64,000 bases of DNA from Lutibacter maritimus (GTDB lineage: Bacteria; Bacteroidota; Bacteroidia; Flavobacteriales; Flavobacteriaceae): assembly GCF_900116115.1 (NCBI RefSeq), contig NZ_FOZP01000002.1:1-64000 (forward strand), given 5' to 3'. The notes under the pieces are model-generated. The model had not been told where the DNA came from and ran no database searches. It saw only the letters and a program-made list of their open reading frames with translations. This document shows, piece by piece, positions 1 through 64,000 of the stretch (the first letter of the stretch is position 1; the number at the start of each line of letters is the position of its first letter). Made by a program: the position numbers and the translations under genes.

Positions 1-702
1 TTAATCCGTTACAAAGTTCCAAATTTGCCCAATTGTTTGACCGCCTTTATTGTCTTTCACAACAACTTTCCAGTAATAATTGGTTGAAGCGTTCACAGAC
101 ACGGTTAAAGAATTTGCCGAGATATTATCCCCTAGTTTTGCTGTTGGCGGATTGGATGTTCCAACATATACATCATAGGTTAACGCATCAGAAGTATCCA
201 CATCACTAGCGGTCCATTCTAATGTAGCTGTAGCTGTTTGTACAGTTGCATTTAATACTGGTTTTACAAGTACTGGTGCAAAAGGTAAATGATTGGTTAC
301 TCCTGTTCCTTCTGTATAAAACTGAAATGTTGAGGAATAATTACTGGATGCATTTTTACTATCTGTAGCTTTTACTCTCCAATAATAAGCAACCCCTTTC
401 TCTAATGCAATTGTTTGAGCCGCAGTTGTACTTGTTAAAGTATGTGCAATTTGAGAAAATTGATTGTCTTTGGCTACTTGTATTTGGTATGTAATTGTAT
501 TTCCTTCAGGATCTGATGAAACATTCCAAGTAAATGGCACCGAATTATCTATGCATAACATATTATTTGTTGGATATGTTAGTGTTGGTGTTGATGGAGC
601 CTCATTTGTTTCTACAGGATCTGGAGGGGTATCTCCGCCGCCACCGCCGCCGCAAGAAATTAAAATACTCGTTAATGCAATTGTATATAAAAGTTTTTTC
701 AT
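1..702 (-). CDS. Fibronectin-type-III-like surface lipoprotein
   Basis: This 233-residue protein begins with a lipoprotein signal peptide ending in a lipobox (LISC, Cys about residue 17), followed by six glycines and a Pro/Asp-rich linker. Two beta-sandwich repeats follow, roughly residues 35-130 and 138-232. Each carries the YYWRV/YYWKV and F.F.T/WNFVT signatures of fibronectin type III modules, as found in SusE-like and metalloprotease-associated Bacteroidota proteins. It has no catalytic motif, so a binding or adhesion role at the cell envelope is inferred. It lies 13 bases downstream of the large secreted metalloprotease on the same strand and probably shares its transcript. The stop codon is the first three bases of the window, so the gene is complete. 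Family assignment is fair; function is unknown. Confidence 0.8.
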   Translation of the reverse strand: MKKLLYTIALTSILISCGGGGGGDTPPDPVETNEAPSTPTLTYPTNNMLCIDNSVPFTWNVSSDPEGNTITYQIQVAKDNQFSQIAHTLTSTTAAQTIALEKGVAYYWRVKATDSKNASSNYSSTFQFYTEGTGVTNHLPFAPVLVKPVLNATVQTATATLEWTASDVDTSDALTYDVYVGTSNPPTAKLGDNISANSLTVSVNASTNYYWKVVVKDNKGGQTIGQIWNFVTD

Positions 703-715
703 TCGTTAAGTTATT

Positions 716-3700
716 TTATTTTTTAACTATTTTAAGTGTAATAGGATTATCTAAATAAACCTTTGCAAGATACAATCCTGCCGGTTTATTATCAATAGAT
801 AACTGTACTTTTCCTGAAATAATTGGATAGGTTTGTTTTGATAGTAATTGTCCATACGTATTGTATAAACCTATGGTTATTTCCTTTTCAGTTGTTGGCA
901 ACGTAATTTCAAATTGACCATTTGTTGGATTTGGATAGGCAACAATATTTTCCAATAAATTAATTGATTTAGAAAATACTCCCTCACAATCTACAGCTGT
1001 TTTTACCTGAAGTAAATCGCCTTGTTTTATTGATACTGAAAAAGAAGGTGCTGAGGTTTGTAATACTTGTTGATTATTTACAAACACATTAAACGGCGCA
1101 GTTCCTTGTTCCATTGTAATTTCAACTTTTGAAGCAGCAACGCTAGTTTTAGCTGAAACCGTTTTTCCAGGATCTATTTTAACAATATAACATTGTTCAT
1201 ACGTTTTTCCAGTTACTGTAATGCATACATTGTAGGTAGCTGGCTGTAAATTATTAACCGTTAAACTATTATTGGTAAAATTATAAGCAGTACCGTTAAT
1301 ACTCGCTACATACGGATAGGTTTCTTGTGCCGTAATTTTTAGTTGTCCGTTGTTTTTATTAGGACAGGTTTCGCTGATAGCTGTTACTGTAAAGTTAGAT
1401 GCTGGTAAACTAAATATAGGACAACCTGTTGCGTTTACTTGAGATCCCAATGGTGTGTTGGGGCATTCATCAATATCATTGGTTACTCCATCTTTGTCAT
1501 CATCATCACTTAAAACAATAACTCCACATATATTTATACTCCAGCTATTAATTGTTCCAACATCGTCAGGACCTTCATCTATAACATACAATTGCCATTC
1601 TCCGTAGGATTCTTCATTAATAAATTTACTCAAACTTTCTTGTGGAATATAAACTCCTGTAAATGGTGCTGCACCTAAGTTAATTAAATCTGTACCATCA
1701 TCATCAAAAGTTGTGTTTGCATATCCATCTCCTTCATCACCAACATTTGCAGATAATAAAACCGTTGTACCTTTTGGACTTATTAATTTTAATGTTAAAT
1801 CACCAACCCAAGGATGTGTAATATTAACTGTTAAATTAAGGTCAGTAATAAATTTGTTTTGAGTTATATTGATTTTAGAACTAATACCTGTGATTGAGTT
1901 ATCAGGAATACCAATAGGTGTATCTGTAGCGCTTATTGAATGACAAACTTCATCAGCAGTTGTAAAATTAAAAACTGTTGAAAACCCACTTTCACCACAA
2001 TCATTTTTACTTTTAACTCTCCAAAAATATTTTGTGTTTAATTGTAAAAGAGTAGGTTGATAATTATTCTCAGCAACAATTGTAGATTCTATTATATTTG
2101 AAAAAATATTGTCAGTCGCTATTTCTAATATATATTCTTGCGCATTCACATCTGATTGCCAAAATAAACTGTAAGGTTTTAAAACAACCTCAGCTGCATT
2201 TTCTGGTAATATTAAAGTTGGGATTGAAATATTAGCAGAAAAAGCATTTAATGTAACTGAGGTAGTTTTGACTTTAGTGGTTAAGGCAGATGTACCTGTA
2301 ACTGAAATATTAAATTCACCAATATCATTAACACCTAATCCAGTAATAACCATTTCAACTGGTGTATTATTAGCTTTTGCTTTTGATGGGGTAAATACTA
2401 CCGATGCACCTACAGGCAAGTTAGTAGCCGTAAAAGTTATTTCTTCATTAAAACCTAAAAAAGTTTTATAGATAAAATTAAAAGATACCGTATTTGGTAA
2501 ACAGGTTTTTTTTGAAAACTCCTGGAAACTCATCACAAATTCAGAAGTTTGGATGGCAATTTTACTTGCGTTTATTGCGTAAAAAATGTTACCAACACTT
2601 TCTACCTTAATTCTTCCTTGTGTTGTTCCTTCTAATGGGGCAATAATTACATGACTTCCATTATTCTCAACATTAGAAGCCAAAACAGTTGGATATGTTG
2701 CTCCTCCATCTGAAGAAAATAAAATATTCACAAAACCACAATTTACCGGTGCTATATTAGTATTTGCAACATCCCAAGTAATTGTTTGTGAGGTTCCCGC
2801 ATCCCAAGTTACTGAATTAGATTGTGAAGTTACTTTAAAAGGACCTGCAGTTGCATCAAAAGTAATAACATTTTCCTTACTTGCAGTTTGTCCACCACCC
2901 AAAACGTTATCTCTTACAGTTACACCAAATCGCATTGTTCTTGATACCGAAGGTAAAACTTCCCAAGTATTTTGTAAATTCCCAGTCAAAACGGTAGCTA
3001 TATCAGGAAAAAACCTTTGTGAGGAAGCAGATGGTTTTACTGATCGAAATGCTGGACCAACAGTAGAAGTAGAAACCAAAGGATGTGCTGTTATTTCGGT
3101 ATCTAATTGTTCCCAAGTATAGGTTAAATTATCTCCATTAACATCCGTTGCAATTGCATTTAAAACAAAAGGTGTTGAAATTGGAATGGTATAATTTTGA
3201 AGTGGCGAAATAATAGGCGCGCTATTTGATGTGGCTGTTTTTACAGCACACGTACTATTTCCTACAGAGATATTATTCCATATTTCTCTAATACTCACTA
3301 AATGAAAATAATCATCACTTGCATCTTGAACATTTTGTGGAGTACAAATACCTGCATAAGCCATTATTGTTGAACCACTTCCTGGCTCAACCGCTGTGCT
3401 ATTATTTCTATTTGAACCACTACAGTTTCCTGCATCACCATTAAATGTATGATGCGCGCCATACTGATGCCCCATTTCGTGCGCAACATAATCAATATCA
3501 TAAGCATCTCCTATTGGGCTACCTGAACCCGTAATTCCTCTAGCTTTATTAGTAGTACATGGTGAATTTAACTGCGCTAACCCTCCTCCTCCAGTGCTAA
3601 AAGTATGTCCAATATCATAATTAGCTGTTCCTATAGATGCACTAATTGTTGCTTGACTTTCATCAATTAATTTATCACTATCATCATTTGTAAACCCATC

Positions 3701-4555
3701 TGTTGCGGCATCTAAAAATATTATATTTTTATTTGTTGCCACTAACACCATTGTTAATGCTACATCTCTTTCAAAAAGTCCATTAACCCGTGTCATAGTT
3801 GCAACAATAGCCGATAAAACTGCTGTTTTCTTTTCATCGTCAGTTGCTGTTGCGGGAATTGATTGATTTGATAAATGAAATTGTGAATACTCACCAGTAG
3901 TTGCAATTGCCAATCTAAAAGTTCTTAAAATTCCATCATTGGCATTTTCAGCTTTAGCATTCACATTTGATGCAGCTGTGGTAGTTTTTGTATTGGTATT
4001 TATTTCATCAAATTTACATTCAAAAGGATCTATTGCTGGTAAATTATTTTTAGAATAAATTAAATAAGAGTTATCATTTTTCCCTTCCGGATCAATATAA
4101 ACAGTAGATTCTCCATCTTTTAAAATCATTCCGTGTAAACCCATTGGGGTAACACTAAATCTAACTATAGCATTAGAATTGTTTACACTTTTACCAATAT
4201 AAGATTTTATTGAAGGGTTTTCATTTTGAAGTTTCGGCTCCATAATTGGCGCTTCAACAACAGTGTATTGCTCTATATCGCCATTAGCATTTGGAAAGCT
4301 AACTATTGTTCCACCACTAACCTGATTCCCTTTTCTTTGAGGGATATTTTTAAGTTTATTTTTTAATAAATTAATATTTAAATTTAACTCTTTAAATTTT
4401 GTAGGAATAGTTTTTCTAATGTATTTTTTTGAATTATTCTTTTCAGAATTATAATTTTTGCTCCATAATTCATCCGAATTTTGTCCTGAAACACCGTAAC
4501 TAAAAAAAAACAAAATAAAAACTAAACCAATAGTACTTATCCGCAATTTTATCAT
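716..4555 (-). CDS. Secreted M12B (reprolysin-like) metalloprotease with T9SS sorting domain
   Basis: This is a 1279-residue secreted zinc endopeptidase. An N-terminal signal peptide is followed by a propeptide-like region to about residue 210 and a metzincin catalytic domain. That domain has HEMGHQYGAHH (His359, Glu360, His363, His369) and a Met-turn IMAYAG about 35 residues on. Downstream are beta-sandwich modules including a fibronectin-like YFWRV segment. A P/Homo B proprotein-convertase-type domain (about 880-1015; HPWVGDL, YGEWQLYV) follows, then an Asp-rich thrombospondin type-3-like stretch (DDDDKDGVTNDIDECP). The C-terminal type A T9SS sorting domain (about 1205-1279) carries YPNPTNG and PAGLYL. 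The protein should cross the outer membrane by T9SS and digest extracellular protein; its substrate is unknown. A well-formed promoter lies upstream. The fibronectin-type lipoprotein gene follows in the same direction. Confidence 0.93.
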   Translation of the reverse strand: MIKLRISTIGLVFILFFFSYGVSGQNSDELWSKNYNSEKNNSKKYIRKTIPTKFKELNLNINLLKNKLKNIPQRKGNQVSGGTIVSFPNANGDIEQYTVVEAPIMEPKLQNENPSIKSYIGKSVNNSNAIVRFSVTPMGLHGMILKDGESTVYIDPEGKNDNSYLIYSKNNLPAIDPFECKFDEINTNTKTTTAASNVNAKAENANDGILRTFRLAIATTGEYSQFHLSNQSIPATATDDEKKTAVLSAIVATMTRVNGLFERDVALTMVLVATNKNIIFLDAATDGFTNDDSDKLIDESQATISASIGTANYDIGHTFSTGGGGLAQLNSPCTTNKARGITGSGSPIGDAYDIDYVAHEMGHQYGAHHTFNGDAGNCSGSNRNNSTAVEPGSGSTIMAYAGICTPQNVQDASDDYFHLVSIREIWNNISVGNSTCAVKTATSNSAPIISPLQNYTIPISTPFVLNAIATDVNGDNLTYTWEQLDTEITAHPLVSTSTVGPAFRSVKPSASSQRFFPDIATVLTGNLQNTWEVLPSVSRTMRFGVTVRDNVLGGGQTASKENVITFDATAGPFKVTSQSNSVTWDAGTSQTITWDVANTNIAPVNCGFVNILFSSDGGATYPTVLASNVENNGSHVIIAPLEGTTQGRIKVESVGNIFYAINASKIAIQTSEFVMSFQEFSKKTCLPNTVSFNFIYKTFLGFNEEITFTATNLPVGASVVFTPSKAKANNTPVEMVITGLGVNDIGEFNISVTGTSALTTKVKTTSVTLNAFSANISIPTLILPENAAEVVLKPYSLFWQSDVNAQEYILEIATDNIFSNIIESTIVAENNYQPTLLQLNTKYFWRVKSKNDCGESGFSTVFNFTTADEVCHSISATDTPIGIPDNSITGISSKINITQNKFITDLNLTVNITHPWVGDLTLKLISPKGTTVLLSANVGDEGDGYANTTFDDDGTDLINLGAAPFTGVYIPQESLSKFINEESYGEWQLYVIDEGPDDVGTINSWSINICGVIVLSDDDDKDGVTNDIDECPNTPLGSQVNATGCPIFSLPASNFTVTAISETCPNKNNGQLKITAQETYPYVASINGTAYNFTNNSLTVNNLQPATYNVCITVTGKTYEQCYIVKIDPGKTVSAKTSVAASKVEITMEQGTAPFNVFVNNQQVLQTSAPSFSVSIKQGDLLQVKTAVDCEGVFSKSINLLENIVAYPNPTNGQFEITLPTTEKEITIGLYNTYGQLLSKQTYPIISGKVQLSIDNKPAGLYLAKVYLDNPITLKIVKK

Positions 4556-4582
4556 AAAATCAAACTTAAAGGTTTATTAAAA

Positions 4583-4612
4583 CAAAGATATAATTTAAAA
4601 TTACCTTTACAA
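4583..4612 (-). promoter_or_regulatory. Bacteroidota-type promoter of the metalloprotease gene
   Basis: Read on the minus strand, TTG (4612-4610), 19 bases, then TATCTTTG (4590-4583) matches the -33 TTG / -7 TAnnTTTG consensus with standard spacing. The -7 box lies 27 bases upstream of the metalloprotease ATG. This is one of the two best promoters in the window. Confidence 0.7.
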
Positions 4613-4663
4613 TTTTTATACCAATTTAAAATATTTGTTTACACATCATTATAATAAAAAAAG

Positions 4664-4671
4664 TACTTTTG
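4664..4671 (+). promoter_or_regulatory. -7 promoter element of ribF
   Basis: TACTTTTG matches TAnnTTTG exactly and sits 32 bases upstream of the ribF TTG start. The nearest TTG upstream (4635-4637) is 26 bases away, a little far for a -33 element. Confidence 0.5.
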
Positions 4672-4703
4672 CACACTAATTCCAATTTATACCACTTATA
4701 ATT

Positions 4704-5648
4704 TTGAATATATTTAAAAATATATCTACTTATAAATCAACAAAAAAGTCATTTGTTACCATTGGCACTTTTGATGGTGTGCATTTGGGTCATCAAAAAG
4801 TAATAAAAGATTTGGTTGAAAGTGCCAAAAAAAATAATGCTAAATCTGTATTACTTACTTTTTTTCCACACCCAAGAATGGTGCTGCAAAAAAAAACCAA
4901 TATAAAACTAATTAACACCATTGATGAACGCATTAAATTGCTTGAAAATATTGGGCTTGATACGCTAATTATTCACGAATTTTCTGATGAATTTGCCAAT
5001 TTAACAGCACTTGAATTTGTAAAAACTATTTTAGTTGATAAACTAAATATTGCAAAATTAGTAATTGGTTACGATCATCATTTTGGAAAAAACCGCGAAG
5101 GAAATTTTGATACTTTACAACAATATGGCACTGAATTTAATTTTGAACTGAAAGAAATTTCGCAACAAGATATTAGTAACATTACAGTAAGTTCAACTAA
5201 AATTAGAACCGCCATTGAACTTGGTGAAATAACAAAAGTTAACAGTTATTTAGGATATAATTTTATGTTAACCGGCACAGTTGTAAAAGGCAAAAATTTA
5301 GGTGAAAAAATAGGCTTTCCAACAGCAAACATTCATATACAAGAAACCTATAAATTAATTCCTAAAACTGGTGCTTATATTGTAAAAGCAATTATTGCAA
5401 ACAAAACCGTTTTTGGAATGATGAATATTGGTTATAGGCCAACAGTAAGTGGTAAAAACCAAACTATTGAAATTAATTTTTTTGATTTTAAAACCAACTT
5501 ATACAACAAAATTATTCAGGTAGAAGTTTTGCAATTTTTAAGAGATGAAATTAAATTTAATTCTATTGATGATTTAAAAGATCAACTTAAAAAAGATCAG
5601 CAAAAATCGTTAGAAATAATTCGTGGCACTTTTTTTGAAAGCAATTAA
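4704..5648 (+). CDS. ribF: Bifunctional riboflavin kinase / FAD synthetase
   Basis: RibF phosphorylates riboflavin to FMN and then adenylylates FMN to FAD in the cytoplasm. At 314 residues it has the usual family length. The N-terminal FAD synthetase domain has the nucleotidyltransferase signature TFDGVHLGH (H27-x-G-H30) and the later SSTKIR motif. The C-terminal flavokinase domain begins near residue 185 and has GFPTANI. The start is TTG at 4704: an in-frame stop lies just upstream, and the family's conserved N-terminal residues begin here, so no ATG is available. A -7 promoter box precedes it. A small lipoprotein gene follows after 15 bases and is probably in the same operon. Confidence 0.96.
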   Translation: MNIFKNISTYKSTKKSFVTIGTFDGVHLGHQKVIKDLVESAKKNNAKSVLLTFFPHPRMVLQKKTNIKLINTIDERIKLLENIGLDTLIIHEFSDEFANLTALEFVKTILVDKLNIAKLVIGYDHHFGKNREGNFDTLQQYGTEFNFELKEISQQDISNITVSSTKIRTAIELGEITKVNSYLGYNFMLTGTVVKGKNLGEKIGFPTANIHIQETYKLIPKTGAYIVKAIIANKTVFGMMNIGYRPTVSGKNQTIEINFFDFKTNLYNKIIQVEVLQFLRDEIKFNSIDDLKDQLKKDQQKSLEIIRGTFFESN

Positions 5649-5663
5649 GTGAAAATCAACCTT

Positions 5664-6191
5664 ATGAAAAAAACATTTCTTATAGCTATTGTGTTTTTTA
5701 CAACAATTACTTCATGTAAAAGTTTTAATTTTCAATTAAAGGAACCTATTGTGATAGATTCATTGGATTGCCCTGAAAATGGAACGTGTGATTTTGAACT
5801 TATTCCTAATAAATCTATTGAATTTAAATCGGATGAATTTGGAAATTTGTACCCCGTTATTTCTGATGGAGATACAACACTTTTTAAATATACTTTTCAA
5901 AAAAAGCCTTTAAAAGATACACAAGACAGCAATTACACCGAAATTATTTATGCAGAATTACCAGCTAAAATTTCAGAATTATCACTTGCAAATGAAACGC
6001 TTCAAAATATAAAACTTTATTTTGGTAGATTATGTTATTGCAAAGGAGCAACGGGTTATTATCCAATAAAAAACGGTACGTTTACAATTACAAAAGCATC
6101 AAAAGATTGTGTTACTTTTAAAGTTGATTTTAAAATAACCGAAGTTCCTCAAATTATTTCAACAATACAACAAACTGTTTCTTTAAAATGA
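5664..6191 (+). CDS. Uncharacterised lipoprotein
   Basis: The ATG at 5664 gives a 175-residue protein with a lipoprotein signal peptide whose lipobox ends in TSC. A GTG at 5649, immediately after the ribF stop, would add five residues but is less likely. The mature part contains two cysteine pairs, CPENGTC near the N terminus and CYCKG in the C-terminal half. It is otherwise beta-rich, with no motif I recognise. Position directly behind ribF suggests co-transcription but not necessarily related function. It may be restricted to Flavobacteriia. Function unknown. Confidence 0.75.
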   Translation: MKKTFLIAIVFFTTITSCKSFNFQLKEPIVIDSLDCPENGTCDFELIPNKSIEFKSDEFGNLYPVISDGDTTLFKYTFQKKPLKDTQDSNYTEIIYAELPAKISELSLANETLQNIKLYFGRLCYCKGATGYYPIKNGTFTITKASKDCVTFKVDFKITEVPQIISTIQQTVSLK

Positions 6192-6202
6192 TTTGAAACT
6201 AA

Positions 6203-6235
6203 TTGGTTACTATTAACTGCAATTTCTTAAATTTG
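6203..6235 (+). promoter_or_regulatory. Bacteroidota-type promoter of serS
   Basis: TTG (6203-6205), 22 bases, then TAAATTTG (6228-6235) matches the -33/-7 consensus, 24 bases upstream of the serS ATG. Confidence 0.65.
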
Positions 6236-6259
6236 CGCATCATTTAAAGGAAAAGAACA

Positions 6260-7534
6260 ATGTTACAAGTAGCTTTTATAAGAGAAAACAAAGAAACTGT
6301 TTTAAAAGGTTTAGCCAAAAGAAATTTTAAAAACGCAGAGCAATTAGTTGAAAAAACCATTGCTGCAGATGAAGAACGCAGAGCAATTCAAACAGAATTA
6401 GATGCTATTCTTGCTGAATCTAATAAGTTATCCAAAGATATTGGAATGCTTTTTAAAACTGGAGAAACTCAAAAAGCTGATATTTTAAAGAAAAAAACGG
6501 TACAATTAAAAGATAAATCGAAAGATTTAACCGAAAGTCTTCAAAATAAAGCCAACGAATTACAAGAATTATTATACTTAATTCCGAACATTCCAAACGA
6601 AATTGTTCCAAATGGCTTTTCAGCTGATGATAATTTAAATGTTTTTCAGGAAGGTGAAATACCCGTTTTACACAAAGATGCATTGCCTCATTGGGAACTA
6701 GCTAAAAAATATGACATTATAGATTTTGAGCTTGGTAATAAAATTACTGGTGCTGGTTTTCCTGTTTATAAAGGTAAAGGTGCAAAATTACAACGTGCTT
6801 TAATTAACTATTTTTTAGATAAAAATACGGCTGCTGGTTACGATGAAGTTCAGGTGCCGCATTTGGTAAACGAAGCTTCTGGTTTTGGAACAGGTCAATT
6901 GCCAGATAAAGAAGGACAAATGTACCACGATGCACAAGATAATTTATATTTAATTCCTACTGCTGAAGTTCCAGTAACTAATATTTTTAGAGATGTAATT
7001 TTAAAAGAAGAAGAATTTCCAATTTGCAAAACTGCATACACACCTTGTTTTAGACGTGAAGCTGGTTCATACGGAGCGCACGTTAGAGGTTTAAACAGAT
7101 TGCATCAATTTGATAAAGTTGAAATAGTACGTATTGAACATCCTGATAATTCATATGCTGCATTAGATGCTATGGTAAATCATGTAAAAAGCATTTTACA
7201 AGAATTAAATTTACCTTATAGAGTTTTGCGTTTATGTGGTGGTGATATGGGCTTTACATCAGCTTTAACATACGATTTTGAAGTGTTTTCAACAGCTCAA
7301 GATCGTTGGTTAGAAATTAGTTCAGTATCTAACTTCGAAACATTTCAAGCAAATCGCTTAAAACTTCGCTTTAAAAATAGTGAAGGAAAAAGTGAATTGG
7401 CACATACTTTAAACGGAAGTTCATTAGCATTACCACGTGTTTTAGCAGGTTTATTAGAAAATTGCCAAACACCAGAAGGTATAAAAATACCTAAGGTTTT
7501 AGTTCCTTACTGTGGATTTGAACTAATTAATTAG
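6260..7534 (+). CDS. serS: Seryl-tRNA synthetase
   Basis: This class II aminoacyl-tRNA synthetase charges tRNA-Ser with serine in the cytoplasm. At 424 residues it has the normal length. The N-terminal long antiparallel coiled coil (about residues 28-110, Lys/Glu/Gln-rich) binds the variable arm of the tRNA. The catalytic domain has motif 2 (CFRREAGSYG) and motif 3 (LNGSSLALPRVLAGLLEN). It has its own promoter. Its last eight bases overlap, tail to tail, a small gene on the opposite strand (7527-7670). Confidence 0.98.
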   Translation: MLQVAFIRENKETVLKGLAKRNFKNAEQLVEKTIAADEERRAIQTELDAILAESNKLSKDIGMLFKTGETQKADILKKKTVQLKDKSKDLTESLQNKANELQELLYLIPNIPNEIVPNGFSADDNLNVFQEGEIPVLHKDALPHWELAKKYDIIDFELGNKITGAGFPVYKGKGAKLQRALINYFLDKNTAAGYDEVQVPHLVNEASGFGTGQLPDKEGQMYHDAQDNLYLIPTAEVPVTNIFRDVILKEEEFPICKTAYTPCFRREAGSYGAHVRGLNRLHQFDKVEIVRIEHPDNSYAALDAMVNHVKSILQELNLPYRVLRLCGGDMGFTSALTYDFEVFSTAQDRWLEISSVSNFETFQANRLKLRFKNSEGKSELAHTLNGSSLALPRVLAGLLENCQTPEGIKIPKVLVPYCGFELIN

Positions 7535-7670
7535 ACTGAACAGCTATCATTAATTTTTTATAATGGTTCATTTCAATTAACGCATCAAAATATGCATTGA
7601 TTTGACCTTTTTTCATAAACTTTATAGCTTTCTTTTTAGCTGTTTCGTAATGTTTGATTATGTCGTTCAT
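7527..7670 (-). CDS. Small conserved-looking protein of 47 residues
   Basis: This short minus-strand frame starts at an ATG at 7670 and ends with TAA at 7527, overlapping the last eight bases of serS. The product is helical and charged, beginning MNDIIKHYETAKKKA, with FMKKGQ, then AYFDAL and MNHYKKLM. There is no signal peptide or membrane segment. The layout (basic helix, then a FDALxEMNxYK-like helix) resembles a short protein I recall from flavobacterial genomes, which supports it being real. Its amino-acid composition is balanced, unlike antisense noise. Function unknown. Confidence 0.6.
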   Translation of the reverse strand: MNDIIKHYETAKKKAIKFMKKGQINAYFDALIEMNHYKKLMIAVQSN

Positions 7671-7782
7671 CTTGGTATAATTTAATTGATTTATCACAGT
7701 TAAGACAATTTTCGTGCCAAAATGTTACAGTACATTTATAAAAATAACATGTATTTATAAAAACTTTAACACTTGTTTAAAG

Positions 7783-7790
7783 TATATTTG
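7783..7790 (+). promoter_or_regulatory. -7 promoter element of the TPR protein gene
   Basis: TATATTTG is an exact TAnnTTTG match, 18 bases upstream of the ATG at 7809. No correctly spaced TTG is present. Confidence 0.45.
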
Positions 7791-7808
7791 ATAGATAAAA
7801 TATAGAAA

Positions 7809-9584
7809 ATGCGCTATTTACTATTCATATTTTTTTGTTGGTTTTCTTTGCAAATAAAAGCTCAGGAGCCACAATTAGCATTTCAATATTTTAATAATGG
7901 TGAATACGAAAAAGCTACGGCAATTTTTAAACCTTTACACGAAAAAAATCCATACAACTCTATTTATTTAACCTATTTAATTGACTGTTACCAACAACTA
8001 CAACAATTTGATAAGGTAAATACAGTAGTTACTAAACAAATTGAAAATTTTAAAAATCAACAATATTTGTTTATTGAAATTGGGTATAATTTTCAATTGC
8101 AACATCAACAAGAAAAGGCTGAAGAAAACTATCAAAAAGCATTAAATGCAATTAATCAAATGCCCAGTTTAGGTTATATTATTGGTAAAACATTTCAAGA
8201 CAATCACTTGTTAGATTATGCACTTTTGGCTTATAAAAACGCTATGGAATTAATGCCAAAAGCCAATTATAATTATCAAGTTGCTTTAATTTATGGTGAA
8301 AAAGGTGAAATTGAAAACATGTTCAACACCTACTTAGATATGGTACTTATTAATGAATCATATTTACCAACATCAAAAAGTTATATGGGACGATTTATAA
8401 CGGATGATGCTGAAAATGAAAACAATAACACACTTAAAAAACTACTGATAAAACGCCTTCAAAATAATCCATTAACTGTTTGGAACCAATTATTAAGCTG
8501 GCTTTTTATGCAACAAAGTGACTACGATAAAGCTTTGGTACAAGAAAAAGCAATTTTTAAAAGAAATGCAACTAACATAGATAATATTATTGATATTGGT
8601 AAAATTGCTTTCAAAAATAATTCATACGAAACCTCAAAAAAATGTTTTCATTTTGTGTTAGAAAATAGTTCAAATGTTGAAACCGAATTAACGGCAAAAT
8701 TATATTTGTTAGAAATTGATATGAACACCAATACTTCTTATGAAAGTATTGAAAATCAATTTCAGCAATTATTTACAGAATATGGAAAAACTAACAAAAC
8801 TATTGGTTTACAAGCTGCATATGCTGAGTTTTTAGCTTTCAAAAAAGATGAACCTGACAATGGAATTATAGTTTTAAAAGAAGCTTTAAAACTTCCTATT
8901 AACGAATTTCAAACAGGATATTTAAAAACTAAATTGGCCGATATTTTGGTGTTTAATAATAAATTTAATGCCGCTTTAATTTACTATACACAAGTTCAAA
9001 ATGATTTAAAAAACCATACTCTTGGACAAACAGCACGTTTTAAAATAGCGCAAACTTCATATTTTAAAGGTGATTTTGAATGGGCGCAATCGCAATTAAA
9101 AGTGCTTAAGAATTCAACATCACAATTAATTTCTAATGATGCTTTAGATTTAAATTTGCTAATTACAGATAATGCCGTAAAAGACAGTTTAAAAATTGCT
9201 TTAAAAACCTATGCAAAAGCCGACTTGTTAGCTTTTCAAAATAAAAACCAACAAGCAATTGATACACTGCAAGTTGTTTTAAACAACTATAAAGGTCACC
9301 CAATAGAAGACGAAGCTTTATTTAAACAAGCACAACTTTTTGAAAAAATAAACCAGTTTGAAAACGCAGAAAAAAATTATTTACAAATAATAGCCATTAA
9401 TAAAGATGATATTTTAGCCGATGATGCGCATTATTATTTAGCTGAATTATATGTAAATAAATTACAAAATATTGAAAAAGCGAAAGAATTTTATCAGAAA
9501 ATAATATTTGAATATTCATCTAGCATATTTTTAGTAGATGCTCGAAAAAAATTCAGAGATTTACGAGGTGATAATTTAAATTGA
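7809..9584 (+). CDS. Secreted tetratricopeptide repeat protein
   Basis: The 591-residue protein has a cleavable signal peptide (about residues 1-19, ending KAQ). An alpha-solenoid of TPR units fills nearly the whole length. Clear units include FQYFNNGEYEKATAIF near the N terminus, and KINQFENAEKNYLQI followed by AHYYLAELYVNK near the C terminus. It should be periplasmic or attached to the outer membrane and act as a protein-interaction scaffold. There is no lipobox. It heads a run of four same-strand genes (this gene, DUF4286, rsmA, mgtE) with short gaps or an overlap, so co-transcription is likely. The exact partner is unknown. Confidence 0.85.
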   Translation: MRYLLFIFFCWFSLQIKAQEPQLAFQYFNNGEYEKATAIFKPLHEKNPYNSIYLTYLIDCYQQLQQFDKVNTVVTKQIENFKNQQYLFIEIGYNFQLQHQQEKAEENYQKALNAINQMPSLGYIIGKTFQDNHLLDYALLAYKNAMELMPKANYNYQVALIYGEKGEIENMFNTYLDMVLINESYLPTSKSYMGRFITDDAENENNNTLKKLLIKRLQNNPLTVWNQLLSWLFMQQSDYDKALVQEKAIFKRNATNIDNIIDIGKIAFKNNSYETSKKCFHFVLENSSNVETELTAKLYLLEIDMNTNTSYESIENQFQQLFTEYGKTNKTIGLQAAYAEFLAFKKDEPDNGIIVLKEALKLPINEFQTGYLKTKLADILVFNNKFNAALIYYTQVQNDLKNHTLGQTARFKIAQTSYFKGDFEWAQSQLKVLKNSTSQLISNDALDLNLLITDNAVKDSLKIALKTYAKADLLAFQNKNQQAIDTLQVVLNNYKGHPIEDEALFKQAQLFEKINQFENAEKNYLQIIAINKDDILADDAHYYLAELYVNKLQNIEKAKEFYQKIIFEYSSSIFLVDARKKFRDLRGDNLN

Positions 9585-9618
9585 AATAAAATAAACGCTT
9601 AACACTAAACAAATAAAA

Positions 9619-9951
9619 ATGTATATATATAACGTAACAACTAATGTAGATGAATCTATCCACGATGAATGGTTGCATTGGATGAAATCTAAACACATAC
9701 CCGATATGTTAGCAACAGGTAAATTTTCTGTAGCAAAAATGAGTTTAGTTTTAATTGATGAAGAAATGGGTGGCGTAACATACGCAGTTCAATACACTAC
9801 AGACAGTATCGAAACCTTACATCTTTACTATAAAGAAGATGCACCAAAATTACGCGATGAAGCCATTAATTTATTTAAAGATAAAATTGTTGCTTTTAGA
9901 ACCGAATTAAAAGTTATTAACGAACAATTTAGCAAAAGTGTAAACAACTAA
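9619..9951 (+). CDS. DUF4286 family protein
   Basis: This 110-residue cytoplasmic protein matches the DUF4286 family by length and pattern: [10 protein letters not shown] at the start, then the [14 protein letters not shown] segment and VQYTTDS. The predicted fold is a small ferredoxin-like alpha/beta (dimeric barrel type) domain. The biochemical function of the family is not known. It sits four bases upstream of rsmA, a common arrangement in Flavobacteriia as far as I recall, so a link to ribosome maturation is possible but unproven. Confidence 0.85.
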
Positions 9952-9955
9952 TTTT

Positions 9956-10732
9956 ATGAGTGTAAAAGCAAAAAAACACCTAGGTCAACATTTTTTAACA
10001 GACGAATTAATTGCACAACAAATTGCAGATAGTTTAGTAGGAACTAACTATAAAAATGTGTTAGAAATTGGTCCGGGAATGGGTGTTTTAACTAAGTACT
10101 TACTTAAAAAAGACTATACAACTCATGTCATTGAAATTGACACAGAATCTGTAGAATACTTAAAAGCACATTATCTAAATTTAGCTGATAGAATAATTTC
10201 AAAAGATTTTTTAAAAATTAATATTTCCGATTTTTTTGGCGATGAACAACTGGCAATTATTGGAAATTTCCCTTACAATATTTCATCACAAATTGTTTTT
10301 AAAACACTTGAAAACAGACATCAAATTCCAGAATTTTCAGGGATGTTTCAAAAAGAAGTTGCTTTAAGAATTGCTGAAAAAGAAGGTAGTAAAGTGTATG
10401 GAATTTTATCGGTTTTAACACAAGCGTTTTATAATGTCGAGTATTTATTTACCGTTCCGCCAACAGTTTTTAATCCACCTCCAAAAGTAGATTCTGGTGT
10501 AATTCGGTTGGTTAGAAAAGAAAATTTCACACTTCCTGTAGATGAAAAATTATTTTACAAAGTAGTAAAAACCGCGTTTCAACAACGCAGGAAAACATTG
10601 CGAAATAGTTTAAAAACACTTAATTTATCTGATAGTTTAAGAGAAGATAGTATCTTTGCAAAACGCCCAGAACAATTATCGGTTCAGGAATTTATCAATC
10701 TCACATCTAAAATAGAGAACGATGCCATTTGA
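9956..10732 (+). CDS. rsmA: 16S rRNA dimethyladenosine transferase (KsgA)
   Basis: This SAM-dependent enzyme dimethylates two adjacent adenines in the 3'-terminal hairpin of 16S rRNA during small-subunit assembly. At 258 residues it is normal for the family. Visible motifs are KKHLGQHFL at the N terminus, the SAM-binding [11 protein letters not shown], and the catalytic NFPYNISS (the family has N-[LIF]-P-Y). The basic C-terminal segment [13 protein letters not shown] is also diagnostic. Its final 11 bases overlap the start of mgtE, indicating translational coupling. Confidence 0.97.
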
Positions 10733-12074
10733 AATTACCAAAGATTATATTCAAAAAATTCAACAATTAATTGCTGAAGACAAAGAAGACACACTTCTAG
10801 AAATGCTAGCAGAAGTCCATTATGCTGACATTGCTGAAATAATTGAAGAAATTGAATATAGTGAGGCAATTTATATAATTAAACTTCTAGAAAGCGATGT
10901 AACTTCGGAAATAATTGCCGAATTAGATGAAGATACACGTGAGAATATTTTAAAAGGACTTTCATCAAAAGAAATTGCTGAAGAAATTTCAGAACTTGAT
11001 ACCGATGATGCTGCCGATATTATATCCGAACTTTCAGATAAACAAATTAAAGAGGTAATATCTCATATTGAAGATGAAGAACACGCCAAAGATATTATTG
11101 AACTTTTACGCTATGATGAAGATACCGCAGGTGGTTTAATGGCAAAAGAATTGGTAAAAGTAAATGAAAATTGGAATGTACTTACTTGTGTTAAAGAAAT
11201 GCGCGCACAAGCCGAAGAAGTTACCAGAGTACACTCTATCTATGTTGTTGATGATAATGATATTTTAAAAGGTCGTTTATCTTTAAAAGATTTACTAACA
11301 ACCTCAACAAAAACAGCAATTAAAGATGTTTTTATTAAAAAAGTAGATTCAGTAAATGTAAATGATGATGCCGAAGATGTTGCTAAAATTATGCAAAAAT
11401 ACGATTTAGAAGCCATTCCTGTGGTAGATGAATTAGGCCGGCTTGTAGGTAGAATTACCATTGATGACATTGTAGACGTTATAAAAGAAGAAGCTGAAAA
11501 AGATTACCAAATGGCTGCCGGTATTTCACAAGATGTAGAAGCCGATGACACCATTTGGGAACTAACAAAAGCTCGTTTGCCTTGGTTAATTTTAGCGCTT
11601 TTTGGTGGTTTTGTTAGTGTTTCTATTTTAGGCGGATTTCAGGAAGCTATGAATAAATATCCCGTACTTTTCTTTTTTACACCACTTATTGCTGCAATGG
11701 CAGGAAACGTTGGTGTACAATCTTCTGCAATTATTGTACAAGGTTTGGCAAATGATAGTTTAAGAGGCTCTTATTTTAAAAGACTTTTAAAAGAAGTTTC
11801 ACAAAGTTTGTTAAACGGTTTTGTGTTAGCAGCTATATTAATGTCAGCCGGAATGTTCTTTTTAGGATTTGAGTTAAAAGTTGGAATTACTGTAGCAATT
11901 TCATTAATTTCTGTAATTATAATTGCAAGTATAATAGGTACATTTATCCCAATTATTTTAGACAAACGCGGCATAGATCCAGCGCTTGCAACCGGTCCGT
12001 TTATTACTACAAGTAATGATATTTTAGGAATTTTAATCTACTTTTCAATCGCTAAATTAATTTTAGGATTTTAA
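10722..12074 (+). CDS. mgtE: Magnesium transporter MgtE
   Basis: This 450-residue inner-membrane Mg2+ channel/transporter has the standard architecture. An acidic helical N domain spans about residues 1-130 (repeats such as [11 protein letters not shown] and EDTAGGLM). A CBS pair (about 135-255) senses cytoplasmic Mg2+. A five-helix C-terminal membrane domain (about 285-450) carries the conserved GNVGVQSSA stretch. It overlaps rsmA by 11 bases in another frame. The following 151 bases to the next gene hold no convincing terminator. Confidence 0.96.
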
Positions 12075-12225
12075 AATAATTCTTAAAAAATTATCAAAAA
12101 AATTTTAATAATATAAAACGAGCATATTCAAAATTTGATTACCTAAAAGAATGATTAATAGCGAATAACACTGCTGTGCTGAGCAGAGTTTAAGTAAGAC
12201 TTTTAAAAAACATTAAAATAGACAC

Positions 12226-13332
12226 ATGAGACATTTTTTAACACTTCTTTTTTTAGCTTTTTTGTCAATTAGTTGTGCTAAACAAAACCCTCTAGAAAAA
12301 GCAATAGCTTCTAAAAATAAAAAAATAAAAAAAGTTATTGATAGTGTAAAAAACTACGAAGTACAAGTTTTATTTACCGAAATTCTACAAGAAAACGGTA
12401 AAACAACTTTTAAAGATTACTCTTATAGAGTAGATGAAAACACTTATTTCTATCCTGCAAGTTCTGTTAAGTTTCCTATTGCTGTTTTGGCTTTACAAAA
12501 AATGAATCAAAACAAAAAGATAGATAAAAATACTGTTTTTAACAATGCAAGTGATACTACAAAAACCACATTTGCCAACGAAATTAAAAAGGTTTTTGCA
12601 GTTAGCGATAATTTAGCCTATTCGCGTTTATTTGATTACTTAGGTCAAAATTATATTAATAATCAATTAAAAAGCAAAGGAATTACTGCTCGAATTTCAC
12701 ATCGGTTTTCTGTTGATAATCCTTATGATATTAACACTAAATCGGTTTATTTTTATTACAAGGATAGCGTAATCTATACTGAAAATCCAATCCAAAACGA
12801 CTCTATAAAAAACCTTCCTTTAGATAAAATAAAAAAAGGAATTGGTTATATGGTTGGTGATAGTTTAGTGGAAAAACCGATGGATTTCTCTTTAAAAAAC
12901 TATATACCATTAACTTCTTTACATCAATTAATGAAACAATTGGTGTTTCCAGAATTATTTCCGAAAGAAAAAAGATTTGACCTAACAGAAGAAGATCGTA
13001 ATTTTTTAATAAACACAATGGCAATACTACCCAAAGATGCAGGTTATACTTCAAAAGAATATTATGATAGTTATGTAAAGTTTTTCCTTTTTGGTGACTC
13101 TAAAGAACCAATGCCATCACATATAAAAATACATAACAAAGTTGGTTTTGCTTATGGCTATTTAACAGATTGTGCGTTTATAGAGAACACAAAAACGAAT
13201 AAGAAATATATAATTACGGCAACTATTCATGTAAATAAAAATAAAATTTATAATGATGGTTTTTATGAATATGATACTGTTGGTTTCCCATTTTTAGCGC
13301 AATTAGGAAGAGAATTAGTTCCTTTAGATTAA
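12226..13332 (+). CDS. Serine hydrolase lipoprotein (class A beta-lactamase-like fold)
   Basis: The 368-residue protein has a lipoprotein signal peptide (lipobox SISC, Cys about residue 17). Its catalytic domain resembles class A beta-lactamases and small penicillin-binding proteins. The nucleophile motif is S79-S-V-K82, preceded by YPA. An SDN motif follows (VSDNLAYSR). A late HNKVGFAYG takes the place of the KTG triad, so the canonical Thr is absent. Family members are usually annotated only as serine hydrolase. Beta-lactamase activity is possible but not shown, and peptidoglycan or small-ester hydrolysis is equally plausible. It is predicted to face the periplasm. It appears monocistronic. 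Confidence 0.82.
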   Translation: MRHFLTLLFLAFLSISCAKQNPLEKAIASKNKKIKKVIDSVKNYEVQVLFTEILQENGKTTFKDYSYRVDENTYFYPASSVKFPIAVLALQKMNQNKKIDKNTVFNNASDTTKTTFANEIKKVFAVSDNLAYSRLFDYLGQNYINNQLKSKGITARISHRFSVDNPYDINTKSVYFYYKDSVIYTENPIQNDSIKNLPLDKIKKGIGYMVGDSLVEKPMDFSLKNYIPLTSLHQLMKQLVFPELFPKEKRFDLTEEDRNFLINTMAILPKDAGYTSKEYYDSYVKFFLFGDSKEPMPSHIKIHNKVGFAYGYLTDCAFIENTKTNKKYIITATIHVNKNKIYNDGFYEYDTVGFPFLAQLGRELVPLD

Positions 13333-13418
13333 TTAGTTTTTATACAAATCTCAATTTTTTAAATAGTATTTTGGTAGTTAGTATTAGCTAAATCAAAATA
13401 TCAATCAGAATAAAATAA

Positions 13419-13913
13419 ATGTACAACAATCTGAACCAAATAAAAACAGCAATTTATGATAAGTGCGCCTTTGAAATTTCTGAATTCAAATTTGAAACAG
13501 AAAGTTCAGCATATAATGCCTGTCAATATAAATTAAACGCACAACATATAATAAGCAGAAATGCTAAAATTACACCAAAAAAAGTAGGGCAATTTGTTAC
13601 ATTTTGGAAACGAAACGCAAACGGATTAATTGAGCCTTTTGAAGAAACCGACTTATTTGATTTTTATATTGTAAATGTGCGAACTAAAAATAGGTTTGGA
13701 CAATTTGTTTTCCCAAAATCTACACTGATAAAAAAAGGAATAATTTCAACAGTAAAAAGAGAAGGAAAAAGAGCATTTAGAGTGTATCCGAATTGGGATG
13801 TTGTTAAAAATAAACAAGCTGAACAAACCCAAAAATGGCAATTGAATTATTTTTATGAAATAAATGCGTCAACCAATTTTGAAGAAGTTTTAAAATTGCA
13901 TAAAAATGAATAG
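13419..13913 (+). CDS. MepB family protein
   Basis: This 164-residue soluble protein matches the MepB family, named after the third gene of the staphylococcal mepRAB multidrug efflux operon. Recognisable patterns are the N-terminal ESSAYNACQY-like segment, KKVGQFVTFWKRN, FGQFVFPK and RVYPNWD. The molecular role of MepB is not established, and there is no MATE efflux pump or MarR regulator beside it here. It converges with the rRNA/tRNA methyltransferase gene 38 bases away. Confidence 0.85.
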   Translation: MYNNLNQIKTAIYDKCAFEISEFKFETESSAYNACQYKLNAQHIISRNAKITPKKVGQFVTFWKRNANGLIEPFEETDLFDFYIVNVRTKNRFGQFVFPKSTLIKKGIISTVKREGKRAFRVYPNWDVVKNKQAEQTQKWQLNYFYEINASTNFEEVLKLHKNE

Positions 13914-13951
13914 CATTTTTTATACTGCTATTATTGATAAAGTCAGTTAGC

Positions 13952-14488
13952 CTATTGCCTAAACCTAAACTTTTTAAACAAATCCCATAAAACAACACCA
14001 ACACTTACCGAAATATTTAATGAATGTTTGGTCCCTAATTGCGGAATTTCAACACAAAAATCGGATGCAGAAACAACTTTTTGCTGTACTCCTTTTACTT
14101 CATTTCCAAAAACTACTGCATATTTTTGGTTGGGTTCAACCATAAAATCTTGCAACATTGTACTATTCTCAGCTTGCTCAATCGCCAATATTTTAACATT
14201 TTTACCTTTCAACCTTTCAACCAAATCAAGTGTGTCTACTTCATATTCCCAGTCAACTGATTCTGTTGCTCCTAAAGCAGTTTTATGAATATCTTTATGT
14301 GGAGGTTTTGCAGTAATTCCACACAAGTAAATTTTTTCAATAATAAAAGCATCGCTGGTTCTAAAAACCGAACCAATATTATTTAAACTTCTAATGTTAT
14401 CAAGCACAACTATCAATGGAATTTTAGTTACTTCTTTAAACTCTTCAACAGTTGGTCTTCCTAATTCGCTATTTTTTAGTTTTCTCAT
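13952..14488 (-). CDS. TrmH/SpoU family RNA methyltransferase
   Basis: This 178-residue SPOUT methyltransferase transfers a methyl group from SAM to a ribose 2'-OH of tRNA or rRNA. All three SPOUT motifs are visible: NIRSLNNIGSVFRTSDA (motif 1), VFGNEVKGV (motif 2) and LGTKHSLNISVSVGVVLWD (motif 3). There is no N-terminal RNA-binding extension, so it is a minimal enzyme like TrmL or TrmH. The exact target nucleotide cannot be read from sequence. It is divergent from mutS, with 98 bases between them. Confidence 0.92.
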   Translation of the reverse strand: MRKLKNSELGRPTVEEFKEVTKIPLIVVLDNIRSLNNIGSVFRTSDAFIIEKIYLCGITAKPPHKDIHKTALGATESVDWEYEVDTLDLVERLKGKNVKILAIEQAENSTMLQDFMVEPNQKYAVVFGNEVKGVQQKVVSASDFCVEIPQLGTKHSLNISVSVGVVLWDLFKKFRFRQ

Positions 14489-14586
14489 AATTCACAAATT
14501 GTTTTTGTACATCTTTCAATCATTAAATTTTTAAATCTTTCAATATAAAATGTAACTTCGCAAAACTAACTTAATTTCCTATAAAA

Positions 14587-17193
14587 TTGGCAGCAAAAAA
14601 AGAGAAAGTCACCCCTTTAATGAAACAATACAACGCCATTAAGATAAAATATCCTGATGCAATGTTACTATTTAGAGTGGGCGATTTTTATGAAACTTTT
14701 GGCGAAGATGCTAAAAAAGCTTCTAAAGTTTTAGGAATTGTTTTAACAAAACGTGGTGCTGGAAGTGAAACTGAAACTGCTTTAGCAGGTTTTCCACATC
14801 ATTCTTTAAATACGTATTTACCAAAATTAGTTAAGGCAGGAATGCGCGTTGCTATTTGCGATCAGTTGGAAGATCCAAAAATGACCAAAACTATTGTAAA
14901 ACGTGGTGTTACAGAGTTAGTAACTCCTGGTGTTGCTTTAAATGACGAAGTTTTACAGTCTAATACCAATAATTTTTTAGCGGCGATTCATTTTGGAAAA
15001 AAACATGTAGGAATTTCGTTTTTAGATGTTTCAACCGGTGAATTTTTAACTTCACAAGGAACTAGTGAATACATTGATAAATTGTTGCAAAACTTCAGCC
15101 CAAGTGAGGTTTTGGTTCAAAAGCAACATAAACATAAATTTAAAGAATTATTTGGCGATCGTTTTTATACTTTTTATTTAGAAGATTGGATTTTTCAAAC
15201 AGAATATGCGTTAGAAACATTAACCAATCATTTTAAAGTAAAAACATTAAAAGGTTTTGGAGTTAATGAATTAAATGAAGGCATTATCTCATCCGGCGCG
15301 GTTTTATATTATTTATCTGAAACACAACACAATAAATTAGAACACATTCAGGTAATTAACCGTATTGCTGAAGATAATTATGTATGGATGGACCGTTTTA
15401 CCATCCGTAATTTAGAATTGTACAATTCCACTTCAGTAAATGCAGTAACGCTTTTGGATGTTATTGACAAAACTATTTCACCAATGGGCGGAAGGTTGTT
15501 AAAACGTTGGCTAGCCTTGCCTTTAAAAGACATTAACCGCATAAAAAAACGCCATGATATTGTAAAATATTTAATTGATAATGACACCTTTTTTGAGTTA
15601 ACAACCTATCAAATTAAACAAATTAGTGATATTGAGCGCTTGGTTTCAAAAGTTGCCACTGGAAAGGTAAATCCGAGAGAAGTTGTTTTGTTAAAAAACT
15701 CTTTAAATGCCATTATCCCAATTAAAGAAGCAGCTGAAAAAAGTGATAATGAAAGCTTAAAAATTATTGGAGAGCAATTACAAAATTGCAATACGCTTCG
15801 TGAAAAAATATCAAAAACATTAAACGAAGATGCTCCTGTAAATATTAATAAAGGAAATGCTATTGCAGAAGGTGTTTCAACAGAATTAGACGATTTAAGA
15901 GCTATTTCAACAAAAGGAAAAGATTATTTAGATGCTATGTTAGCGCGTGAAATTGAACGTAGTGGAATTACATCGTTAAAAATAGCTTTTAACAACGTTT
16001 TTGGATATTACATTGAAGTTAGAAATACACATAAAGATAAAGTGCCTGCCGAATGGATTCGTAAGCAAACGTTGGTTAGTGCTGAGCGTTATATTACCGA
16101 AGAATTAAAAGAATATGAAACCAAAATTTTAGGTGCTGAAGAAAAAATTAGCAAACTTGAAAGTGAACTTTTTGCTGAATTAATTAGCAATTTATTAGAT
16201 TACATTCAGCCAATTCAGTTAAACGCACAATTAATTGGACAAATTGATTGTTTATGTTCATTTGCTGAAATAGCTAAACAAAATAATTATGTACGTCCAC
16301 AATTAGATGAAAGTACCGATTTAGAAATAAAAAACGGTCGTCATCCAGTAATAGAAAAACAATTACCAATTGGCGAAGAATACATTGCAAATGATGTTGT
16401 TTTAAACACACATTTACAACAAATTATTATGATTACAGGTCCTAATATGAGTGGTAAATCAGCTATTTTACGTCAAACTGCTTTAATTGTTTTATTGGCG
16501 CAAATGGGAAGTTACGTACCTGCGCAAAATGCCAGAATTGGAATTGTAGATAAAATATTTACACGTGTTGGCGCCAGCGATAATATTTCTATGGGCGAAT
16601 CTACTTTTATGGTAGAAATGAACGAAACTGCTAGTATTTTAAATAATATTTCTGATAGAAGTTTAGTTTTATTAGATGAAATTGGACGTGGAACAAGCAC
16701 GTATGACGGAATTTCAATAGCGTGGGCAATTGCCGAATATTTACATGAACATCCATCAAAAGCTAAAACATTATTTGCGACACATTATCATGAGCTGAAT
16801 GATATGACCAATACTTTTGAGCGCATTAAAAACTTTAATGTTTCGGTAAAAGAATTAAAAGATAAAGTGATTTTCTTACGAAAATTAGTTCCTGGAGGTA
16901 GTGAACATAGTTTTGGTATTTACGTGGCTAAATTGGCTGGTATGCCAGCTTCTGTTGTTCATAGAGCAACAAAAATGCTAAAACAATTGGAGAAAAACCA
17001 TACCAATTCCGAAGTAAAAGAGACCTTAAAAACAGCTGCTGAAAACGATATGCAATTAAGCTTTTTTAAGTTAGATGATCCTTTGCTAGAAGATATTAAA
17101 GAAGAAATTTTATCAACAAATATTGATACGCTTACACCAATTGAAGCATTAATGAAATTAAATGAAATTAAACGAATGTTGGTGAAAAAATAG
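14587..17193 (+). CDS. mutS: DNA mismatch repair protein MutS
   Basis: MutS recognises base mismatches and small loops and recruits MutL. At 868 residues it is full length. The mismatch-reading Phe-x-Glu is in [11 protein letters not shown] near the N terminus. The ABC-type ATPase domain has Walker A GPNMSGKS (Gly618 onward), Walker [17 protein letters not shown] and the ATHYHEL switch. It starts at TTG (14587): there is no suitable in-frame ATG, and the family's conserved KVTPLMKQY begins within ten residues. A near-consensus -7 box (TAACTTCG, 14553-14560) lies 26 bases upstream. Confidence 0.97.
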
Positions 17194-17261
17194 TTTTAAT
17201 TATTTTTAAAATTGATTGAGCTCAAAAAATTCTTTAACATTTTTTTGACGTATTTTTTAAT

Positions 17262-17269
17262 TACCTTTG
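17262..17269 (+). promoter_or_regulatory. -7 promoter element of tatA
   Basis: TACCTTTG is an exact TAnnTTTG match, 21 bases upstream of the ATG at 17291. Its last three bases are a TTG that opens a longer frame. The box explains that TTG better than translation does, so the gene start was placed at the ATG. Confidence 0.55.
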
Positions 17270-17290
17270 TCTATTCAAAAGGATTTTTAT

Positions 17291-17608
17291 ATGTTTTTAT
17301 TTATAAGCGGAGCTGAAATATTTGTTGTATTAATTATTGCTGTTATGTTATTTGGTGCTGATAAATTACCTGAAATTGCTCGCGGTTTAGGAAAAGGAAT
17401 GCGACAAATAAAGGATGCTACAAATGATATTAAAAGAGAAATTCAGAATAGTGCTGAAAAACATAATATTGATGTTGATGTTGCCGCAAAAGTTAGAAAT
17501 GAAATTAGTAAAGTAACTGATAATGTTGAAGATATAACGCAGCCAGTAAAAAAAATAAAAGATAAAATTATTGATGATATTACTGGTCCTGTAAAAAGAA
17601 ACTTGTAA
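17291..17608 (+). CDS. tatA: Twin-arginine translocase subunit TatA/TatE
   Basis: TatA forms the protein-conducting assembly that exports folded proteins. The 105-residue product has one N-terminal membrane helix. The diagnostic hinge FGADKLPEIARGLGKGMRQ comes next, then a long charged amphipathic helix. The start was moved from the TTG at 17267 to the ATG because the TTG belongs to a promoter box. tatC is not in the window. A plausible substrate in this window is the flavoprotein at 47235, which carries an SRRKFI Tat signal. The PAP2 phosphatase gene follows after two bases. Confidence 0.94.
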   Translation: MFLFISGAEIFVVLIIAVMLFGADKLPEIARGLGKGMRQIKDATNDIKREIQNSAEKHNIDVDVAAKVRNEISKVTDNVEDITQPVKKIKDKIIDDITGPVKRNL

Positions 17609-17610
17609 TA

Positions 17611-18171
17611 TTGGAACCGCTGAACCAGCTTATTAATTACGACAAAGAACTGCTTCTCTTTTTACATTCAAAAGGCTCAACAACTTGGGATGGTTTTTGG
17701 ATATTTGTTACAAATCCTTTGTATTGGATTCCTTTATTTTTTATACTATTTTATGTTGGGTATAAAGTTTATGGTTTAAAAACTGCGGCTATCATTTCTT
17801 TATTTACTGCATTAAGTGCTGCTTTTTCATTAATTACTGTAAATTTTATTAAAAATAATGTACAAAGACTGCGACCAATAAATGACATTAGCATAAATAC
17901 AAATGTTCGGGTTTTAATTGAAGCGACAGACTTTAGTTTTGTTTCGGGGCATTCAACCGTTTCTTTTACCATTGCTTTCTTATCATTTTTTGTATTAAGA
18001 AAACATTACAAATTTGCTTTTTTTATATTTCTGTTCCCTTTATTATTTGCCTATAGCAGACTTTATTTAGCAGCGCATTATCCTTTAGATATTTTATTCG
18101 GGATGTTTTTAGGGTTTAGTATTGCTTTATTTTTTTACAAAATATTAAACAAATTTTTTCTAAAAAATTAA
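17611..18171 (+). CDS. PAP2-family membrane phosphatase
   Basis: This 186-residue integral membrane phosphatase has about five hydrophobic helices and the complete tripartite PAP2 signature: KNNVQRLRP, VSGHS (with the catalytic His) and SRLYLAAHYPLD. Likely substrates are undecaprenyl pyrophosphate or lipid phosphates; the family does not separate these by motif. The start is TTG at 17611, two bases after the tatA stop, implying translational coupling. Its stop codon overlaps that of the convergent O-methyltransferase by four bases. Confidence 0.92.
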   Translation: MEPLNQLINYDKELLLFLHSKGSTTWDGFWIFVTNPLYWIPLFFILFYVGYKVYGLKTAAIISLFTALSAAFSLITVNFIKNNVQRLRPINDISINTNVRVLIEATDFSFVSGHSTVSFTIAFLSFFVLRKHYKFAFFIFLFPLLFAYSRLYLAAHYPLDILFGMFLGFSIALFFYKILNKFFLKN

Positions 18172-18815
18172 GTTGTTTTTACACGACTAATAGTTAAACC
18201 ATCTCTAATTGGTAACAACACTGTTTCAATTCTTTCATCGTTATTTAATAATTTATTATAGACTAATAATTCTTGTGTATCCATATCATTTGGTTTAATT
18301 TCCTCTATTACTTTTCCACTCCAAAGTACGTTGTCCGATAAAATAATTCCTCCAGGATTCATTTTATCAATAATTAAATGAAAATAATTGCTATAATTCG
18401 CTTTATCGGCATCAATAAAAACCAAATCAAATTTTTTATTGATGGTTGGAATAATTTCTAATGCATTTCCGGTCAATTGCTCAATTTGATTTTTATAGTT
18501 TGATGCATTAAAATATTTTTTACTAAAAGCTTCTAATTCTTCATTTTTATCAATAGTAATTAATGTGCCTTTTTTCTGCAAACCTTCGGCTAAACATAAT
18601 GCGGAGTAACCCGTGTAGGTTCCTATTTCTAAAATGCTTTTAGGATTTATTATTTTTGAAATCATTGCTAAAACTCTACCTTGATATGCGCCACTTAACA
18701 TACGAGGATTGAGAATTTTTTGCCAAGTTTCTTTATTTAATTGTTGTAAAAGTTGTGGTTCATTTTGTGAATGACTTATTACATAATCTTCCAGTTTTTC
18801 AGATAAAAAGCTCAT
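18168..18815 (-). CDS. Class I SAM-dependent O-methyltransferase
   Basis: The 215-residue cytoplasmic enzyme matches the catechol/caffeoyl-CoA O-methyltransferase family. Visible motifs are the SAM-binding LEIGTYTGYSALCLA, the acidic VFIDADKANYSNY metal-binding loop and LSDNVLWSGKV. The substrate in Bacteroidota is unknown. The ATG at 18815 was preferred to a TTG at 18830 because that TTG is part of a TACTTTTG promoter box. The gene ends with a four-base overlap of the convergent PAP2 gene. Confidence 0.93.
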   Translation of the reverse strand: MSFLSEKLEDYVISHSQNEPQLLQQLNKETWQKILNPRMLSGAYQGRVLAMISKIINPKSILEIGTYTGYSALCLAEGLQKKGTLITIDKNEELEAFSKKYFNASNYKNQIEQLTGNALEIIPTINKKFDLVFIDADKANYSNYFHLIIDKMNPGGIILSDNVLWSGKVIEEIKPNDMDTQELLVYNKLLNNDERIETVLLPIRDGLTISRVKTT

Positions 18816-18827
18816 TGTTTTTGTTTG

Positions 18828-18835
18828 CAAAAGTA
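18828..18835 (-). promoter_or_regulatory. -7 promoter element of the O-methyltransferase gene
   Basis: Read on the minus strand this is TACTTTTG, an exact -7 match 12 bases upstream of the ATG. The region where -33 should lie falls inside the terminator hairpin at 18837-18864. Confidence 0.55.
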
Positions 18836-18836
18836 A

Positions 18837-18864
18837 AAAACGGAACTCAAATGAGTTCCGTTTT
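18837..18864 (-). terminator. Rho-independent terminator of the sigma factor operon
   Basis: The perfect stem CGGAACTC/GAGTTCCG has a four-base loop and is extended by an A/T tract on both sides. On the minus strand it is followed by six T residues. It lies 12 bases beyond the stop of the 82-residue zinc-type protein and ends transcription of the sigma/anti-sigma unit. Confidence 0.8.
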
Positions 18865-18876
18865 AATATATAAAGT

Positions 18877-19125
18877 TTAAATTTTTGTTTTTAATTCTGT
18901 TTCCATTTGTTCCTTTTCCTTTTCACACAAACAAGTGGTTGGTTTATTTAAAGCATTTTTATGTTTTTGTATACATTTTGTAATTATAACATTTTGCTTA
19001 GAGTACATTCCGCACTTTTTACATACAAACAAATGAATATTTAATTTTAGTATTTCCCAAAAAGTTGCCTCTTTATATTGACTTTTATCACAAATAGTGG
19101 TTGCTTGGTCACACGTTAATTTCAT
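18877..19125 (-). CDS. Small zinc-type protein, candidate anti-sigma factor
   Basis: This 82-residue soluble protein carries H31-x3-C35-x2-C38 (HLFVCKKC) with upstream cysteines at 5 and 12. This is the arrangement of zinc-binding anti-sigma (ZAS) domains. It lacks a transmembrane helix. A second cluster of cysteines (CLC) sits near the C terminus. It lies 11 bases downstream of a sigma-70-family gene and ends at a strong terminator, so the two form a unit. Similar flavobacterial proteins are, to my recollection, often mislabelled as glycine dehydrogenase. The anti-sigma role is inferred from motif plus context. Confidence 0.7.
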   Translation of the reverse strand: MKLTCDQATTICDKSQYKEATFWEILKLNIHLFVCKKCGMYSKQNVIITKCIQKHKNALNKPTTCLCEKEKEQMETELKTKI

Positions 19126-19136
19126 TTGTATTTTCT

Positions 19137-19703
19137 TTAATTTTTAAACCAATTATCTTCCATACATTTTCTTAATTGTGTTCTGGCTCTATGAATTATT
19201 ACCCATAGATTTGACGATGTAATTTCTAACTCCTTACAAATATCTTCTGTTTCAAGTTGTTGAATTGTTTTCATTCTAAAAACCATTGCATATTTTTCTG
19301 GTAAATTATTTATACACTTTTCTAAAGCAACATTTAACTCTTCATTTTCTATTTGTTTTTCTATTTCATTGTTCCAATTTGATGGTACACGCTCTTCAAT
19401 CCACTCACCTTCTCTTTCTCCATCAGCATAAAAATTCATTTTAACTTCAGCTTTTCCTTTGTTAGAATTTATTTTTCGATAATGGTCAATAATTTTTCTT
19501 TTTAAAATAGCAACTAACCAAGTTCTTTCACTTGCCAATCCTTGAAAATTGTCCATAGCTTTTAATCCAGCAAAAAAGGTGTCCTGCACTAAATCTTTTG
19601 CTAAATCATGCTCATTAATTCTACCTATGGCAAAATTATATAAGTAATCTGCATGAAGTTTCACCCAATTATTAGGATTTAATTTATGTATTTCTTTTGA
19701 CAT
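19137..19703 (-). CDS. ECF-like sigma-70 family RNA polymerase sigma factor
   Basis: The 188-residue protein has sigma region 2 (about residues 10-80, including DLVQDTFFAGLKA and RTWLVAILKRKIIDHYR) and region 4 (about 125-182, with LPEKYAMVFRMK and the HTH). It lacks regions 1.1 and 3, as ECF factors do. The spacer between regions 2 and 4 is longer than usual and includes GEREGEWIEERVP. It probably directs polymerase to a stress or envelope regulon. The zinc-type gene follows at once. A hybrid histidine kinase gene lies 76 bases upstream on the same strand. A -7-like TATTTTAG sits at 19724-19731. Confidence 0.92.
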   Translation of the reverse strand: MSKEIHKLNPNNWVKLHADYLYNFAIGRINEHDLAKDLVQDTFFAGLKAMDNFQGLASERTWLVAILKRKIIDHYRKINSNKGKAEVKMNFYADGEREGEWIEERVPSNWNNEIEKQIENEELNVALEKCINNLPEKYAMVFRMKTIQQLETEDICKELEITSSNLWVIIHRARTQLRKCMEDNWFKN

Positions 19704-19779
19704 TAGATGTAATTACTTTATTGCTAAAATAATTAATTATTTAGAATTATTCTAATTTACAAACAATCTAAAAGCAGCT

Positions 19780-22700
19780 TTAATCTTTACTGGCGTAACT
19801 ACTTAAAATTGCAAACAATTTTTTTCGATCAATTGGTTTTGATAAATATTCATCAAATCCGTTTTTTAAAGCTGTTTCTTTATCTGATTCCATTGCAAAA
19901 GCTGAAAGTGCAATAATTGGGATATTTGGTTTGATTTTTTTTATTTCATTCATAGCTTCAATTCCGTTCATGATTGGCATTTTAATATCCATTAAAATTA
20001 AATCTATGTCTGGATTACTTTTTGCTAACTCAACAGCTTCTAATCCGTTAAAAGCCTCAATAATATTTATTTTAGAATTAGAAAAAAGTTCATTCATATA
20101 TAACATGTTATATTCTTCATCTTCTGCTATTAGAATTGTAAGCTCCATATTTTCAATTGGTATTTGTGAAATTTTTTGTTCTACTACTGTTGTTATTGGT
20201 TTTTCTTTTGATTTTAAATATGGTATTGTAAAATAGATTGTTGTTCCTTTTTCATTTGAATCTATCCAAATTTCTCCATTAAATAATTCTACAAACTTTT
20301 TAGAGATTGCTAAACCTAATCCTGTTCCTTTACTTTGCTTACTTAAATTTAAGTTTGCCTGCATAAATCTGTCAAAAATTACAGCATGCAACTCATTATC
20401 AATACCAATTCCGGTATCTTTAACAAAAAACAATAATGTATTGGCATCTTTTAATTCATAGCCAAATTCAACGCCTCCTTTTTCTGTAAATTTAAAAGAA
20501 TTTGACAATAAATTTGTTAAAACTTGATTCAATTTAGGACCGTCAATTTCGATAAAACTTTTTGCGCTATCTAACCCTTTTTTAACATTTAAATATAACT
20601 TATTATCTTTGGCTACTTGATTGTAAAACTCGTGTAAATCATCAATTAAATGATTAATATTAGTGCTTTGATAATTTAATTTTACTACGCCAGCTTCAAT
20701 TTTAGAAATATCTAAAATATCATTTACAATTGTTAATAACTGCTTACTACTATTTACAACAATATTGGCATATCTTTTTCTATCAGCATAGGATAATTCT
20801 GGGTCTAAAAATAATTCTGAAAAACCAATAATACCATTCATTGGAGTTCTAATTTCATGACTCATATTTGCTAAAAAGGATGATTTTAACTTATCTGACT
20901 CTTGTGCTTTTGTTAATGCCTTTTTAAGTTCATCATCGCTATTTTTACGCTGAATTGTAATACTTATTTGATCGGAAACAAATTCTAACAATTGTAAATC
21001 ACTTTGTTGATAAGCATTTTTATTTGTATAACTTTGAACTGCAATGGCTCCTATTGTTTTGTCTTGAATTTTTAGAGGAACACCCACCCAAATTTTAGAT
21101 TCTATACCCACTAAATCTACAATACCTTTTTCAATTAAATTTTTATGTTCATTGTCTGTAACCATTAAAGATTTGCCTGTTTTTATTACATAACCTGTTA
21201 AGCTATTTTTGGCAGGAAACTCTCTTAAATCTTCTTTTTCATCAACCATTACAGGCATTTTAATCATATCTGTAATTTCATCGTACAAACCAATATAAAA
21301 ATTATTAGTATCAATAATTTTATGAAGCTCTTCTTTTATATATAGGCTAAATTCATTGAAATCTTCTATTGCAGAGGCTGCTTTAGAAATATTGTATAAA
21401 ACATTTTCAAGTTGTTCTTTTTTAACTCTGTCAGATATATCAACTACAACTGCATGAATACTGGTTTTATTATCAATATCTTCAATTTTTGTTAGGGTAA
21501 CTTCGGTTGGAAATATTTGTCCATTTTTTCTTTGATGGCTCCATCTAAATCTGTTAAAACCATTTTCAATCGCAATTCTAATTACTTCTTCAGCTTTTTC
21601 TATAGAGCAACTTCCATCTGGTTGAAATTTTGGTGATATATCAGATGGCTTTAATTTAAATAAAGATTCTTTACTTGAAAAACCAAACATTTTTAATGTA
21701 GACTCATTACAATCTGTAAACAATCCGTTTTTAAGAACCATTACAGAATCTGTTGATTTTTCAAAAATATCTCTATATTTTCTTTCCGATTTTTCAAGTA
21801 ATTGTTTTGCTTTGGTTCTTTCGGTAACATCATCTACCAAACAGGCTGCTCCAATAATTTTGTTATTAGAATCTTTTAAAGTAACACTATACCAATCGCA
21901 AATTATTATTTTACCATTTTTTGTTATATTTTCATTTGTATGCCTAAAGCTTTCATTTTGAGCAAACGAAGTTTCTGTTAAAATTTTCATTTCTTCTATC
22001 AAATGAGGTGGCGTTAACAAATCTCTGTTAGGTTTTCCTTTTACCTCTTCTTCAGAATAACCAAAAATTCGTTCGGCAGCATTATTCCATTCTAATATAT
22101 TATAGTCTAAATCCCATATAATTGATGCCAACGGCGTGTTATTAAACTGGTGTTTTAATCGTTGGTTACTTTCAAAAAGTAGTGCTTCTGTTTTTTTCCG
22201 TTCAGTAATATCTTCAGCTAATGATGCAATTCCTGTTACATTTCCTAATGAATCTTTTAGGGTTACATTGTACCAATCACAAATTATTATTTTACCGCTT
22301 TTAGTTTTATTTTTATTGGTACTTCTATGTCCGCCTTTTTCGTGTATTAAATTTTGCCAAATAATTTTCACCTCTTGTATTACTTCTTCAGGAAGTAATA
22401 AATCGTTTACGTGTTTTCCAATGGCTTCATTTGCTGAATATCCAAATATTCTTTCGGCTGATGAGTTCCATTCTAAAACGTTAAAGTTATAATCCCAAAT
22501 TATGGAGGCTAATGGAGTGTTATTAAATTGTTCTTTTAATTGTTGATTGCTTTTAAAAAATAAGTCTTCTGTTTGTTTTTGTTCGGTAAAATCTTCAACA
22601 ATTCCTTGAACATGCGTAATTTCGTTTTCAGAATTTCTGATAACATCTATATTGGTTTTTACCCATTTCATTTTTTTGTCTTTTGTTAAAACTCTAAATG

Positions 22701-23487
22701 GCTTGGGTTTTATTGTGGTAACATTGTTATTTTTAATTAGCTGAAAAACTCGGTCTCGTATAGTACTTAAATCATCTGGATGTACAATTTCATGAATTTT
22801 TACTTCACCATTTAAAAATTGTTTATAAGTATATCCAAAAAGATGTTGCGTGTTTTCTGAAGCAAAAATTACAGGAAAATCTCTTTCATTTTTACAAAGA
22901 ATTGCAACAGATGAGCTTTTATTAATAATATTAAATGCTTCCTTAATTCTATTTTCAATTTGTTTTTTTTCAGTAATATTTTCTATAGATATAACTACGT
23001 TTTCTAAAGTGTGTTTACTTTCGTCAACAACTTTAAATTTTATTAAAATATCGAATTCTTCACCAAGAATTGTTTTATTTACAGATTCTATTTCTGTTTC
23101 TTTTTCTCCTGATAAAATTTCTAAAAGTAATTTTACAAAACCTTCATCAGATTTTTCGTTAAAAACTACATCTAAGTTATTTAACAAATCGCTTTTATCT
23201 TTTGCTTTATACAATTTAACTGCTGTAGCATTAACATCTTTTATGGTAACTAATGATACTAATTCGGCTATATATTGCGGATATTGAATTAATAAAGTAT
23301 CTGAATTAGTGTTGTGCTGTTTTAGCTTTTTTTCAAAAAAAAGTTTGGCTTTTGAAAAATCTTCTATCCAAAGTGCTATAGGTGCATATTCAAAAAAATT
23401 GAAATAGTTCAAGTTATCAATATTTTTATTTTGATATTTATCGGTTGCTTTTTCATTAGAACCATTAAAAATAATTCCTTCTTCCAT
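19780..23487 (-). CDS. Multi-PAS/GAF hybrid sensor histidine kinase
   Basis: This 1235-residue cytoplasmic hybrid kinase has no membrane segment. I read five PAS/PAC modules (about 15-170, 180-305, 313-440, 441-568, 575-690), then a GAF domain (about 695-845). A HisKA dimerisation domain carries phospho-acceptor His877 in MSHEIRTPMNG. The HATPase_c domain follows (about 980-1095; DTGIGID, GTGLGLAISKK), then a receiver domain (about 1115-1232; phospho-acceptor Asp1167 in LMDIKMP). PAS modules three and four are close internal duplicates, both with FNNTPLASIIWD and SGK/NGKIIICDWY. The protein could relay phosphate to an unlinked regulator. It lies between a second kinase gene and the sigma gene on the same strand. 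Confidence 0.94.
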   Translation of the reverse strand: MEEGIIFNGSNEKATDKYQNKNIDNLNYFNFFEYAPIALWIEDFSKAKLFFEKKLKQHNTNSDTLLIQYPQYIAELVSLVTIKDVNATAVKLYKAKDKSDLLNNLDVVFNEKSDEGFVKLLLEILSGEKETEIESVNKTILGEEFDILIKFKVVDESKHTLENVVISIENITEKKQIENRIKEAFNIINKSSSVAILCKNERDFPVIFASENTQHLFGYTYKQFLNGEVKIHEIVHPDDLSTIRDRVFQLIKNNNVTTIKPKPFRVLTKDKKMKWVKTNIDVIRNSENEITHVQGIVEDFTEQKQTEDLFFKSNQQLKEQFNNTPLASIIWDYNFNVLEWNSSAERIFGYSANEAIGKHVNDLLLPEEVIQEVKIIWQNLIHEKGGHRSTNKNKTKSGKIIICDWYNVTLKDSLGNVTGIASLAEDITERKKTEALLFESNQRLKHQFNNTPLASIIWDLDYNILEWNNAAERIFGYSEEEVKGKPNRDLLTPPHLIEEMKILTETSFAQNESFRHTNENITKNGKIIICDWYSVTLKDSNNKIIGAACLVDDVTERTKAKQLLEKSERKYRDIFEKSTDSVMVLKNGLFTDCNESTLKMFGFSSKESLFKLKPSDISPKFQPDGSCSIEKAEEVIRIAIENGFNRFRWSHQRKNGQIFPTEVTLTKIEDIDNKTSIHAVVVDISDRVKKEQLENVLYNISKAASAIEDFNEFSLYIKEELHKIIDTNNFYIGLYDEITDMIKMPVMVDEKEDLREFPAKNSLTGYVIKTGKSLMVTDNEHKNLIEKGIVDLVGIESKIWVGVPLKIQDKTIGAIAVQSYTNKNAYQQSDLQLLEFVSDQISITIQRKNSDDELKKALTKAQESDKLKSSFLANMSHEIRTPMNGIIGFSELFLDPELSYADRKRYANIVVNSSKQLLTIVNDILDISKIEAGVVKLNYQSTNINHLIDDLHEFYNQVAKDNKLYLNVKKGLDSAKSFIEIDGPKLNQVLTNLLSNSFKFTEKGGVEFGYELKDANTLLFFVKDTGIGIDNELHAVIFDRFMQANLNLSKQSKGTGLGLAISKKFVELFNGEIWIDSNEKGTTIYFTIPYLKSKEKPITTVVEQKISQIPIENMELTILIAEDEEYNMLYMNELFSNSKINIIEAFNGLEAVELAKSNPDIDLILMDIKMPIMNGIEAMNEIKKIKPNIPIIALSAFAMESDKETALKNGFDEYLSKPIDRKKLFAILSSYASKD

Positions 23488-23599
23488 TTTAACAACTTAA
23501 GGGGTTTAATTTCATAAATATAAGAAATATTTATATGTTATTAAGAATTGAGAAACAACTAACTTCTATCCTAACTACTTTTAATAAATAATTTTGAAA

Positions 23600-24397
23600 C
23601 TATATTTCTTTAGGAATTATAATTGTAAATATAGAACCTTTCTCTAATTCACTTTCAACAATTATTTTTCCCTGATGCTTTTTAACAATTTTATTAGCAA
23701 TTGGTAATCCTAAACCAATACATTTTACTTTATCATTAGAGTAAGTATTTACAACATAAAATTCATTAAAGATTGCTGGAATATCTTTTTCAGAAATTCC
23801 CAAACCATTATCAATTACATTAATTTTTACTGATGTATCATCTTCAGTTAAATGAATGTTTACTATCGATTTCTCTTCAGAAAATCTAATTGCGTTATTA
23901 ATAATATTTAATAAAGCTATTGATAATTCATCTTTATCAAAATTTAAAAAAATATCGTTTTCAGGAAGGTTACTTATAATTTTAATTCCTTTTTCATTTG
24001 CTAAAGTTTGTGTTTTCTCAATTACGTCTTTTAAAACTTTAGTGAAATTTTGGGTTTGAAAAATGAATTTCATATCAGGTAGCTGATATCTTGAAAAATC
24101 AGCTAAACGGTTTAATAAATTAAGTGAAAATTCTGTTGAATTTTTTATAATCTCAATATGGCTTTTTAACCTATCAGGGTTGTAATTTGGCAAGCCTTCT
24201 AAAATCATTTCTGAAAATGAAAATGATACTCCAATTGGGTTTTTTAAATTATGAATTAACTTTTTAAAAATTAAATTATTTAAATCGATAACTTCATTTA
24301 ATTCATTGTTTTTACGCTTTAAATTTAAACTCAATTCAATAATTTTATCTTCTAAATCATTATAATAATTTTGCCGACTTTTATCCTCTTTTTTCAA
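23600..24397 (-). CDS. Soluble sensor histidine kinase
   Basis: The 265-residue kinase has a short coiled-coil N terminus (about residues 1-45), then a HisKA-type domain with the phospho-acceptor in LIHNLKNPIG. A HATPase_c domain follows with DNGLGISEKD (G1) and GLGLPIANKIVKK (G2). There are no membrane helices and no recognisable sensor domain, so input probably comes from a partner through the N-terminal coiled coil. The start is TTG at 24397; an in-frame stop lies four codons upstream and no earlier Met exists. It is 112 bases upstream of the hybrid kinase on the same strand, and no response regulator gene accompanies it. Confidence 0.88.
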   Translation of the reverse strand: MKKEDKSRQNYYNDLEDKIIELSLNLKRKNNELNEVIDLNNLIFKKLIHNLKNPIGVSFSFSEMILEGLPNYNPDRLKSHIEIIKNSTEFSLNLLNRLADFSRYQLPDMKFIFQTQNFTKVLKDVIEKTQTLANEKGIKIISNLPENDIFLNFDKDELSIALLNIINNAIRFSEEKSIVNIHLTEDDTSVKINVIDNGLGISEKDIPAIFNEFYVVNTYSNDKVKCIGLGLPIANKIVKKHQGKIIVESELEKGSIFTIIIPKEI

Positions 24398-24562
24398 AAT
24401 AACATATTATTTTAATGTAAATTTAAATGTATTAAAACTATTATTCAAATTTTTATAAAAATATTACAAAACTAGGTACTTATACTCGCTATACTTTCAA
24501 CATTCTTTTTATAGCAATGATTTTTCATTACTTTTACCATTCCTTATTATAATTTAAATAAA

Positions 24563-25381
24563 ATGTCAACTGCAAAAAAAGACTATAAAAGAATTACTAC
24601 CAAAAGTTTGGTAGAAATGAAAAAAAATGGTGAAAAAATTGCTATGCTAACAGCGTATGATTACACCATGGCTAAAATTTTAGATAATGCTGGTGTAGAT
24701 GTTCTTTTAGTTGGTGATTCTGCCTCAAATGTAATGGCAGGTCATGAAACTACTTTACCAATAACATTAGACCAAATGATATACCACGCAAGCTCTGTTA
24801 TTAGAGCTATTGAGCGCTGTTTAGTTGTGGTTGATTTACCTTTTGGAAGTTATCAAGGAAATTCACGTAGCGCACTCGATTCTGCCATTAGAATTATGAA
24901 AGAATCTGGTGGTCACGCGGTAAAATTAGAAGGTGGAGGAGAAATTAGAGAATCAATTTCTAGAATTTTAACTGCAGGAATACCTGTAATGGGACATTTA
25001 GGTTTAACACCGCAATCTATTTACAAATTTGGTTCATATACCGTTAGAGCAAAAGAAGAAGAAGAAGCCGACAAACTAAAAGAAGATGCTTTACTTTTAG
25101 AAGAATTAGGTTGTTTTGCATTGGTTTTAGAAAAAGTTCCGGCAAAATTAGCCAAAGAAGTTGCCGATAGCATTTCAATTCCTGTAATTGGAATTGGCGC
25201 AGGAAATGGTGTTGATGGTCAAGTTTTAGTAACACACGATATGTTAGGAATGACACACGAGTTTCATCCACGATTTTTACGTCGCTATTTAGATTTATAC
25301 TCTGAAATGACCACTGCTTTTGAAAATTATGTAACCGATGTAAAAAGCAAAGATTTTCCAAACGATAACGAACAATACTAA
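24563..25381 (+). CDS. panB: 3-methyl-2-oxobutanoate hydroxymethyltransferase
   Basis: PanB transfers a hydroxymethyl group from methylene-tetrahydrofolate to alpha-ketoisovalerate, giving ketopantoate, the first committed step of pantothenate and CoA synthesis. At 272 residues it has the usual TIM-barrel length. Signature stretches are [41 protein letters not shown] and [12 protein letters not shown]. The next gene starts immediately after the TAA, with no intervening base, so the two are almost certainly co-translated. panC and panD are not in the window. Confidence 0.97.
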
Positions 25382-26731
25382 ATGAAAGTACTTTTTATAG
25401 ATACCAATCACCCAATTTTAATAACTGGTTTAGAAAAATTAGGTTGTACTTGCGATGAAGATTATACTGCTTCAAAAGAACAAATTGAAGAAAAAATAAG
25501 CAATTACAACGGTATTGTAATACGAAGTAGATTTGATATAGATCAACAGTTTATAAACAAAGCAACCAACCTAAAATTTATTGCACGTGTTGGTGCCGGA
25601 TTAGAATCTATTGATGTTGATTATGCCACAAAAAAAGGAATTCATTTAATTTCATCACCTGAAGGAAACAAAAATGCTGTTGGAGAACATGCATTGGGAA
25701 TGATTTTATCTTTATTTAACAATATTAAAAAAGCTGATATAGAAATACGTCAAGGAAAATGGCTGCGCGAAGCAAATAGAGGTATTGAGTTAGAAGGAAA
25801 AACCGTTGGAATTATTGGCTATGGAAACATGGGAAAAGCCTTTGCTAAAAAATTAAAAGGTTTTGATGTTGAAGTAATTTGTTACGATATAAAAAACGAT
25901 GTTGGCGATGAAAATTGCAAACAAGTTACCCTTGAAGAGCTCCAAGAAAAAACTGATGTTTTAAGTTTGCACACACCATTTAATAAGCTTTCAAACAAAA
26001 TGGTAAATAGTGAATTTATTTCAAATTTTAAAAAACCATTTTACCTAATAAATACAGCAAGAGGTTCTGCTGTTGTAACAAATGATCTTGTTAAAGCACT
26101 CATAAGTAAAAAAATATTAGGCGCTTGTTTAGACGTGTTGGAATATGAAAAATTATCATTTGAAAATTTATTTGAAAACGACAATTTACCAGAAGCATTC
26201 AATTATTTAATACATGCTGATAATGTATTATTATCACCACATATTGCTGGTTGGACTGTTGAATCTAAAGTGAAATTAGCGCAAGTAATTGTTGATAAAG
26301 TACAAAATATCTTTTTTGATGAACCTAAAATTGAAGAAAAAACAACATCAAAAAGAGTCACCGGAATTGGCGGATTGTTTTTTAAAACCGAAGATCCTGT
26401 AAAATTAAAAGCATGGTACAAAACACATTTAGGTTTTAATACCGATGATTATGGATGTACTTTTTGGTGGAAAGAGAATAATAATAAAGCTGCAAGCACT
26501 CAATGGAGTCCTTTTAAAAATGATACTACTTATTTTTCTCCTTCAAAAAAAGACTTTATGTTTAATTATAGAGTTGAAAATTTAGTAGATTTATTAGCTA
26601 AATTAAAAAATGAAGGTGTAACCATTGTTGGTGAAATGGAAATATATGAATATGGAAAATTTGGTTGGATTTTAGACCCTGAGGGCAATAAAATTGAACT
26701 TTGGGAACCAATAGATAGTGCTTTTTTGTAA
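25382..26731 (+). CDS. D-2-hydroxyacid dehydrogenase fused to a VOC (glyoxalase-like) domain
   Basis: This 449-residue protein joins two families. Residues 1 to about 315 are a D-isomer-specific 2-hydroxyacid dehydrogenase. It has the NAD-binding VGIIGYGNMG, catalytic Arg227 in NTARGSA and His287 in LSPHIAGWT, with an acidic candidate (YEKLSFE) between. From about 324 (KRVTGIGGLFF) to 445 it is a vicinal-oxygen-chelate domain ending in PEGNKIELWEP, normally a separate protein of about 125 residues. The open frame is continuous with no sign of frameshift. It starts directly at the panB stop. A role as a ketopantoate reductase substitute is a hypothesis; it may instead be a general 2-ketoacid reductase. 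Confidence 0.85.
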   Translation: MKVLFIDTNHPILITGLEKLGCTCDEDYTASKEQIEEKISNYNGIVIRSRFDIDQQFINKATNLKFIARVGAGLESIDVDYATKKGIHLISSPEGNKNAVGEHALGMILSLFNNIKKADIEIRQGKWLREANRGIELEGKTVGIIGYGNMGKAFAKKLKGFDVEVICYDIKNDVGDENCKQVTLEELQEKTDVLSLHTPFNKLSNKMVNSEFISNFKKPFYLINTARGSAVVTNDLVKALISKKILGACLDVLEYEKLSFENLFENDNLPEAFNYLIHADNVLLSPHIAGWTVESKVKLAQVIVDKVQNIFFDEPKIEEKTTSKRVTGIGGLFFKTEDPVKLKAWYKTHLGFNTDDYGCTFWWKENNNKAASTQWSPFKNDTTYFSPSKKDFMFNYRVENLVDLLAKLKNEGVTIVGEMEIYEYGKFGWILDPEGNKIELWEPIDSAFL

Positions 26732-26759
26732 AAAATTAATTAACTAAAACAATAAAAAA

Positions 26760-27035
26760 ATGGATGTAATTGATGAAAAAGGAAATGTCGTTCCTAAAAG
26801 TAGTGAAGAAAGTAAAAGAGTATTAGCGGGCGTTTTAGCTATTTTACTTGGATCGTTAGGGGTTCACAAATTTGTATTAGGATATACAAAAGAAGGTATT
26901 ATTCAACTCATAATATCTGTTGTATCTTGTGGAATATTAGGAATAATTCCTTTTATTGAAGGCATAATTTACCTAACAAAATCTGATGAAGAGTTTGTTT
27001 ATACATATCAAATCAATAAAAAAGGCTGGTTTTAA
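26760..27035 (+). CDS. TM2 domain membrane protein
   Basis: The 91-residue protein has a charged N-terminal tail and two membrane helices of the TM2 family. Diagnostic features are the LLGSLGVHKFVLGYTKEGIIQL turn region with Gly/His/Phe and the second helix with GIIPFIEGIIYL. Family members are small inner-membrane proteins of unknown function. The stop codon overlaps by four bases that of the acyltransferase gene on the opposite strand. Confidence 0.88.
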   Translation: MDVIDEKGNVVPKSSEESKRVLAGVLAILLGSLGVHKFVLGYTKEGIIQLIISVVSCGILGIIPFIEGIIYLTKSDEEFVYTYQINKKGWF

Positions 27036-28876
27036 TCTTTTTTTGAAGCTGAAGTTTCATTAGAGGTTTCAGCTTCATTATTTTCATTTTCCATACGGTT
27101 TTCTAACTCTGCCTGAAATTCTTCCATTACAGGTTTTACCGTACTTTCTGGTATTTCTGAAATTCTAATATACATTAAGCCATCAACAGAATTATTAAAT
27201 AGCGGATCTACATTAAATGCAACCAATCTTGCATTTTGTTTCACATATTTTTTAATTAAAACAGGAATTCTTAAAGCTCCTGGTTCAATTTCATCAATAA
27301 CTTTATCAAATTTGTTCATATCAGCTTGTGTAGCATCAAAAACAAAATCTTTATCGGCATCTTTTAATTTTACTTTATATTCTTTTTTAGGATGAATATA
27401 TTGTGCAATGTAAGGATCGTAATAATGAGATTTCATAAACTCAATCATTAACGATTTTGAAAAATTAGAAAACTGATTGCTTATACTTACTCCGCCAATT
27501 AAATATTTATATTCTGGATAACGTAACGTAACGTGTACAATACCTTTCCAAAGTAAAAATAACGGCATTGGCTTTTGTTGATATTCTTTAATAATAAATG
27601 CCCGCCCCATTTCAATAGAATTCTCCATCATAGAATACAATTCTGGCTCAAATTTAAACAAAGTTTGCACATAAAAACCGTGAATTCCATATTTTGCATA
27701 AATATCTTTTCCCAATCCCATTCTATAAGCTCCAGCCAATGCTTTTGCTTCATCATCCCATAAAAATAAATGATGGTAATAACTATCAAAACTATCTAAA
27801 TCTATGGCTTCATTGGTTCCTTCACCTACTTCTCTGAAAGTAATTTCTCGTAAACGTCCAATTTCAAAAATTAAATTTGGTATTTCTTTACGTTGCGCAA
27901 AAAACACTTCGTAGTTTTTACTTTTAAGCAATCTTCCGCCATTTTCTCTTAAAGCATCAACTTCTGCAATCATTTTATCAATATTTCTCTGATCAACAAT
28001 TTGTTTGGGAGCTTTTGGTAATTTAAGTGCTGCTGTTGTTAATGGCTTTGGTTCTTTTTGATAAGGATTTGCCAGCATATAAGTTTTTCTACGAATAAAA
28101 TCGCAAAATTCTTGTGTGCTTTTATATTCTTCTTGATCAGTAACTGAAATAGGTTTTCCAATTCTAACTTTAATTACTCGGCCTTTTTGAGATAATAATT
28201 CAGAAGGTAATTTAGCGGTGCGCAATGTTGGATTTAATTTTGATAATAAATAAAATAACCTGCTGTTTTTAGCATGAAAATATATTGGAATTACGGGTAC
28301 ATTTGCTTTTTGAATTAGCTTAATTGCACCTTCCTCCCAAGGTCTGTCAACAATTAATTTTCCATCTTTGTAGGTTGAAACTTCTCCTGCAGGAAAAACA
28401 CCTAACGGATTTCCTTCTTTTATATGTGCTAAAGCATTTTTTAAACCAGAAAGGCTTGATTGCGCATCCTTTCTATCTTCAAAAGGATTTACTGGCATAA
28501 TAAAAGGCTTCATAGGTTCAATTCTATGCAATAAAAAATTGGCAATAATTTTATAGTCAGGACGTTTTTCTATTAATAATTTAAGTAACAGAATTCCATC
28601 AATACCACCCAGTGGGTGATTTGAAACTGTAATAAAAGCACCATCTTTTGGGATTCTTTTTAAATCTTCTTCTGGAATTTCAAATTTAATTTCTAAATCA
28701 TCTAAAAGTGCTGTAAAAAATTCTAAATCTTTTAAATGTTTATGCTTATTATAAATTCTATTTATTGCTGAAATTCTAAGCACTTTCATAAGTACCCAGC
28801 CAAAAAATGTTCCTATAAATCCGTATTTATCAAGGCTTACAACCTTTGCAACTTCTTTAGCTGTTACTAAACTCAT
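27032..28876 (-). CDS. Bifunctional acyltransferase, PlsC-like plus GNAT hemolysin-like (OlsF-type)
   Basis: The 614-residue protein has an N-terminal lysophospholipid acyltransferase domain (about 60-265) with the HxxxxD motif in SNHPLGGID and FPAGEVS. A C-terminal GNAT-type acyl-ACP N-acyltransferase domain (about 315-520) carries EIGRLREITFREVG. These correspond to OlsA-like and OlsB-like steps of amino-acid-containing lipid synthesis, fused as in the OlsF enzymes of Serratia and Flavobacterium. It probably makes ornithine- or glycine-type aminolipids in the membrane; which amino acid cannot be read. The C-terminal tail is acidic and low complexity. A -7 box lies 22 bases upstream. Confidence 0.85.
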   Translation of the reverse strand: MSLVTAKEVAKVVSLDKYGFIGTFFGWVLMKVLRISAINRIYNKHKHLKDLEFFTALLDDLEIKFEIPEEDLKRIPKDGAFITVSNHPLGGIDGILLLKLLIEKRPDYKIIANFLLHRIEPMKPFIMPVNPFEDRKDAQSSLSGLKNALAHIKEGNPLGVFPAGEVSTYKDGKLIVDRPWEEGAIKLIQKANVPVIPIYFHAKNSRLFYLLSKLNPTLRTAKLPSELLSQKGRVIKVRIGKPISVTDQEEYKSTQEFCDFIRRKTYMLANPYQKEPKPLTTAALKLPKAPKQIVDQRNIDKMIAEVDALRENGGRLLKSKNYEVFFAQRKEIPNLIFEIGRLREITFREVGEGTNEAIDLDSFDSYYHHLFLWDDEAKALAGAYRMGLGKDIYAKYGIHGFYVQTLFKFEPELYSMMENSIEMGRAFIIKEYQQKPMPLFLLWKGIVHVTLRYPEYKYLIGGVSISNQFSNFSKSLMIEFMKSHYYDPYIAQYIHPKKEYKVKLKDADKDFVFDATQADMNKFDKVIDEIEPGALRIPVLIKKYVKQNARLVAFNVDPLFNNSVDGLMYIRISEIPESTVKPVMEEFQAELENRMENENNEAETSNETSASKKD

Positions 28877-28898
28877 TTATATAAAATTAACGTAGCTA

Positions 28899-28906
28899 CA
28901 AAAATA
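28899..28906 (-). promoter_or_regulatory. -7 promoter element of the OlsF-type gene
   Basis: On the minus strand this reads TATTTTTG, an exact TAnnTTTG. A TTG (28927-28925) lies 18 bases upstream, inside the 3' end of the aspartate kinase gene. Confidence 0.5.
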
Positions 28907-28913
28907 CACAAAT

Positions 28914-30161
28914 TTATTTCAATACAAGTTGCACAGTACCTTTTGTAGCTTGTTTTAACAATATTTCTCCTTTTTCTTCTATTTTATTTACTGCATTTTC
29001 ATTTGCGTGTCTAATTGTGTATAAAGAAACATTTTCAGAGAATGTTACTTTATATTTTTTATTAATCTCGGTTAAAAACTGTTGAAAAGTATTGAATTTA
29101 TCTTCAATACAAACTGAAAAACTTAAGGCCGAATTTTGAATTAAATTTACTTTTAACTTATAATCATGCAAAATTTTAAAAATATCACTCAAATTATATT
29201 CTACCATAAACGAAAAATCTAATGCAGAAATTGATACTAATATTTGTTGCTGTTTTAAAATAAAGCAAGGAATATCTGGCAATAAATAATGTCCTTTTCC
29301 AACAATGGTTCCTTTAGCATTTAGGTTGTAAAAAGATCGAACAAATAACGGAATATTTTTATTTTCTAATGGTTTTAATGTTTTTGGATGAATTACAGAT
29401 GCGCCATAAAAAGCCATTTCTATAGCTTCGCCGTAAGATATTTGTTGCAATAATTCTGCATTATCAAAAAATCGTGGATCTGCATTTAACACACCATCAA
29501 CATCTTTCCAAATAGTTAAACTAACGGCGTTTAAACAATAAGCGAAAATTGCCGCTGTATAATCTGAGCCTTCTCTGCCTAAAGAGGTTGTTTTACCTTG
29601 TGCAGTACTTCCTAAAAACCCTTGTGTTATGTATAAATTATCTGAATTAAGTTTTGAAATATTTTGTAAAGTAGCATCCCAATTTACATAAGCATCTCGA
29701 TAGGTGTCATCAGTTTTTAAATAATCCCGCACATCAACCCAGCTATTTTTAATACCAATTTCATTTAAATAAATACTCACAATTTTTGTTGAAAGCAACT
29801 CTCCAAAACCAATAATTTGATCATAAATAAAGTTGTAATCATTATTCTTGTTTTTAATTAAAAAACCACTTAATTGACCAAAAAACTGTTCAATTTCTAA
29901 AATAATTACTGGTTTATTGGCAGTAAATAAATTTTCAATAATATTAAAATGATAGTCTCTTACAAAGTCTATTTTTTGAGGTAAATCATCCTTTTTATTG
30001 CAGTAGGAATGTATTATTTCTTCAAAAGCATTGGTCATTTTACCCATTGCAGATATTACAATTAAAGTGTTTTCAAAACCTTCATGTTGTAAAACACGTA
30101 CTACATTTTTTATGCTTTCAGCATCTTTAACAGATGCACCTCCAAATTTAAAAATTTTCAT
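28914..30161 (-). CDS. Aspartate kinase
   Basis: The 415-residue monofunctional enzyme phosphorylates aspartate, the first step toward lysine, threonine and methionine. The kinase domain has KFGGASVKDA at the N terminus, SLGREGSDYTAAIFAY and the KDVDGVLNADPR loop. The C-terminal regulatory region (about 300-415) is ACT-like but diverged, so feedback specificity cannot be read. It follows a GNAT gene by 11 bases on the same strand, likely as one operon. No other lysine or threonine pathway gene is nearby. Confidence 0.93.
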   Translation of the reverse strand: MKIFKFGGASVKDAESIKNVVRVLQHEGFENTLIVISAMGKMTNAFEEIIHSYCNKKDDLPQKIDFVRDYHFNIIENLFTANKPVIILEIEQFFGQLSGFLIKNKNNDYNFIYDQIIGFGELLSTKIVSIYLNEIGIKNSWVDVRDYLKTDDTYRDAYVNWDATLQNISKLNSDNLYITQGFLGSTAQGKTTSLGREGSDYTAAIFAYCLNAVSLTIWKDVDGVLNADPRFFDNAELLQQISYGEAIEMAFYGASVIHPKTLKPLENKNIPLFVRSFYNLNAKGTIVGKGHYLLPDIPCFILKQQQILVSISALDFSFMVEYNLSDIFKILHDYKLKVNLIQNSALSFSVCIEDKFNTFQQFLTEINKKYKVTFSENVSLYTIRHANENAVNKIEEKGEILLKQATKGTVQLVLK

Positions 30162-30172
30162 AAATACCTATT

Positions 30173-30652
30173 TTACAAACTATTAATATAATTTTTAATG
30201 GCATCATTTTCAATATGTACTGTATTCCAATCACGCAAAACACGTGCGCCCGATTTTTCGTAAAAATCAATGGCTGGTTTGTTCCAATCTAACACCGCCC
30301 ATTCAATTCTTCTCACACCTTTTTTGTACCCAAACTCAATTACTTTAGCATATAAAGCACCGCCAATTTTAAGTCCTCTTTTATTTTCGGTCACTATTAA
30401 ATCTTCTAAATGAATTGTGGGTCCTTTCCAAGTAGAATATCTTGGATAAAACAACGCCATTCCTACAATTTCAGCATCAATTTCAGCAACAAAACAGTTA
30501 AATAAAGGTGTTTCTCCAAAACCATCTTTTTCTAAATCTTCAACGGTAACTTGTACAGCATCTGCTTCCTTTTCAAAATGCGCCAATTCTTTAATTAATT
30601 TAAGCACATCAAACATATCATTTTTAACAGCTTCTCTAATGGTAAAATTCAT
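30173..30652 (-). CDS. GNAT family N-acetyltransferase (diamine acetyltransferase-like)
   Basis: This 159-residue acetyltransferase resembles spermidine/spermine N1-acetyltransferase. It begins with IREAVKNDMFDVLKLI and ELAHFEK. It has YSTWKGPTIHLEDLIV, the acetyl-CoA loop RGLKIGGALYAKVIE, and WAVLDWNKPAIDFYEKSGA. The acceptor is probably a small amine, but this is only a family inference. It lies first in an apparent operon with aspartate kinase and is divergent from fbp. A -7-like TACTTTAG (30689-30682 on the minus strand) lies 29 bases upstream. Confidence 0.9.
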   Translation of the reverse strand: MNFTIREAVKNDMFDVLKLIKELAHFEKEADAVQVTVEDLEKDGFGETPLFNCFVAEIDAEIVGMALFYPRYSTWKGPTIHLEDLIVTENKRGLKIGGALYAKVIEFGYKKGVRRIEWAVLDWNKPAIDFYEKSGARVLRDWNTVHIENDAIKNYINSL

Positions 30653-30776
30653 AGGTAATAAATAATATTTAATTAGTAATGCTAAAGTAAAAAATTTGAA
30701 TACAAAGTATCTTACAATCTCTTCATTTTTAAAAATAATTTTCTCGATATTTGTAAAAATCTATTCAACTTTCACA

Positions 30777-31799
30777 ATGAAAAACAACAATCTTACCTTA
30801 GGAGAATTTATTATTGAAAATCAAAAACATTATAAATATACTTCTGGAGAATTTTCTAGACTACTGAGTTCCATAAAATTAGCTGCAAAAATTGTAAATT
30901 ACAAAGTTAACAAAGCTGGTTTAGTAGATATTTTAGGTGCTGCAGGAGATACGAATATACAAGGTGAAGATCAACAGAAATTAGATGTTTATGCAAACAA
31001 TGTTTTTATGCAAACGCTTATAAATAGAGAAATTGTTTGTGGAATTGCCAGTGAAGAAGAAGATAATTATGTAACTATAAAAGGAAAACACGGCACCAAC
31101 GAAAATAAATATGTAATGCTTATTGATCCGTTAGACGGTTCTTCAAATATTGATGTAAATGTATCTGTAGGTACAATTTTCTCTATTTACAGAAGAATTA
31201 CTCCAATAGGTACTCCCGTTGAACAAATTGATTTTTTACAAAGAGGAAATCAGCAAGTTGCTGCAGGTTATGTGGTATACGGAACTTCAACAATGTTGGT
31301 GTATACATCTGGCCACGGAGTAAACGGATTTACCTTAAACCCTGCTATTGGCTCCTTTTATTTATCGCACCCGAATATGAGTTTTCCTGAAGATGGAAAA
31401 ATATACTCTATAAATGAAGGAAACTATGTGCATTTTCCACAAGGTGTTAAAGATTATTTAAAATATTGCCAAGAAGAAAAAGACGACAGACCTTATACAT
31501 CTCGTTACATTGGATCATTAGTATCAGATTTTCATAGAAATATGATTAAAGGTGGTATTTACATTTATCCTACAAGCTCTATAGGTCCTAAAGGAAAATT
31601 ACGTTTATTATATGAATGCAACCCAATGGCTTTTCTAGCAGAACAAGCCAACGGAAAAGCTACTGATGGGTATAAACGTATTTTAGATATAAAACCAACA
31701 GAACTTCATCAACGCGTGCCATTTTTCTGTGGAAGTAAAAATATGGTAGATAAAGCAGGTGAGTTTATGGCAAAATATCCCGAAAATGCCAATTATTAA
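30777..31799 (+). CDS. fbp: Class 1 fructose-1,6-bisphosphatase
   Basis: The enzyme hydrolyses fructose-1,6-bisphosphate to fructose-6-phosphate in gluconeogenesis. The ATG at 30777 gives 340 residues, the usual size. A longer frame from 30696 adds a hydrophobic N terminus not expected for this cytosolic enzyme and was rejected. Motifs are TLGEFI at the start, ASEEED, the metal-binding [20 protein letters not shown]-like [13 protein letters not shown], and [21 protein letters not shown]. Confidence 0.96.
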
Positions 31800-31877
31800 T
31801 TTTAAATTTCATAACTTAAACCAATAGTACTATAAGAACAATCAATTCTAAGATTTTTTAGAATGAAAACCGTTCAT

Positions 31878-31885
31878 TATCTTTG
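31878..31885 (+). promoter_or_regulatory. -7 promoter element of the superoxide dismutase gene
   Basis: TATCTTTG is an exact TAnnTTTG match, 34 bases upstream of the ATG. No TTG lies at the right distance upstream. Confidence 0.5.
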
Positions 31886-31919
31886 AGTACAATAAATGTT
31901 GAACTAAAAAAATACAATT

Positions 31920-32528
31920 ATGTCTTTTGAATTACCAAAATTACCGTATGCTTACGATGCATTAGAACCACATATTGATGCTAGAACTATGGAAATACAC
32001 CATACAAAACATCATGCAGGATATACAAACAATTTAAATAACGCCGTTGCAGGAACTGATCTAGAAGGAAAATCTATTGAAGCTATTTTAGCTGATTTAG
32101 ATATGAATAACGCTGCTGTTAGAAATAACGGTGGTGGTTTTTACAACCACTCTTTATTTTGGGATGTAATGAAACCTGAAGGAAAAGGATATTTATCTGG
32201 AGAATTAAAAGATGCTATTATAGCTGCTTATGGTTCTGTAGATGCTTTTAAAGATGAATTTTCAAAAGCTGCCGCAACTAGATTTGGATCTGGATGGGCT
32301 TGGCTTTGTGTACATAAAGGTGGTAAAGTTGAAGTTTGCTCTACTCCAAACCAAGACAACCCATTAATGCCAGGTGTTTCTTGTGGAGGAACCCCAATTT
32401 TAGGATTAGATGTTTGGGAACATGCTTACTATTTACATTACCAAAACAGAAGACCAGACTATATTAATGCATTTTTTAATGTTATTAACTGGAACGAAGT
32501 TGAAAGAAGATATGCTGAAAGCAAATAA
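31920..32528 (+). CDS. Fe/Mn superoxide dismutase
   Basis: The 202-residue enzyme dismutates superoxide to oxygen and hydrogen peroxide. All metal ligands are visible: His in [12 protein letters not shown] (first ligand), His in [10 protein letters not shown], and Asp and His in [13 protein letters not shown]. The C-terminal [15 protein letters not shown] is also typical. There is no signal peptide, so it is cytoplasmic. Metal preference (iron or manganese) cannot be assigned by eye. It is flanked by its own promoter box and a strong terminator, so it is monocistronic. Confidence 0.97.
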
Positions 32529-32550
32529 TTTATTTACTACTAACTAAAAT

Positions 32551-32580
32551 AAAAAAGTCCGCAAATTGCGGACTTTTTTT
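32551..32580 (+). terminator. Rho-independent terminator after superoxide dismutase
   Basis: A hairpin GTCCGCAA/TTGCGGAC, flanked by A6 and T7, lies 22 bases after the superoxide dismutase stop. It is symmetrical enough to act in both directions. Confidence 0.85.
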
Positions 32581-32674
32581 ATCTCAATTTATTTCTTTTA
32601 AAATAAGTATTTTAATTACCTAAACTCATTATTGTTTTCTGTACTTTAGCGCCTTAAATTTATTGTTGCTACGT

Positions 32675-33598
32675 ATGTTAACATCTCATTTGGGTGAGCT
32701 ATTTGCTTTATTAACTGCCATATTTTGGACTACTACTAGTTTATCTTTTCAACAAGCCACAAGAAGAGCTGGTTCTTTATCAGTAAATGTTTTAAGATTA
32801 ATCATAGCCTTTTTTATTTTTGGGATTATTTCCTATTTCTCAAGAGGATTATTTTTACCATTTGATGCAGGAACACATCAATGGATTTGGATGTCAGTTT
32901 CTGGATTAATAGGGTTTGTTTTTGGAGATTATTTTTTATTTAAATCATACGAATTAATTAGCGCGCGTATTTCTATGCTAATTATGTCATTAAGTGCTCC
33001 CATGGCGGCATTTATTAGTTGGTTTTTATTAGGTGAAACAATGAATCTTATTTCTTTGTTAGCTATGTTTATTACCATTTTTGGTATTATGATGGTTATC
33101 ACTGAAAAAAAGAAATTAGATGATGAAAAAGCAGGAATAAAAAACAAAAAAATACAATTTTCATTTTCTCCAAAAGGAATGCTATTTGCTTTTTTTGGTT
33201 CTATTGGGCAGGCATTAGGTTTAGTCTTAAGTAAATACGGAATGCAAGATTACAATGTATTTGCAGCTACACAAATTAGAATTATTACAGGATGTATTGG
33301 TTTTATAATTTTGATTTCACTAATAAAAAGATGGCCAAAAGTTAAACAAGCGGTTAGCGATAAAATTTCAATGAAATTTATTGTAATTGGCTCTATTTTT
33401 GGTCCTTTCTTAGGGGTTTATGTATCCTTGTTAGCTGTTAAATATACCACTGTTGGAATTGCATCTACTATTATGGCAATTATTCCTGTCTTAATTATTC
33501 CTCCAGCAATTTTATTGTATAAAGAAAAAGTAACCTTAAAAGAAGTTATTGGTGCTTTTATTGCACTTGGTGGAATTGTGTTGTTTTTTATCAATTAA
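32675..33598 (+). CDS. EamA/DMT-superfamily transporter
   Basis: The 307-residue inner-membrane protein has ten hydrophobic helices in two five-helix EamA repeats, separated by a basic loop near residues 145-160 (EKKKLDDEKAG). Conserved patterns include FGDYFLFKSYELISARI and FLGVYVSLLAVKYTTVGIAS. Substrates of this family are diverse (amino acids, metabolites), and none can be assigned. The ATG at 32675 was preferred over an upstream TTG. A -7-like TACTTTAG is at 32642-32649. The gene end overlaps the end of the convergent peptidase gene by eight bases. Confidence 0.9.
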   Translation: MLTSHLGELFALLTAIFWTTTSLSFQQATRRAGSLSVNVLRLIIAFFIFGIISYFSRGLFLPFDAGTHQWIWMSVSGLIGFVFGDYFLFKSYELISARISMLIMSLSAPMAAFISWFLLGETMNLISLLAMFITIFGIMMVITEKKKLDDEKAGIKNKKIQFSFSPKGMLFAFFGSIGQALGLVLSKYGMQDYNVFAATQIRIITGCIGFIILISLIKRWPKVKQAVSDKISMKFIVIGSIFGPFLGVYVSLLAVKYTTVGIASTIMAIIPVLIIPPAILLYKEKVTLKEVIGAFIALGGIVLFFIN

Positions 33599-34322
33599 GC
33601 TTGGGATGTTCCTTTTTTCTGGGATCTTGATTTAGTAATTGTGCTAATGAATTATATAATTTTGGTAATTTTTGACTAAACTCATTAGGCTTTTCAAAAA
33701 AAGACTCTAATGATACCGAAAAAAATTCCATCAAATTTTCACCTCCATAATTTCGTAAAAAAGAATGCTCATCTGCTCTTACCTCATTTATAAAATAGAT
33801 TGCCGTATTCTTATAACTTTCAAGATTATTTTCATTAAAAATACCCATATAATTTCTTTTGGAATTTTCAATTATTAAACAATGACCAAATTCGTGAATA
33901 CATAAATTTAAAGCATCATCAGAAATTTTAAAACCTCGCTCTACAGCAGGCCAAGATAAATTTACACGATTAGTTTTTATATTTACATCTCCATCAAAAA
34001 GTTGATTAATTTTTTGATATGTGTAGGCTGAAGGAGCAATAAAAATAGTGTTAAATTTAGAAAGTGCTACAATTTTTAAACCAAATGTAACTTGTGTAAA
34101 TGCACTTGAAATTACTATTTTCATTTCTGGACTTACATAAAAATTGGGATCCGATAAAAACCGTGTAGTTTTAATAAATATTAAAGTTCTTATTTGAAAT
34201 ATTTCTTGATTTACGGTTGATAAATCTTTGTAATAAGAACTCCATTTCAACAACACCAAATGAACTTCGGTTTTTGATTTTTCTTTAAAAAAATATCCTA
34301 AAATTTTATATTTAAAGCTCAA
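33591..34322 (-). CDS. Zinc-dependent peptidase of the MtfA (M90) family
   Basis: The 243-residue protein matches MtfA-like peptidases. It has the zinc motif HEFGH (in LCIHEFGHCLI), a downstream acidic ligand candidate in FINEVRADEHSFLRNYGG, and the family's FSVSLESFFEKPNEF segment near the C terminus. In Enterobacteria MtfA binds the Mlc repressor, but that link is not expected here. The start is TTG at 34322, three bases after the mtgA stop, so the two genes are coupled. It converges with the EamA transporter with an eight-base overlap. Confidence 0.87.
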   Translation of the reverse strand: MSFKYKILGYFFKEKSKTEVHLVLLKWSSYYKDLSTVNQEIFQIRTLIFIKTTRFLSDPNFYVSPEMKIVISSAFTQVTFGLKIVALSKFNTIFIAPSAYTYQKINQLFDGDVNIKTNRVNLSWPAVERGFKISDDALNLCIHEFGHCLIIENSKRNYMGIFNENNLESYKNTAIYFINEVRADEHSFLRNYGGENLMEFFSVSLESFFEKPNEFSQKLPKLYNSLAQLLNQDPRKKEHPKLN

Positions 34323-34325
34323 TGG

Positions 34326-35018
34326 TTATTCAAAATTTAAAGGTCCAAAATAACCCATTTGCCGTACTATCCAATTTTTTCTTCTTTCAACATAATTAGA
34401 AGATCTAATAGCTTTATATTTCCTTGGATTTGGTAAAATAGCTGCAATGGAAGCCGCTTCATAAGTAGATAATTTTTTAGCGGATTTCCTAAACCAATGT
34501 TGTGATGCTGCTTCGGCTCCGTAAACGCCATCACCCATTTCAATACTATTTAAATATACTTCTATAATGCGCTCTTTACTCCAAAAAACTTCAATTAAAA
34601 AAGAGAAATACACTTCAAATCCTTTTCTAACATAACTGCGTTGCGGCCATAAAAAAACATTTTTTGCAGTTTGTTGCGTAATAGTGCTTCCTCCTTTAAT
34701 TTTTTTACCTTTTTTATTGCCTTCGTAGGCTTTTTCAATGGCTTCTACATCAAATCCAAAATGCTCAAAGAATTTTTGATCTTCACTTACAATTACAGCT
34801 TTTACTAAGTTTGGTGATATTTTATCCATTGAAACCCAATTATGTGTAAATGTCGCTGATGTACCTTCTGTCCATTGTTCTATATTTCTAATAAGCATTA
34901 ATGGCGTAAATGGGACAGGAACCCACTTAAATAAGATAACAGTAAGTATTGATGTGATAAAGAATATAACAATGGCTTTAAAAAACCATCGTTTTAATTT
35001 TTGAAAAAAACCTTTCAT
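34326..35018 (-). CDS. mtgA: Monofunctional peptidoglycan transglycosylase
   Basis: The 230-residue GT51 enzyme polymerises lipid II into glycan strands in the periplasm, anchored by one N-terminal membrane helix. Motifs are SEDQKFFEHFGFD with the catalytic Glu, KGGSTITQQTAKNVFLW, KERIIEVYLNSIEMG, and AAILPNPRK. The ATG at 35018 was chosen because the upstream TTG (35036) belongs to a TACTTTTG promoter box. It is divergent from a bifunctional class A PBP, giving a paired cell-wall synthesis locus. Confidence 0.95.
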   Translation of the reverse strand: MKGFFQKLKRWFFKAIVIFFITSILTVILFKWVPVPFTPLMLIRNIEQWTEGTSATFTHNWVSMDKISPNLVKAVIVSEDQKFFEHFGFDVEAIEKAYEGNKKGKKIKGGSTITQQTAKNVFLWPQRSYVRKGFEVYFSFLIEVFWSKERIIEVYLNSIEMGDGVYGAEAASQHWFRKSAKKLSTYEAASIAAILPNPRKYKAIRSSNYVERRKNWIVRQMGYFGPLNFE

Positions 35019-35033
35019 GCAACAAAATTTAAG

Positions 35034-35041
35034 CAAAAGTA
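35034..35041 (-). promoter_or_regulatory. -7 promoter element of mtgA
   Basis: On the minus strand this is TACTTTTG, 15 bases upstream of the mtgA ATG. It lies in the 177-base divergent region shared with the class A PBP gene. Confidence 0.55.
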
Positions 35042-35195
35042 TTATTTTTATATTGATTCGTCTTTATTTTTAAGTGTTTAGCAATTTAAAAAAATTAAAT
35101 TCTAAAAAAATAATCCTATTTTGTAAAGAATTATGAGTGCATTTATCAAAATTAAAAAAAAATAGAAGACTTTTGCCTATACTTATTTCATTAAA

Positions 35196-37499
35196 ATGAA
35201 CAACATATTAAATAGCATTAAACAATTTTTTTTGAAATTTAAATTAAAGAATTTTACATTTAAAAAATCGCTAAAATATGGCTTTTTTTTAGCTACATTT
35301 CTTTTTTTAAGTTTTTTTATTGCCATTTATTTTGGTTATTTTGGAAGAGTTCCTACAAACAAAGAAATACAACTTTTTCAAAATATGGAAGCTTCTGAAG
35401 TGTATTCTGCTGATAATATTTTACTGTATAGATTCGACAAAGAAAACAGAATTAATATTCCTTATGATTCCATTCCAAAACATTTGGTAAACGCTTTAAT
35501 TGCCACAGAAGATGCTCGTTTTTTTGAACATAGCGGCGTGGATATAAAAAGTTTATTTCGTGTTTTAGTAAAAACTATTATTATGCGCGATAAAAGTTCT
35601 GGCGGTGGAAGTACCATTACGCAACAATTGGTAAAAAACTATTTTCCGCGTAAATCGCATCGGTTTTTTTCAACGCCAATTAATAAATTAGAAGAAATGG
35701 TTGCTGCTTATAAATTAGAGCAACATTTTACTAAAGAACAATTAATTGAATTTTATTTTAATACCGTTCCCTTTGGGCAATCGGCTTTTGGATTAGAAAG
35801 TGCATCCCAACGTTTTTTTAGCACAACGGCATCAAAATTAACTATAGAACAAAGTGCTGTTTTGGTTGGAATGTTAAAAGCAAGCTACACTTATAACCCT
35901 GTAAAATTTCCTGAAGCTTCCAAAAAAAGAAGAAATATTGTTTTAAATTTAATGAAAGAAGCTGAATTTATTTCACAAAAAGAAGAAGATTCTATTTCCG
36001 ATTTACCCATAATTACCAAAGAAAAAAGATTAGTTCGCCACGTAGGTAAAGCTAAATATTTTACTGAATATGTACGTACTGAAATGAAAAAATGGCTTGA
36101 AGAAAATAAAAAACCAAGTGGAAAAAACTACGATTTATACAAAGATGGTTTAAAAATTTACACCACGTTAAATTATGAAATGCAACAATATGCAGAGAAA
36201 TCTGTTGCTAAACAATTAAAAAAATTACAACAAGAATTTGATTATGAATGGCGAGGAGAGGAACCATGGAAAGATGTTCCGGTTGTTTTAGAAAATGCCA
36301 TTAAAAATTCAAGCAGATACAAACGATTAAAAGAAAAAGGTATTTCTGAAGCCAATATTAGAGCAAATTTTAATACTGAAATACCAATGAAAATTTTCAC
36401 TTGGAATGGCGACAAACAAGTAACAATGTCTCCGCTAGATTCTATTAAACATTATTTAAAACATTTACACGCAGGATTTATTGCTATTGAACCACAAACC
36501 GGACATATAAAAGCCTATGTTGGTGGTATTAGCGAACAACATTTTCAATATGATCATATAAAAACTAAACGTCAAGTTGGTAGTACGTTTAAACCTTTTG
36601 TGTATACAGCTGCCATAGAAAAAGGTGTTTCACCTTGTGATATGTATCCAAATATTTTAATAAAATACCCTCAATATGAAGATTGGGAACCTAAAAACTC
36701 TGATTGGATTTATGGAGGTGAATTTAGTGTTTGGGGCGCTTTAGCAAATTCAACTAATACCGTTACAGTACAATTAATGGAAAAAGCTGGTCTGAAAAAT
36801 ATAATTAATCTGGCAACAAAAATGGGTATTGAAACTAAATTACCTGAAATTGGTTCGTTATCATTAGGTACAGCAGAGCTTTCTTTACTTGAAATGGCAA
36901 GAGCTTATACAACATTTCCTAATTACGGATTACCAGTTCATGAAGTTTCCATAGTAAAAATTATAAACAGAGAAGGTGTTGAGCTACCCACGTTTCCTGA
37001 GGTTAAAAATAAAAATGTATACTCAGAACAAACTGCTGAAATTATGGTTCAAATGCTTGAAAAAGTAATTACCAATGGTACAGCAGCTTCCTTAAGATAT
37101 GATTATGGTTTGTATAACGATTTAGGCGGAAAAACAGGAACCTCACAATCTCAAGCTGATGGATGGTTTTTTGGTTTTACTTCAAATTTAGTAACCGGAA
37201 GCTGGGTTGGAGCGGAAAACCCTTCCATTCATTTTAGAAGTATGGATAAAGGTCAAGGTTCGCATACAGCATTACCAATTAATGGCGATTTTTTACGATC
37301 GTTAAATAACAATCCTTCTTTTAAATATTACCTAAACGGCAATTTTAAAAAACCATCAAAAGAAGTTTTAAAATTATATGATTGTTTATCACGTAAAGGC
37401 GTTCCTTCACCTAAAAAAGACACATTAGATATTGTTATTGATTCTTTAGCTATAGATCCTTCAACCATTGTGTTGGATTCTATTCAACCAAATAATTAA
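35196..37499 (+). CDS. mrcA: Class A penicillin-binding protein 1A
   Basis: This 767-residue bifunctional peptidoglycan synthase is anchored by one helix (about residues 29-50). The GT51 transglycosylase domain (about 75-255) has ATEDARFFEHSGVD, GGGSTITQQLVKNYFPR and EFYFNTVPFGQ. The transpeptidase domain (about 425-690) has the acyl-serine motif S463TFK (in VGSTFKPF), SxN as STN, and KTGT in GGKTGTSQSQADGW. All catalytic residues are present. The C-terminal tail is short. A -7-like GACTTTTG is at 35168-35175, one mismatch from consensus. No downstream partner is in the operon. Confidence 0.95.
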   Translation: MNNILNSIKQFFLKFKLKNFTFKKSLKYGFFLATFLFLSFFIAIYFGYFGRVPTNKEIQLFQNMEASEVYSADNILLYRFDKENRINIPYDSIPKHLVNALIATEDARFFEHSGVDIKSLFRVLVKTIIMRDKSSGGGSTITQQLVKNYFPRKSHRFFSTPINKLEEMVAAYKLEQHFTKEQLIEFYFNTVPFGQSAFGLESASQRFFSTTASKLTIEQSAVLVGMLKASYTYNPVKFPEASKKRRNIVLNLMKEAEFISQKEEDSISDLPIITKEKRLVRHVGKAKYFTEYVRTEMKKWLEENKKPSGKNYDLYKDGLKIYTTLNYEMQQYAEKSVAKQLKKLQQEFDYEWRGEEPWKDVPVVLENAIKNSSRYKRLKEKGISEANIRANFNTEIPMKIFTWNGDKQVTMSPLDSIKHYLKHLHAGFIAIEPQTGHIKAYVGGISEQHFQYDHIKTKRQVGSTFKPFVYTAAIEKGVSPCDMYPNILIKYPQYEDWEPKNSDWIYGGEFSVWGALANSTNTVTVQLMEKAGLKNIINLATKMGIETKLPEIGSLSLGTAELSLLEMARAYTTFPNYGLPVHEVSIVKIINREGVELPTFPEVKNKNVYSEQTAEIMVQMLEKVITNGTAASLRYDYGLYNDLGGKTGTSQSQADGWFFGFTSNLVTGSWVGAENPSIHFRSMDKGQGSHTALPINGDFLRSLNNNPSFKYYLNGNFKKPSKEVLKLYDCLSRKGVPSPKKDTLDIVIDSLAIDPSTIVLDSIQPNN

Positions 37500-37516
37500 T
37501 AGAGAATTGTAGTATT

Positions 37517-39718
37517 TTATAAAACTAATAAACCGTGTTTTCTTAATGTGTCTATTGGTTTTGAATACCAAAATAATTCAAAGTTTTCAAAATCGGTTTC
37601 AAAATTGACTTTTAACTGACTGAATGTAATTGATTCATTATTATAAACACTCAGTTTTTTAAGGCTTTCAATCAACCATTTTCCATAATTTTCAGGGACT
37701 GAAATTTCATACCTTTCGGTTTCGCTAAAAAATGTTAGTTGAAGCATTTGCCACGTTTTCCCTTTTTTAGTTTTTGAAAAAGGTATAATTAAAGGCGCAC
37801 CACCTAACCAAATAATTTTTGATGTTGGTTTGCATATTTCAAATCCTTGGTTTTCTAATGATGAACTAATAAAATCGTTTTTAATACTAGTTTTAGGAAT
37901 TTTAAAAGGAAACCATTCTTGCAACGGCAAGTTAAAACCAATGCCGTGCATAAAATTAAAAATAGATTTTTTTAAACCTTCACTAAATTTAGCATGATTT
38001 ATTCCCGTTTTGTCTGTAAACTGAATATCATTATTAGCAAAAGAAATTTCTTCTAAATCTGGAATAATATTATAATTCTCATAATTTATTCCAATGGAGC
38101 TATGTGCAGTTAAAGCAAATTGATGCCAAAAACCAGATTTTATAATACCAAGCTCAAAACATTGTCGCACCATTTCTAAACTATCAATTGTTTCTTGAAT
38201 AGTTTGTGTTGGAAAACCATACATTAAATAGGCGTGTACCATAATGCCCGAGTCGGTAAAACTTTTGGTTACTTTAGCAACTTGCTCAACAGTTACACCT
38301 TTTTGAATTAATTGTAACAATCTATCAGATGCAACTTCCAAACCACCAGAAACAGCAATACAACCAGATGCTTTTAACAACAAACATAAATCGTTGGTAA
38401 AACTTTTTTCAAACCGAATGTTTGTCCACCAAGTTACTGTTAATCTTCTTTTAATTATTTCAATTGCCAAAGCTCGCATTAAAGCTGGCGGTGCTGCTTC
38501 ATCAACAAAATGAAAGCCAGTTTCACCTGTTTGTGCAATAATTTGCTCCATTCTATCTACCAATAATTTAGCGGTTATTGGTTCATAAATTTTAATATAA
38601 TCCAGTGAAATATCGCAAAAAGTACATTTTCCCCAATAGCAACCGTGCGCCATTGTTAATTTATTCCAACGTCCATCGCTCCACAAACTGTGCATTGGAT
38701 TGGCAATTTCTATTACTGAAATATATTGATCAAGCAATAAATCGCTATAATCTGGTGTTCCGATTTCGGCTTGTTTATAATCATTTTTTATAGATGAATT
38801 GTTATAAAAAACTTCATTATTTAATCGTAAAAAAGTTCTTTTGAACATATTAAAATCAGGATTTTCTATTGATGGATTTACAACATTTGAAAAAAGAATT
38901 TCAATAGGTAATTCGCCATCATCTAACGTAATAAAATCGAAAAAGTCAAAAACACGATTGTCAGTTAAACTTCGTAATTCCGTATTTGGAAAACCGCCGC
39001 CCATTGCAATTTTAATATTTGGGTAGTTGGTTTTTATAAATTGTGCACACCTAAATGCACTATATAAATTCCCCGGAAATGGCACGGAAAAACATACCAA
39101 TTTTGGTTGAATTTCTTGCAGTTTATCATCTAAAATATTCAGCGTAATTTCATCAATAAAAGTAGGTTTTAGTAGCAAACTTTCATACAATTCATTAAAA
39201 CTATTGGCACTTCTGCCCAATTGCTCTGCATATCTGCTAAAACCAAAATTTTCATCAATACATTCAATAATAAAATCAGATAAATCTTCTAAATATAAGG
39301 TTGCCAAATGCTTTGCCTGATCTTGTGTTCCCATAGCGCCAAAAGCCCATTCTAAATCATCAATTTCATTAAATCTGGAAGCTTTCGGAAGAAAATTTTC
39401 AGAACATATTTGGCGTGCAAAAGTTTGATTTTTACCTTGAAGAAATTTTATAACAGCATTAATAGTAGCTATATAGGTATTGCGTAATGCATAAATTTGT
39501 TGTGCGTTTTCTGAAATAATTGTGTTGTTTTTAAACGCTAATTCAAAAACTTCTTGCAGTTTATTTTTACTGAAAAGTGCTAAAATAACTTCAATGCCTA
39601 AATCGGTTTGAAATGAAGAAATACGCTTTGTATTCAAAAACCCTTTTAAATACATAGTAGCTGGGTACGGTGTATTTAATTGGGTAAATGGCGGTGTAAT
39701 TAGCAGAATATCTTTCAA
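37517..39718 (-). CDS. Radical SAM protein with non-canonical cysteine spacing
   Basis: The 733-residue protein has a long N-terminal region (about 1-330). It begins ILLITPPFTQLNTPYPA, with a Rossmann-like segment (CFSVPFPGNLYSA, AMGGGFPNTELR) as in B12-binding radical SAM proteins. I see no DxHxxG cobalamin motif. The radical SAM core (about 355-560) has C360-x4-C365-x2-C368 in HGCYWGKCTFCD; the usual spacing is Cx3Cx2C. It also has SGGLEVASDRLL and MYGFPTQT. The start is TTG at 39718, since the conserved N terminus begins there and no ATG precedes it. Substrate unknown. Confidence 0.85.
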   Translation of the reverse strand: MKDILLITPPFTQLNTPYPATMYLKGFLNTKRISSFQTDLGIEVILALFSKNKLQEVFELAFKNNTIISENAQQIYALRNTYIATINAVIKFLQGKNQTFARQICSENFLPKASRFNEIDDLEWAFGAMGTQDQAKHLATLYLEDLSDFIIECIDENFGFSRYAEQLGRSANSFNELYESLLLKPTFIDEITLNILDDKLQEIQPKLVCFSVPFPGNLYSAFRCAQFIKTNYPNIKIAMGGGFPNTELRSLTDNRVFDFFDFITLDDGELPIEILFSNVVNPSIENPDFNMFKRTFLRLNNEVFYNNSSIKNDYKQAEIGTPDYSDLLLDQYISVIEIANPMHSLWSDGRWNKLTMAHGCYWGKCTFCDISLDYIKIYEPITAKLLVDRMEQIIAQTGETGFHFVDEAAPPALMRALAIEIIKRRLTVTWWTNIRFEKSFTNDLCLLLKASGCIAVSGGLEVASDRLLQLIQKGVTVEQVAKVTKSFTDSGIMVHAYLMYGFPTQTIQETIDSLEMVRQCFELGIIKSGFWHQFALTAHSSIGINYENYNIIPDLEEISFANNDIQFTDKTGINHAKFSEGLKKSIFNFMHGIGFNLPLQEWFPFKIPKTSIKNDFISSSLENQGFEICKPTSKIIWLGGAPLIIPFSKTKKGKTWQMLQLTFFSETERYEISVPENYGKWLIESLKKLSVYNNESITFSQLKVNFETDFENFELFWYSKPIDTLRKHGLLVL

Positions 39719-39771
39719 AATAGTATTCAGAAAAAAATTTAAAGTATATATGCTAATGTATGAATTCTTAT

Positions 39772-41673
39772 TTAATATGCTCTCCCTTTATTTCCTTCAT
39801 AAAAATTGATGAATGAATCATTTACAACTCTGTTTCCGCCTGGCGTTGGATAATTACCTGTAAAATACCAATCACCTAAATGGTTTGGACAAGCAACATG
39901 TAAATTTTCAACTGTTTGATAAACAATTTCAACTTCAGAAGTTATTTCTGGAGTTTTTAACATTTGAGCTATTTTATCAGAAATTTGTTGGTTTGTAAAT
40001 GGCGTATAAATATCTTTTACAGCATTGTAAATTTGGCCATCTTCTAATGGCTGCATAATTTTACAACGATTATAAACTTCTTCAACAATATGATATTGAT
40101 TGGTATCTTTTAATAATTCTAAAGCAGCTCTAAAAGCAATAAAATCTCCCATACGTGCCATATCAATCCCATAACAATCTGGATAACGAATTTGTGGTGC
40201 AGATGAAACAATAATTATTTTTTTAGGATGCAATCTGTCTAAAATTTTAATAATACTTTTTTTCAAAGTTGTTCCACGCACAATACTATCATCAATAACA
40301 ACTAAATTGTCTTTTGGTTTAACAATTCCGTAAGTTACATCATAAACATGCGCTACTAAATCGTCTCTACTATTATCATCAGCAATAAATGTTCTTAATT
40401 TAGCATCTTTAATCGCTAATTTTTCAATACGTGGTCTTGCTGATAAAATTTCAGTTACATGCTCTGCAGAAAGTGTTCCTCTACCGTTTAATATCGCTTT
40501 TGTTTTTTGAAGATTTAAAAAATCTTCCGCTGCTTCACGCATTCCATAAAATGAAGTTTCAGCAGTATTTGGAATAAATGAAAAAACGGTATTTTTAATA
40601 TCTTTATTAATTTTTTTAAGTATTTCAGGAAATACTAATTTTCCTAATTTTTTACGTTCGTTATAAATATCGGCATCACTTCCTCTTGAAAAATAAATAC
40701 GCTCAAAAGAACATGATTTTTTTGGTAATGGTTCAATAATTTTGTTCATCGTAATTTTACCATTTCGCTTAATTATTAAAGCGCAACCCGGATCAATTTC
40801 CTTCACATCTTTAATTTGAACATTAAAAACCGTTTGAATTACTGGTCGTTCTGACGCAACTACCACAATTTCATCATCTTTATAATAAAATGCAGGACGA
40901 ATTCCGGCTGGATCACGCAAAACAAAAGAATCTCCATGACCTAATAAACCTGCCATTGCATAACCTCCATCCCAATTTTTTGCAGAACGTTTTAATATTT
41001 TTTTAATATTTATATGCTCTTCAATTAATGGTGAAGCTTCTTTTTTATTTACTCCGTGTTCATCTTTAATTTTTTTATACAATTTAGCAACCTCATCATC
41101 AATAAAATGACCAATTTTTTCCATCACTGTAACAGTATCAGTCATTTCTTTTGGATGCTGACCAATTTCAACTAAATCATTAAACAACCTTTTAGAGTTG
41201 GTCATATTAAAGTTTCCGGCCACAATTAAACTTTTATGCATCCAGTTGCTTTGGCGTAAAAATGGATGTACACTTTCTATACTATTTTTACCAAATGTGC
41301 CATATCTAACATGTCCTAAAAATAAATTTCCAATATAAGGAGCATTGTTTAATTGCCATTGAACATCATCTATTTTATCAGGATATTCCTCATTTAAAGC
41401 ATTTAATCTTCCGTTTATTTGTGAAAAAATATCTTGAATTGGCTGATCTGCGTTAGAACGAACTCTGCTAATATAACGCGTACCTGGCGCAACATTAAAT
41501 TTTATACTTGCCAATCCAGCACCATCTTGCCCACGGTTGTGCTGTTTTTCCATTAACAAATACATTTTATTTAAACCATAAAAAGCTGAACCATATTTGT
41601 CTTTATAATACTGTAATGGTTTTAATAACCGAACCATTGCAATTCCACATTCATGTTTAATAGCGTCACTCAT
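39772..41673 (-). CDS. purF: Amidophosphoribosyltransferase
   Basis: PurF makes 5-phosphoribosylamine from PRPP and glutamine, the first step of purine synthesis. The ATG at 41673 gives 633 residues, the length of the Bacteroidota form. In this form the glutaminase cysteine lies in HECGIA near residue 9, not at position 2. The N-terminal class II glutaminase has KQHNRGQDGAG and LFLGHVRYGTFG. The phosphoribosyltransferase half has the PRPP loop VVIDDSIVRGTT. An upstream GTG frame (41721) lies within a terminator hairpin and was rejected. This form carries long insertions relative to the E. coli enzyme. Confidence 0.93.
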   Translation of the reverse strand: MSDAIKHECGIAMVRLLKPLQYYKDKYGSAFYGLNKMYLLMEKQHNRGQDGAGLASIKFNVAPGTRYISRVRSNADQPIQDIFSQINGRLNALNEEYPDKIDDVQWQLNNAPYIGNLFLGHVRYGTFGKNSIESVHPFLRQSNWMHKSLIVAGNFNMTNSKRLFNDLVEIGQHPKEMTDTVTVMEKIGHFIDDEVAKLYKKIKDEHGVNKKEASPLIEEHINIKKILKRSAKNWDGGYAMAGLLGHGDSFVLRDPAGIRPAFYYKDDEIVVVASERPVIQTVFNVQIKDVKEIDPGCALIIKRNGKITMNKIIEPLPKKSCSFERIYFSRGSDADIYNERKKLGKLVFPEILKKINKDIKNTVFSFIPNTAETSFYGMREAAEDFLNLQKTKAILNGRGTLSAEHVTEILSARPRIEKLAIKDAKLRTFIADDNSRDDLVAHVYDVTYGIVKPKDNLVVIDDSIVRGTTLKKSIIKILDRLHPKKIIIVSSAPQIRYPDCYGIDMARMGDFIAFRAALELLKDTNQYHIVEEVYNRCKIMQPLEDGQIYNAVKDIYTPFTNQQISDKIAQMLKTPEITSEVEIVYQTVENLHVACPNHLGDWYFTGNYPTPGGNRVVNDSFINFYEGNKGRAY

Positions 41674-41705
41674 AATAGTAGTTTTAGTTGTAGTATTTTT
41701 TAAAT

Positions 41706-41730
41706 AAAAAATTCCGCACACGTGCGGAAT
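41706..41730 (-). terminator. Rho-independent terminator of the PfkB kinase gene
   Basis: Stem ATTCCGCAC/GTGCGGAAT with a two-base centre, followed on the minus strand by a T-rich tract. It is eight bases past the kinase stop and separates that transcript from purF. Confidence 0.8.
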
Positions 41731-41737
41731 TTGAATG

Positions 41738-42664
41738 TTATCCTAATTCAATATCAAATTGAGTTAACAACTTAAATTGTAATAATCGTTCTTGTATTTC
41801 GTTATGCGTTAAATTTTCCATACGCTCGGTTCCAAATTTCTCCACACAAAACGAAGCTAAATTTGATCCTGCAATTACACCTCTTTTCATATTTTCAAAA
41901 GAAATATCTTCCGTTTTTGCCATATGACCTATAAATCCACCCGCAAACGTATCACCTGCACCTGTTGGATCAAAAACTTCTTCTAATGGTAACGCTGGCG
42001 CAAAAAATACATTGTCTTCATGAAATAATAATGCTCCGTGCTCACCTTTTTTAATTACCACATATTTTGGACCCATTTTGTAAATTTTTTGAGCTGCTTT
42101 TACTAAAGAATACTCGCCCGATAATTGTCTAGCTTCTTCATCATTAATAGTAATTACATCTATTTTAGCAATCACTTCCATTAACTGATTCCAAGTATTA
42201 TCCATCCAAAAATTCATAGTATCTAAAACTACTAACTTTGGACGAACTGGAATTTGATTTATAACAGCCATTTGAACTGCTGGATGCAAATTCCCTAGCA
42301 TTAAAAATTCAGGTTGACTAAATTTTTTTGGTACAATTGGATTAAAATCGGCCAATACATTTAAGTCTGTAATTAAAGTATCTCTAGAATTTAAATCGTT
42401 ATGATATTTTCCTTTCCAAAAAAATGTTTTTCCATCTTCAACAACTTCAATACCATCTGTATTAATATTTTTTGCGTTTAATTTTTTAAAATATTCTTTC
42501 GGAAAATCTCCACCTACAACCGAAACAATTCCAGATTCTACTCCAAATTGTGACGCTGATAATGAAATATAAGTAGCTGCACCACCTAAAATTTTATCTG
42601 TTTTTCCAAACGGAGTTTCAATAGCATCAAATGCAACTGTACCTACAATTAATAATTTACTCAT
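41738..42664 (-). CDS. PfkB-family carbohydrate/nucleoside kinase
   Basis: The 308-residue cytoplasmic kinase has the two PfkB signatures: an N-terminal GGAATYISLSASQFG region and the C-terminal anion-hole motif DPTGAGDTFAGGF with the catalytic Asp. Between them are VLDTMNFWMDN and ITINDEEARQLSG. The family includes ribokinase, adenosine kinase and sugar kinases; the substrate is not readable. It lies upstream of purF on the same strand, but a terminator lies between. It is divergent from sufE. Confidence 0.9.
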   Translation of the reverse strand: MSKLLIVGTVAFDAIETPFGKTDKILGGAATYISLSASQFGVESGIVSVVGGDFPKEYFKKLNAKNINTDGIEVVEDGKTFFWKGKYHNDLNSRDTLITDLNVLADFNPIVPKKFSQPEFLMLGNLHPAVQMAVINQIPVRPKLVVLDTMNFWMDNTWNQLMEVIAKIDVITINDEEARQLSGEYSLVKAAQKIYKMGPKYVVIKKGEHGALLFHEDNVFFAPALPLEEVFDPTGAGDTFAGGFIGHMAKTEDISFENMKRGVIAGSNLASFCVEKFGTERMENLTHNEIQERLLQFKLLTQFDIELG

Positions 42665-42736
42665 ATTTTTAAATTTCGTTTCACACCTTAAATGGTATTA
42701 ATTGTGTTTATATTTTTTTTAAACAGCAGATGTGAT

Positions 42737-42744
42737 TAATTTTG
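42737..42744 (+). promoter_or_regulatory. -7 promoter element of sufE
   Basis: TAATTTTG is an exact -7 match, 18 bases upstream of the sufE ATG. Confidence 0.5.
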
Positions 42745-42762
42745 CAAAAATAAGTTTAAAAA

Positions 42763-43185
42763 ATGACTATCAAAGAAATACAAGAAGAAATTATAGATGA
42801 GTTTTCAATGTTTGAAGATTGGATGGAACGTTATGAATATATTATTGAAATTGGAAAATCACTTCCACTTATTGATGATTCATTTAAAAAAGATGAAAAT
42901 TTAATTGTTGGATGCCAGTCTAAAGTGTGGTTACATTCTGAAATTGAAGGAAATAAACTACAATTTAGTGCCGATAGTGACGCCATTTTAACCAAAGGAA
43001 TAGTAGCTCTTTTACTACGTGTTTTTAACAATCAAAAACCACAAGATATTTTAGCCGCAGACTTATATTTTGTTGATGAAATTGGTTTAAAAGAACATTT
43101 ATCGCCAACGCGTGCCAACGGTTTAGTATCCATGATTAAACAAATAAAATTGTATGCTTTAGCTTTTCAATCAAAATTAAGTTAA
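42763..43185 (+). CDS. sufE: SufE family sulfur acceptor
   Basis: SufE takes persulfide sulfur from the cysteine desulfurase SufS and passes it to the SufBCD scaffold for Fe-S cluster assembly. The 140-residue protein has EDWMERYEYIIEIG at the N terminus and the acceptor Cys in IVGCQSKVWL. It heads a run with a DUF59 (SufT-like) gene, DUF2480 and DUF3078. sufBCDS themselves are not in the window; a PfkB gene is divergent instead. Confidence 0.93.
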   Translation: MTIKEIQEEIIDEFSMFEDWMERYEYIIEIGKSLPLIDDSFKKDENLIVGCQSKVWLHSEIEGNKLQFSADSDAILTKGIVALLLRVFNNQKPQDILAADLYFVDEIGLKEHLSPTRANGLVSMIKQIKLYALAFQSKLS

Positions 43186-43191
43186 ATAATG

Positions 43192-43199
43192 TATATTTG
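43192..43199 (+). promoter_or_regulatory. -7 promoter element of the DUF59 gene
   Basis: TATATTTG is an exact TAnnTTTG match, 37 bases upstream of the ATG at 43237. The DUF59 gene may therefore have its own start in addition to read-through from sufE. Confidence 0.45.
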
Positions 43200-43236
43200 T
43201 ACTTATTTAGAATGAATATAAAGAAAGGTTTATACA

Positions 43237-43557
43237 ATGAATAGTGAACGTGTAGCAGATTTAGGCGATAAAATAGTAGAAAAATTGAAGACTATTTACG
43301 ACCCAGAGATACCTGTAGATATTTTTGAATTAGGCTTAATTTATGATGTTTTTGTTAGCGAAAACAACGACGTTAAAATATTAATGACCCTAACTTCTCC
43401 AAATTGTCCAGTTGCAGAAACTTTACCTGTAGAGGTTGAAGAAAAAGTTAAAACCATTGAAGAAGTTAACAATGCTGAAGTGGAAATTACTTTTGACCCA
43501 ATGTGGACACAAGATATGATGAGCGAAGAAGCAAAACTAGAACTTGGTTTTTTATAA
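43237..43557 (+). CDS. DUF59/MIP18 family Fe-S assembly protein (SufT-like)
   Basis: This 106-residue cytoplasmic protein matches the DUF59 family. It has YDPEIPVDIFELGLIYDV, MTLTSPNCPVAETLP with the conserved Cys, and the C-terminal FDPMWTQDMMSEEA. Related proteins (SufT, PaaD, eukaryotic MIP18) help insert or mature Fe-S clusters. It sits 51 bases after sufE. The DUF2480 ATG follows its stop codon without a gap, indicating translational coupling. Confidence 0.92.
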   Translation: MNSERVADLGDKIVEKLKTIYDPEIPVDIFELGLIYDVFVSENNDVKILMTLTSPNCPVAETLPVEVEEKVKTIEEVNNAEVEITFDPMWTQDMMSEEAKLELGFL

Positions 43558-44067
43558 ATGGTTGATGAAATTGTAAATAGAATTGCCAACAGCAATTTAA
43601 AAACAATTAACCTAGAAGATTTTTATCCGAAAGGTGAAAGAACCGTTATTGATATAAAAATTTGGCTTTTTCATGAACTTATTTTAAAAGAAGCTGACTT
43701 TAGAACGCATGTATCAAATCATGATTGGAGTCAATATCAAAACCAATATATTGCATTAACTTGTTCTTCTGATGCTATTATACCTTCTTGGGCTTTCATG
43801 TTAATTACAACATACCTAAGTCCATTTGCAAAAAAAATTGTTATTGGAAACTTAAAAGAATTAGAAACTTCCATTTTTCAAGAAATAATTACCAATTTAA
43901 CTATTGACGAGTTTATTGACAAACCCATAATTATTAAAGGATGCGCTCATAAACCAATACCAGAAACGGCTTATATTCAATTAATTGAAAAACTACAACC
44001 CATTGCAAAAACAATTATGTTTGGCGAAGCTTGCTCAACAGTTCCACTTTTTAAAAGAAAAAAATAA
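43558..44067 (+). CDS. DUF2480 family protein
   Basis: The 169-residue soluble protein matches DUF2480, a family found in Bacteroidota near SUF genes. Features are NLEDFYPKGERTVIDI, FRTHVSNHDWSQYQ, SSDAIIPSWAFMLI and a C-terminal segment with Cys residues (IIKGCAHKPIP and FGEACSTVPLFKRKK). Those cysteines and the position directly behind the DUF59 gene suggest a role in Fe-S metabolism, by context only. Confidence 0.9.
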   Translation: MVDEIVNRIANSNLKTINLEDFYPKGERTVIDIKIWLFHELILKEADFRTHVSNHDWSQYQNQYIALTCSSDAIIPSWAFMLITTYLSPFAKKIVIGNLKELETSIFQEIITNLTIDEFIDKPIIIKGCAHKPIPETAYIQLIEKLQPIAKTIMFGEACSTVPLFKRKK

Positions 44068-44137
44068 TTTTAGTGACTTTTTCATAAAAATTATGTCCAA
44101 TAATAAAACCATTAAATTATAAATTAAAATAAAAAGT

Positions 44138-45007
44138 ATGAAAAAAGTAATTTTATTTATTGCAATTACTTGTAGCATAAACTCATTATTTGCGCAAGAA
44201 AAAGAAGGTCCAAAAGACGGATGGACTAAAAATGGAAAAATTTCATTGCTATTTAATCAATCTGCATTTTCAAATTGGGTTGCCGGCGGAGAAAACAATA
44301 TTGCAGGTAATTTAGGTTTAAATTACGACTTTAATTATGTGAAAGGAAATTTAAACTGGGACAATAAAATAATTGCCGCATACGGTTTAACAAAAAGTAA
44401 AAACAGTCCTTTTGAAAAGAAAACAGATGACCGATTTGAGTTTAATTCTGTTGTAGGAAAAAAAGCTTCAGGCTATTGGTTTTATTCTGGTTTTTTAAAT
44501 TTTAAAACACAATTTACTGAAGGCTACAAATATGAAACGGATGCAAATGGCGCCGAAATTAGAACGTCATATACCAATTTTATGTCACCTGCTAATTTAT
44601 CATTTGGACCAGGTATGTTGTGGAAAAAAAGCGATAATTTTAAATTTAATTTAGCTCCTGCAACTGCAAAAATTGTAATTGTTGATAAAGACTTAACCCT
44701 TCCAAACGATGCTTATTTTGGTGTTGAAGAAGGAAAAAGTACCCGTTTTGAGTTAGGTTTTAATGCTGCAGCTTATGCTAAAGTAAATGTAATGGAAAAC
44801 GTTTCCATGGAAAATATTTTAAATTTATATTCAAACTATTTAGAAGATCCTCAAAATATAGATTTAGATTACACCATGAATTTAGTAATGGCTATAAACA
44901 AATATTTATCAGCAAATGTTAGTTTCCAAACTATTTATGATGATAATGCTTTTGAAGGTTTCCAAATAAGAGAAGTTTTTGGTTTAGGTGTAAACTATGA
45001 ATTTTAA
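44138..45007 (+). CDS. DUF3078 outer-membrane-type protein
   Basis: The 289-residue protein has a cleavable signal peptide ending in LFAQ and matches DUF3078. It shows W.K.GKISLLFNQSAFSNWVAGGEN near the N terminus and alternating beta strands throughout, ending in FGLGVNYEF, an aromatic-terminal beta signal. It is predicted to be an outer-membrane beta-barrel. Function unknown. It follows the SUF-associated genes by 70 bases and ends at a terminator. Confidence 0.88.
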   Translation: MKKVILFIAITCSINSLFAQEKEGPKDGWTKNGKISLLFNQSAFSNWVAGGENNIAGNLGLNYDFNYVKGNLNWDNKIIAAYGLTKSKNSPFEKKTDDRFEFNSVVGKKASGYWFYSGFLNFKTQFTEGYKYETDANGAEIRTSYTNFMSPANLSFGPGMLWKKSDNFKFNLAPATAKIVIVDKDLTLPNDAYFGVEEGKSTRFELGFNAAAYAKVNVMENVSMENILNLYSNYLEDPQNIDLDYTMNLVMAINKYLSANVSFQTIYDDNAFEGFQIREVFGLGVNYEF

Positions 45008-45032
45008 ATACATCATAATTTAGTAACTATTA

Positions 45033-45067
45033 AAAAGATGCTTATATTTTTTGAGCGTCTTTTTTTT
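45033..45067 (+). terminator. Rho-independent terminator after the DUF3078 gene
   Basis: Stem AAGATGCT/AGCGTCTT (one wobble pair) with an 11-base loop, followed by a run of T. It lies 26 bases past the DUF3078 stop. Confidence 0.75.
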
Positions 45068-45092
45068 ATTTCAAAATTGAAATTTAATTACT

Positions 45093-45100
45093 TAAATTCG
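45093..45100 (+). promoter_or_regulatory. -7-like promoter element of the CNNM/CBS gene
   Basis: TAAATTCG differs from TAnnTTTG only by C for T at one position. It is 18 bases upstream of the ATG at 45119. The same TTCG variant occurs upstream of mutS. Confidence 0.4.
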
Positions 45101-45118
45101 CTTTTAAACTAATTGAGA

Positions 45119-46213
45119 ATGTCATTACTAATATTTTACGCTGCTATTTCAATATTTTTTTCGTTTTTATGTTCCATTTTAGAGGCTGTTTTGTTAAGTA
45201 TAACACCCACTTTTGTAAATATAAAAAAACAAGAAGGTAAAAGTTATGCTTTAAAACTTGAAGAATTAAAAAAAGATGTTGATAAACCTTTAATTGCAAT
45301 TCTAACAATAAATACCATTGCTCATACTGTTGGCGCAATATTAGTTGGTGTTCAGGCCGAAACTTTAGAATATAAAATAAATATTTTTGGCATTAACACT
45401 GTTGGAATTATTTCAGCATTAATGACCCTATTAATACTTGTAGTTTCTGAAATTATTCCAAAAACCATTGGAGCCAAATACTGGAAAAAATTAGCTGGTT
45501 TTACTGCAAATGCTTTATTACCGTTAATTTTAATTTTAAAATATACTGGAATTTTGTGGTTGTTACAATTAACTACAAAACTAATTGGAGGAAGCGGTGG
45601 ACATGGATCAATTTTAAGTAGAGAAGACTTTCATGCTATGACAGACATTGCCCACGAAGAAGGTGTTTTTGAAAAAAATGAAAGCGCCATTATAAAAAAC
45701 CTATTAACATTTAAACAGGTACAAGTTAAAGATGTTATGACTCCAAGAACTGTAATGATAAGAGCTTCTGAAAACACTACTGTTCAAGAATTTTTTGAAG
45801 AACACCCAAAATTGCGTTTTTCTAGAATTCCTATTTATAAAAAAAATTCTGATAATATTACCGGCTTCATTTTAAAAGATGAAGTTATGGAAGAAATTAT
45901 TAATGGAAACAGACAAAAAAAATTATCAGAAATAAAAAGGGAATTATTAATTACCAATAGAACCATTCCAATACCAAGCCTCTTTGAAAAATTTATTTCG
46001 CAAAAAGAACATATAGCATTAGTAGTTGATGAATACGGAACTACTAGTGGAATTGTAACTATGGAAGATGTTATTGAAACCTTACTTGGTTTAGAAATTA
46101 TGGATGAAAGCGATAATGTTGAAGACTTACAACTACTCGCCAGAAAAAGTTGGGAAACAAGAGCTAAAAAAATTGGACTTATTGATGATCGACATAAAAA
46201 AGATAATCTATAA
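45119..46213 (+). CDS. CNNM/CorC-type membrane protein with CBS pair
   Basis: The 364-residue protein has a DUF21/CNNM membrane domain (about residues 1-165, four hydrophobic stretches, VSEIIPKTIGAKYW). A CBS pair follows (about 185-330; VMTPRTVMIRA, VVDEYGTTSGIVTMEDVIETLLG). It lacks the C-terminal CorC/HlyC domain of longer hemolysin-C-like proteins. A role in Mg2+ or other divalent cation efflux is the best inference. The ATG at 45119 was preferred over an upstream TTG. A strong terminator follows. Confidence 0.9.
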   Translation: MSLLIFYAAISIFFSFLCSILEAVLLSITPTFVNIKKQEGKSYALKLEELKKDVDKPLIAILTINTIAHTVGAILVGVQAETLEYKINIFGINTVGIISALMTLLILVVSEIIPKTIGAKYWKKLAGFTANALLPLILILKYTGILWLLQLTTKLIGGSGGHGSILSREDFHAMTDIAHEEGVFEKNESAIIKNLLTFKQVQVKDVMTPRTVMIRASENTTVQEFFEEHPKLRFSRIPIYKKNSDNITGFILKDEVMEEIINGNRQKKLSEIKRELLITNRTIPIPSLFEKFISQKEHIALVVDEYGTTSGIVTMEDVIETLLGLEIMDESDNVEDLQLLARKSWETRAKKIGLIDDRHKKDNL

Positions 46214-46278
46214 AATGAATTTTATTTCATTATAATACCTTAAAATTTATCACTTTGTAATAATTGTTGGTAATTAAT

Positions 46279-46326
46279 ATTCAACAAACTATTGAGAAAT
46301 ATCACTAGTTTGTTGAATCTTTTTTA
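46279..46326 (+). terminator. Rho-independent terminator after the CNNM/CBS gene
   Basis: A perfect 12-bp stem ATTCAACAAACT/AGTTTGTTGAAT with a 16-base loop is followed by CTTTTTTA. It isolates the ferredoxin operon from the gene upstream. Confidence 0.8.
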
Positions 46327-46345
46327 TTTACACAAAACTGTAGTG

Positions 46346-46386
46346 TTACTTTGATTCAAAATAGAAAATAAACTTTGAAATCAAAG
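46346..46386 (+). promoter_or_regulatory. Leader of the ferredoxin-flavoprotein operon with two short palindromes
   Basis: A -7-like TTACTTTG (46346-46353, one mismatch) overlaps the palindrome TTTGATTCAAA. A second one, CTTTGAAATCAAAG (46373-46386), ends four bases before the ferredoxin ATG. The pair could be an operator; this is inference. Confidence 0.35.
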
Positions 46387-46390
46387 AATT

Positions 46391-46606
46391 ATGTCCATAG
46401 AAAGTATTAACGGTTGCATAGGATGTGAGGAGTGTATAAAAAGCTGCCCTACAGATGTAATTAGGTTAAATCCTACCACTAAAAAAGCAGAAATAGTTTA
46501 CCAAGAAGACTGTCAAATATGTCATTTATGCCGTATGTATTGCCCGGTAGACGCTATTACAATTTCTCCTGAAAAAAGTATTCCAGTAATTGTATCATGG
46601 GGTTAA
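46391..46606 (+). CDS. 2[4Fe-4S] ferredoxin
   Basis: The 71-residue protein has two full cluster motifs: C9-x2-C12-x2-C15-x3-C19-Pro and C41-x2-C44-x2-C47-x3-C51-Pro. It lacks a signal peptide and is therefore cytoplasmic or attached to the inner face of the membrane. It is the first gene of a tight three-gene unit with a two-heme membrane protein and a Tat-exported flavoprotein. It is the likely electron donor from the cytoplasmic side. It resembles small electron-transfer subunits of reductases such as the adenylylsulfate reductase beta chain only in its cluster pattern. Confidence 0.93.
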   Translation: MSIESINGCIGCEECIKSCPTDVIRLNPTTKKAEIVYQEDCQICHLCRMYCPVDAITISPEKSIPVIVSWG

Positions 46607-46608
46607 TT

Positions 46609-47238
46609 ATGAAAAAACAACGCAATATATTTAGGCTATTAATACTTGCATTATTTTTTATTATTGTGCCAATAGTATTATACAACTTAGGAGATTTTCC
46701 AAAAAGAAGTTTTTTAATGGATGTTTTATCAATCATCACAATTTTAGGATTTTCTTTATTCCTTTCTCAATTTTTTTCAACCAGAATAAATCAAAAATTG
46801 GTAAAAGATATAAGAATGGTTAATGTGCTAAAAATTCATAAGTTTATTGGATATTTATTTATTTCAATACTACTTTTGCATCCATTTTTTATTGTGGTTC
46901 CAAAATTTTTTGACAATGGAGTTTCACCTACAGATGCGTTTTTAACTTTAATAACTAGCTTCAACAGTTTAGGAGTAATTTTAGGAATCATTGCTTATAC
47001 CAGCATGCTTATTTTGTTAATTACTGCGTTTTTCAGATTTAAAATTTATTTAAAATATAAAACATGGAGATATTTGCATGGTTATTTAACAACTCTTTTT
47101 ATTATTACTGCAACTTGGCATGTAATTAATTTAGGCAGACACGGTACCAACCCTTTTTCAATATATTATATACTTGCTGTTGTTAGTGTTATCTATTTTT
47201 TATTGAAAACATACCTTTTTAAAACTTCAAAAAAATGA
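46609..47238 (+). CDS. Ferric-reductase-like two-heme membrane protein
   Basis: The 209-residue membrane protein has about six helices and matches the ferric-reductase-like transmembrane domain. Two motifs of the form H-x13-H are visible, one in IHKFIGYLFISILLLH and one in LHGYLTTLFIITATWH. This is the pattern that ligates two stacked b hemes across the membrane in FRE/NOX/MsrQ proteins. There is no attached FAD/NAD domain. The ATG at 46609 follows the ferredoxin stop by two bases; an overlapping ATG at 46597 is possible. It ends in a four-base ATGA overlap with the flavoprotein gene. Confidence 0.88.
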   Translation: MKKQRNIFRLLILALFFIIVPIVLYNLGDFPKRSFLMDVLSIITILGFSLFLSQFFSTRINQKLVKDIRMVNVLKIHKFIGYLFISILLLHPFFIVVPKFFDNGVSPTDAFLTLITSFNSLGVILGIIAYTSMLILLITAFFRFKIYLKYKTWRYLHGYLTTLFIITATWHVINLGRHGTNPFSIYYILAVVSVIYFLLKTYLFKTSKK

Positions 47239-48974
47239 AAGAATCAACTAATAATTTATCTAGAAGAAAATTTATAGCCTTAGCAGGTGGCGCAGCTAGT
47301 TTTGCAGCAATTGCAGCAATGGGATTACCAACAGATTGGGCTTTAAACACTACTAAAGTTGATGTTGATTCATTAAGTTTTGATAAAATTAAAACCGATG
47401 TATTGGTTATTGGTGGCGGTATGGCAGGTTTATTTGCCGCAGTTAAAGCGCATGATGCTGGTGCAAAAGTTTTAATGGTTTCAAAAGGAAGATTAGGAGC
47501 ATCTGGGCAAACCCCTTTTGCGAAAGGAATATTTACCTATGATCCTAAAAAAGAAAAATTAAGCATTGATGAATTTGCACAAGCCGTATCAAGATCAGCT
47601 TTAGGAACCAACAATCCTGCCTACACAAAACAATTAGCAGAACATTCGCTAGATAGAGTAAATGAATTAAAACAATGGGGCTTTTTTGATTCTTCATTGT
47701 ATAATAAAAGTTTTAGCAAACCCATAAACGACCGAAATATTCCTTTACAAGAACGTGTAGTAATAACACATTTAATAAAAGAAAATAATAAAATTGTGGG
47801 CGCCGCAGGATTTAGTTTAGATTCTGAAAAAATTATTTTTTATGAAGCAAAGAGCGTGATACTTTGCACAGGAGCTGGAGGTTTTAAACCAAATGGTTTT
47901 CCTATTTGCGATTTAACACATGATGGCACCATAATGGCCTATAATATTGGCGCAAAAGTAACAGGTAAAGAATGGAATGATGGACATCCTGCAAAATCTG
48001 AAAATGCAGCAGCCTGTTATGATGGTTGGGGAGATATGTTTGAGAAAAAGCCTGAAACCACAAGTGTTGAAATTCGTCACGATTTAGGTGTAGATATGAA
48101 TTATACTGCTTATATAAATGGTGGCGCTGCACAAATGGGACCTCCAGGAATGGGAAAACAGGAAAATATAGTAGTAGGTGGCCCATATAGACCTGAAGAA
48201 TTTAACAATGCAGGCGGTCATCAGGGGGGAAAAAAAGAAGGTGAAAAAAGACCTCCAAGAAAAGAAGGTAAAGGAGGTCCTCCAGGAATGGGAGGTAGTG
48301 TAGTTGGGGGTTCTTCTGCCGGAATGTCTATTCACAAAGCTGAGGGAATAGTTCCCATAAATGATCAATGTGAGTCTAACATTTCAGGTTTATTTGCCGC
48401 AGGTGATGCTTTAGGATCTTATATGGCTGGCGCAATTTACACGCAAATTGGTTCTTCATTAGCTGGTTCTGCCGTTCAAGGAGCTGTTGCAGGTGAGGCC
48501 GCTGCTAAGTATAGTAAAACTGTAAAAACAGCAAGTATTTCATCAAGCAAAATAAAAGAAATTAAAGAAGAAATTTTAGCACCATTAAAACGTGACGCTG
48601 GTTACAGCGCTGCTTGGGTTACACAAACATTACAAGGAATTATGATTCCTAACTTTATAATTTATATAAAAAAGGAAAACTTATTAAAAGGCGCTTTGGC
48701 TTATGTTGAAGAATTAAGAGATCATCATTTACCAACGTTAAGAGCAAAGAATTTTCATGAATTGCGTTTGGTACACGAAACAGCAAATATGATTGTTACT
48801 GCTGAAATGAAATTGAAAGCATCTATTATGAGAACTGAAAGTAGATGTAGCCATTACCGTATAGATTACCCTGAAGTAGATTATGAAAATTGGAATGTTT
48901 GGATAAATATTTTTAAAGGTGAAGATGGAACAATGCAGTTTGAAAAACAACCTTTTAATACTTGGCCCATATAA
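47235..48974 (+). CDS. Tat-exported FAD-dependent oxidoreductase (fumarate-reductase-like)
   Basis: The 579-residue flavoprotein has a twin-arginine signal (LSRRKFIALAGGAA) and so should fold with FAD in the cytoplasm and act outside the inner membrane. The FAD domain begins near residue 54 with DVLVIGGGMAGLFAA and closes with GLFAAGDALGSYMAGA. The family's HxTxGG segment is replaced by SIHKAEGI, and the late Arg region reads RTESRCSHYRIDYPE. The electron acceptor is therefore probably not fumarate. Residues about 302-361 are a Gly/Pro/Lys-rich insertion with GPPGMG twice. It is co-translated with the two-heme membrane protein, its likely electron donor. Confidence 0.88.
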   Translation: MKESTNNLSRRKFIALAGGAASFAAIAAMGLPTDWALNTTKVDVDSLSFDKIKTDVLVIGGGMAGLFAAVKAHDAGAKVLMVSKGRLGASGQTPFAKGIFTYDPKKEKLSIDEFAQAVSRSALGTNNPAYTKQLAEHSLDRVNELKQWGFFDSSLYNKSFSKPINDRNIPLQERVVITHLIKENNKIVGAAGFSLDSEKIIFYEAKSVILCTGAGGFKPNGFPICDLTHDGTIMAYNIGAKVTGKEWNDGHPAKSENAAACYDGWGDMFEKKPETTSVEIRHDLGVDMNYTAYINGGAAQMGPPGMGKQENIVVGGPYRPEEFNNAGGHQGGKKEGEKRPPRKEGKGGPPGMGGSVVGGSSAGMSIHKAEGIVPINDQCESNISGLFAAGDALGSYMAGAIYTQIGSSLAGSAVQGAVAGEAAAKYSKTVKTASISSSKIKEIKEEILAPLKRDAGYSAAWVTQTLQGIMIPNFIIYIKKENLLKGALAYVEELRDHHLPTLRAKNFHELRLVHETANMIVTAEMKLKASIMRTESRCSHYRIDYPEVDYENWNVWINIFKGEDGTMQFEKQPFNTWPI

Positions 48975-49018
48975 TAGTAGTATTTAAATAATTAATATTT
49001 TTGGTTTGAATTAAGTTG

Positions 49019-49052
49019 AAAAAATCGGTCAGTCATAGGCCGGTTTTTTTTG
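49019..49052 (+). terminator. Rho-independent terminator of the flavoprotein operon
   Basis: Hairpin TCGGTC/GGCCGG (with G-U wobbles), flanked by A6 and T8, 45 bases past the flavoprotein stop. Confidence 0.75.
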
Positions 49053-49135
49053 TCCGTTTTGTAAAACCATTTTCATCAATAAAAAGTATAAGTTTTTTAA
49101 AGTTTATAAAGTTGTTAGTGCTAAAGTATCCGAAT

Positions 49136-49201
49136 TTGGTTGATAAAATACCTGAGTACATTGATTTTAGTTTCTAAAAATACACTCATTTCATTTCTTT
49201 G
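49136..49201 (+). promoter_or_regulatory. Promoter with candidate LytTR operator, site A
   Basis: TTGGTTGAT (49136-49144), a 12-base spacer, then TACATTGAT (49157-49165) is the 9-12-9 direct-repeat geometry of LytTR-domain regulators. A -7-like TTTCTTTG (49194-49201) follows 28 bases after the second repeat. No -33 TTG is present, which suits an activator-dependent promoter. The whole block aligns without gaps to site B (49718-49783). It precedes the Spy-like lipoprotein gene. Confidence 0.6.
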
Positions 49202-49243
49202 TTTCAGCAAATGATTAAATAACAACCTTTTAAAAATAAAATA

Positions 49244-49621
49244 ATGAAACTAAAAATGAACAAAATTTGGAAAATGTTAGTTGTAGTATTAGTAATTACA
49301 ACAACAGCTTGTGGACAACAAAGAGGTGGACAAGAAGGACCTCCTGCGTTACCAACAGCTAAAGAAATTAAAACTATGGTTAGTGATTTATCAAAAGAGA
49401 TTCTTTTAAGTGATGAACAAGAAGCTAAAGTTTTAAAATTATATACTGCACACTTTGAAGAAATAAAAGAAAAAACAAGTGCTGGAAGACCTGATAGAAA
49501 TGAAATGGAAGCTTTAAAAACTTCACTTGAAAAGGAAATTACATCTATTTTATCAAAAGACCAGCAAACAAAATACGCTTCTTTTTTAAAGAAAAAACCA
49601 TTGAGAAAAAATAAAATGTGA
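49244..49621 (+). CDS. Small Spy/LTXXQ-like lipoprotein
   Basis: The 125-residue protein has a lipoprotein signal peptide (lipobox TTAC, Cys about residue 23), followed by a Gly/Gln/Pro-rich linker (QQRGGQEGPPALP). A helical domain follows with a pattern like Spy/CpxP chaperones: ILLSDEQEAKVLKLY, then ILSKDQQTKYASFL, each resembling the LTxxQ motif. It is probably periplasmic-facing. It is transcribed alone from a promoter with the same operator-like repeats as the next operon, suggesting co-regulation. It may protect envelope proteins under the stress sensed by the LytS/LytTR pair downstream. Confidence 0.75.
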   Translation: MKLKMNKIWKMLVVVLVITTTACGQQRGGQEGPPALPTAKEIKTMVSDLSKEILLSDEQEAKVLKLYTAHFEEIKEKTSAGRPDRNEMEALKTSLEKEITSILSKDQQTKYASFLKKKPLRKNKM

Positions 49622-49676
49622 TTTAAATAAGCATTAAAATATAAGTTTTGAGTTTATAATTAAGTTTGGTTAAATT

Positions 49677-49713
49677 TTCCTCACATGTTAAAGAAAATTA
49701 AATATGTGGGGAA
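49677..49713 (+). other. Inverted repeat between the Spy-like gene and operator site B
   Basis: TTCCTCACAT and ATGTGGGGAA can pair over ten positions with one wobble and a 17-base loop. There is no proper T run, only TTATTT after it. It could be a weak terminator for the lipoprotein gene or an RNA structure. Confidence 0.35.
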
Positions 49714-49717
49714 TTAT

Positions 49718-49783
49718 TTGGTTGATAAAACAAGCCAGTTCATTGATTTCTTTTCTTAAAATTTAGCACATCATTTTTCTTTG
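49718..49783 (+). promoter_or_regulatory. Promoter with candidate LytTR operator, site B
   Basis: TTGGTTGAT (49718-49726), a 12-base spacer, then TTCATTGAT (49739-49747), and a -7-like TTTCTTTG (49776-49783) 28 bases further. The spacings are identical to site A. It drives the DUF4956-DUF2490-CotH operon, whose ATG is at 49808. Confidence 0.6.
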
Positions 49784-49807
49784 TAGTTAAATAAAACAAA
49801 CAATTTT

Positions 49808-50413
49808 ATGGAATTTTTAGACATCCCAATTTTTGATGATGATTTTTACAAAATGCTTTTTAGATTTTGTTTAAACCTATTTTTTCTAACAATAATTATC
49901 AAGTTTTTATACTATAAAAATTCTAAACGAAAAGATTATTTATTTACCTACTATATGATTAGTATAATTGTATTTTTCTTATGCTTTACCCTAAAAAAAT
50001 ACAATTTAGATATTGGTATGGCACTTGGGCTTTTTGCAATTTTTGGAATTATTAGATACAGAACTGATGCTATTGCTATAAAGGAAATGACGTATTTATT
50101 TATAGTAATTGGTGTTTCAGTAATTAATTCATTAGCGAACAAAAAAATGAGCTATTCAGAAATTTTAATCGCCAATACACTTATAATTTTTGTACTAACT
50201 ATTCTAGAAAAATTCTGGCATTTAAAACATGAAATCTCTAAAAAAATTACCTACGAAAATATTGAAAATGTAAAACCGGAAAATTATAGTTTGTTAAAAC
50301 TAGATTTAGAGAAAAAAACTGGGTTAACTATTAATAGAGTTACAATTGGTGATTTAGATTTATTAAAAAATACTTCAAAGGTTACAATTTACTATTACAA
50401 CGGAAAATTATAA
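49808..50413 (+). CDS. DUF4956 family membrane protein
   Basis: The 201-residue inner-membrane protein has three to four helices in the first 135 residues, including the family's AMGLGLFAIFGIIRYRT-like stretch (here IGMALGLFAIFGIIRYRTD). A soluble C-terminal part follows. DUF4956 genes commonly neighbour CotH-like kinase and VTC polyphosphate-polymerase genes. Here CotH is present two genes downstream, but no VTC-domain gene is in the window. It is the first gene of an operon behind operator site B; DUF2490 follows after three bases. Confidence 0.9.
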   Translation: MEFLDIPIFDDDFYKMLFRFCLNLFFLTIIIKFLYYKNSKRKDYLFTYYMISIIVFFLCFTLKKYNLDIGMALGLFAIFGIIRYRTDAIAIKEMTYLFIVIGVSVINSLANKKMSYSEILIANTLIIFVLTILEKFWHLKHEISKKITYENIENVKPENYSLLKLDLEKKTGLTINRVTIGDLDLLKNTSKVTIYYYNGKL

Positions 50414-50416
50414 AAA

Positions 50417-51118
50417 ATGAAATTCAACAAAACCATATCAAACACTATCCTGTTTTTCTTTTTAGTTGCGTCTGGAATTACATATTCTCAAAACAGCGAC
50501 TTAGGAAATTGGACGGCCATTGAATTGGAATATAAATTCAATAAAAAATTAAGTTTCGGATTAGAAGAACAACTTAGATTAAAAGAAAATATATCGCAAA
50601 TAGATGAATATTTTACAGAAATAAGCACTGAATATGATTTAACAAAAAACTTCTCAATTGGCGCTGGTGCACGATTCATTAAAGAAAATGATAATGAAGG
50701 AAAAATTCAAGGAAATGAAAATCATTTCAGATTTCAATTAGATGCAGCTTATAAACATAAAATTGATCAGTTTTCACTTAAATACAGATTTCGTTATCAA
50801 AATAAAAATGAATTAGGAATTAGTGCATCTGAAGGCGATTATGCTAACCAACATATTCGATTAAAAACTTCAATAGGCTACAATATTAAAAAATGGAAAT
50901 TAGATCCTGAATTTTCTGCAGAACTATTTAATCACTTCAAAAAAAATGAAGAAAATGGGTTTGATAAATTCAGATTATCTATAGGAACTGACTACGATTT
51001 GAAAAAATATGGAAAAATAAATTTATACTATCAATTTGAAAAAGAATTAAACACTAGCAATCCATCAATACTAAATGTAATTGGATTAAAATATAAATAC
51101 ACTTTTAAAAACAAATAA
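50417..51118 (+). CDS. DUF2490 outer-membrane beta-barrel protein
   Basis: The 233-residue protein has a signal peptide ending TYSQ, then alternating amphipathic strands. It matches DUF2490: LGNWTAIELEYKFNKKLSFGLEEQLR at the start, FSIGAGARFI, YRFRYQNKNE, and a final strand of IGLKYKYTFKNK. It is predicted to be a small outer-membrane barrel. Function unknown. It lies between DUF4956 and CotH genes with gaps of two to three bases, so all three are co-transcribed. Confidence 0.88.
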   Translation: MKFNKTISNTILFFFLVASGITYSQNSDLGNWTAIELEYKFNKKLSFGLEEQLRLKENISQIDEYFTEISTEYDLTKNFSIGAGARFIKENDNEGKIQGNENHFRFQLDAAYKHKIDQFSLKYRFRYQNKNELGISASEGDYANQHIRLKTSIGYNIKKWKLDPEFSAELFNHFKKNEENGFDKFRLSIGTDYDLKKYGKINLYYQFEKELNTSNPSILNVIGLKYKYTFKNK

Positions 51119-51120
51119 AC

Positions 51121-52560
51121 ATGAAAAATTCAACTATTAAAATTGCATTACTTTTTATTACAATTTCTATCGCATCTTATGTGCATATTAGCTGTTCTGA
51201 TGATGAAATAATTTCTGATGCCGATACAACTGAGACAACTAACGTAGTTGTAGACGATTTAGACTTTACACCAACAGATTGGACAACCGAAACGCACAGC
51301 AAAGATGCAGACCCAAATTACACAGAAGTATTTGATAATACTGTTGTAAAACGATTAGATTTTGTGGTATCTAATACAAACTGGAAAGCTATGTTAGCGG
51401 ATATGACAAGTCTTTACGGAACTTTTGGGTCATCAAATTCTGGTCCTGGTGGTGGCGGAGGTGGTGGCACATCTTTTTCTGATGAAGACCCAATTTTTGT
51501 TCCAGCTTCTGTATTTTATAACGGAAAAGAATGGTATAAAGTAGGTATTCGTTTTAAAGGAAACTCTAGCTTGCAAAGTGCTTGGCAAGCAGGAATTTTA
51601 AAACTTTCATTCAAATTAGATTTTGATGAATATGAAGATGATTATCCACAAATTAAAAACCAACGCTTTTACGGTTTCAAAAAATTTAGTTTAAAAAATA
51701 ATTATGATGACGATGCTTTATTAAGAGAAAAAGTTGCAGCAGAAATTTTTAAAAATGCTGGTTTAGCTGTTTCAAACACTGGTTTTTACACGTTATATGT
51801 TGATTACGGAAGCGGACCACAATATTTTGGACTTTACACATTGGTTGAAGAAATTGATGATACAGTTATTGACACTCAATTTTCAAGCGGTGATGGAAAT
51901 TTATACAAACCTGAAGATGATGGTGCAAATTTTGCAAATGGAACTTTTAATGAAGATGGATTTGAAAAGAAAACAAACGAAGATGAAGCTGATTGGAGCG
52001 ATGTTAAAGCAGTATTTAGTGCCTTACACGCTAGCACCAGAACAACAGATCCTGCAGCTTGGAGAGCAGGTTTAGATGCTGTTTTTGACACAGATGTATT
52101 TCTTAATTATTTAGCTGTAAATACAGTAATTCAAAATTGGGATACTTATGGTAGAATGGAACACAACTATTATTTATATAATAATCCTTCTACTAATAAA
52201 CTAACTTGGATTCCTTGGGATAATAATGAAGCATTACAAACAGGGAAACAAGGTGGCTCTTTAAATTTAAATTTCTCAAATCTTTCTGGTGATTGGCCAT
52301 TAATATCATATTTATATGCAGACAGCGTTTACAAAGCAAAATATGACGCCTATGTAAAAGCAACTATAGATGGGCCTTTTGAAACAACACACATTCAAGC
52401 TGTTTATGATACCTATGCAGAATTAATAGCACCATACGCAACAACAGAAGTAAAAGGCTATTCCTTTTTAAATAGCAGTAGTTCATTTTATTCTGGTATT
52501 AGTGCCATAAAATCTCATGCAAGCAGCAGAGCAAGTGCGGTAACAACTTATTTAAAGTAA
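51121..52560 (+). CDS. CotH-family kinase-like lipoprotein
   Basis: The 479-residue protein has a signal peptide with an ISC lipobox (about residue 25) and an acidic linker. A Gly-rich run (seven glycines, near residue 113) precedes the CotH domain. Conserved CotH features are VKRLDFVVSNTNWK, the VGIRFKGNSSL segment, LREKVAAEIFKNAGL, YFGLYTLVEEID and the metal-binding IPWDNNEAL. The spore-coat protein CotH is an atypical protein kinase; in Bacteroidota these are secreted and their targets unknown. It is third in the operon and is followed by a strong terminator. The substrate could be a co-operonic envelope protein, but this is speculation. Confidence 0.9.
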   Translation: MKNSTIKIALLFITISIASYVHISCSDDEIISDADTTETTNVVVDDLDFTPTDWTTETHSKDADPNYTEVFDNTVVKRLDFVVSNTNWKAMLADMTSLYGTFGSSNSGPGGGGGGGTSFSDEDPIFVPASVFYNGKEWYKVGIRFKGNSSLQSAWQAGILKLSFKLDFDEYEDDYPQIKNQRFYGFKKFSLKNNYDDDALLREKVAAEIFKNAGLAVSNTGFYTLYVDYGSGPQYFGLYTLVEEIDDTVIDTQFSSGDGNLYKPEDDGANFANGTFNEDGFEKKTNEDEADWSDVKAVFSALHASTRTTDPAAWRAGLDAVFDTDVFLNYLAVNTVIQNWDTYGRMEHNYYLYNNPSTNKLTWIPWDNNEALQTGKQGGSLNLNFSNLSGDWPLISYLYADSVYKAKYDAYVKATIDGPFETTHIQAVYDTYAELIAPYATTEVKGYSFLNSSSSFYSGISAIKSHASSRASAVTTYLK

Positions 52561-52572
52561 ATTGATTTTAAT

Positions 52573-52621
52573 ACCTTTGTTTATACACTAAATCATAAAT
52601 TGTATAAACAAAGGTGTTTTT
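52573..52621 (+). terminator. Rho-independent terminator of the DUF4956-CotH operon
   Basis: A perfect 14-bp stem ACCTTTGTTTATAC/GTATAAACAAAGGT with a 15-base loop is followed by GTTTTTA. It is 12 bases past the CotH stop and 32 bases before the kinase gene. Confidence 0.85.
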
Positions 52622-52652
52622 AAAATAGAATAAAGATAGTAACCTTTAAACG

Positions 52653-53765
52653 ATGAGCTTAATTAAAAAAAATTACAAATTCAATTATTTTGAGCCTTTA
52701 ATAATTATTGCCTTTTGGGCATTATTATTTGCGTCTCCTCTTTTATTTGGACGATTTGAAGACCAAATTGAGTGGCAAAAAGTACAAACTGTTTGGTTAA
52801 ACTTTTTACCTTTATTAGTGTTGTTTTTTATCAATCGTTTTGCTTTATTACCTAGGCTTTTTTTTAAAGGAAAAAGAGTTGGTTATTTTTTGAGTACCAT
52901 TTCAATAATAGTCCTTTTTGCTGTTAATATTCATTTTTTTAATGATATTCCTATACAAAAAAGACCAAGACCAGAAGGTATTGAAAATTCAGGATTTTTA
53001 AACCCAACTCCTGAAAATGCTGATAGAATACCACCGCCGCCCATGAGACGTTCAGAATCTGCTCCTCAACCAATTCCACCATCAATAAACTTTTTAATTT
53101 TAGCTGTTTTATTAGTTGGTTTTGATACTGGTTTGCAAATTTCAATGCGTTGGTCTAGTTTAGAAAAAGAAAAGTTTAAACTTGAAAAAGAAAGTGTAGA
53201 AAACCAATTGGCCATTTTAAAAAACCAAGTAAGTCCGCACTTTTTTATGAATACTTTAAACAATATTCACGCATTAGTAGATATTGATTCTGAACAAGCA
53301 AAAACCTCTATTATTAAACTCTCTAACCTAATGCGTCATTTATTATATGATTCTGAAGGGAGCAAAACACCCATAAAAAAAGAAATATCCTTTATTGAAA
53401 GTTATATTGAATTAATGAAGCTACGCTTTTCTGAAAAAGTAAAAATAACAGTAGATATTCCTACCGTAATTCCAGAAAAATTAATCCCTCCGCTACTTTT
53501 TACATCACTATTAGAAAATGCTTTTAAACACGGAATTAGCTATAATTCAGTTTCTTTTATTGATGTCAAAATGAGTTTTTCAGAAGAACAATTAACTTTC
53601 ATTATTAAAAATAGCAATCCTAATTTTAATAAAACAAGCACAACTAAAGGTATTGGAATTGAAAACACTAAAAAGAGATTGGACCTTATTTACGGCGAAA
53701 ATTACACTTTAAAAGTTGATCACAACAAGGAGTTTTATCTAATAAATTTAAATGTTCCATTATGA
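52653..53765 (+). CDS. LytS-family sensor histidine kinase
   Basis: The 370-residue kinase has four predicted membrane helices (three within about residues 15-110 and one near 145-160), joined by a Pro-rich external loop with PPPPMRR and APQPIPPS. A coiled coil leads to the His_kinase domain with the phospho-acceptor in NQVSPHFFMNTLNNIHAL. The ATPase portion has LLENAFKHG and GIGIENTKKRLDL. There is no extracellular sensor domain beyond the loop. It overlaps the LytTR regulator gene by four bases, forming a dedicated pair. The ligand is unknown. Confidence 0.93.
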   Translation: MSLIKKNYKFNYFEPLIIIAFWALLFASPLLFGRFEDQIEWQKVQTVWLNFLPLLVLFFINRFALLPRLFFKGKRVGYFLSTISIIVLFAVNIHFFNDIPIQKRPRPEGIENSGFLNPTPENADRIPPPPMRRSESAPQPIPPSINFLILAVLLVGFDTGLQISMRWSSLEKEKFKLEKESVENQLAILKNQVSPHFFMNTLNNIHALVDIDSEQAKTSIIKLSNLMRHLLYDSEGSKTPIKKEISFIESYIELMKLRFSEKVKITVDIPTVIPEKLIPPLLFTSLLENAFKHGISYNSVSFIDVKMSFSEEQLTFIIKNSNPNFNKTSTTKGIGIENTKKRLDLIYGENYTLKVDHNKEFYLINLNVPL

Positions 53766-54475
53766 TTACATGTATAACAATAGATGATGAGCCCTTAGCT
53801 TTAAAACAAGTGGTTAGTTATATAAATAAAACACCCTTTTTAGAATTAAAAGGCAATTTTGAAAGTCCAATTGAAGCATTTTCTTTTATTCAGGAAAATA
53901 CTATTGATTTGATTTTTATTGATATTAACATGCCTGATTTAAACGGATTAGATTTTGTAAAATCATTAAAAAATCCGCCAAAAGTAATTTTCACAACTGC
54001 TTATAGTGAATATGCTTTAGAAGGTTTTAAGGTTGATGCTATAGATTATTTATTAAAACCAATTGATTATGCTTCCTTTTTAAAAGCCGCCAACAAAGCC
54101 AAAGAATGGTTCAATTTAAAACAAAATGCTGCTGAAGAAATAAAAAGTAATGACGATTATTTATTCATAAAGTCTGAATATAAAATTGTACGTGTAAAAT
54201 TAGATGACATTACGTACATTGAAGGCATGCGAGAATATGTTAGAATTCATTTAACTGTTGAAAAACCAATAATGACATTGCTAAGCATGAAACTTTTAGA
54301 GCAACAATTACCTTCAAATAATTTTATGCGTGTTCACAGATCTTACATAGTAAATTTATCAAAAATCTCAACAATTGAAAGAAATAGAATTGTATTTGAC
54401 AAAACGTATATTCCTATAAGTGAGCAATATAAAGACGTTTTTCACCAATTTATTGAAAAGAATTTTTTACAGTAA
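53762..54475 (+). CDS. LytTR-family response regulator
   Basis: The 237-residue regulator has a receiver domain (about 1-118; acidic pocket D8-D9, phospho-acceptor Asp54 in FIDINMPDLNG, conserved Lys in YLLKPID). A LytTR DNA-binding domain follows (about 135-235; ITYIEGMREYVRIHL, MRVHRSYIVNLSKI). LytTR proteins bind pairs of 9-bp direct repeats with about 12-bp spacing. Exactly such pairs occur at 49136-49165 and 49718-49747, so these are the best target candidates. It overlaps the kinase gene by four bases and converges with hflX. Confidence 0.94.
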   Translation: MITCITIDDEPLALKQVVSYINKTPFLELKGNFESPIEAFSFIQENTIDLIFIDINMPDLNGLDFVKSLKNPPKVIFTTAYSEYALEGFKVDAIDYLLKPIDYASFLKAANKAKEWFNLKQNAAEEIKSNDDYLFIKSEYKIVRVKLDDITYIEGMREYVRIHLTVEKPIMTLLSMKLLEQQLPSNNFMRVHRSYIVNLSKISTIERNRIVFDKTYIPISEQYKDVFHQFIEKNFLQ

Positions 54476-54479
54476 ATTT

Positions 54480-55691
54480 TTAATCCTCCTCATTATATTC
54501 ATCATATAAAAAGTCGTTATACGGAAAACGTGTAATGTGAATTTTCTTTATTTCTTCAAAAACTTTCTCTTTAAATTCATCCAAATTTTCCTTATTTAAT
54601 GCAGAAATAAATAGACAATTATCCCCCGATTTACTCATCCAAGTTTTGCGCCATTCATCTAAAGTATAATGAATTTCAGTTTTCTCAGTCACTAAATCAT
54701 CGGCTTCAATAACTTCTGGTTCGTACGCATCAATTTTATTAAAAACCATTATTACAGGTTTATCTGAAGATTTAATTTCATCTAAAATTTTATTTACCGA
54801 TGCAATATGATCTTCAAAACTAGGGTGCGAAATATCTACAACGTGTAATAATAAATCTGCCTCACGAACCTCATCTAATGTAGATTTGAAAGATTCTACC
54901 AATTGCGTAGGTAATTTTCTAATAAACCCAACTGTATCGGTTAATAAAAATGGAATATTTTTAATCACAACTTTTCGAACAGTTGTATCAAGCGTAGCGA
55001 ATAATTTGTTTTCAGCAAAAACATCACTTTTGCTTATCACATTCATTAAAGTAGATTTACCAACGTTTGTATAACCAACCAAAGCAACACGCACTAATTT
55101 TCCGCGATTTTTACGTTGAACCGCCATTTGCTTGTCAATAACCTTCAGTTTTTCCTTTAGTAACACAATTTTTTCACGAATAATACGTCTATCTGTTTCA
55201 ATTTCAGTTTCACCAGGACCACGTAAACCAATCCCACCTTTTTGTCTTTCAAGGTGAGTCCACAAACGTGTTAAACGTGGTAATAAATATTGACATTGTG
55301 CCAATTCAACTTGTGTGCGTGCGTAACTTGTTTGCGCTCGAGATGCAAAAATATCTAAAATTAAATTGGTCCTGTCTAATATTTTACAGTTTAAAACCTT
55401 TTCAATATTACGTAACTGTCCAGAAGAAAGTTCATCATCAAAAATGGCAGTTTCAATATTATGTGTATCAATATACGCTTTAACTTCATCTAATTTTCCT
55501 GTGCCAATAAAGGTTTTTGGGTTAGGACTATCTAACCGTTGAATAAATCTTTTTACCGCAACTCCACCAGCAGTTACTGTTAAAAATTCCAACTCATCTA
55601 AATATTCATTGGTTTTTTCTTCAGTTTGATGTTGTGTTATAATCCCAATTAAAACAGCTTCCTCAGATGTTACTTTTCTTTCTTCAATCAT
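54480..55691 (-). CDS. hflX: GTPase HflX
   Basis: HflX is a ribosome-associated GTPase that splits stalled or hibernating ribosomes after stress. The 403-residue protein has the HflX N-terminal domain (AVLIGIITQ, FIGTGKLDEVKAYI, FDDELSSGQLRNIE). A coiled coil follows, including LWTHLERQKGGIGLRGPGETEIE. The G domain has G1 GYTNVGKSTL, G3 DTVGFIRKLP and G4 FNKIDAYE. The ATG at 55691 was preferred over an upstream TTG. It is divergent from an EEP-family gene. Confidence 0.96.
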   Translation of the reverse strand: MIEERKVTSEEAVLIGIITQHQTEEKTNEYLDELEFLTVTAGGVAVKRFIQRLDSPNPKTFIGTGKLDEVKAYIDTHNIETAIFDDELSSGQLRNIEKVLNCKILDRTNLILDIFASRAQTSYARTQVELAQCQYLLPRLTRLWTHLERQKGGIGLRGPGETEIETDRRIIREKIVLLKEKLKVIDKQMAVQRKNRGKLVRVALVGYTNVGKSTLMNVISKSDVFAENKLFATLDTTVRKVVIKNIPFLLTDTVGFIRKLPTQLVESFKSTLDEVREADLLLHVVDISHPSFEDHIASVNKILDEIKSSDKPVIMVFNKIDAYEPEVIEADDLVTEKTEIHYTLDEWRKTWMSKSGDNCLFISALNKENLDEFKEKVFEEIKKIHITRFPYNDFLYDEYNEED

Positions 55692-55727
55692 ATTCAATAC
55701 GAAAATTATTGTATTTATTTATTACTG

Positions 55728-55735
55728 CAAAGATA
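55728..55735 (-). promoter_or_regulatory. -7 promoter element of hflX
   Basis: On the minus strand this reads TATCTTTG, an exact TAnnTTTG, 36 bases upstream of the hflX ATG. Confidence 0.5.
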
Positions 55736-55752
55736 CAATACTAAAGTAAATC

Positions 55753-55760
55753 TAATTTTG
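55753..55760 (+). promoter_or_regulatory. -7 promoter element of the first EEP-family gene
   Basis: TAATTTTG is an exact TAnnTTTG, 26 bases upstream of the ATG at 55787. It lies 17 bases from the divergent hflX box. Confidence 0.45.
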
Positions 55761-55786
55761 TATTTTGGACTTTTAATAATTTATTT

Positions 55787-56758
55787 ATGTTTTCATTTTT
55801 TAAAACTGTTGGGAAAAATAAACAAGCATATACCATTGCTTTTTATAATCTTGAAAATTTATTTGACACGAAAAAAGATCCTACCATTTTAGATGATGAT
55901 TTTACACCAAACGGCAAAAAACATTGGAATTACAAACGTTATAAACGAAAAATTAATAAATTAAGTAGCGTTATTTCTCAACTTGGCACAAAACGTTCGT
56001 ATTATTCACCCGCAATTGTTGGCGTTGCTGAAGTTGAAAATGATGTAGTTTTAAATGATTTGATTAGTAGCATTAATTTAAAAAACGAACATTATGGAGT
56101 GGTTCATTATGATTCTCCTGATGAGCGTGGAATAGATGTTGCTTTATTATATAAAAAAGAACTGTTTGAGTTGCTGCATTCTGAAACTTTTACGTTATAT
56201 ATTGAAAATGAATTTGGTGTACGCGATTTTACCAGAGATATTTTATTAGTTAAAGGAAACTTAAATGGCGAATTAATGCATATTTTAATAAATCATTGGC
56301 CGTCAAGAAGAAGTGGTGAAGATGTTTCTGAAGAAAAAAGAATTAAAGCCGCTGAATTGGTTACATCAATTGTGCATCAAATTTATAATGAAACAGAAAA
56401 TGCAAAAATTATTGTTATGGGCGATTTTAATGACGACCCTACAAACATTAGCGTTAAAAAATATTTAGTGAATGACACTTTTTATAATCCGATGGAACGA
56501 TTAATTAATACTGGCCACGGAACTTTAAATCACGACAGAAAATGGCATTTATTTGATCAAATAATTTTTACAAAAAATTTTATCACTATAGAAGAAAATA
56601 AGCATTCTTTTAAATATGCCGAAATTTTTGATGAACACTTTTTAAAAGAATGGAAAGGAAAATATAAAGGAAATCCGTTTAGAACTTATGTTGGAAAATG
56701 GTATCAAGGTGGTTTTAGTGATCATTTTCCTGTGTATGTCTATTTAAAAAAGAATTAA
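55787..56758 (+). CDS. Endonuclease/exonuclease/phosphatase family protein, no signal peptide
   Basis: The 323-residue protein has the complete EEP fold signature: IAFYNLENLFDT, VGVAEVEND with the catalytic Glu, YDSPDERGIDVALL, LINHWPSRRSGED, VMGDFNDDP and a final SDHFPVYVYL with Asp-His. It is a close paralogue of the secreted protein at 62913, sharing these motifs almost word for word. It lacks a signal peptide, so it is probably cytoplasmic. Substrates in this family include DNA, RNA and phospholipids. It ends at a hairpin shared with a convergent small secreted protein gene. Confidence 0.92.
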   Translation: MFSFFKTVGKNKQAYTIAFYNLENLFDTKKDPTILDDDFTPNGKKHWNYKRYKRKINKLSSVISQLGTKRSYYSPAIVGVAEVENDVVLNDLISSINLKNEHYGVVHYDSPDERGIDVALLYKKELFELLHSETFTLYIENEFGVRDFTRDILLVKGNLNGELMHILINHWPSRRSGEDVSEEKRIKAAELVTSIVHQIYNETENAKIIVMGDFNDDPTNISVKKYLVNDTFYNPMERLINTGHGTLNHDRKWHLFDQIIFTKNFITIEENKHSFKYAEIFDEHFLKEWKGKYKGNPFRTYVGKWYQGGFSDHFPVYVYLKKN

Positions 56759-56789
56759 AAAAGCATCCTAAAAAAGTTAGAATGCTTTT
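56759..56789. terminator. Bidirectional hairpin terminator
   Basis: Stem AAAAGCATCCTAA/TTAGAATGCTTTT, one mismatch, five-base loop, with T-rich tracts on both strands. It serves the EEP-family gene (plus strand) and the 110-residue secreted protein gene (minus strand). Confidence 0.75.
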
Positions 56790-56809
56790 AAAAAAATTTA
56801 AGTAATAAA

Positions 56810-57142
56810 TTATACTTCAGATATTTTTAATGGAATTGTATAAAGTTTATCTTTTTCGCCTGGGTTATTAATAGCTTTATAATTTAAGTTTTCTCTAATA
56901 AAATTTAGCACATCTTTGTTGCTTGAGTTTACATTTAGCACTACAATTTCTCCATTTGAACTAAATGTAAAAGAAATTAAAACAGTCATTTCATCTTGTA
57001 CAACAAAATCTGGAGTTCCCAATAAATCAATAATTTGATTTCTAATTTCTTTTGTAGGAGCATCAAATTTATTTGTTTCCGTTGCAAACAAACTTCCAAC
57101 TCCAATTAATAATGCAATTGCGGTAATTTTAATTTTTTTCAT
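56810..57142 (-). CDS. Small secreted protein, tandem paralogue 2
   Basis: The 110-residue protein has a signal peptide (about 1-20, ending LFAT) and a small alpha/beta domain. It shares with the upstream paralogue the segments EIRNQIIDLLGTP, ISFTFSSNGEIVVLNV, VLNFIRENLN and NPGEKDKLYTIPLKI. The strand-helix-strand layout recalls the C-terminal domain of TonB, but this is a weak resemblance. Function unknown. A -7 match (TATTTTTG, 57256-57249 on the minus strand) lies about 107 bases upstream. It and the neighbour are probably a recent duplication. Confidence 0.75.
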   Translation of the reverse strand: MKKIKITAIALLIGVGSLFATETNKFDAPTKEIRNQIIDLLGTPDFVVQDEMTVLISFTFSSNGEIVVLNVNSSNKDVLNFIRENLNYKAINNPGEKDKLYTIPLKISEV

Positions 57143-57433
57143 AATAGTAGATTTAGGTTAAACTTTAATAGTATTCAAATTTAACAGCAATTGATTGTTT
57201 ATTTTTTAATTATTAGCTGATTAACAATTGTTTAACCCAACATAAGTACAAAAATAATATTACACGCAATCAATAAATTTTACACACAGCTAATTATCAA
57301 CTAATTGCAATATTTAATTTTAAATTTTAAATGCTATTTTAGTTTATGATTTAACTTAATTTATGTTAAAAAGTTTATTGCAAAAAAAACTCAAGCAAAA
57401 AGCTTGAGTTTTTTAATTACTATTTTTGGTTAA
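57143..57433. other. AT-rich intergenic region between the tandem paralogues
   Basis: This 291-base stretch holds the terminator at 57384-57414 and the -7-like box at 57249-57256 (minus strand). I see no open frame, repeat or RNA gene in it. Confidence 0.5.
57384..57414 (-). terminator. Rho-independent terminator after tandem paralogue 1
   Basis: Stem ACTCAAGC/GCTTGAGT with a five-base A loop and long A/T flanks, 19 bases past the stop at 57434. Confidence 0.8.
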
Positions 57434-57766
57434 CTATTTAGTTACTATACTTATTGGCATAGTATATTGTCTTTTAACTTTACCTGGATTTTCAATTTTT
57501 TGACCATTTACATTCTCACGAACAAAATTTAAAATTTCTTTATCTATTGAAGCTACTTTTAAAACAACAATTTCTCCTTCAGTATTAAAAGTGAAAGTAA
57601 TATTTACAGAAATTTCTGCAGCAACATCTGTAGTTGATGTTTCTAATAATTCTATAATTTGCTTTCTAATTTCATCTTTTGATACACTTGGAGTTTCTTC
57701 ATTATTTGCAAACAAACCTAAAGTTCCTATTGCGAATGCAACTAAAAATAATTTTGCTTTTTTCAT
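57434..57766 (-). CDS. Small secreted protein, tandem paralogue 1
   Basis: This 110-residue secreted protein matches its downstream neighbour in length and plan. It has a signal peptide (ending LFAN), then EIRKQIIELLETS, ITFTFNTEGEIVVLKV, ILNFVRENVN and a Pro/Gly turn before RQYTMPISIV. It probably folds as one small alpha/beta domain in the periplasm or outside the cell. A -7 box (TAATTTTG, 57811-57804 on the minus strand) lies 37 bases upstream, and the gene has its own terminator. Function unknown. Confidence 0.78.
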   Translation of the reverse strand: MKKAKLFLVAFAIGTLGLFANNEETPSVSKDEIRKQIIELLETSTTDVAAEISVNITFTFNTEGEIVVLKVASIDKEILNFVRENVNGQKIENPGKVKRQYTMPISIVTK

Positions 57767-57803
57767 AATATTTGGTATTAATTTTTATTTCTATTTTATA
57801 CTC

Positions 57804-57811
57804 CAAAATTA
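57804..57811 (-). promoter_or_regulatory. -7 promoter element of tandem paralogue 1
   Basis: On the minus strand this reads TAATTTTG, an exact TAnnTTTG, 37 bases upstream of the ATG. Confidence 0.45.
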
Positions 57812-57955
57812 CAACTAAAAAGCATTGTTTTTTTACATTTAAAAGATTTACCGCTTTGAAAATGATTTTTTAAACAAATTACATATTTAATAATATTTTA
57901 TACTTTTTATTATTTGTTTTACATTTTTTTAACATTTGATTATCTATTTTTTACA

Positions 57956-60022
57956 TTATCTTAAATTTGGATTAAAATCATTTGGTGCATTTTTCGGCGA
58001 ATTTGGGTAAGAAATCAAATTATTTGAAACATTTGAATAAACTGTCCATTCGCTAATTTCAAACGCCGAATTTGGTTCATTTATATTTAAATTTCTAACA
58101 GCTCTTCCATCTAAATATTCCCAATTTGTACCATTTCCATCTTCACCAATCACACCAAAAACATCTATTGTTTCACCAGCATTATTTACCAATTCATATA
58201 CATCATCTCCATTGCCAGAAATATAACTTGACTCAATTTCAGGAATATCATTAAATACAGTTTTAAAATCTGAATTGGCAATTATTATAAAACCACCTAC
58301 TGGTATGGTTATTCCGCTTAAATCAACAGCACCACTTGAAACAGTTGTTGAGCCATTTATGTATTTATTTAATTTCCATCCCGATAAATTTATTTCAGTA
58401 GTTCCAGCATTAAACAATTCTACAAATCGAGCATTTACATTGTTAATAGGATCTGCAATTTCGGTAATCATCACTTTAGGAATAATTACTGGGCAAACAT
58501 TATACGCTGTTAAAAATTGAACATCTTCAACAGTACGAATTTCTAAGTTATTATTTAAAACACCAACTATTGACCCATGACCTTTTGGAAATAATTGATT
58601 AGCAAAAGTTGCATTGCCATTTGTAAAAACCGTTAATTTTAATATTTCTCCGCATGTTTCTATAGTTCTTATTCCCTCATCATTTCCAGTAAAAAACGCA
58701 AATGCTTTTCCTAAATCATTGGCTACTAATTGCACATTATTTACTTGAACTAACGTGTTTTGATATTGTTCATCAAGAACATTGGCTATGGTAATTTCTG
58801 TTGGAATTATAGTATTATTTTCTTTGGTATTATAAATAAAACTATTAATAGCGTCTTGTTCAATGGCTGTAACTTTACTTCCTTTGGGGTATCCAATACT
58901 TAACACACCATCGTTTTTTGTCATATATAATTTGTTCAGTTTCACAAAAACTTTATCTCCAATAGCATACTGTTCAAAAATAGTTTCCATATCAACTAAA
59001 ATTTGAACTCCTGCTGTCGGATTTTCTAACTTATCTTGAATTACCAATTTATTTTCAAAATTTCCTGAAGCATCACTTGATACAACAAAACCTTCAATAA
59101 TATAATCTGTATCTACACCAAACTCTACCATTGTTTCTGTGTACATATTTTTTACTTGTTGTAAAGAAATAGTTGGCGTTAATGCATTTGAATAATTACA
59201 ACGTGCTTGTTCTAATTTCACGTCGTTTGTATCTCGTAAATACAACTGATAATCTTCATAATAATTGCTAAAAATAGCTACAACACTTCCTTTACCTTCT
59301 GGCAATAATTCATTTTTAAAATTAGAATAACCGCTGTTTCTAACAATAACTTCATTAACCAAGTTACAATTGCTGTTAAAACTTTCTAAAACTCTATTAA
59401 CGGTTTCAGTATTTTCAATATTCCCGTAAGATTTCCCTAAATCTGATGTTTTAAATTGTACATTTTCAATTTCAATCAACATTTCTAGCATACTTTCATT
59501 GAGCTGAGAAATTGACACTTTTTTAGGAATTATTTCAACCTCTTCACAAGACCGAATGATGTAATTATTAATTTCATAAGAAGAAATTCTACCCAATTCA
59601 CCAGCAACAGCTTTTCCTATTTGAATACTTCCAAAACTATAACCAACAGCCAAACCTTTCAATTTCACATAAATTTTTCTTCCTATATTATATTTCGCAT
59701 ATAAATTGGTTTCATCAATAGCAATTTTTATGGCTGAAGTTGGATTTTCAGGTTTGTCTTGAATTGAAATAGTCTTGTAAATATTCCCTGATTTATCACT
59801 TGAAACTACATATCCTTCAATGATAACATCATTTTCAATAACGGTTGCACCACCAAAAGTGTACATTTCTTTAACTTGTGCTATTGTATTTGTAACAGTT
59901 AAATTTGGCTCAGTACAAACAACGTTTGGTGTTGAAAAATCTTGATCTTTTACACAACTTAAAAATGTACTAATTATTAGTATAAATGCTGCTGTGTATT
60001 TTGTAAGTGTATTCTTTTTCAT
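57956..60022 (-). CDS. DUF5689 / lamin-tail domain lipoprotein
   Basis: The 688-residue protein has a lipoprotein signal peptide (lipobox LSC, Cys about residue 23). Two DUF5689 repeats follow (about 45-270 and 285-510), each with VIIEGYVVSSD/YIIEGFVVSSD, SIQDKPENPTSA/VIQDKLENPTAG and KVFVKLNKL-type strands, resembling OB-like nucleic-acid-associated folds. A lamin-tail domain (about 515-640) begins VMITEIADP, with FVELFNAGTTEINLSGWKL. Lamin-tail domains often accompany secreted nucleases. It follows the TonB-dependent receptor by 12 bases on the same strand and is probably its surface lipoprotein partner. Confidence 0.88.
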   Translation of the reverse strand: MKKNTLTKYTAAFILIISTFLSCVKDQDFSTPNVVCTEPNLTVTNTIAQVKEMYTFGGATVIENDVIIEGYVVSSDKSGNIYKTISIQDKPENPTSAIKIAIDETNLYAKYNIGRKIYVKLKGLAVGYSFGSIQIGKAVAGELGRISSYEINNYIIRSCEEVEIIPKKVSISQLNESMLEMLIEIENVQFKTSDLGKSYGNIENTETVNRVLESFNSNCNLVNEVIVRNSGYSNFKNELLPEGKGSVVAIFSNYYEDYQLYLRDTNDVKLEQARCNYSNALTPTISLQQVKNMYTETMVEFGVDTDYIIEGFVVSSDASGNFENKLVIQDKLENPTAGVQILVDMETIFEQYAIGDKVFVKLNKLYMTKNDGVLSIGYPKGSKVTAIEQDAINSFIYNTKENNTIIPTEITIANVLDEQYQNTLVQVNNVQLVANDLGKAFAFFTGNDEGIRTIETCGEILKLTVFTNGNATFANQLFPKGHGSIVGVLNNNLEIRTVEDVQFLTAYNVCPVIIPKVMITEIADPINNVNARFVELFNAGTTEINLSGWKLNKYINGSTTVSSGAVDLSGITIPVGGFIIIANSDFKTVFNDIPEIESSYISGNGDDVYELVNNAGETIDVFGVIGEDGNGTNWEYLDGRAVRNLNINEPNSAFEISEWTVYSNVSNNLISYPNSPKNAPNDFNPNLR

Positions 60023-60034
60023 AGCTAGTTTTTT

Positions 60035-62788
60035 TTAAAATCGTACATAAAGATTTAAATAAAAAGAAGTTTTATTACCATACCAATATTTAGGACCAAA
60101 AATTGGTTTATTTAATTGCTTATCTTGTTTAAGTTGTGGGTAATTTGATTTTCTAGACTGCTCAAAACCTCCAGTTTTATACAATTCTCCTAAAATATTA
60201 TTAATACCCACAAAAAATCCGATAAACTTATTGTTTATCATCCAAGACTTTCCGCCAACTGCATCTAACAAAAAAGCGTCATCAAATTTTTCCTGAGTCA
60301 ATAGTATATCAACTTGATCTTGAGTAACCGGCAAACCTGTTTTGTCATCTAAAAAAGGAACTCCATCAGCATCAATATAAAAATTATCGGTGCGTAATAG
60401 TGGTGAAATATCTAAATAATTATTAGTTAAAAAACTTCCATTTATCTGAAACCACCAATATGCAGGATCTCTATATTCAAATGCAAGCGAATAAGCTCTT
60501 TGTGGAGTTCCTGAAACTTTATAATCTTTTAAATATGTAATTCCAAAATCACTATCATTATTAATTAAACTTTCTGATTGAATATAAATATGTGGATTAT
60601 TATTGTATGTAAATTGACCAAATGAACCAGCTCCTAAAATTTTTATAGCTGAAGTAAGTTGGTATTCAACACTCAATTCTGCTCCAATATTTAACTTATT
60701 TACACCAGTAGTGATTTCATTTACAAAATCTGCCTGATCTCCCAATAAACCTTCGGCAAAAAAGAAAGATGTTTCTATTGCATCAGTAAATTGGGTATAA
60801 TATGCGGTAAGTCTAGATTGAATTTTTGGTGACCTAAAAACATAACTAACATCTCCAGTTATAATTTTTTCACTTGTTAAGTTGGGAGTAATACTATTAT
60901 TTACTCTAGCATTTGAAAACGTAGTTTTAATAGTTGGTGCATTAGAAACATATGCGCCATTTAAAGTAATTAAGTGTCGGCCTGTTAATTTATAAGTAAA
61001 TCCGGCTTTGGTGCTAACATCTGAAAAAGATTGTTTTTTACTTTTTCCAAAAGAATTGGTAACGTATGTTCCGTTTTTATACAATCCATCACGTTGAAAA
61101 TTTGTAGCTTTAAAATTGACACCTATAAAGTAATCGAAATCTCTAGTTATTCCTTGTAGTTGTGCAAATACTCCTATAACAGAGCCGTCTATTTTATAAT
61201 TGTACTGAAATTTATCATTAACATTCACTACTCTATTTGGATTGTTTAAATTGTTTTGTTGCGCATTACCAACTGCATATTGATCTAAATCTAAAAAACC
61301 ATCACTACCTAATAAATCTAACATTTTACCGTAATTGTTAGATGTTAATTGCTTAAAATTTACACCCGCATTTAAATTAACACTACTATTTAAACGAGTG
61401 TTTAAAGTAGAACTCAAAGAAATTTGTGTATCATCAACCCTATCTTCATATAAATAATACAATGCATTACTTTTATCAGCATTAAATTGATAAATTTTCT
61501 CCCAATTTATTTGTCCGTTATTAATAAATTCTTGCTCAGCTAGATAAGCATTTGCATAATCTGGATTTTCAGAATATCTTAAATAACTACTTGGCAAATA
61601 TTTCCAATACGTTGGATCTGGATTTGGCGCATTAAAATAACCTAAACGGCTATTCCCAATATGTCCAAATTGATATGCAACTGTGGTTTTAAATGATATG
61701 TTTTCTTTTTCATAAAAATGAGTTAACATTATAACGGGCTCCATCACTTCCTTTATTCTAGAATTCCGTTTATATTCTTCTTGATTTCCCCAATAAGCAT
61801 TGTATTTATAGCCTTTTAAATCGTACACTTCTTGTGTGTTTGGTGAAGATTTCCCTCTGCGGTTAGGTGAAGTAAATGCTGTTAAATTTAAACTATGATT
61901 GTTATTCAACTTTTTTTCGATAGCTAAAAAAGCTGCCCAAGCATTATAGGTAGTGCCATCTAAATAACCTTCATGCGCAAATCTGCGAGAAGCAGCAACA
62001 GCAAAAGCCCAACCGTTTTTATTTAAATCGGTGGCATAATTTGCCATAACTCTACCAGTATAACTCTTGTTGGTTGCTGCTGCAGAAACTTTACCTCCAG
62101 CTTTATAATCTGATACTCGTGTAGTAAAATTAGTGGTTCCTAGAATATTTCCGAAAGAATGATCGGCCGAAGCAATTCCGTTTGAAAATTCTTGATTTCT
62201 AAAAACATCGTTTAAGCCTCCCCAATTTCCCCATTGTGGTCGTCCATCATATAGTTTATTCATTTCAATACCATTTATTGAAATTAGTCCGTATTTAGAA
62301 TCGTAACCACGAACTTTAAACCAAGATTGACTAAAATTAAAAGCGGCTGCTCTTAAAAAAGCGTCTTTTGATGATTGAAACAAACCCGCAATATTATCCG
62401 AACTTCGTTCACCATTATCTAATAAATCATCGTCTGATAATAAAATAATACTCGATTCCTGAAATTCATTCTTTAACGGCTGCAAATATATTATGCCAAT
62501 ATTATATTGTTTCGTGTCAGAAACAATTATTGGAATTTTTTGCACCTCGTAATTTTCTAAAAAAACTTCTAAATAATAAGTATCCGGAAGTATATTTTTA
62601 AATTCAAACAAGCCATTTAAATCTGTTTTTTCAGAAATAATAGTGTTTTCAATTTTTACAGAAACTCCACTCAATTCCTTTTGAGAATTGAAATCATAAA
62701 CAACTCCTCTTATAGAAGATTTTGTTTGTGCCGATATATTGAGTAAACAGAAAAATAAAACACTAGTAGTAAATACCAATGCTTTCAT
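60035..62788 (-). CDS. TonB-dependent receptor with CarboxypepD_reg domain
   Basis: The 917-residue outer-membrane receptor has a signal peptide ending ISAQ and a CarboxypepD_reg-like domain (about 23-103; SIRGVVYDFNSQKELSGVSV). A plug follows (about 120-230; WFKVRGYDSKYGLISINGIEMN), then a 22-strand-type barrel ending in the terminal aromatic YLNLYVRF. The ATG at 62788 was preferred over an in-frame TTG at 62794. With the DUF5689 lipoprotein it forms a receptor/lipoprotein pair. Flanking EEP-family proteins suggest the ligand is a nucleic acid fragment or phosphoester, though this is inferred from context only. Confidence 0.92.
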   Translation of the reverse strand: MKALVFTTSVLFFCLLNISAQTKSSIRGVVYDFNSQKELSGVSVKIENTIISEKTDLNGLFEFKNILPDTYYLEVFLENYEVQKIPIIVSDTKQYNIGIIYLQPLKNEFQESSIILLSDDDLLDNGERSSDNIAGLFQSSKDAFLRAAAFNFSQSWFKVRGYDSKYGLISINGIEMNKLYDGRPQWGNWGGLNDVFRNQEFSNGIASADHSFGNILGTTNFTTRVSDYKAGGKVSAAATNKSYTGRVMANYATDLNKNGWAFAVAASRRFAHEGYLDGTTYNAWAAFLAIEKKLNNNHSLNLTAFTSPNRRGKSSPNTQEVYDLKGYKYNAYWGNQEEYKRNSRIKEVMEPVIMLTHFYEKENISFKTTVAYQFGHIGNSRLGYFNAPNPDPTYWKYLPSSYLRYSENPDYANAYLAEQEFINNGQINWEKIYQFNADKSNALYYLYEDRVDDTQISLSSTLNTRLNSSVNLNAGVNFKQLTSNNYGKMLDLLGSDGFLDLDQYAVGNAQQNNLNNPNRVVNVNDKFQYNYKIDGSVIGVFAQLQGITRDFDYFIGVNFKATNFQRDGLYKNGTYVTNSFGKSKKQSFSDVSTKAGFTYKLTGRHLITLNGAYVSNAPTIKTTFSNARVNNSITPNLTSEKIITGDVSYVFRSPKIQSRLTAYYTQFTDAIETSFFFAEGLLGDQADFVNEITTGVNKLNIGAELSVEYQLTSAIKILGAGSFGQFTYNNNPHIYIQSESLINNDSDFGITYLKDYKVSGTPQRAYSLAFEYRDPAYWWFQINGSFLTNNYLDISPLLRTDNFYIDADGVPFLDDKTGLPVTQDQVDILLTQEKFDDAFLLDAVGGKSWMINNKFIGFFVGINNILGELYKTGGFEQSRKSNYPQLKQDKQLNKPIFGPKYWYGNKTSFYLNLYVRF

Positions 62789-62887
62789 ATACAATTTTTT
62801 TCTAAATTACTATTTTTTAAAATATCAACCAAACTGAAATTTAAATAATTGTAAATAAAAATTTATTTTTGGACCAATATTTGTTTG

Positions 62888-62895
62888 TAAATTTG
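62888..62895 (+). promoter_or_regulatory. -7 promoter element of the secreted EEP-family gene
   Basis: TAAATTTG is an exact TAnnTTTG, 17 bases upstream of the ATG at 62913. Confidence 0.5.
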
Positions 62896-62912
62896 TACAT
62901 CAAAAAAAATAC

Positions 62913-63959
62913 ATGAAACTTTTTACACTTATTTTTACCTTTATTTTATTTACTTCAAATACTATTTTTTGTCAAAAAAAATACGATATAAAAACAATTG
63001 CTTTTTATAATTTAGAAAACCTTTTTGATACTGAAAATGACACGCTGATTAATGATGAAGCAAGCCCTATTATGGAAATTAAAGAAAATAGGGCAGAAAT
63101 TTATCAGAAAAAACTAAATAACATGGCAAAAGTTATTTCAGAAATTGGTGAAGATGAAACTAAAAATAGCCCAGTAATAATTGGCGTTGCAGAAATAGAA
63201 AATAGAAAAGTGCTGGAAGATTTAATTTCAACAGATTATTTAAAGACTAAAAACTATAGCATAATACATTATGATTCACCCGATTTAAGGGGTATTGATG
63301 TTGGGTTTTTATATCAACCTTCATCTTTTAGACCTATCCACCATGAAACTTTTGAACTAAAATTATGGGAAGCAGACGGAACTAGAATCTACACTCGAGA
63401 TCAATTGTTAGTTTCTGGTTATTTAGGTGATGAATTAATTCACATCATTGTAAACCACTGGCCATCTAGACGCGGAGGGGAAGAAAAAAGCCGACCAACA
63501 CGCGAAAAAGCTGCCTATTTAAATACTCAAATAATTGAACAAATTAAATTAACAGATCCTAAGCCTAAAGTAATTATTATGGGTGATTTAAATGATGACC
63601 CAATTAATACCAGTTTAAAAGAAGTATTAAAAACAAAAGCAATTAAAGCCGAAGTTAATGAAGGGGATATTTACAACCCAATGGAAGATATGTTTAGACG
63701 TGGTCAAAACACTTTGGTTTACAGAGATAATATTAATTTATTTGATCAAATTATGTTTACTTCTCCACTATTAACTACTACAAAAGATTATAGCACCTAT
63801 AAAATGTACAAAGCTAATGTATACAATCCTCAATACTTAACAACTCAAACAGGTAAATACAAAGGATATCCTTTTAGAAGCTGGAGTTATAGCGGATTTA
63901 CTGATGGATATAGTGACCACTATCCAGTTTACATTTATTTAATTAAAGAAACTGAATAA
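62913..63959 (+). CDS. Secreted endonuclease/exonuclease/phosphatase family protein
   Basis: The 348-residue protein has a cleavable signal peptide (about 1-20, ending IFCQ) and the full EEP motif set: IAFYNLENLFDTE, VGVAEIENRKVL with the catalytic Glu, YDSPDLRGIDVGFL, IVNHWPSRRGGEEK, IMGDLNDDP and SDHYPVYIYL. It is a paralogue of the non-secreted protein at 55787. It is divergent from the TonB-dependent receptor gene, with 124 bases between. It may cleave extracellular nucleic acids or phosphoesters whose products the receptor takes up. Exact specificity is unknown. Confidence 0.93.
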   Translation: MKLFTLIFTFILFTSNTIFCQKKYDIKTIAFYNLENLFDTENDTLINDEASPIMEIKENRAEIYQKKLNNMAKVISEIGEDETKNSPVIIGVAEIENRKVLEDLISTDYLKTKNYSIIHYDSPDLRGIDVGFLYQPSSFRPIHHETFELKLWEADGTRIYTRDQLLVSGYLGDELIHIIVNHWPSRRGGEEKSRPTREKAAYLNTQIIEQIKLTDPKPKVIIMGDLNDDPINTSLKEVLKTKAIKAEVNEGDIYNPMEDMFRRGQNTLVYRDNINLFDQIMFTSPLLTTTKDYSTYKMYKANVYNPQYLTTQTGKYKGYPFRSWSYSGFTDGYSDHYPVYIYLIKETE

Positions 63960-63961
63960 AT

Positions 63962-64000
63962 TTACTTTAAAAATCTTCTTGTAAATCTTTCAAAAGCAAT
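63962..64000 (-). CDS. Possible C-terminal end of a gene running off the window
   Basis: Reading leftward from the window edge, an open frame of 12 codons (IAFERFTRRFLK) ends in TAA at 63962. Composition is plausible for a protein C terminus, but the piece is too short to identify. Confidence 0.3.
   Translation of the reverse strand: MAFERFTRRFLK

Follow-up and report, generated by a model that had tools for sequence, protein, structure and literature searches.

Two matched repeat blocks lie upstream of the small-protein gene and of the DUF4956-DUF2490-CotH operon of Lutibacter maritimus, and it is highly likely that they are the operator-promoters of one local LytTR regulon, activated by a phosphorylated response regulator encoded in the same cluster. 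The matching sites of these two promoters, together with a weaker third, very probably belong to this neighbouring LytTR protein. The sites keep their spacing, co-occur with this regulator across the genus, and are conserved in relatives. The features of the cluster, which lies within a 64,000-nucleotide stretch of contig NZ_FOZP01000002.1 (the window, meaning the whole stretch analysed), are collected in Table 1.

Table 1. Operators, promoter boxes, and genes of the LytTR cluster in the window; R1 is the operator-promoter model described in the text
Feature	Position	Strand	Basis or remark
Third, weaker operator ACTATTGAG-N12-TTTGTTGAA	46288..46317	+	R1 match 46291-46362, 25.4 bits, E 3.7e-5, genome rank 3
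-7-type box TTACTTTG	46346..46353	+	Sequence; 28 bases after third operator; offset kept elsewhere
71-aa ferredoxin, 4Fe-4S motifs; first of upstream set	46391..46606	+	Pfam Fer4, two stretches
Ferric-reductase-like membrane protein	46597-47238	+	Pfam Ferric_reduct
FAD_binding_2 flavoprotein	47235-48974	+	Pfam
Terminator-like hairpin, flavoprotein gene to small-protein promoter	49018..49050	+	Weak: 1 found in region, 1.2 expected in shuffles
Operator 1 TTGGTTGAT-N12-TACATTGAT	49136..49165	+	Sequence; R1 match 49133-49209, 44.3 bits, E 4.7e-11
-7-type box TTTCTTTG, small-protein promoter	49194..49201	+	Sequence; 28 bases after operator 1
Small Gly/Gln/Pro-rich protein	49244..49621	+	No Pfam family
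Operator 2 TTGGTTGAT-N12-TTCATTGAT	49718..49747	+	R1 match 49714-49792, 47.1 bits, E 6.3e-12, genome's best
-7-type box TTTCTTTG, DUF4956 operon promoter	49776..49783	+	Sequence; 28 bases after operator 2
DUF4956	49808-50413	+	Pfam; first gene of operon 49808..52560
DUF2490	50417-51118	+	Pfam; 3-base gap after DUF4956
CotH kinase-like protein	51121-52560	+	Pfam; 2-base gap after DUF2490
14-bp perfect inverted repeat then GTTTTT, between CotH and lytS; possible terminator	52573..52615	+	Sequence
LytS-type histidine kinase	52653..53765	+	Pfam His_kinase E 2.1e-23; aligned with 10 relatives
Response regulator with LytTR DNA-binding domain, proposed operator ligand	53762..54475	+	Pfam

The regulator has the composition of a LytTR two-component protein, with a receiver domain (Response_reg, E 2.7e-19) and a C-terminal LytTR domain (E 1e-21; both Pfam), and its gene overlaps by 4 bases that of its LytS-type kinase partner; the match to the LytTR structures of AgrA is weak (E 0.015). 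A Pro-rich loop precedes the last hydrophobic segment of LytS (topology assigned by eye) and is seen, also by eye, in most of the 11 aligned sequences. Pfam bore out the DUF4956, DUF2490, and CotH labels of the original prediction and its LytS/LytTR pair, the latter as His_kinase and Response_reg with LytTR. The small protein had been called Spy-like, a label for which we found no support: neither a Spy/LTXXQ-type profile nor any other Pfam family matched it at E 0.001, NCBIfam returned spore_GerD alone (E 0.0069, with 15.9 bits where the cut-off is 100), and a congener copy gave a sub-threshold DUF4890 match and nothing more. When the 55 window ORFs were ranked by Gly+Pro richness in a 20-residue stretch, the flavoprotein, CotH, LytS, and the small protein all fell within the top seven. 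The flavoprotein contains GGPPGMGG, and three congener loci appear similar in their Gly/Pro-rich stretches. The inverted repeat between CotH and lytS lay outside the terminator scan, its loop being too long.

Operators 1 and 2 share the form TTGGTTGAT-N12-T[A/T]CATTGAT, and the box starts exactly 28 bases on in both, so the identical repeat period and promoter distance claimed for the two blocks were recovered. Both blocks are present where they had been placed, and their best ungapped 67-base alignment again gave 47 identities; when the two upstream regions were shuffled 2000 times under a first-order Markov model, the mean was 36.4 and the maximum 44, with 0/2000 reaching 47. The spacer is 12 in the third operator as well, and the window sites have the features of direct-repeat operators, namely repeats of about 9 bp, a spacer within 11-13 bp, and a position upstream of the promoter core. 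The LytTR half-site consensus is [TA][AC][CA]GTTN[AG][TG], with which, compared by eye, TTGGTTGAT agrees at 7/9 positions, TACATTGAT at 8/9, and TTCATTGAT at 7/9. PMC9723704 describes the sigma-A -7 box of a flavobacterium as having the consensus TAnnTTTG at -12 to -5; each window box (TTTCTTTG, TTTCTTTG, and TTACTTTG) misses one of its six fixed letters. In many relatives TACCTTTG or TATCTTTG stands at this offset. The third operator has a poor first half-site, and its equivalent in the sister genome reaches only 15.4 bits with R1. No operator was found in the window before lytS, nor one belonging to CotH alone.

A whole-genome motif search had been proposed as a check. In the source genome (3,484,703 bases, 20 contigs) the exact two-half-site pattern occurs at the two window sites only, but with three mismatches there were 43 matches genome-wide against 43 for a reversed-pattern control, so the loose motif stands at chance level and is uninformative by itself. 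A degenerate half-site search with two mismatches was near noise (125 matches against 102 in the control). We replaced the loose search with R1, a sequence-only model that takes in the -7 box and was built from 18 aligned operator-promoters of six congeners. Neither the window species nor its sister was used in training, and the CotH-promoter sites, mostly without a clear -7 box in the congeners, were left out too; the E-values of R1 are only approximate, as the tool itself states. In the source genome, R1 placed the two reported blocks at ranks 1 (47.1 bits) and 2 (44.3 bits) and the third operator at rank 3, while rank 4 already had E 0.003. Just three matches lay below E 1e-4, on which count an origin in a mobile repeat or duplicated promoter was rejected. 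An RNA element was rejected on the grounds that no Rfam match was found in 46000-55000 and that the -7 box comes only after the repeats.

Outside the window, at C8:327782-327832 (L150:5783-5833), two perfect overlapping pair matches from the degenerate half-site search make up three tandem half-sites of period 21 that precede a 919-aa ORF. Counting from the last repeat, the nearest T[A/T]nnTTTG-type box comes after 38 bases instead of 28, R1 gives 15.9 bits, and the sister genome retains the first repeat alone in register; this place was not counted among the operators. At L150:5666-5723 there is a dispersed element of about 57 bases, resembling an intergenic inverted-repeat family, that is found in several places and on both strands in the sister genome (G319) and in G233, and is weak in G300.

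Within Lutibacter, LytTR orthologues of 73-100% identity were found in 11 of 38 genomes, and R1 gave 40 matches at E<1e-4 in the genus, all of them within those 11; none of the 27 genomes without an orthologue had a match at this threshold (best E 0.00124). Fisher's test for 11/11 against 0/27 gives 8e-10, a value to be read with the kinship of the genomes in mind and with the fact that training sites came from six of the 11; in the genomes unused in training, sites were present in 5/5 (15 of the 40 matches), against the same 0/27. The DUF4956 protein has a match in nine of the 38 genomes, the source genome included, with lytS and lytTR at the locus in all nine. By inspection, a window-type site precedes the small-protein gene in all 11 orthologue-bearing genomes and precedes VTC or DUF4956 in 9/9 genomes with that operon, the site in G332 being presumptive, as it lies at one contig end and a cut VTC gene lies at the end of another. 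Such a site also precedes CotH in 9/11; only the window and its sister lack one, and in both CotH begins within 2 bases of DUF2490. The VTC gene, a family assignment checked on one copy, precedes DUF4956 in seven of the nine genus loci and is missing there from the window and its sister; comparison of 49622-49807 with L080-L086 places the operator of these two species, without VTC, directly before DUF4956. Some congeners have sites before Cthe_2159 and Lcl_C lipoprotein genes too, and in some the orthologous ferredoxin is preceded by stronger sites than the window's third operator. Two genomes (G322 and G323) keep the regulator and the sites, with no DUF4956 match and no VTC-DUF4956-DUF2490 genes at the locus, and in G300 about 54 kb separate lytTR from the site that precedes the small-protein gene. 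Across the genus the half-site is about TT[C/G][A/G]T[T/A]GAT.

The orthologous congener promoters keep the repeats and the box while much of the remainder differs. This conservation bears on the proposal that, in a genome so rich in AT, the blocks are alike by chance or through recent duplication of a promoter, for which the window GC of 29% and the chance-level number of loose matches might speak. We attach practically no probability to it, given also the outcome of the 2000 shuffles and the first two ranks awarded by a model built from other species; the comparison across species and the co-occurrence with the regulator both weigh heavily against it.

At the family level, 35 of 299 genomes had a match to the DUF4956 protein; out of 37 places matched, 20 (from 19 genomes) were retrieved as control loci. 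None of the 20 carries an orthologous LytS/LytTR pair; L057 and L059 have a pair at 31-33% and 45-47% identity, and L053 has a 27% LytTR match. On these DUF4956-operon loci and four loci of a LytTR paralogue (53-55% identical to the window regulator), the best R1 match had E 0.0049, and within those four none was better than E 0.038. The repeats might serve another regulator, either a different LytTR protein or an unrelated factor, and merely lie near this pair, as LytTR sites resemble one another and several congeners encode LytTR relatives of 46-55% identity. This is very unlikely: sites at E<1e-4 track the 73-100% orthologue exactly, 11 of the 27 site-less genomes do carry a 46-55% relative, the four loci of the 53-55% relative are without good matches, and an equal site type adjoins related LytS-LytTR pairs outside the genus. 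We retain the neighbouring LytTR protein as the proposed regulator. The core of the original prediction, a local LytTR regulon, is supported by the R1 ranking, the genus-wide co-occurrence, and the clear control loci; it was incomplete in that it missed the third operator and the reach across Bacteroidota.

For the comparison beyond the genus, we took the best 80 of 587 places in a LytS scan of named genomes, 79 of which lie outside Lutibacter (Ulvibacterium, Draconibacterium, Prevotella, Bacteroides, and many MAGs). Of the 79, 59 carry one or more genes of the set VTC, DUF4956, DUF2490, CotH, Cthe_2159, Lcl_C, and small protein, and 53 have one on the lytS strand within 4 kb. These counts, like those for the genus, are not independent events, since the genomes share ancestry and the distant loci come mostly from Bacteroidales. 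The set was found in 0/4 paralogue loci and 0/3 other loci, which are small controls and the sole ones for this proportion. A half-site matrix built from 50 Lutibacter half-sites only gave, at threshold 16 and spacer 12, 40 plus-strand pairs (in 39/79 loci) and six minus-strand pairs, while the 20 remaining spacers from 4 to 24 gave 0-7 plus-strand pairs apiece; the other 40 loci had no plus-strand spacer-12 pair at this threshold. The preference held at threshold 14 (46 pairs at spacer 12 against 1-11 at others) and at threshold 18 (20 against 0-5). Among the 40 pairs, 33 are followed by a T[A/T]nnTTTG box, 29 of them after 28 bases and four after 29 bases, and only four such boxes occur at other offsets within reach. 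The first gene 3' of the pair is Cthe_2159 in 14 cases, lytS in 11, Lcl_C in two, VTC in two, and another gene in eight, with none found in three. R1 gave 35 matches at E<=1 on the 79 loci, 31 of them on the lytS strand. With the pattern TTSRYTGAW, 51 pairs had spacer 12, of which 48 lay on the strand of lytS, against 0-6 at spacers 6-11 and 13-19, although these counts are not independent because the pattern was written after viewing the same loci; the Lutibacter-only matrix and the later-fetched loci are the fairer tests.

Those later loci, five in number, represent the 5/394 phylum genomes (besides the source genome) with a LytS match at E<=1e-60, and the evidence from them is mixed. R1 found five matches at E<=1.1e-4, each of them on the strand of lytS, in three of the five loci; three are good (in G103) and two partial (in G664 and G557). 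Two of these five, in L244 and L246, start at model position 14-15, i.e. without a good first half-site, and L245 and L247 had no R1 match. The TTSRYTGAW search with two mismatches found no intergenic pair in the five loci, and the Lutibacter matrix (threshold 16, plus strand) found one pair each at spacers 12, 13, and 15. A search of the family of G562 for more held-out genomes yielded only 2/20. In the Prevotella-type loci L175, L176, L181, L186, L187, L191, L195, L196, L205, L219, and L220, the operator precedes the gene of a 124-146-aa protein that, by eye, has a leader and, at its C-terminus, a stretch resembling a sorting domain, and in most of these loci this gene lies shortly before that of Cthe_2159.

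We infer LytTR binding, activation over repression, and the signal in the following scheme. The LytS kinase would sense an envelope signal and phosphorylate the LytTR regulator, two LytTR domains of which would occupy the two 9-bp half-sites; their distance of 21 bp would therefore place them on one face of the helix. The second half-site ends 28 bp before the TAnnTTTG-type -7 box, where the regulator is predicted to assist RNA polymerase. With the box numbered -12 to -5, the first half-site covers about -70 to -62 and the second reaches to about -41, two helical turns apart. TTG, the -33 element, is absent from all three window 28-base stretches between repeats and box, which suits dependence on an activator. 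LytTR bound to the same pair might instead repress, or both activate and repress, and this we regard as unlikely, with the repeats upstream of the -7 box by a fixed 28-29 bases without overlap and in a layout that matches activating LytTR sites described in PMC6193735. As an activator, the regulator would have as its window targets the small-protein gene and the DUF4956-DUF2490-CotH operon, and the ferredoxin, ferric-reductase, and flavoprotein genes would be a target through the weaker site. In relatives the predicted targets include VTC, Cthe_2159, Lcl_C lipoproteins, and a CotH gene that has a site to itself. In several other Bacteroidota lytS may also be a target; 11 distant loci have a site ahead of it, which suggests that it is autoregulated in them.

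Regulons under LytTR two-component control are an established kind, and AgrA, YpdB, and BtsR are LytTR direct-repeat systems. The LytTR sites described in PMC6193735 are direct repeats with spacers mostly of 12 bp, just upstream of the promoter, and in S. mutans (HdrR/BrsR) the repeats lie 4-11 bp before the -35 element. The window operators resemble these sites in having two 9-bp direct repeats with a 12-bp spacer just upstream of the promoter core, and differ from them in half-site sequence and in the Bacteroidota TAnnTTTG type of promoter; several separate operons would be targets here, rather than chiefly the regulator operon or bacteriocin genes. With the 'LRS-like' operons of Bacteroides, in the description of PMC6193735, they share the phylum, a LytTR regulator, and direct repeats before a TATCTTTG box, but those operons have a membrane-bound LytTR protein with an NfeD/DUF2154 partner, 11-bp repeats, and an 11-bp spacer, in contrast to the LytS kinase and response regulator, 9-bp repeats, and 12-bp spacer of the window. 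CotH, poly-phosphate polymerase, and DUF4956 are described as accessory genes beside Gram-positive pel clusters (PMC7112168), and CotH, a VTC-type polymerase, and DUF4956 are likewise encoded together here; that account, in its passages on these genes, does not mention a LytTR regulator. The Bacteroidota sets add DUF2490, Cthe_2159, Lcl_C, and the LytS-LytTR pair, and unlike the pel clusters the window and its sister are without VTC at this place. PMC10434189 gives the DUF4956-DUF2490 genes of B. thetaiotaomicron a change of -7.6-fold under low iron (P 0.175); a link to iron was considered from this and is not relied on. In the open-licence literature searched we found no description of deep Bacteroidota conservation of the operator arrangement, of which a published account may exist, none of a regulator of CotH/VTC/DUF4956/DUF2490/Cthe_2159 genes in Bacteroidota, and nothing on CotH with LytTR in Bacteroidetes or on CotH kinase in flavobacteria.

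CotH, VTC, DUF4956, DUF2490, and Cthe_2159 genes occur together in many of the examined loci, and these families and Lcl_C point, by name alone, to the envelope or surface. The Gly/Pro-rich segments and the Pro-rich LytS loop hint that the kinase may respond to some feature of this surface layer. A wider reading, which we offer tentatively as possible rather than probable, is that of a phylum-wide Bacteroidota envelope-response system with its operator kept from Lutibacter to Prevotella, a regulon built around CotH, VTC, DUF4956, and Cthe_2159, and a LytS whose Pro-rich loop resembles the Gly/Pro-rich segments of the controlled proteins and which may monitor surface-layer assembly. If the regulon is as predicted, a two-component system with a readable operator would provide a switch for turning the gene set on, and the operator motif would name further members, including ferredoxin/flavoprotein genes, Lcl_C lipoproteins, and small Gly-rich proteins. 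It would also give a way to seek the inducing signal in Prevotella- and Bacteroides-type organisms and in flavobacteria.
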